From: a virus
IMG/VR virus record: IMGVR_UViG_3300034118_001269
Location: 1 to 20,142 of that record
Length of the DNA stretch: 20,142 bases
Direction: 5' to 3' (one strand)
The translations under genes were made by a program, and so were the position numbers. The notes under the pieces are model-generated. The model was not told where the DNA came from. It made no database searches and saw only the letters and a program-made list of their open reading frames with translations. Positions 1 through 20,142 of the stretch are shown piece after piece. Each line of letters starts with the position of its first letter. The stretch's first letter is position 1.

Positions 1-3000
1 CACATTCGTCCAGCTTTTAGGTAGTTTATTTGCCTTAAATACTTCAAATCCACTAAGGGAGACTTCTTTAGCTAATGCACCCTTTTTAAGATCGATTGTC
101 GGGACAATGATTTCAGTTTTAAGATATTTAGCGCCAGTTCGACGATACTCAGGAGAATCTACACCAAAAATAATTTGAGCTAATGTGCCATTGGGATTCC
201 AAAAGCCAAATCTTTTGAGCAGTTTTTCTGATACAGGTTCACCTGCTTTTACACCTAGTAATCTGCTTACATTATCAGGTAGCGTATAGCCCTTTTGTCT
301 TGTACCGACTAATTGTGTTTTTGCAATAGATTCCCAATCAAAGTCACTATTTGACGGTTTTGCATTTGCCAAATAATCTTCAGCTAATCTACCAAAATAC
401 CTAGTAAAATCTTTAAGTATAGGGACTTGCTCTGATAAGTATTCACTCATGATTCTAGCAATTGCTTTAAAATCATCAGGTGTAACTACTTTTTCGTACG
501 ACTGAGACAACTTCTCAACAAGTTCTTTTGTTTTAGGTTCTAGAAAATAAAGCTGATCTAAAATTTCATCGCCAGGATCTAAACCTTTATTAAAAATGTC
601 TCTGACATTTTGTCGTAATTGTCGAAGTTCCTCGGCAGTTTCTGGATCAAATTTTTCGTATCTTGCAATTCTTGCAGAAATCTCATTAAGAACTACATCT
701 CTTTCAGAAGCCTTGACGACTAAGACATTCTCTTGCTTATCTAAAACCTTAGACAGTTTACCTTCTACATTTAGGCCACTGGTTTTTTCGCCAGCGCCGT
801 AGAATGTTACCATGTTTTGCGCCTTAGAAGCTTTTCTCAAATCTTTTTCATTTAAGCCTAACTTTTGGTTGAGTTCTCTAAACCTAGGATCATTATAAGT
901 TAATGCCGCAATTTCGTCATACAAACGTTTCTTTTGGTTTGTAGGGACTACATTGCTAAGTTCTGCCAGCTGTTTATTACGAGTCGTTAATGCAATAATC
1001 TGAGCGCCAGAAGACGAAGCATCTTGTTCTAAGGCTAGCGCTGTTTTGTAATCACGAAGCCTTTGAAGGTTTTTAACTGAATACTTTGAACCGAGACTGT
1101 CAGTTGCTAAGTAATTATCAATTTTAGCAGTCTCTAACGCAAAACGCAAAAACTTATTAAGTTCTTCGCCATCAATTTTTTGAAATATTTCAGATTCTAA
1201 AATAGCACGAATATCTGCTGGTTTCTTTCTAAGCATGTGATTGCCAATGCGAACAAGCTCAGGACGCCACTTTTCTGCTATCTTCTGTCTTCCTGTGATT
1301 GATAGAGAATTAAACTTTCCCTCAAAGTAATCGCTAAGTCCTCCTAAGAAAGATCCGATCTGATCTTGAAAGTTCTCAAAATCTTCGGGACTAAAGTTCT
1401 TAGCTACATCTGTATTTAGAAAGGGTCTAAATGTTTCACCAGACTGAGGACCGATTAAACCACGATCATAAATACGTGCTCGATGATCAATAAAAGGATG
1501 ATTACTAAACGCCTTGTCATCTTTACGAAGCCATTCCATTGCCTTAAAACGCTCGTAAGCGTCGCCACGGCTTGAAATATATTTTCGATATTCATTCAAA
1601 TCATTATACTTTTTAGCTTGACCCTTGTCGTCCTCAAAATATAATAACTTTTGTGTAAAATCAAAATAGTCTTCGTCAATTTTATACTTAGCTTTGGAAG
1701 CCCAATTCAAAGCATCAACTAGATTTTTGTCTACAAATTCTTCAGGGAAATCACTAAAGCTGCTAGTTGATGTAATTGGAATTCTTGTATCTTCTAACCC
1801 TAAAATTCCTCTATCAATGAAATATGTTTTGTAGCCTTCTCTAAATAGAAGCCTATTTTTGTCTTCTGTTACAGAAACTCGAAGACCAAGTTCAACTTTT
1901 CTATTTAGCTTAGCGTACTCTTGAATTCTAGGATCTACAATTCTAATATTATAAGATAACGCATCATAGTACGGACCAAAATATTGACCGCTTAGTCTGC
2001 TTTTCATTCTTCGCTTTTGAACACCGAAAGTTTCAACTTCGAAGAATTTCTTAACGTTCTTGGCTTCTAAGAGTTTCATGCCAAGATCGTACCATTCACG
2101 CCGATTGCCATTAAAATTTGCAAGATTGTAAAGATCTCTTCCTAACGAAACTGCAAAGCTGTCTCTATCTGGCGAATCTGCTAAGCTCAAACGATGAGCA
2201 AACTTTAAATAGAATTGCTGCAAATCGCGGTCAGATACCCTTAAACGTATTTTAGCGGGTATTTTGTAATCAAATACTGTTCTTAATTCCTGCGCGATTT
2301 TAGGAGCTGTTTTATCTTCCCACTTATTTCTTGCAAGAATATTAGAAATGAAATTATCATGAAGTTCCTGTAACTGTGTAGGACCTAAAACAGGATCTAA
2401 GTAGTTATCCTGAAGAAGCTTCTTTAAAACATCAGAATCCTTTCGAATTTGAGTTTCAATAGCATCCGAAACGTTCATTACATCAAACTTTATTTGACCT
2501 TGAACTACCGCTTTAAAATTTGTCCAGGGCTCTTTGTTATCTCTGTATCTGCTAAAGATAATTCGAAGATTGTCCGCGACAACAGCTCTTTCGTTTACAC
2601 TCATTTTCTCAGAAAGACCATCCAAAACTTTAGATATAAATTCCCTGTCTCTGTCCAATAACTTATCACTTTCTTGGATAAGTCTTGTGTTGTTAGCCAA
2701 GACAGCTGAATTTGGTTGATATAATCTAACGTCTTCATATCGTCCTGTTATCGGATTGAACTTTAGTTGGTCTTCTCGAGGAGGAGACGTTAATACCCGA
2801 TTTTTAACGCCACGTTTGACATTTGTAAGAACACCTCGATAGTTAGTTAGCGATAGTGTCCCGTTCAACTCTGCGCTTTGTAACAAGTAATAATCCACCA
2901 ATGTTTTACGAAGCTTCTCATTATCGATAAAGTCGTCAGGTGTACTTGCTCCTAATTGCATTGCATCTAATTTTTCTTTTGCAATTGCAAATCTCTTAGT

Positions 3001-4068
3001 GTCATTTGGCAATGTATAGCCACTATCTGTAATGGCGCGGAGCTCTTTTATACCGACGGAGTTGCCTTCTGGATTAGTAAATCTGTCTAAAGTTAACTGA
3101 CCACTATTAAGCAATTCAACTTTTTGATAATCACCTAGATGTTTTAGTTGAACGTCTTTAGGCTGACGAAGCAGCCAAGAATTGTAAGATTCTCGCAAAG
3201 GCGTTTGTCCGTCATAATATGATATTTGATCTTTGCTCAAATTCTCAATATTACGTCGGCGTATTTGAGCTACACCTTCTAGCTTGGAAATATCATCCCA
3301 AGATTTAAAAACAGGCACGGTTGTCGATCTGCAATGAAAATGTGCAGGAGGCAGATAAGAGGTCTCAGACATATCATATATCTTACCATCTCTGTGTATA
3401 CAAATTGGTGTTGTACGAGAATCTAGCACAGAAACATACTGCCAACCTCTAATAGCTTGACTATTAGCCTTATAAACTTCGTGGTCAGTTTGCGAAGTAA
3501 CTGAGGTTACGGCAGTTACAACAAGACCTTTTGATTGTGATCTTGTTATATTGTGAATATTTCCTTTTCGGAGGTCTAAAGCTATCTCGTCGATTGTATG
3601 ATTTTCTGCTATACCTTTTCGAATTAAAGCTTCGAGCCGCTTCTTTTCAGCTGTACTAACGCTAGCCCAACCAGCAGCTAGAGTTTGATCTTGATATAAA
3701 GGTCTTTGAAGAACAATATCTTCAGCAACTCTTTTAGCAGGTCTTTCTGTACGCCAAATTTTACTCATTGCAACTTCAACTGTCTGATAAGTGTATGACA
3801 GTTGATCAGAAACTAAATCAAGCAATGAACGTTTTGTAACATTAAATGTTTCTTTATGAGTTTTAAGCAATTCTTTATCAATTGCCTCAAACAATTTATT
3901 TCGACCTTTAACTGATAAGTCTCCGTCACGGACAATTCCGTCAAGCCTACCAGTATGTTCGTTTATTATTGATTCTACTTTCTCGTTAATACGTCTTTCA
4001 TAGAGCCTGATCATTGCAGCTCTGTTTATCGTTCTGTCGTATATATCAGTATTAGCGTTATTCGCCAT
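1..4068 (-). CDS. MuF head-morphogenesis domain fused to single-subunit (N4/T7-type) RNA polymerase, C-terminus cut by window edge
   Basis: One frame stays open for 1356 codons from ATG 4068 to the left edge; I checked every codon and found no stop. Residues about 90-255 match the Mu F / SPP1 gp7 minor head protein family: LDSRTTPIC at 215-223, HRDGKIY just after, and PPAHFHCRSTTVPV at 240-253. Downstream are RNA polymerase signatures: DHRARIY at 861-867 (T7 has DWRGRVY), motif A DASSSGAQ with Asp 1016 (T7 DGSCSGIQ, catalytic Asp537), and motif B with Arg 1078, Lys 1082, Tyr 1090 and Gly 1091, spaced exactly as T7 R627/K631/Y639/G640. Motif C is not visible; in N4 virion RNAP it lies 273 residues after the motif B Tyr, and only 266 residues remain here. 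Residues about 260-780 match nothing I recognise. The RBS GAGAGG precedes the ATG. The portal gene lies upstream. Inferred role: a capsid-packaged RNA polymerase held at the portal and ejected with DNA for early transcription. The MuF call is very sure and the polymerase call strong. Confidence 0.9.
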   Translation of the reverse strand, partial: MANNANTDIYDRTINRAAMIRLYERRINEKVESIINEHTGRLDGIVRDGDLSVKGRNKLFEAIDKELLKTHKETFNVTKRSLLDLVSDQLSYTYQTVEVAMSKIWRTERPAKRVAEDIVLQRPLYQDQTLAAGWASVSTAEKKRLEALIRKGIAENHTIDEIALDLRKGNIHNITRSQSKGLVVTAVTSVTSQTDHEVYKANSQAIRGWQYVSVLDSRTTPICIHRDGKIYDMSETSYLPPAHFHCRSTTVPVFKSWDDISKLEGVAQIRRRNIENLSKDQISYYDGQTPLRESYNSWLLRQPKDVQLKHLGDYQKVELLNSGQLTLDRFTNPEGNSVGIKELRAITDSGYTLPNDTKRFAIAKEKLDAMQLGASTPDDFIDNEKLRKTLVDYYLLQSAELNGTLSLTNYRGVLTNVKRGVKNRVLTSPPREDQLKFNPITGRYEDVRLYQPNSAVLANNTRLIQESDKLLDRDREFISKVLDGLSEKMSVNERAVVADNLRIIFSRYRDNKEPWTNFKAVVQGQIKFDVMNVSDAIETQIRKDSDVLKKLLQDNYLDPVLGPTQLQELHDNFISNILARNKWEDKTAPKIAQELRTVFDYKIPAKIRLRVSDRDLQQFYLKFAHRLSLADSPDRDSFAVSLGRDLYNLANFNGNRREWYDLGMKLLEAKNVKKFFEVETFGVQKRRMKSRLSGQYFGPYYDALSYNIRIVDPRIQEYAKLNRKVELGLRVSVTEDKNRLLFREGYKTYFIDRGILGLEDTRIPITSTSSFSDFPEEFVDKNLVDALNWASKAKYKIDEDYFDFTQKLLYFEDDKGQAKKYNDLNEYRKYISSRGDAYERFKAMEWLRKDDKAFSNHPFIDHRARIYDRGLIGPQSGETFRPFLNTDVAKNFSPEDFENFQDQIGSFLGGLSDYFEGKFNSLSITGRQKIAEKWRPELVRIGNHMLRKKPADIRAILESEIFQKIDGEELNKFLRFALETAKIDNYLATDSLGSKYSVKNLQRLRDYKTALALEQDASSSGAQIIALTTRNKQLAELSNVVPTNQKKRLYDEIAALTYNDPRFRELNQKLGLNEKDLRKASKAQNMVTFYGAGEKTSGLNVEGKLSKVLDKQENVLVVKASERDVVLNEISARIARYEKFDPETAEELRQLRQNVRDIFNKGLDPGDEILDQLYFLEPKTKELVEKLSQSYEKVVTPDDFKAIARIMSEYLSEQVPILKDFTRYFGRLAEDYLANAKPSNSDFDWESIAKTQLVGTRQKGYTLPDNVSRLLGVKAGEPVSEKLLKRFGFWNPNGTLAQIIFGVDSPEYRRTGAKYLKTEIIVPTIDLKKGALAKEVSLSGFEVFKANKLPKSWTNV

Positions 4069-4077
4069 ATCAACCTC

Positions 4078-4185
4078 TCAGCTGCGGTAGTCGCAGGATG
4101 GCCCCGACTGGTACCCAGGCTGCCTGCAGGTGCAATTTTTTACAAATGGCCATACCTCAGCCATGTCATATGCACCCGCAGACAC
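4078..4185 (-). CDS. Possible Cys-rich microprotein (tentative)
   Basis: A short frame ends at TGA 4078-4080, just before the ribosome binding site of the MuF-polymerase gene. From ATG 4164 it encodes 28 residues; from the in-frame GTG at 4185 it encodes 35. The peptide has three cysteines (KNCTCRQ and PSCDY) and reads like a plausible protein. The close fit to the next gene matches the operon style. Against it: the start signal is poor (a GGGTG eight bases before the ATG), it is much more GC-rich than neighbouring genes, and it overlaps a strong RNA stem that could explain the segment instead. I do not recognise a family. Confidence 0.35.
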   Translation of the reverse strand: MSAGAYDMAEVWPFVKNCTCRQPGYQSGPSCDYRS

Positions 4186-4200
4186 CTAGGACCGCTTTAA
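4081..4200 (-). ncRNA. GC-rich structured intergenic element (candidate RNA or hairpin regulatory element)
   Basis: The largest gap between confident genes (158 bases) holds a GC-rich island: 37 of 60 bases are G or C in 4081-4140. On the minus strand, the arm at 4190-4171 pairs with the arm at 4134-4114 over 20 base pairs with one bulged G. Three pairs are G-U wobbles, which form only in the minus-strand (gene-sense) RNA; on the plus strand they would be C-A mismatches. The loop (4170-4135) holds a smaller hairpin, AUGGCU/GGCCAU. A separate hairpin, CTGCG/CGCAG, lies at 4096-4082, and GCGGU at 4195-4191 can pair with ACCGC at 4088-4084. No U-tract follows, so it is not a standard terminator. 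No known ribozyme core was recognised. It sits directly upstream of the MuF-polymerase start and could control its translation. Confidence 0.4.
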
Positions 4201-4226
4201 ATTGCATATTTTTAACTCTTTAAAAT

Positions 4227-4385
4227 CTAATTTTTAGAGTTGTTCTTTTTAACATTCTTTTTCTTTGCTTCTTTAGCAGTTTCTAAAGCAATTGCAACGG
4301 CTTGTTTTTGAGGACGCCCTTCATCCACAAGCATACTAACATTTTTGGAAATTGTCTTTTGAGAATAGCCTTTTTTAAGTGGCAT
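4227..4385 (-). CDS. Small basic phage protein with [10 protein letters not shown] motif
   Basis: This 52-residue frame starts at ATG 4385, two bases after the preceding gene's stop, with AGGTG five bases before the ATG. It begins [13 protein letters not shown] and contains [12 protein letters not shown], followed by a Lys/Asn-rich tail (KEAKKKN, then KKNNSKN). Short proteins of the form MPLKKG...[12 protein letters not shown] are a recurrent family in tailed phage structural regions, recalled as such. Their biochemical role is unclear; the strong positive charge allows nucleic-acid contact. It lies between the glycine-zipper proteins and the MuF-polymerase gene, so it may belong to the same head or ejection module. 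Existence as a gene is quite sure; function is not. Confidence 0.8.
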
Positions 4386-4387
4386 TT

Positions 4388-4999
4388 TTACACCTGTTTG
4401 AATTGTCTTTGATAGCCTGTTATTTTTGCTTTTTCTTCTAATGATTTATTTGCAGCATCTGCAGTTCTTTTTCCAGCTTCGGCCCTATCAGCTTTGTAGC
4501 CTTGATAAGCTCCAATTGCGCCGCCAATAACAGCACCCGCAGCAACTTTTGCAGGAGTAGGGGCTCCTAATGCCTTAAGACCCATATAACCTACCGCACC
4601 ACCAAGTGCACCAAGCGCGCCTGTATTTACTGTTGCAGCAGCTCTCAGAATATTTCGATTCTTATTAGTTTCGGGACTTAAATACTTCTCGGTAGACTTT
4701 GCAGATAGAAAGCCTGCACCGGCACCTACAGCACCACCTATCACTGCAGCTTTAGTGCCCGAACCAATTGCATTTGTAGCAAGCCTAGCTCCGCCAACAC
4801 CACCTAAAGCTGCTGCACCTCCAATAGCAGCACCGGCGGCACCATACTTAACTGTTTTATCAACAGCTTCCCAGCCTTGTTTAGACTTTTCTTTAGTACT
4901 GGCAAATACACCTCCAGCCTTTACTTTAGTTTTTTCAACTATTGCTTTAGCTTTTCCTGTGTATTGATTTATACCTTCAGGATTATTTATTTTATTCAT
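4388..4999 (-). CDS. Gly/Ala-rich glycine-zipper membrane-like protein, candidate internal/ejection protein
   Basis: A 203-residue protein of unknown family. The N-terminus carries [12 protein letters not shown], nearly the same as in the protein encoded at 5465-5902, then [11 protein letters not shown], which recurs in altered form in both proteins just upstream. Residues about 50-180 hold three Gly/Ala-rich hydrophobic stretches with small residues at i, i+4 spacing (for example [24 protein letters not shown] and [15 protein letters not shown]), typical of glycine-zipper membrane helices. The C-terminus is charged and helical. The start ATG 4999 lies ten bases after the upstream stop; its ribosome site is weak (AAG). 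Position between portal and the MuF-polymerase gene suggests a capsid-internal protein that could help DNA or polymerase cross the cell envelope; this is inference. A scaffold role is also possible. Confidence 0.8.
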
Positions 5000-5009
5000 A
5001 ACGACTTGA

Positions 5010-5465
5010 TTACCTGCTATTTAGTTTGTTTTTTAGTGATTGTCTAGCTTTTTCTGGATACTCATTAAGACTATTCACACCTCTTTGCGTCTTTTTACCA
5101 AGATAGTCTGCAGCAGTTACAGCACCCATGAAAGAAGTAGCACCAACTGCAAGAGTTCGGTAAGCTAACTGTTTATCTGTTTTATCCATGCCCCGAGTTG
5201 CAGAAAGACCTAAAGCAGCTCCTCCTATAGCTCCTATAGGAGCTCCAACAGCTGCTCCTGCAGCGTATGCTGCACTTTGTCTAACATCAATAGCTTTGTC
5301 ATTGAATTTATCTAATTTTTTAGCAGTATTTGCAAAAGCTCCGCCTGCTACAACTTTTGCACGGTTACTGGCATTTTGAATTGCAGCAATACCTTTCTTA
5401 GCATGATTTTTTGCAGCATTGGTGTTGCCTTTGAGAGCTTCACTGATTTTTTCATTTACGGCCAT
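5010..5465 (-). CDS. Small Gly/Ala-rich protein with membrane-like segment, candidate internal protein
   Basis: A 151-residue protein. ATG 5465 is chosen because it overlaps the upstream stop as TAATG and follows GGGGTGG; an in-frame ATG four codons earlier is possible. The N-terminus is basic and helical (KGNTNAAKNHAKKG), followed by VVAGGAFANT, an echo of the GG-x-FA motif in both neighbours. Residues about 65-90 form a Gly/Ala-rich hydrophobic stretch (AAYAAGAAVGAPIGAIGG) with glycine-zipper spacing, and a second one lies near residues 107-120. The C-terminus is charged. It is the middle of three consecutive small genes between portal and polymerase. No catalytic motif is visible. A role in the ejectosome or inner virion is inferred from position and composition only. 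Confidence 0.78.
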   Translation of the reverse strand: MAVNEKISEALKGNTNAAKNHAKKGIAAIQNASNRAKVVAGGAFANTAKKLDKFNDKAIDVRQSAAYAAGAAVGAPIGAIGGAALGLSATRGMDKTDKQLAYRTLAVGATSFMGAVTAADYLGKKTQRGVNSLNEYPEKARQSLKNKLNSR

Positions 5466-5902
5466 TATCCACCCCACATGCGTTTACGAATATTTTGAGC
5501 AATTTGTTTTGTGTCAACTACAGTTTGTTTGGCAAAAGCTTTGCTATAATCAATAGGATTACTTATTTTTCTATAATTTGCAGAAGCTTCTGAAATAAGG
5601 ATAGATCTATTCATTTCTTCATTAGCTTTTTGTGATGCAGATAAAACTTTTTTATACTCGTTCTCAGAAAGATCATTTCGAAAGCTCGGAGGAATTTTCT
5701 CGTATTTTTGATAAGCTTGACCAGCTTCTTTATTCGCAGCTTCAGCTCTTTTATAGGAATCGGTTGTAAGGGTATTTAATGTCTTTTGTGTGTTTTTAGT
5801 GGCAAAATAACCACCAATAGAATACCTGTAAGGCTCAGAAGATTTACCCTTTCCAGTATATTGATTTTTACCTTCAGGATTGTTTACTTTATTGTCCGGC
5901 AT
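5465..5902 (-). CDS. Small helical protein with NNPEGxNQYTGK leader, downstream of portal
   Basis: A 145-residue, charged, mostly helical protein. It begins MPDNKVNNPEGKNQYTGKGK, the same leader as the protein encoded at 4388-4999, then SIGGYFATKN, related to the AGG-x-FA motif of the next two proteins. Unlike them it has no long hydrophobic stretch. Its middle is rich in Lys, Glu, Ala, Ser and Tyr with heptad-like character. ATG 5902 lies one base after the portal stop, so translation is probably coupled; the stop overlaps the next start as TAATG. The NPEG...QYTG leader recalls short N-terminal motifs seen in phage head-region proteins, but I cannot name a family. Scaffold, internal head protein or polymerase partner are all possible. 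Confidence 0.78.
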   Translation of the reverse strand: MPDNKVNNPEGKNQYTGKGKSSEPYRYSIGGYFATKNTQKTLNTLTTDSYKRAEAANKEAGQAYQKYEKIPPSFRNDLSENEYKKVLSASQKANEEMNRSILISEASANYRKISNPIDYSKAFAKQTVVDTKQIAQNIRKRMWGG

Positions 5903-5903
5903 T

Positions 5904-7478
5904 TTATAAACCCTCTGTGTTAGCTATTTTACTTGCATAATCAGACGACCCCTGTTGAGCTTTCATTACAGCCTCCATATCAGCTGTAATTTCCATTTTA
6001 CCTTCTTCATCATCATAGTCAGGAGGTATCATATCGTTTTGCTTGAGAATCATTAACCAAATAGAACGAGGAATCAGACCTTGTTGGTACCACTCTGTAG
6101 CAAGTCTCAACCAATCGGCGCCTAAGGGTATTGGATTAAAGTCTGAAGACAAACTAAAGTTAATATCTTGAGGTCTCAACTGAAGATTGTATCTCCAATT
6201 GATCATAAAGCAAATCACTGCCCTCAAAGTAGAGCTTATTTTAGTATTCAAAGAACCTAATTGAGCGTTTTGAGCTGCATTTCGAATTTCAAGAGCAATA
6301 CCAGATTGAGCAGATTCTGGGCTCAGCATTCGAATGCCAAGCTTTGCCATTTCCTCAATAGCTGCAGCAATAGCCCTGTCCATATCTTGCAATGCGGCTG
6401 TAGGTGTTTCTAAAACCTTTGCTTCATCACCTTGCCTAAGCCTCAGCCAAGAACCTAAGCCTTTGTTAACCACTTCTTCAAATTCATCATCATTCATGTC
6501 AGACATGATGACTGGAGTATAAGTAGAAGCTCCATATAGCAAATGATTTCGTCTGCTTATCTTATTGTAAAGACTGACCTCTTTATCAATAATAGGCATT
6601 AAAATTGGCTCTAATAAATTAACTGAGCCATTCAAAGGCCAGGCAGGAATTATCCTAAGCCTTTCGCCATTATTTAAAATATTTTGAATAGTCTCTACTA
6701 ATTCAAACGAAGGTTTTCGGTTAGAAAATTCTTTTTGTTGTTGACCATTTACAACTTGTACAGAAGTTGTATCAGACCTTTGCTGAAATACTCTGATCTG
6801 ATAAAAGCCTGATTCATCGAGTTCATGCACACGAACTGTGTCTTTAAAAGATGGATGGAACTCGTTCTTTTCGAAAGACTCTTCATAAGATCGCACAATT
6901 ACACGATCTAAAATCATCTTACCAAAAGGATCCTTACGCGTTCTCCAATTAATAACTGAATCGGCTTGCCAGAGTACGGGGTACGGCTTTAACAGCTGCT
7001 TATCTTCTACACTAAGAGTGTCTGGGTCTACTACAGGGTGATCTACATAAATCCAAGCACGGCTTGTTTGTAATTCTTCCCACAATGCCGCATCAAGAAA
7101 GCCAATAAGACTTGAATCATCTTGACCAAACTGGTTCATAATCCAGTCTTGAACTTCTTCAGGTATTCCCGGAGGTAATGAAAGCACAGGTTGCTTTCTA
7201 AGCAAGCCTCCAACAAGCATTTTAGCAAATTGCGCAACAATACCAGGCAGCTCAGCTTCTGCCTTGTAAAACTGGTACTGTTGAGCTGTCATACTAGGGG
7301 AGAACGGAATTAAAAGATTTGTAAAATTACCAACATCTAGGTAACTATCAAAATCTTTTGTAAAACGCTCTCCACTGCAGATAGCACGGCTTTTCTGCCA
7401 CAAAGGTCTTAAGGATTCGTATTCAGCATTTGGATCTGAGACAGTTTTATTTGCAAGAGCAGCATTTACAACTGCCAT
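5904..7478 (-). CDS. Portal protein, DUF4055-like
   Basis: A 524-residue protein whose length and layout fit the DUF4055 family of phage portal proteins, the dodecameric ring at one capsid vertex through which DNA is packaged and ejected. Supporting features: an N-terminal region with YLDVGNFTNLLIPFSP and AKMLVGGLLRKQP (about 45-115), the aromatic segment SRAWIYVDHP (about 139-148), a middle region RIIPAWPLNG preceding a long helical stretch with NKISRRNHLLYG (about 275-315), then SAQSGIALEIRNAAQNAQL near 390-410, a helix-rich stretch typical of portals, and a polar C-terminus. The MuF-domain gene lies downstream, as expected for portal/MuF pairs. ATG 7478 follows GAGAGG by eight bases and lies four bases after the previous stop. 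The family name is from memory; the portal call is fairly sure. Confidence 0.82.
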   Translation of the reverse strand: MAVVNAALANKTVSDPNAEYESLRPLWQKSRAICSGERFTKDFDSYLDVGNFTNLLIPFSPSMTAQQYQFYKAEAELPGIVAQFAKMLVGGLLRKQPVLSLPPGIPEEVQDWIMNQFGQDDSSLIGFLDAALWEELQTSRAWIYVDHPVVDPDTLSVEDKQLLKPYPVLWQADSVINWRTRKDPFGKMILDRVIVRSYEESFEKNEFHPSFKDTVRVHELDESGFYQIRVFQQRSDTTSVQVVNGQQQKEFSNRKPSFELVETIQNILNNGERLRIIPAWPLNGSVNLLEPILMPIIDKEVSLYNKISRRNHLLYGASTYTPVIMSDMNDDEFEEVVNKGLGSWLRLRQGDEAKVLETPTAALQDMDRAIAAAIEEMAKLGIRMLSPESAQSGIALEIRNAAQNAQLGSLNTKISSTLRAVICFMINWRYNLQLRPQDINFSLSSDFNPIPLGADWLRLATEWYQQGLIPRSIWLMILKQNDMIPPDYDDEEGKMEITADMEAVMKAQQGSSDYASKIANTEGL

Positions 7479-7482
7479 AAGA

Positions 7483-7710
7483 TTAACCTCTCAAGAATTT
7501 ATTAAACTCTTCGACAGAACCTGTAAAAGTCTCACGCGTGTTTGTATTGACAGCTAAGATATCATCAGAACCTTCTACTGGAGTAATATTCCAGTCGCTT
7601 GGAACCACCTTAGTCTTTCGAACAGTTTCTGGTGCTGCCTGCATAACGTTAGCTGTGTCCTCGATAGTGAGACCCAGCGTGGGAGAGGGAGTATTCATTT
7701 CGACTGACAT
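7483..7710 (-). CDS. Small hypothetical protein upstream of portal
   Basis: A 75-residue acidic to neutral protein. It starts at ATG 7710, overlapping the upstream microprotein's stop as TAATG, so translation is probably coupled. The N-terminus is polar and probably disordered (NTPSPTLGLT). A helical part follows (ANVMQAAPETVRK), then a compact segment containing DWNITPVEGSDDILAVN and a final short helix ending FNKFLRG. The middle reads like a small alpha/beta fold. No catalytic motif and no membrane helix are visible. It lies four bases upstream of the portal start, so a structural or assembly role is likely by position only. I do not recognise the family. Confidence 0.75.
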   Translation of the reverse strand: MSVEMNTPSPTLGLTIEDTANVMQAAPETVRKTKVVPSDWNITPVEGSDDILAVNTNTRETFTGSVEEFNKFLRG

Positions 7711-7850
7711 TATCTTCTACCTAATTTAAAACGTGGAAAAGTGAGATACCTTGAGGGCATCTTTGTAATAGTCCGCACAGCAGCTACTACAAAGTGTCCC
7801 CAAGATGTTCCCCATGAATAGCTCCAGGATTTACCCCAACCATTCATCAT
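7710..7850 (-). CDS. Trp-rich microprotein (WGxSW repeats)
   Basis: A 46-residue frame with strong coupling at both ends: its ATG 7850 overlaps the upstream stop as ATGA (ATGATG, with a second possible start at 7847), and its stop TAA overlaps the next ATG as TAATG. The N-terminus has tryptophans spaced every four residues (GWGKSWSYSWGTSWG), followed by a short hydrophobic stretch (FVVAAVRTI) and a basic tail ending RFKLGRR. Similar tiny tryptophan-rich proteins next to structural genes occur in other tailed phages as far as I recall, but their role is unknown to me. The regular Trp-Gly/Ser pattern suggests a short amphipathic or interface strand. Confidence 0.7.
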   Translation of the reverse strand: MMNGWGKSWSYSWGTSWGHFVVAAVRTITKMPSRYLTFPRFKLGRR

Positions 7851-9439
7851 AGTGGCCCCCATTCATTGCCAGGTTGGCCTGTACCTTTAATGTAAGCATC
7901 ATTTACTTGCTTAACATTGACAGGTATTGTTGTTGACATTAGATTATTTCTAACAGCTTGTGCAACGTCTGTCTTAGTAGCACTTAACAAGTCCACTACA
8001 AGTGGTTGTTGTGTAAGTCTACTTAAGAGTTCATCTACGATATCCTCAGCAAGATTTGAACCGGGCATGCCAAGAATATTTAAGAGCCTAGACAACTGTT
8101 CGCTGTTAAGGATGTTAGAGAGCCCTGACGCAAGATTTTCAACAGTCGGGTTAAATCTCAGGTTGTTATCTACAAAGCTCAATAAATTATTTACTTGTGT
8201 TGTTGACAAATCAACAAGAATAAAGCTTATAATACTTTGAGCTGTTTGTGAAGAAGTAGCAGCCAAAATATTATGTATTTGAGAAATGCCACTAGAAAGA
8301 CTTTCGTTGAGACATGTGTTTGTAGCGGCACTTTGCAAATTCAAGGCTTGTACAACATTACCTTCAGCAGATACATTTATCGAACTCACAGATGAAGCTT
8401 GTAAATTGACAATATACTGAATTGAATTGATACTGCTTGCATTGTTTTGGACAGCATTAGAACCAACAACTTGATAGATAACTTGAACAGAGTTTGAAGA
8501 ACTGCTGTTTGATTGTACAGTATCAGTGCCTTCTAATTGTCTGATGAGACTTATGTTACCCGTGCTAGAGCTGCTAGTTTGAGTAACAAAACTCTCTGCA
8601 AGGTTGTATCTCTGGACAATTGCGTCAAGGCTTGAGACTGCATCTTGAGTAGCATTGCTGCCTAGTAAGTCGAATCTTTGAACTATCGCATTAGCTGAAG
8701 AAACTGCTGATTGATTAAGTGGCGAACCTACCAGTTGTATATTTCCACCCAATTCACCAGCAGCTGATTGATTAGATTGAATGTCCGGGCTTGCAGTCAA
8801 GTTTACGGTACCTGTTACAGAACCTGTAGAAGATAAATTAGATTGCAGTGAAGTAGCTGTTTGTATATTGTGTTGCTGTACAACAGCTGTTGAAACTGAT
8901 AATTGCCCTTGTGTAGAAATTATTCCTTGCAAATTATGTGTTTGGCTTACAGCAGCAGAGGCAGAACTATTTGCTTGAGAGCTTGAGGCACCTATTAAAC
9001 TTATAGCACCAGAAAGACTTCCTGACGATAAATTGTTAGTCTGTATTAAAGAGTCAGCTATTAATGTATACGTTTGAGTTATAACATCAGAACTAGCACT
9101 GTTTGCTTGAGAACTTGTAGACCCAATTAAATTTACAGTGCCAGAAATGTTACCTAATGCTGAGCTGTTAGTCTGTACTAAAGAATCGGCAACTAACGCA
9201 TGTGTTTGAGTTACAGCACCAGACTGGCTAATATTTATCTGAAGACTTGAAGAACCTGTTAGCTCAACGGCACCTGACAAGCTTCCTGACGATAAATTGT
9301 TAGACTGTATCGAAGAATCGCCTACTAAATTGTGTATTTGAACTACTGCTAAAGACGGGGCACTATTATCTTGGTTAGAATTTGCTCCAACAAGATTATA
9401 GCTTGCAGTGCCACTAGATTGGAGCAGGGTTAATAACAT
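7847..9439 (-). CDS. Ser-rich repeat structural protein with 44-residue tandem repeats
   Basis: A 530-residue protein. Residues about 15-370 consist of imperfect repeats 44 residues long, each made of two 22-residue halves. Typical half-units read LxGSSSxQxNxSxSGxV and ALVADSLVQTN. The regular period, alternating hydrophobic residues and abundance of Ser, Asn, Gln and Thr suggest a beta-solenoid or beta-sandwich stalk on the virion. DNA copies retain exact 22-base identity (9018-9039 and 9282-9303, 264 bases apart, two units). Residues about 400-530 are different: helical, with many Leu, Asn and Asp, ending in KGTGQPGNEWGPL. ATG 9439 is three bases after the previous stop; its ribosome site is weak, so coupling is likely. 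No enzymatic motif is seen. The function is inferred as structural; the exact place in the virion is unknown. Confidence 0.8.
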   Translation of the reverse strand: MLLTLLQSSGTASYNLVGANSNQDNSAPSLAVVQIHNLVGDSSIQSNNLSSGSLSGAVELTGSSSLQINISQSGAVTQTHALVADSLVQTNSSALGNISGTVNLIGSTSSQANSASSDVITQTYTLIADSLIQTNNLSSGSLSGAISLIGASSSQANSSASAAVSQTHNLQGIISTQGQLSVSTAVVQQHNIQTATSLQSNLSSTGSVTGTVNLTASPDIQSNQSAAGELGGNIQLVGSPLNQSAVSSANAIVQRFDLLGSNATQDAVSSLDAIVQRYNLAESFVTQTSSSSTGNISLIRQLEGTDTVQSNSSSSNSVQVIYQVVGSNAVQNNASSINSIQYIVNLQASSVSSINVSAEGNVVQALNLQSAATNTCLNESLSSGISQIHNILAATSSQTAQSIISFILVDLSTTQVNNLLSFVDNNLRFNPTVENLASGLSNILNSEQLSRLLNILGMPGSNLAEDIVDELLSRLTQQPLVVDLLSATKTDVAQAVRNNLMSTTIPVNVKQVNDAYIKGTGQPGNEWGPL

Positions 9440-9442
9440 AGA

Positions 9443-9610
9443 TTATACCAATAGCGTCTTTAGCTGATTCAATGTTGCTAACGTTTCGGAAATTTGAAGA
9501 TCTAACTGGTAAACTTGTTCCAATTCTCCGGAATTAACAGCAATGGTCTTTTTAGCTTTTAGCGATTCTATTTTGTTATTAAGAATTTGTACAATATCTT
9601 GTAATAACAT
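9443..9610 (-). CDS. Small coiled-coil protein
   Basis: A 55-residue protein from ATG 9610, chosen because a near-perfect ribosome site, AAGGAGG, lies just before it; a longer reading from 9655 would overlap the upstream gene and lacks such a site. The sequence starts MLLQDIVQILNNKIESLKAKK and continues as a heptad-patterned helix (Leu/Ile at a/d positions) ending LNQLKTLLV, so a short coiled coil or helical hairpin is likely. It lies ten bases after the 880-residue gene's stop and three bases before the repeat protein. No family is recognised; it may be an assembly partner of one of those large proteins. Confidence 0.75.
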   Translation of the reverse strand: MLLQDIVQILNNKIESLKAKKTIAVNSGELEQVYQLDLQISETLATLNQLKTLLV

Positions 9611-9620
9611 AAGACCTCCT

Positions 9621-12263
9621 TTACCAGAAAGCCAAGCAACGGAAGCACTCTGCAAAAGATGCTCTGTTGAGCCAAATGTATTTCAAGCCGTCTTTTGTTG
9701 TAATAATTTCCATACGGTTACCGATAATTGCTGTAGGAGCAACATATGGATACATTGAAGCACCGTTAACGTTTGCAGTTACTACGTTTAGGCTATAAAC
9801 ACGTTGTGTGGCATCTTTGTGGAAGTAGATACGATCTCTGCCATCATACGCTGCCATAGTACCAGTAGTCAGAGTTTCTGTAAGTGGCGAAGTAGTCATC
9901 AAGCTGACACGATCTGTGGTAATATCCCAACGGTCAAAACCAGTAGTACCACCACCACGAGTAATGTACATGTAACGTCCACGAAGGGCTGGAACACTAG
10001 TACCAAACGCCCAACACACTGTAGTACCAAGACCTCTTGCAGTAGGTTCAATGATTGCATAGCCTGTTTGAGCACTAACAGGTGCAGCACCTAACGCAGC
10101 TGAGAATGTCAACGTATTAGCTGTATTGCTACTAATAATAGCCTCAGCTGGACCACCAGGACCTGCCAAGATACGAGCTCTCTTACCGGCATGAATGTTT
10201 ACAGGCCAAGTTTTGCTGGTATCCTGAAGTGTTGTTGTGCTGTGCGTACCAGTTGCAACACCAGAGTCAGTTGCTCCAATTGCTGAACTAGTGCAGATAG
10301 AGTATCGACTAATACCGTTCGTAGGCGCAGTACCAGCTACAGCAAATGTTAAGGTTGTGGCAGTGTTACTTACAATTCGCAATACTTGACCTGTGGTTGA
10401 ACCAGACGCAGCGGTTGGAGTTGCTGCGTACATGTGACAAGTAAAACCTGCCCACTGGTTAACTGTCCAGCTCTTAGAACCGTCTGTGAGTGTTGTAGTA
10501 GACTGAGCACCAGGAATCGTAGTCGCAGCAGGAGTTCCTGCCATTGTATAAGTAAATGTAGTCGCTGAAGGTACAGTAGCAATTGCAACGTTGGTTACGT
10601 TAAAGTTTGCATCTGTTGCACCACGAACACTAACTAACTCACCAACTTTGAATTGATGAGGATGTGCAGTTGTAACCGTTGCCGTGGTTGTTGCATTAGC
10701 AAGTGAAGCAATTGCGACTGGTTGATAACCAGCCACTGTTGCTGCAGCATTACGGGCAATACCCCAATCTTGTTGACGACCAAAAGTTTGAACTTGAGAG
10801 CCAAAATTTAAGATTGGTGTACCAGCAATACCACCGGCAAACAGGTAAAACTTGTCTGGGTCACCTTGAATGGCATACACAGACGTAGTGTCAGGAGTTA
10901 CTTCCCAGTTACCAACAATTGTCAAAGCTGTAGCAGTGTTGCTTGCAATAGGAACCACTTGACCCGCACCAGTACCAGCTAAAATACGCACAGCGTAATT
11001 TGCCCAACGGTTTACAGGCCAAGTTTCGGTGCTATCCGTTAAGGTTGTAGAAGTAGCACCTGTTGCAGTGCCTGCATCAAAGCCCAAAATCAAGTATTGA
11101 GATGTGGAGTCAGGAGCTGTGCCGGCAGTTGCCCAAGTCAGGGTGGTAGCAGTGTTGCTCAAAATTTGACGGATCTGACCAACACCTGTTCCAGATTCAA
11201 TGTATACCCAGTAACCAGCCCACTCGTTAACACTCCAAGCTGCATGGTTTACACCTTGTGTAGCATCAATGAGCGTAGTAGTTGTACCGCCTGTTGCTGC
11301 ACCACGCTTCCAAAGAGAAGCGTTTTCTGACATACGCTCTAGTGCCAAGTCGGTGGCAGCAGCCAACAGGGTGTTGGTCATTGTAGGTAATATATACCAA
11401 GTATCAGTCAAAATATCATACAACTGGGTCAACACGAAAGGGGCAGTTGCAGTTGCTGCGTTAGGTGACACCAACACAATCTGGCCAGATTGAATACGGA
11501 ACACTGAAGTAGTATCAGGAGTTACAGTCCAAGGCGAGTTTACTGTTAAAGCTTGTGATTCAATAACATATGCAGACTGACTACCAGCCGTACTTGCAAT
11601 TGCTGGAGCAAAGATTGCAGGGTTATTCAACCGCATGTTCATTTGGGCAGTATCGGCGATAGTCAACACAGTTGCAGTATTGCTCAAGATGCGACGATAT
11701 TGTCCAACACCACTGTTGCCAGAAATACGCACAGTATAACCAGCCCACTGATTACCGCCCCAAGTTTTCAGAGTATCAGTCATCGTGATACCACCAGCTG
11801 CGTTGGCAACTGCTGTAACCACACCACTGTCATGGATTGTAGGTTCTGCAACAGCCACAATCTTTCTACGTTGTCCTGCACCTGTACCACTGACAATAAC
11901 AATATCGTAGCCTAACATAGAAGACATCGAAATTGCCGGTACTGTAATCGTAGTTGAAGTAGCAGAAATGGTCTTACCTTCAGGACCAGAAGCACCAGCA
12001 AACTTCATTGTGCTTACGTTAAAAGTAGTCACAGGTGGAGCACTTAAACCCTGGAACATGTCTGTCCAGGTATCATACCTAACAAATTGAGTTGCAGAAA
12101 TCAAATAATAAATATATCGACCATGTTCAGTTTGTACGAAACCCATGTTATCAGGTGCACAAGTGGAAGACAATGCAGAAGATACAGCCGGTGCAAAACG
12201 AGTCCACTCCCATGAAGGTAAATCAACCTGCGTTGAGAGTGTATTTTTTGTTAAAGCGGGCAT
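9621..12263 (-). CDS. Large virion structural protein: propeller-like ends with inserted beta-repeats
   Basis: An 880-residue protein. Residues about 90-740 hold at least six imperfect repeats of about 60-75 residues, each with a core such as TTTLxDxxxxWxVNxWAGYxVxI, then GTGxGQxRxIxSNTATTLT and a final segment like PDTTSxYxI. The pattern predicts small beta-sandwich or beta-roll units. The two ends look different, with blade-like segments HGRYIYYLISATQFVRYDTW (about 47-66) and RGRYMYITRGGGTTGFDRWD near residue 760, followed by YDGRDRIYFHKDATQRVYSL; these resemble beta-propeller blades, so the repeats may be inserted into a propeller. Codons appear less AT-rich than in the polymerase gene. 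It is probably a virion surface or tail-tube-associated protein. No enzyme motif is seen. ATG 12263 starts MPALTKNTLSTQ. Confidence 0.8.
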   Translation of the reverse strand: MPALTKNTLSTQVDLPSWEWTRFAPAVSSALSSTCAPDNMGFVQTEHGRYIYYLISATQFVRYDTWTDMFQGLSAPPVTTFNVSTMKFAGASGPEGKTISATSTTITVPAISMSSMLGYDIVIVSGTGAGQRRKIVAVAEPTIHDSGVVTAVANAAGGITMTDTLKTWGGNQWAGYTVRISGNSGVGQYRRILSNTATVLTIADTAQMNMRLNNPAIFAPAIASTAGSQSAYVIESQALTVNSPWTVTPDTTSVFRIQSGQIVLVSPNAATATAPFVLTQLYDILTDTWYILPTMTNTLLAAATDLALERMSENASLWKRGAATGGTTTTLIDATQGVNHAAWSVNEWAGYWVYIESGTGVGQIRQILSNTATTLTWATAGTAPDSTSQYLILGFDAGTATGATSTTLTDSTETWPVNRWANYAVRILAGTGAGQVVPIASNTATALTIVGNWEVTPDTTSVYAIQGDPDKFYLFAGGIAGTPILNFGSQVQTFGRQQDWGIARNAAATVAGYQPVAIASLANATTTATVTTAHPHQFKVGELVSVRGATDANFNVTNVAIATVPSATTFTYTMAGTPAATTIPGAQSTTTLTDGSKSWTVNQWAGFTCHMYAATPTAASGSTTGQVLRIVSNTATTLTFAVAGTAPTNGISRYSICTSSAIGATDSGVATGTHSTTTLQDTSKTWPVNIHAGKRARILAGPGGPAEAIISSNTANTLTFSAALGAAPVSAQTGYAIIEPTARGLGTTVCWAFGTSVPALRGRYMYITRGGGTTGFDRWDITTDRVSLMTTSPLTETLTTGTMAAYDGRDRIYFHKDATQRVYSLNVVTANVNGASMYPYVAPTAIIGNRMEIITTKDGLKYIWLNRASFAECFRCLAFW

Positions 12264-12271
12264 CCATTACC

Positions 12272-12742
12272 TCATTGGAAAGTTAAAGCAGAGCGGACGC
12301 CTTGATTGTACGTCTGTCTTGCAATATTGATATATTGTTCGCGGTCCATACCAGCGTTGGCCACCAAGTTGGTCACAGATGAAACTGATGCTAGAGTACC
12401 ATTGCTATCGTTAGCTAAAGTAACTCTCAGCACAGTTGCAGCTGTACCATTACCTACAACGTTTAGCGGTGCCACGAGGGCGTCAACAGCAATACGCTGA
12501 CGATTTGCTGAATCAACAGTTGCATTGCTTTCTAATAACTTTACAATTCGACTTAATATTACTAGCAAGTCATCGCTGCGACTTGCCATAACAGGCATCG
12601 GCGAAACATCAGATACAGGCGTAGGAGTAAGGCCATCATCACCTCCATGCTCCATCAACGCCTTTTGGTGATGAACACCATCGACTTCTTTAGTGGCAAC
12701 TATCGCACCACTACCTGGGGTATAACCTAAATTATCAGGCAT
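12272..12742 (-). CDS. Hypothetical structural protein
   Basis: A 156-residue protein starting at ATG 12742 with a strong ribosome site, GGAGG, six bases before it. The N-terminus (PDNLGYTPGSGAIVATKEV, then HHQKALMEHGG) is followed by a polar linker with TPTPVSDVSPMPV, a helix about residues 55-75 (DDLLVILSRIVKLLE), a beta-rich part with VVGNGTAATVLRVTLANDSN, and a C-terminal helical segment REQYINIARQTYNQGVRSAL. I have a recollection of similar proteins in aquatic phage contigs, but no function is known to me. Its place among large structural genes, eight bases upstream of the 880-residue gene, suggests a virion or assembly role. Confidence 0.72.
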   Translation of the reverse strand: MPDNLGYTPGSGAIVATKEVDGVHHQKALMEHGGDDGLTPTPVSDVSPMPVMASRSDDLLVILSRIVKLLESNATVDSANRQRIAVDALVAPLNVVGNGTAATVLRVTLANDSNGTLASVSSVTNLVANAGMDREQYINIARQTYNQGVRSALTFQ

Positions 12743-12757
12743 AAGTACCTCCAGCTA

Positions 12758-13141
12758 TTAAGTCGGCTGGTTGCTGGTGTAAGTCAAAGACGGGAAATTA
12801 ACAACGTTACCGCTAGTAATGACTTGGTCGGTTGTCTCGTCAGTAACCCAAATAACGTTTGCAGAGCCATCCGTAAATGCAATATGCAAATTAGGAGAGG
12901 CACCAGAGTTTGCTGTTACAGTAGCTGTTTTTCCAGATGCTGTAGTGACAACTCTATTTAAACCGCTAGATGACAATGTAAAGTCACCAGAGACCATTGT
13001 AGCCTCTGCAAGTTGATTGCCAACGACAGTAGCGTAGCTATCACCTGCTGCATAAGCTTTGATTAGCAGCATTCTAGTTGAGTTGTTTCTGATATGGTTT
13101 AAGCCATTATCGAGAACACCGGAAGTTACCCATTTTGCCAT
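12758..13141 (-). CDS. Hypothetical beta-rich structural protein
   Basis: A 127-residue protein from ATG 13141, with AAGGA six bases upstream. The first third (MAKWVTSGVLDNGLNHIRNN, then STRMLLIKAYAAGDSYATV) precedes a beta-rich region with SGDFTLSSSGLNRVVTTASG and NLHIAFTDGSANVIWVTDET, ending in a short polar tail SLTYTSNQPT. It has no cysteine, membrane helix or catalytic motif. It appears to be a small beta-sandwich of the kind used as decoration or tail proteins; this is inference from composition and strand pattern. It lies between the coiled-coil membrane protein and another hypothetical structural gene in the same operon. Confidence 0.72.
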   Translation of the reverse strand: MAKWVTSGVLDNGLNHIRNNSTRMLLIKAYAAGDSYATVVGNQLAEATMVSGDFTLSSSGLNRVVTTASGKTATVTANSGASPNLHIAFTDGSANVIWVTDETTDQVITSGNVVNFPSLTYTSNQPT

Positions 13142-13150
13142 TTTAATTCC

Positions 13151-13462
13151 TTAAAGTAAACCTGACTTTTTTATAACTAGCATGCACAGTAAGCCCATCC
13201 CTGCCCATGTCGCTCTATCTAGCCATACTGATACGCGTTTGTTGGCAGGAACATGTTGTTCTAGTTGCCCGACACGCTTATCTATACTTTCTATTGTCTT
13301 AAATGCTCTTTCAAGAGACGCTGCAGCGTTTAATTGACGTTCTTCAATTAATGTCAATTTCGTAATTGCTGAAGTAAGCTCTTTAAGAGATGTTTTCATA
13401 TCTGTCACAGTTTCGCTCATTACGTCGAATTTATGATTTAACAATGAAATGTCATCGCTCAT
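13151..13462 (-). CDS. Coiled-coil protein with C-terminal membrane helix, possible holin/XhlA-like
   Basis: A 103-residue protein from ATG 13462, with GAGG six bases upstream. Residues 1-75 form a long heptad-patterned helix (SLLNHKFDVMSETVTDMKTS, then ITKLTLIEERQLNAA and IDKRVGQLEQHV). After a short basic link (PANKRVSVW), one hydrophobic segment near residues 84-100 (WAGMGLLCMLVI) ends in KKSGLL. This layout of coiled coil plus one C-terminal membrane helix is the same as in XhlA-type haemolysin/holin accessory proteins and some small phage lysis or tail proteins. No endolysin is visible beside it, but the adjacent HExxH protein might be a lysis partner. The membrane topology is fairly sure; the lysis role is tentative. 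Confidence 0.7.
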   Translation of the reverse strand: MSDDISLLNHKFDVMSETVTDMKTSLKELTSAITKLTLIEERQLNAAASLERAFKTIESIDKRVGQLEQHVPANKRVSVWLDRATWAGMGLLCMLVIKKSGLL

Positions 13463-13473
13463 TCAAACCTCGT

Positions 13474-13743
13474 TTAACTGTATCCCGACAAAGTTCTAGC
13501 TTCTATTTCTAGTGGATTATTATAGTAACCGTATTTCAGATTATACCACAGATATAAAGATATGAACTTTAAACTGCCAAGTCTTTCAATTTGATTTATA
13601 TGGATTTGCTCATGTGCTAAAAGGCCTTTATTATTGAGCTCATCTTTTAGTACATAAACTGTTTTCCAAGGCATTGTTATAGCTTTGTATTTAAAAGTTT
13701 TTAAGAATAGTTTAAAAACATGCTCTGCAGGTTTAGTATTCAT
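13474..13743 (-). CDS. Small HExxH putative zinc metallopeptidase-like protein
   Basis: An 89-residue protein. ATG 13743 is chosen because it overlaps the upstream stop as ATGA; a TTG five codons earlier is in frame but less likely. The centre reads LLAHEQIHINQIERLG: HEQIH is a complete HExxH zinc-binding motif, with a following Gln and, 26 residues after the last His, NPLEIEAR, whose Glu residues could supply the third ligand. Between them is an aromatic helix (FISLYLWYNLKYGYY). Short proteins with HE-x-x-H...NP-x-E-x-EA are recalled from phages and bacteria, usually unannotated. If active it could cut peptides or assist entry or lysis; substrate unknown. Its neighbours are the fibre assembly protein and the coiled-coil membrane protein. 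Confidence 0.7.
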   Translation of the reverse strand: MNTKPAEHVFKLFLKTFKYKAITMPWKTVYVLKDELNNKGLLAHEQIHINQIERLGSLKFISLYLWYNLKYGYYNNPLEIEARTLSGYS

Positions 13744-14087
13744 GGTTTGGCAGGCCAAACAATGTTATAAGGATCTGTTTGAACTTGAGGAATACTTCTT
13801 AATTGAGCTCGATAAATCGCATTAATAGTTTTCATTGGATCAGATATATCTGCTAGCTGAGTCCAATCTGTATCTTTTAGCAACTGATTTCTTTGAGCTC
13901 TTACAGATTTCCATTGCTCTTCTAAAGGATTTACAACTGGAGGAGGCTCATATTGCAGTAGCATCCAGTTATAACCAGTCCAATTGGCTGCGAGACCTAA
14001 GGGAATTTCAGAAGGAGGTGAAACTTCCGTGGCTCTTCCTGGAATTTCTGTTTCAGTATGCCAGCCAAAATTATCAAAATAGTACAT
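13740..14087 (-). CDS. Tail fibre assembly chaperone-like protein
   Basis: A 115-residue protein. The C-terminal half matches the phage tail assembly chaperone type (Phage_tail_APC-like): EEQWKSVRAQRNQLLKDTDW (about 55-75), TQLADI, then YRAQLRSIPQVQTDP and the terminal IVWPAKP. The expected pattern is W-x-x-x-R-x-x-R-x-x-L-L-x-x-T-D-W followed by Y-R-x-x-L-R-x-I-P and W-P. The N-terminal half is Pro and aromatic rich (NWTGYNWMLLQYEPPP). It starts directly after the stop of the 1212-residue receptor-binding protein (TAAATG), with GAGAGG upstream, the usual position for a chaperone that helps fold or trimerise its fibre. The role is well supported by motif and position together. Confidence 0.85.
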   Translation of the reverse strand: MYYFDNFGWHTETEIPGRATEVSPPSEIPLGLAANWTGYNWMLLQYEPPPVVNPLEEQWKSVRAQRNQLLKDTDWTQLADISDPMKTINAIYRAQLRSIPQVQTDPYNIVWPAKP

Positions 14088-17000
14088 TTATACCTCTCTA
14101 ACGTAATAACTGCCAACTTCAGAAGACAAGTTAGATAGTAATGGTTTTCTACGAAGCGATGTTGATATGCGAACTGTGCCAAATGTTCTTGTATTTAAAT
14201 CATATATAACCATATTACCATTAAAAATACCAACATTTATTGGAGCTCTTGAAATACCATCAGCAAACTGTGTATATGAATTATCTGAATTAGTTTCGCT
14301 AATAGCTGAGCTTATTGTGTGTAATATAGTAATACCGCTATGACTTACAATATAGCCAGTGCCGCTAGAATTATCAAAATTAATTATATGAGCTCTTCTG
14401 TTGGATCCTGTGGAAATAGTAGTCCAAGTCCCGTCAGCCATGGTTGAAGATTTCGCAATGTATTGGGTTGCTGTCTCGGAATTATCAGTACTAAGTATTG
14501 CGTAGTAACTATTATCATAAAAGAATATAGACGCTCTGGGAGTTAAAGAACCGGCAGTATAAAAATTATAACTAATACCTGTAGAATTATAAGTTATAAA
14601 GTCAGTCGTATACAACATATAACCATAACCACCTCCACCATTATAGCCTACACTTACTATATAATTCCCGTTTAAGTACTTTATTTCAATGACACTTGAT
14701 GGCCAGTTTGTAGTGCTTACAGGAAATGTGTAAGAGTTCCAGGTTATTAAATCTGTAGAAGTATATAAGCCTTGTCTGCTTGGACTTGAGTATAATTGAG
14801 TAGTACAAAAAATATACAAACCATTTGCATAAAAAATATTGTTGATAAAATTTTGATAACCAGTTGCATTGGGGTTATTAATATTTTGAAAAATTGTAGT
14901 GTATCCAGCATTTCCAGTAATTACTGTCCAATTGATTCCATCGGAAGATTTTCCATAAGATCCGGTCCCAAAAACAATAAATTCATTACTAAAGTACCTT
15001 AAAGCTCGGATATTACTAAAACCTGATATTGTTCTTGCAGTAAATGTTTTGAAATCAGTTGTTGTATAATAGTTTACACTATCGATAAAACCGACTGCAA
15101 TACTACCATTTGACACCCAATAATCGGCTCCCGAAGGTGCTGCTACTGTTGTGTCAAAGTACACTGTAGAGTCTACTGGGTAATAATTAGATATGCCTGG
15201 TTCAGAAACGCCACCTTGGTAGTTATTTACATTAACAATATTTCCACGAATAACTGCTGAATCTGCAGTTTCTAAAATCCAATTAAGATATCCAGAAAAT
15301 GTGTTTGTCAAACCATTAATTGTACCTGTCCAATTAAAGCCATCCTGAGAGGCAAAAATTGCATTTGTTGTAGCTGGCGTTGTTCCTAAAAGGAATGTAG
15401 TGTAAGAGCCAGGGACTCGGCTCATTATAAACAAGGTTCCACCGCTTACAACAGGAAATTTAAAGGCTGTTGATAAAGGTAAAAATCTTTTAGTCCATGT
15501 TGTTCCGTCAGAAGAAGTCCAATAAGCATTAGAGTTACTGGTGCTGCTAAATATAAAAAATAATCGTTTAAAATAAATTGGTTTAGTCAAAGATTCTCCA
15601 GCGGATGCGGGTAAACTACGTTCTGTCCATGTTGACCCTGATCGCACGCTTACGTTTGTATCTGTAGAAGATGTCATCATAAGAATGCTCGGATCATTAG
15701 CATTGTCAATTTGAGTAGAATAAGCTGAACCTAAGAATGTCTTAGTCGCCGAGACAGTGCTTGATGTCCAAGTTGTTCCATCTGCAGAAGTATATAGTGT
15801 ATTAGAGTTATTAGCAATTGTTATAAAGCCATTTAGATATTTATCAACAAATGACCAGTTAGTTGTATTATTAGTATTTAATAAAAGTTGAGTATTTGTT
15901 ATAGCAGTAAAAGGTGCTGTTGGCACAGTAATTGTTGTTAAATTTGGGTCAGATAATGCAGAACCTTTAACAAGACGAATGTTTGAAAAATTTCCGTTAA
16001 AATAAGTACCACCTAAGCTATTAAAACCAAGCCGCATTTGTTTAGAACCTGCTGCAGCAAATACAGTACTTGTGGTAACGGTACCTATTCTGGTATTGTT
16101 TTGAAAAATTGATAAAGTCGTACCACTACGGATTATTGAAATATATTCCCATTGACCCATTAACGGCGTATATGAAACAGCTAAAATATTAGTAGCATTG
16201 TTTCTAATTAGTATATTGCCAGCCAAAGATGAAATTATTAAAGAGCCTGCTTGACTTATAAATCCAAATTCACCACTTAGTTGATATTTGAAAACTTCTA
16301 ATGTAAAATCAGAAGAACCTAAGTCTAAAATAGCACTGTCTGGTGTTAACAATTCGTCGGAGGAGCCATTCAGAAATGTACTACCCCCATATGCATTAAG
16401 AGGTGATGTTAGCGCAAACGGTGCAATTTCACTTACTCGAGCATCACCATTCCTTGTAATAGTAAATGCATTCGTACTATTATCTTTGAAGCGATTATCT
16501 TGTAAGCACAGCAGAGAGGTGTTCGCAATGGCCGTCAGCGGGGAAGTGGGAGGCGTGAAGTTCGCGGTGTAGACGGCTGTGCCTTTGACGATGCGAGTGT
16601 TGGACTGGTAGCCCGTTAGCGGAGAACTGACGGCGGACTCATTTTGAGCCCCTATCCACACTTCGCCCGCGCTGTTGAATATGGTGGCGCTTAATGTTTG
16701 AGTCGTTCCAACTTGCGTTCCATTCCAAAACACCAGGAAATTGTTTCCTGACCTAACAAACGCAACATGGTTCCAAGTTCCAATAGCCGGTGCAGACGGC
16801 AAACTGACGCCAAGGTTTGTTTGAGCCGTTCCGTTTGTTGAATATGTCAAATAAAGTTGATATGTTCCTGCGCTATTAAACAGATAAAACCACCAGCCTC
16901 TATTAGTTGCTGGAGATTGCGGCCATTGACTTACAAAAGTCGCCGCGCCACTTGCTGCTGGCAAGGCCGAAAAGTTGACCCAAGTCTCAACATTAAAATT

Positions 17001-17726
17001 ACTAGCGGCAAGATCAAACGCGGCGTTGTCCGCAACCGCAAGATAATCCCCCGTCCCATCAAAATACCCACTCCAGTACCCTGTAGGTATAAAGGGATTT
17101 AAGGCAACTTGAGTAGGATTACCATTAGTAGTAATACTAAAATTATTAGAGCTACTATCAACAAATTTAGTGTTTGGGAAATTTCCACCAAATGACCACG
17201 TTATTCCATTTAAAGAAGTATAATAGCCTGCGTAATTCGGAGATTGGAGTATGAAAATAGAATTTTGAGTTCCACCTGATAGTTTACTAAAAGCTACATT
17301 ATTATATCCATCAAGTGCTGTACGTGTTGTCCAAGTTGTACCATTAGGACTTGTCATGTACATATTGCCAGTTGAAGAAAAAGCGTATAATAAAGGGGAT
17401 GAAGTACTAGCCTCTAAGAAGAGTCTTTTCCAGTATCTCCCAACTGACGTACCTATATACTGTTGCCTAGTTATAGTCCCCCCACCAGAAAACCATGGAA
17501 CTTTTCCATCTGCTTTACTAAGATATTTAGAACCAAAACGAATTGTAGCAAAATCTATTAGGCTACCAATCATCACATCGCCAACTCTTGGAAATGAGCT
17601 ACTGACCTCATCATCAAGAGCTTTGAAATTAGCGTCAATTTCTAAATTGGTTAAGCCCGTGCCTTTTACAGTAGTTGATGCAGGTATTGCAGGTGTTAAT
17701 GATGCTCTATAAGTTAAGTTAGGCAT
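14088..17726 (-). CDS. Receptor-binding tail fibre protein with two LamG-like domains and BNR-like blades
   Basis: A 1212-residue protein. The N-terminus has the tail-fibre signature GLTNLEIDANFKALDDE (about 24-40) and GDVMIGSLIDF (about 49-59), a virion-attachment type of start. Asp-box/BNR-like motifs of the form S-x-(D/N)-G-x-x-W occur before and after the middle (TSPNGTTW, TSLNGITW, TSADGTTW, TSSDGTTW, ASQDGFNW, KSSDGINW), pointing to a sialidase-like beta-propeller. Between them lie two concanavalin/LamG-like domains, roughly residues 214-408 (YFDGTGDYLAVADNAAFDL, GTWNHVAFVRSG, FWNGTQVG) and 450-620 (FTLEVFKYQLSGEFG, GQWEYISIIRSG). These domains usually bind glycans, so host recognition is likely. 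The first LamG domain is 57-60% GC in its 3' part, while flanks are 28-30%. No catalytic set for sialidase activity was established. The fibre chaperone follows directly. The start ATG 17726 has a weak ribosome site. Confidence 0.85.
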   Translation of the reverse strand: MPNLTYRASLTPAIPASTTVKGTGLTNLEIDANFKALDDEVSSSFPRVGDVMIGSLIDFATIRFGSKYLSKADGKVPWFSGGGTITRQQYIGTSVGRYWKRLFLEASTSSPLLYAFSSTGNMYMTSPNGTTWTTRTALDGYNNVAFSKLSGGTQNSIFILQSPNYAGYYTSLNGITWSFGGNFPNTKFVDSSSNNFSITTNGNPTQVALNPFIPTGYWSGYFDGTGDYLAVADNAAFDLAASNFNVETWVNFSALPAASGAATFVSQWPQSPATNRGWWFYLFNSAGTYQLYLTYSTNGTAQTNLGVSLPSAPAIGTWNHVAFVRSGNNFLVFWNGTQVGTTQTLSATIFNSAGEVWIGAQNESAVSSPLTGYQSNTRIVKGTAVYTANFTPPTSPLTAIANTSLLCLQDNRFKDNSTNAFTITRNGDARVSEIAPFALTSPLNAYGGSTFLNGSSDELLTPDSAILDLGSSDFTLEVFKYQLSGEFGFISQAGSLIISSLAGNILIRNNATNILAVSYTPLMGQWEYISIIRSGTTLSIFQNNTRIGTVTTSTVFAAAGSKQMRLGFNSLGGTYFNGNFSNIRLVKGSALSDPNLTTITVPTAPFTAITNTQLLLNTNNTTNWSFVDKYLNGFITIANNSNTLYTSADGTTWTSSTVSATKTFLGSAYSTQIDNANDPSILMMTSSTDTNVSVRSGSTWTERSLPASAGESLTKPIYFKRLFFIFSSTSNSNAYWTSSDGTTWTKRFLPLSTAFKFPVVSGGTLFIMSRVPGSYTTFLLGTTPATTNAIFASQDGFNWTGTINGLTNTFSGYLNWILETADSAVIRGNIVNVNNYQGGVSEPGISNYYPVDSTVYFDTTVAAPSGADYWVSNGSIAVGFIDSVNYYTTTDFKTFTARTISGFSNIRALRYFSNEFIVFGTGSYGKSSDGINWTVITGNAGYTTIFQNINNPNATGYQNFINNIFYANGLYIFCTTQLYSSPSRQGLYTSTDLITWNSYTFPVSTTNWPSSVIEIKYLNGNYIVSVGYNGGGGYGYMLYTTDFITYNSTGISYNFYTAGSLTPRASIFFYDNSYYAILSTDNSETATQYIAKSSTMADGTWTTISTGSNRRAHIINFDNSSGTGYIVSHSGITILHTISSAISETNSDNSYTQFADGISRAPINVGIFNGNMVIYDLNTRTFGTVRISTSLRRKPLLSNLSSEVGSYYVREV
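16500..17095 (-). other. GC-rich LamG cassette inside the receptor-binding gene
   Basis: Within the otherwise AT-rich 1212-residue gene, this segment is markedly GC-rich. Counting by 60-base lines: 36, 35 and 34 G+C in 16501-16680, about 28-29 in the sampled lines 16681-16740 and 16981-17100, against 17 at 16261-16320 and 18 at 17101-17160. The edges coincide closely with the first LamG-like domain. This suggests a domain acquired by recombination from a source with different base composition, keeping the reading frame. Confidence 0.6.
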
Positions 17727-17737
17727 AATTAACTAAA

Positions 17738-18202
17738 TTACGTTACAGTAATTTTCCATGTTATTGTCATGCTATCATTAGCACCTTTATTTACAACGCT
17801 AAAGACAGTACGACAAGCCATTGTGCCTGCTGTAGAAGCATTGAAAATACCTGCTTCGGTAATTGCACCCGTAGCATTTCCTGCTGCAAATGTTGCTACA
17901 TATTGTGCAGAATCATTGGTAACAGTTGTAGTTACATTAGTAGGAGTAACTGCAGCACGTGTACCAATTTCTGTAATAAGCGCTGCGTCAGCAATTGCAG
18001 CGGCTGTTGTGCCTGTTCCGACGCCGATATGTGTCATTGCTGCAGGTGTATTAGTAGTCGTTTTTAAAATAGATTGGGCAATGAATGCTTTACCGTTATT
18101 AACAACTAAATTATGAATTTCTCTAGAGTCTTTTATATTATTCTCAGAATCTCTGATAACAATACTGACTCTTCCAACTAAGCCAACTTTTTCACTAACC
18201 AT
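17738..18202 (-). CDS. Small beta-rich tail/structural protein
   Basis: A 154-residue protein. ATG 18202 is chosen because GAGGAAAAAG lies directly before it; an in-frame TTG four codons earlier would place the ribosome site inside the gene. The first part (VGLVGRVSIVIRDSENNIKD and IHNLVVNNGKAFIAQSIL) is followed by MTHIGVGTGTTAAAIADAAL, EIGTRAAV, a strand-rich part with YVATFAAGNATGAITEAGIF, and a final MTITWKITVT. This order, with HIGVGTGTTA-type turn and EAGIF, is recurrent in phage tail-fibre or baseplate-associated proteins that I recall as hypothetical. It lies eight bases after the upstream repeat protein and eleven before the receptor-binding gene, so it is likely a virion part near the fibre. 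Confidence 0.75.
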   Translation of the reverse strand: MVSEKVGLVGRVSIVIRDSENNIKDSREIHNLVVNNGKAFIAQSILKTTTNTPAAMTHIGVGTGTTAAAIADAALITEIGTRAAVTPTNVTTTVTNDSAQYVATFAAGNATGAITEAGIFNASTAGTMACRTVFSVVNKGANDSMTITWKITVT

Positions 18203-18210
18203 CTTTTTCC

Positions 18211-19020
18211 TCAAATTGTATAGATAGTACCCGAATAACCCTCAGTTGAATAAGAGGGGTCGCTAAAATAATTCTGAATTACTAGTATCTTAAATTCACT
18301 AATAGTTAATGTATCTGACAAGGCTCTATTAAAGGCCATTTGAAGTGCTATTGTGTCAGAAATTGCTACCGATTCAGAGTTATTTTGTGAGATTGACTTT
18401 ATAAAACTGTCCGTAGAGCCTGCTGTATCATTTATAATAGAGGCTCTATCAAAGAAAACTATTAATGCATCAGATACTGTAAGAGATTCGTTAATATTTT
18501 TAGAAAAAACGTTAGAGAAAGAATCAGCTAAAACCGGAGAATCTGTAAAAAATCTGTTAAAGCTGTTTTGAAAAGAGATTGAATCTGTAATTGTTGCAGA
18601 ATCATCGAGTAACTTTGTAAAAAACAAATATTGATCATCATCAATATTTGCTTCACCTAAAATGTCATCTGTAGCTTTAATTATATCTGAGATATTCCTA
18701 AAATACGCTAAAGATACATTAAGACTATCTACAGCAGCGACTGATTCGACAAGGCTTTTTGAATAATTCAAGGAATATGCATCAAAAATACCGAGAAATT
18801 CTTCTTTAAATGCAAACAAGCTAGGATCTGGTATATTTTCTTCACCAAATCCAGACAAATTAATATTCAAAGCTATATCGGTAATGTTGGTAGAAGTAAT
18901 TTCAGTTTGGTAAGAGACATTTTCAATTATTTGTGGAGTATTAACAGTAACTGTTTTTTCAACATTTGTGAAATACGGAATAGGCTCTTGAGCAACAAAA
19001 TATAGGTCTTTAGTAGCCAT
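18211..19020 (-). CDS. Repeat-containing fibre/stalk protein
   Basis: A 269-residue protein. Residues about 80-245 hold imperfect repeats of about 20-25 residues around a core (E/D)S-x-x-(I/V)-(S/T/A)D(S/T)-(I/L), for example SLVESVAAVDSLN, LLDDSATITDSIS, NINESLTVSDALI, NNSESVAISDTIA and RALSDTLTISEFK, often separated by Phe-Asn-Arg-like joints. The pattern is typical of extended fibre or spike proteins. The C-terminus ends YFSDPSYSTEGYSGTIYTI, an aromatic tail of a type I recall from aquatic phage fibre proteins. The first 60 residues are different and beta-rich (TVTVNTPQIIENVSY). ATG 19020 lies eight bases after the preceding stop and has only a weak ribosome site (AAAGA). No enzyme motif is visible. 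Confidence 0.75.
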   Translation of the reverse strand: MATKDLYFVAQEPIPYFTNVEKTVTVNTPQIIENVSYQTEITSTNITDIALNINLSGFGEENIPDPSLFAFKEEFLGIFDAYSLNYSKSLVESVAAVDSLNVSLAYFRNISDIIKATDDILGEANIDDDQYLFFTKLLDDSATITDSISFQNSFNRFFTDSPVLADSFSNVFSKNINESLTVSDALIVFFDRASIINDTAGSTDSFIKSISQNNSESVAISDTIALQMAFNRALSDTLTISEFKILVIQNYFSDPSYSTEGYSGTIYTI

Positions 19021-19028
19021 AGAATTCT

Positions 19029-19622
19029 TTAAACATCTGGAACAATATCAGTAGGGCTGAACAACAGTTCTACCATACCTCTTACGGGTTTCCATGTACG
19101 TCTGAAGATATTATCAGTAGGTTCGGTAACTCTAAGCTCAAAAAAGCCATATACAGCTGAACCAACAATCGGTGCTATCTGCCAAGTAGAACCTAATGTA
19201 GATGGAAATTGTAAATAAATTTTACTTAACGTTGTTACCTGCCACAGCGAATCTGATGAAGGAGGTGTTGAATTAGTCCTTGCAGCGCCTTTTAACAACT
19301 TATAATATATACCAGCATATAATACAACATCCTCTCTATTATATGCTTGAGCAGCATCCCAAGTACCACGTTTAGTAGGAACTCTTACATTTAGTATTGT
19401 TTGTACCCCACTTGGTTTTATTGTTAGAGGTTTGGATGTTTGTTCTGAAACATTTAAAGCTTCGACAATAACAGCTTCATAAGTGTATCCTGCTGTCACA
19501 TCCTCAACAAAATTCAAAGTAATTGGGAATTCTAGTTGCTCACCTTTTACAAAAGACCAAAGTACTGAACCTGAGTCTTGTATAAGATCATCCGAAGTAT
19601 CTGTAAGTGGAGATCTTGCCAT
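19029..19622 (-). CDS. Virion protein with carbohydrate-binding-like patch
   Basis: A 197-residue protein from ATG 19622 with AAAGG five bases upstream. Residues 1-80 form a beta-rich domain (LWSFVKGEQLEFPITLNFVE, then TIKPSGVQTILNVRVPT). Residues about 86-128 read TWDAAQAYNREDVVLYAGIY and YKLLKGAARTNSTPPSSDSL followed by W. This W-x-x-x-x-x-Y-x-x-x-x-x-V-x-Y-x-G-x-Y-Y pattern with a closing W recalls CBM5/12-type chitin-binding modules and related phage fibre patches. The C-terminal part (YGFFELRVTEPTDNIFRRTW) is again beta-rich. Its neighbours are a collagen-like fibre and a repeat protein, so a role in surface attachment is likely. Sugar specificity cannot be told. Confidence 0.72.
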   Translation of the reverse strand: MARSPLTDTSDDLIQDSGSVLWSFVKGEQLEFPITLNFVEDVTAGYTYEAVIVEALNVSEQTSKPLTIKPSGVQTILNVRVPTKRGTWDAAQAYNREDVVLYAGIYYKLLKGAARTNSTPPSSDSLWQVTTLSKIYLQFPSTLGSTWQIAPIVGSAVYGFFELRVTEPTDNIFRRTWKPVRGMVELLFSPTDIVPDV

Positions 19623-19632
19623 ATAAACCTTT

Positions 19633-20142
19633 CTATTTTATTACATTCCAACCTTCCCGATAGATTAATACAATACTTTCGTAAGGCTCTTGTAGCACCT
19701 TGTCATTACTACCATCTATTTTAGATGGAATACCTACAATAGTGACTTTCCTATTTCCAATAGGAGCACCCATTTCTAACTTAACAATAATCTGCATTCC
19801 ATCTGAGGGAAGCATCGGTAAGGTTATCTTAACAGCCTTCTTTGAATTGACACCTATGTACCAATCCTTAGTTGTAGCTGCGTAATCTTCGGAAATTAAT
19901 CTAGTATTTGTATTACAACAATCTATATCAGGACCTCTTTGTCCTGGAGGCCCTTGTGGACCAGTATCGCCCTTAGGCCCTTGCATTCCAGGAACACCTT
20001 GAGGTCCTGTTAGGCCTTGCTCACCCGGCAACCCTGGAGGTCCTTGCTCACCTTGTGGTCCAGGAGGACCTATTTGACCAGTACCTCCTGTATGGTGTAT
20101 ATTAATGTCTGAATCATCAATAATTTGAGGAGGAATTGGTAA
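19633..20142 (-). CDS. Collagen-like fibre protein, N-terminus beyond window edge
   Basis: The frame ends at TAG 19633 and stays open to the right edge (170 codons here), so the true start is outside; an in-frame TTG at 20031 falls within the collagen run and is not a credible start. The N-terminal 14 visible residues ([14 protein letters not shown]) lead into about 17 Gly-x-y triplets ([29 protein letters not shown]), a collagen-like triple-helix stalk used by phages in fibres. A Cys-Cys pair (DIDCCN) follows, then a beta-rich C-terminal domain with [29 protein letters not shown] and [16 protein letters not shown], a pattern I recall from aquatic phage fibre tips. A trimeric fibre is implied. 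Confidence 0.85.

Follow-up and report, generated by a model that had tools for sequence, protein, structure and literature searches.

A MuF head-morphogenesis domain and a single-subunit RNA polymerase in one phage reading frame: a candidate virion polymerase

The window (the whole stretch of viral DNA analysed here, 20,142 bases, IMG/VR fragment G000) contains a gene in which a MuF/SPP1 gp7 head-morphogenesis domain continues without interruption into a single-subunit RNA polymerase (RNAP). The one-frame fusion is confirmed to be real; it is neither a chance event nor an assembly artefact, because the same unbroken open reading frame of ~1540-1580 aa is present in dozens of contigs from other samples. 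A T7-type polymerase attached to a head-interior protein at the site of DNA exit suggests that the enzyme is packed in the particle, injected, and starts viral expression without the host polymerase. We consider it likely that the protein is a MuF-delivered virion RNA polymerase, which starts a cascade of two polymerases.

The fusion gene and its relatives

The main genes of the window are on the minus strand. The fusion frame begins with an ATG at 4068 and runs on this strand without a stop down to base 1; the 3' end of the gene is absent because the IMG/VR fragment ends there. The parts of the gene are the following.

1..4068, minus strand: MuF-RNAP fusion gene, the 5' 1356 codons of ~1545; open frame, full length in relatives
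3031..4068, minus strand: MuF / SPP1 gp7 head-morphogenesis part, aa 1-346; PF04233 and phrog_241 matches, and the region where MuF-only proteins align
3319-3636, minus strand: PF04233 core
1..3030, minus strand: predicted single-subunit RNA polymerase part, aa 347 onward, truncated; from profile matches and the model of a homologue (L005)
1468..1488, minus strand: T/DxxGR motif, DHRARIY, aa 861-867; aligns with T7 RNAP
1000..1023, minus strand: motif A, DASSSGAQ, catalytic Asp aa 1016
796..837, minus strand: motif B (R-x3-K-x7-YG), RKASKAQNMVTFYG, aa 1078-1091; site of group I introns in relatives

A preliminary description had proposed that a MuF domain and the motifs of a single-subunit RNAP share one uninterrupted frame. 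The profile searches bear this out, and the motifs could be located. PF04233 matches aa 145-250 of the window protein (E=1.2e-11; 45.7 bits, above the curated cut-off of 29.6 bits), phrog_241 'head morphogenesis' matches aa 1-346 (E=1.4e-59), and phrog_414 'RNA polymerase' matches aa 1005-1099 (E=1e-9). On the truncated window copy PF00940 reached E=1.3e-4, slightly below its cut-off; the RNA polymerase profile matches span residues ~1000-1110. The MuF-only proteins of other phages, e.g. the Pelagibacter phages Kolga and Aegir, align over ~aa 4-349 only, and since they end at about residue 349 we placed the fusion point there. Besides MuF and RNA_pol no Pfam domain scored above its cut-off in the fusion protein, and profile searches of the C-terminal part, DSS3_VP1 homologue included, found no toxin domain. 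Classification as a MuF polymorphic toxin was rejected, the C-terminal part being a predicted RNA polymerase and not a toxin domain.

The gene has at least 80 homologues in viral contigs (80 loci were retained among 173 relatives in an IMG/VR scan), and at the protein level these loci share 58-94% identity with the window copy. Most full-length copies consist of one ORF of ~1540-1580 codons, and 345 alignment columns are invariant among 40 distinct full-length copies. With dN/dS values, relative to the closest relative, of ~0.04 in the RNAP part and ~0.07 in MuF, the fusion gene is under strong purifying selection. Where the gene is split, the inserts are in motif B only, and no split at the MuF/RNAP boundary was seen among the homologues. 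In-frame inserts of ~230 aa (L062-L072, L081) were considered as inteins, an identification that was dropped as they have neither a Pfam match nor obvious intein ends. The genes of the relatives were called by a simple ORF picker, hence the boundaries of small genes are approximate.

A homologue of 1463 aa with ~30% identity is gp108 of Bacteriophage DSS3_VP1 (Naomviridae, NC_055826), in which the MuF and RNAP Pfam models both exceed their cut-offs. DSS3_VP1, a cultured roseophage, resembles the phages studied here in joining MuF to RNAP and in encoding a separate RNAP (gp080). Its host, going by the phage name, is presumably Ruegeria pomeroyi DSS-3. EBPR siphovirus 1 also has a MuF and RNAP relative (gp47-gp49), but this is split around an HNH endonuclease gene. 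The annotations of these relatives read 'head morphogenesis' (the only one given to gp108)/'minor head protein' or 'head protein' only, and a 'head morphogenesis' label that concealed a polymerase is now explained.

Fold and lineage of the polymerase part

By its motifs and predicted fold the C-terminal part of the fusion is a single-subunit (T7/mitochondrial-type) RNA polymerase, which would be expected to synthesise RNA. All four catalytic motifs (DxR.R.Y, A, B and C) are present in 32 of 32 representatives, and the motifs DxRxRxY, A, B and C are common to the fusion RNAP and the T7-like phage RNA polymerases (PF00940). In motif B the Lys, Tyr and Gly are strictly invariant, but the Arg is not, a few lineages having Q, K or A instead. 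As the window copy is truncated, the position of its own motif C falls past the window end, and this motif is known from relatives only: it reads HDAFF in 32/32 full-length representatives and in DSS3_VP1. The full-length relatives thus carry the motif C Asp, on whose presence the preliminary description had made the polymerase assignment depend.

The same description had also called for an RNA polymerase fold after the MuF domain, and a single-subunit RNA polymerase is what structure prediction returned for the homologue L005. The AlphaFold2 model of its polymerase part (1195 aa) has a pLDDT of 76 and a pTM of 0.70. In a Foldseek search against the PDB the best match was human mtRNAP (E=1.5e-18), with T7 RNAP at 2.8e-17. 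The search gave 74 matches at an E of 0.001 or less, and the 50 listed among them comprise only mitochondrial RNA polymerases (human or yeast) and T7 RNA polymerase; a two-barrel virion RNAP of the P23-45 or crAss-like kind was rejected on the same listed matches. Sequence identity in the structure alignments with T7/mitochondrial-type RNAPs was 11-15%. Among viral models the top match was a 1463-aa protein (E=1.8e-60), of the same length as DSS3_VP1 gp108, followed by T7-like polymerases and then by N4-type virion polymerases. A sequence profile with the DSS3_VP1 row added found T7 RNAP at E=4.5e-4; the PDB match 1uly_A vanished once this divergent row was added, and was taken as chance.

The preliminary description was right in setting N4 gp50 apart from MuF fusions, and profile comparison (hhalign) places the present RNAP in a separate, more T7-like lineage. 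Its core is nearer to the T7/mitochondrial type, with E=3.4e-4 over 247 columns and modest probability against the phages' own T7-like RNAP, than to the N4 vRNAPs, where the match (E=0.0071, probability 5%) covers the motif B region only; neither comparison reached high probability. Membership among the N4 vRNAPs was rejected, since six schitovirus cores showed no significant profile similarity, and so was an N4-type architecture, the protein having ~1545 aa and an N-terminal MuF domain vs the ~3500 aa expected for gp50.

Gene neighbourhood, second polymerase and promoter-like elements

Upstream of the fusion gene the window contains these features.

5904..7478, minus strand: portal protein (DUF4055; phrog_145 E=4e-56), in the same late module as the fusion
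5465..5902, minus strand: small protein with a NNPEGKNQYTGK tag, in a variable slot between portal and MuF-RNAP
5010..5477, minus strand: small Gly/Ala-rich protein with a KGNTNAAKNH tag, in the same slot
4388..4999, minus strand: small Gly/Ala-rich protein with an N-terminal NNPEGxNQYTGK tag, in the same slot
4066..4200, minus strand: putative structured RNA element immediately upstream of the fusion gene; also in a few relatives, without Rfam match

An Rfam scan of the window gave no credible match, and no tRNA genes were found in it. In the relative G002 the order is terminase, tail-spike-like gene, portal, MuF-RNAP, scaffold, major head protein and tape measure, followed by a second RNAP, DNA polymerase and primase/helicase, the whole set on one strand; this order spans the contig ends, the genome being taken as circular or circularly permuted. 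Of five contigs examined, two, G010 (74,179) and G019 (71,703), carry direct repeats of at least 100 bases at their termini and are therefore probably complete. The distance between portal stop and fusion start is at most 24 nt in many loci. The gene thus stands, as a MuF gene would, beside the portal in the head module (portal in the window; scaffold and major head protein in G002), and the tape measure is a gene separate from the fusion.

The second polymerase accompanies the fusion regularly. The fusion is encoded in 25 of 25 records searched, and a free T7-like RNAP, usually of ~750 aa, in all 21 sampled records of at least 49.8 kb; the four of the 25 without it are all fragments shorter than 48 kb. 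Searching from the second-RNAP side found the fusion in 11/11 further records of at least 63 kb (cut by the contig end in three of them), and the four second-RNAP records without any MuF are fragments of at most 54 kb. The second RNAP sits in a separate operon with replication genes.

A conserved, strand-specific 16-bp core, CCCGTTAAATTAACCC, has the character of a promoter. Over all loci, 87 of 89 distinct copies with at least 14 of the 16 positions matching are on the gene-oriented strand. Plus-strand copies number 5 to 7 per genome, and 26 of 27 are intergenic in five genomes where only 4-7% of the sequence is intergenic; order-1 Markov controls contained none. Sites are found in front of the second-RNAP operon and also downstream of the fusion gene, before the capsid operon. 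At the 40 sites after the fusion gene AGG mostly comes next, often with a short inverted repeat. A C-rich run ~10 nt beyond the core is present at 19/24 sites upstream of the second RNAP vs 5/40 after the fusion gene; in L203 and L172 it belongs to a second, degenerate copy of the core. The element GTTAAATTAAC, looked at for hairpin promoters of the N4 type, is palindromic and could belong to the fusion RNAP or to the second RNAP. In the window the best match to the promoter motif was 12 of 17, none being credible. EBPR siphovirus 1 has four intergenic copies of CCCGTTAAATTAACCC (13-15 of 16), and the repeated motif of DSS3_VP1 is another, TAGGGTACGTTAAAGARGG; since the former record is partial and the latter motif differs, neither phage separates the promoters of the two polymerases. 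In their sequence the CCCGTTAAATTAACCC elements look like phage-polymerase promoters. The same core occurs at early-looking and at late operons, so that it does not distinguish a promoter specific for MuF-RNAP from one of the second polymerase, and either RNAP may read either form.

A probable virion polymerase and its relation to known systems

In SPP1 the portal targets a few copies of gp7 into the procapsid (PMC6316719). Some gp7-like proteins have a toxin at their C-terminus, and the gp7 route has been proposed as one that phages exploit for such cargo (PMC6316719, PMC5576092). The virion polymerases N4 vRNAP and P23-45 TMP-RNAP are each paired with a second phage RNAP (PMC4496689, PMC10770324). 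By our reading the fusion protein would be made from the head operon late in infection, its MuF part would bind the inner face of the portal like SPP1 gp7, and the procapsid would thereby enclose the attached T7-type polymerase in a few copies. In the next infection the protein would exit with, or ahead of, the DNA and transcribe the first genes, including the operon of the second, free T7-like RNAP, which would then transcribe the middle and late genes. We infer in this scheme packaging, ejection, catalytic activity, the pairing of promoters with polymerases, the order of the cascade and independence of host sigma factors. A packaged polymerase is consistent with the gene order, the co-occurrence of the second RNAP, the promoter-like elements and the behaviour of SPP1 gp7. 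The chief argument for packaging is one of logic: what the late head operon produces can help early transcription only by being carried over into another cell.

Several points count against a virion RNAP, among them the core motif shared by early-looking and late operons and the truncation of the window copy before its motif C. About half of the elements at the second-RNAP operon hold, as judged by eye, AT-rich stretches that are possible host -10 boxes, so the host polymerase could start the cascade; and a folded polymerase of ~1200 aa would need to traverse the narrow siphovirus tail, probably unfolded. The -10-like stretches, the location of the fusion gene in the late module, and the promoter-like motif directly after it, before the capsid operon, could also mean that the fusion RNAP is not injected and has a late role in the same infection, for instance in the transcription of late genes or in linking transcription or DNA handling with packaging at the portal, with host RNAP reading the early genes and making the second RNAP. 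We regard this as unlikely: a free T7-like RNAP is already encoded with the replication genes, which would make a second late polymerase redundant, and MuF proteins end up inside heads (PMC6316719, PMC5576092), where a polymerase meant for the cytoplasm would be sequestered.

It is very unlikely that the polymerase half is DNA-binding or structural cargo of the head or tail, e.g. for the control of ejection, with little or no RNA synthesis. SPP1 gp7 has indeed been proposed to bind DNA non-specifically and to control ejection, and it aids the efficiency of infection (PMC4493119, PMC6316719), but the catalytic residues are kept in very diverged homologues and dN/dS is ~0.04, and a structural domain would not need these residues. 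Proteolysis might part MuF from RNAP after synthesis, the released polymerase acting alone, packaged or not, and head proteins of other phages are often trimmed by maturation proteases. This seems highly improbable to us, as the gene splits noted above spare the MuF/RNAP boundary, and the adjoining gene is scaffold-like with no protease-like gene among the few genes scanned. Beyond the favoured scheme of a packaged polymerase, we offer tentatively, as a possibility that we rather doubt, a broader picture: widespread long-tailed phages might run transcription largely on their own enzymes, a portal-tethered T7-type RNAP transcribing the entering DNA from dedicated tandem promoters and switching on the second RNAP, with MuF as a general loading adaptor for first-minute enzymes.

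N4-like, crAss-like, jumbo and P23-45-like phages have virion RNA polymerases, and the loading device, poorly understood in every case, differs between them. In the present case loading would depend on MuF/SPP1 gp7, a module that is short, common and already partly studied, and the polymerase is a simple one of T7 type, which makes polymerase packaging and ejection testable in the cultured DSS3_VP1; a candidate phage-specific promoter is also provided. Full-text searches of an open-access library turned up no account of a MuF-RNAP fusion, though the DSS3_VP1 genome paper, outside their scope, may mention one; the accessible parts of the surveys of polyvalent proteins and MuF toxins (PMC5576092, PMC5512222) do not mention one. 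Fusions to MuF and virion polymerases have both been described before; their combination, of which these searches found no account, is apparently new.

MuF/SPP1 gp7 proteins and MuF-fused effectors (PF04233; PMC5576092, PMC5512222) share with the present fusion the N-terminal MuF, the post-portal gene position and a C-terminal effector, and enclosure in the head would be expected for both. The known effectors are toxin, RelA/SpoT or RNase domains, whereas here it is a full single-subunit RNA polymerase, which would add core information enzymes to the toxins known as MuF cargo. The T7-like phage RNA polymerases have the same overall fold at very low identity, and ~880 aa vs ~1200 aa plus MuF in the fusion. 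N4 vRNAP (Schitoviridae gp50; PMC4496689, PMC12633501) is similar in its single-subunit fold, its late virion-type gene and the presence of a second phage RNAP, but it is a protein of ~3500 aa with long N- and C-terminal regions and usually a metallopeptidase domain, instead of which the ~1545-aa fusion has MuF. In the Thermus phage P23-45 (PMC10770324), which is also long-tailed and has a second, non-virion RNAP, gp96 likewise combines an RNAP with a structural protein of the virion; there a two-barrel (multisubunit-type) RNAP is attached to the tape measure, whereas here a T7-type RNAP is attached to the portal-associated MuF protein.

Interruptions of the polymerase genes

In several relatives, inserts encoding an HNH endonuclease interrupt the fusion gene's polymerase part within its motif B codons, and five motif B inserts matched the Rfam group I intron model with scores of 73-89 bits. 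EBPR siphovirus 1 carries an HNH gene at the same motif B position, for which no Rfam match above threshold was found. A different kind of insertion is a domain of about 230 amino acids, which is in frame and occupies two different sites of the polymerase in different phages, the copies being related to each other. This domain had no Pfam match in either set of loci, and no obvious intein ends were found in it. The insertions are located as follows (L-numbers denote loci of fusion-gene homologues):

L016, L047, L066, L075, L077: HNH-endonuclease inserts in the fusion gene, at motif B
L073: HNH-endonuclease insert
L082 (EBPR siphovirus 1, gp47-gp49): HNH-endonuclease insert
L062, L065, L067, L069, L070, L072: in-frame domain of about 230 amino acids, after motif B
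L081: in-frame domain of about 230 amino acids, before motif A

In the 91.9 kb viral record G028 several pieces of the fusion gene, separated by intervening sequence, lie between 30616 and 37436; this broken gene is probably a single gene with several introns. Two phages, G004 and G023, have a second, free T7-like RNA polymerase of 926 and 994 aa respectively, lengthened in each by a long insertion that keeps the frame.

Sequences upstream of the fusion gene

Window 4388-5902: variable small-protein slot, also present between the portal and MuF genes in many loci (for example L003, L007, L047)
Window 4066-4200, minus strand: GC-rich, strongly folding element, directly 5' of the fusion gene

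The slot holds 0 to 6 small proteins, often Gly/Ala-rich, which share N-terminal tags (KGNxNAxK or NNPxGxNQYTGK); it is possible that they are packaged or ejected cargo. The folding element (z = -4.4 in the window) has counterparts upstream of the fusion gene in L016, L010, L013, L014 and L047; folding was weaker in two relatives (-1.1 and -2.7), and some compensatory changes were seen among five sequences. The element is absent from Rfam.

Possible host and promoter-like motif

A genome of this phage group, JAOUJT010000001.1 (74,179 bases, also the size of an IMG/VR record with terminal repeats), was binned within a Gammaproteobacteria MAG, which gives a weak hint of the host. The cultured relative DSS3_VP1 (NC_055826, Naomviridae) has a repeated promoter-like motif, TAGGGTACGTTAAAGARGG, at about 8 intergenic sites, which differs from the 16-bp promoter-like core found in other relatives.
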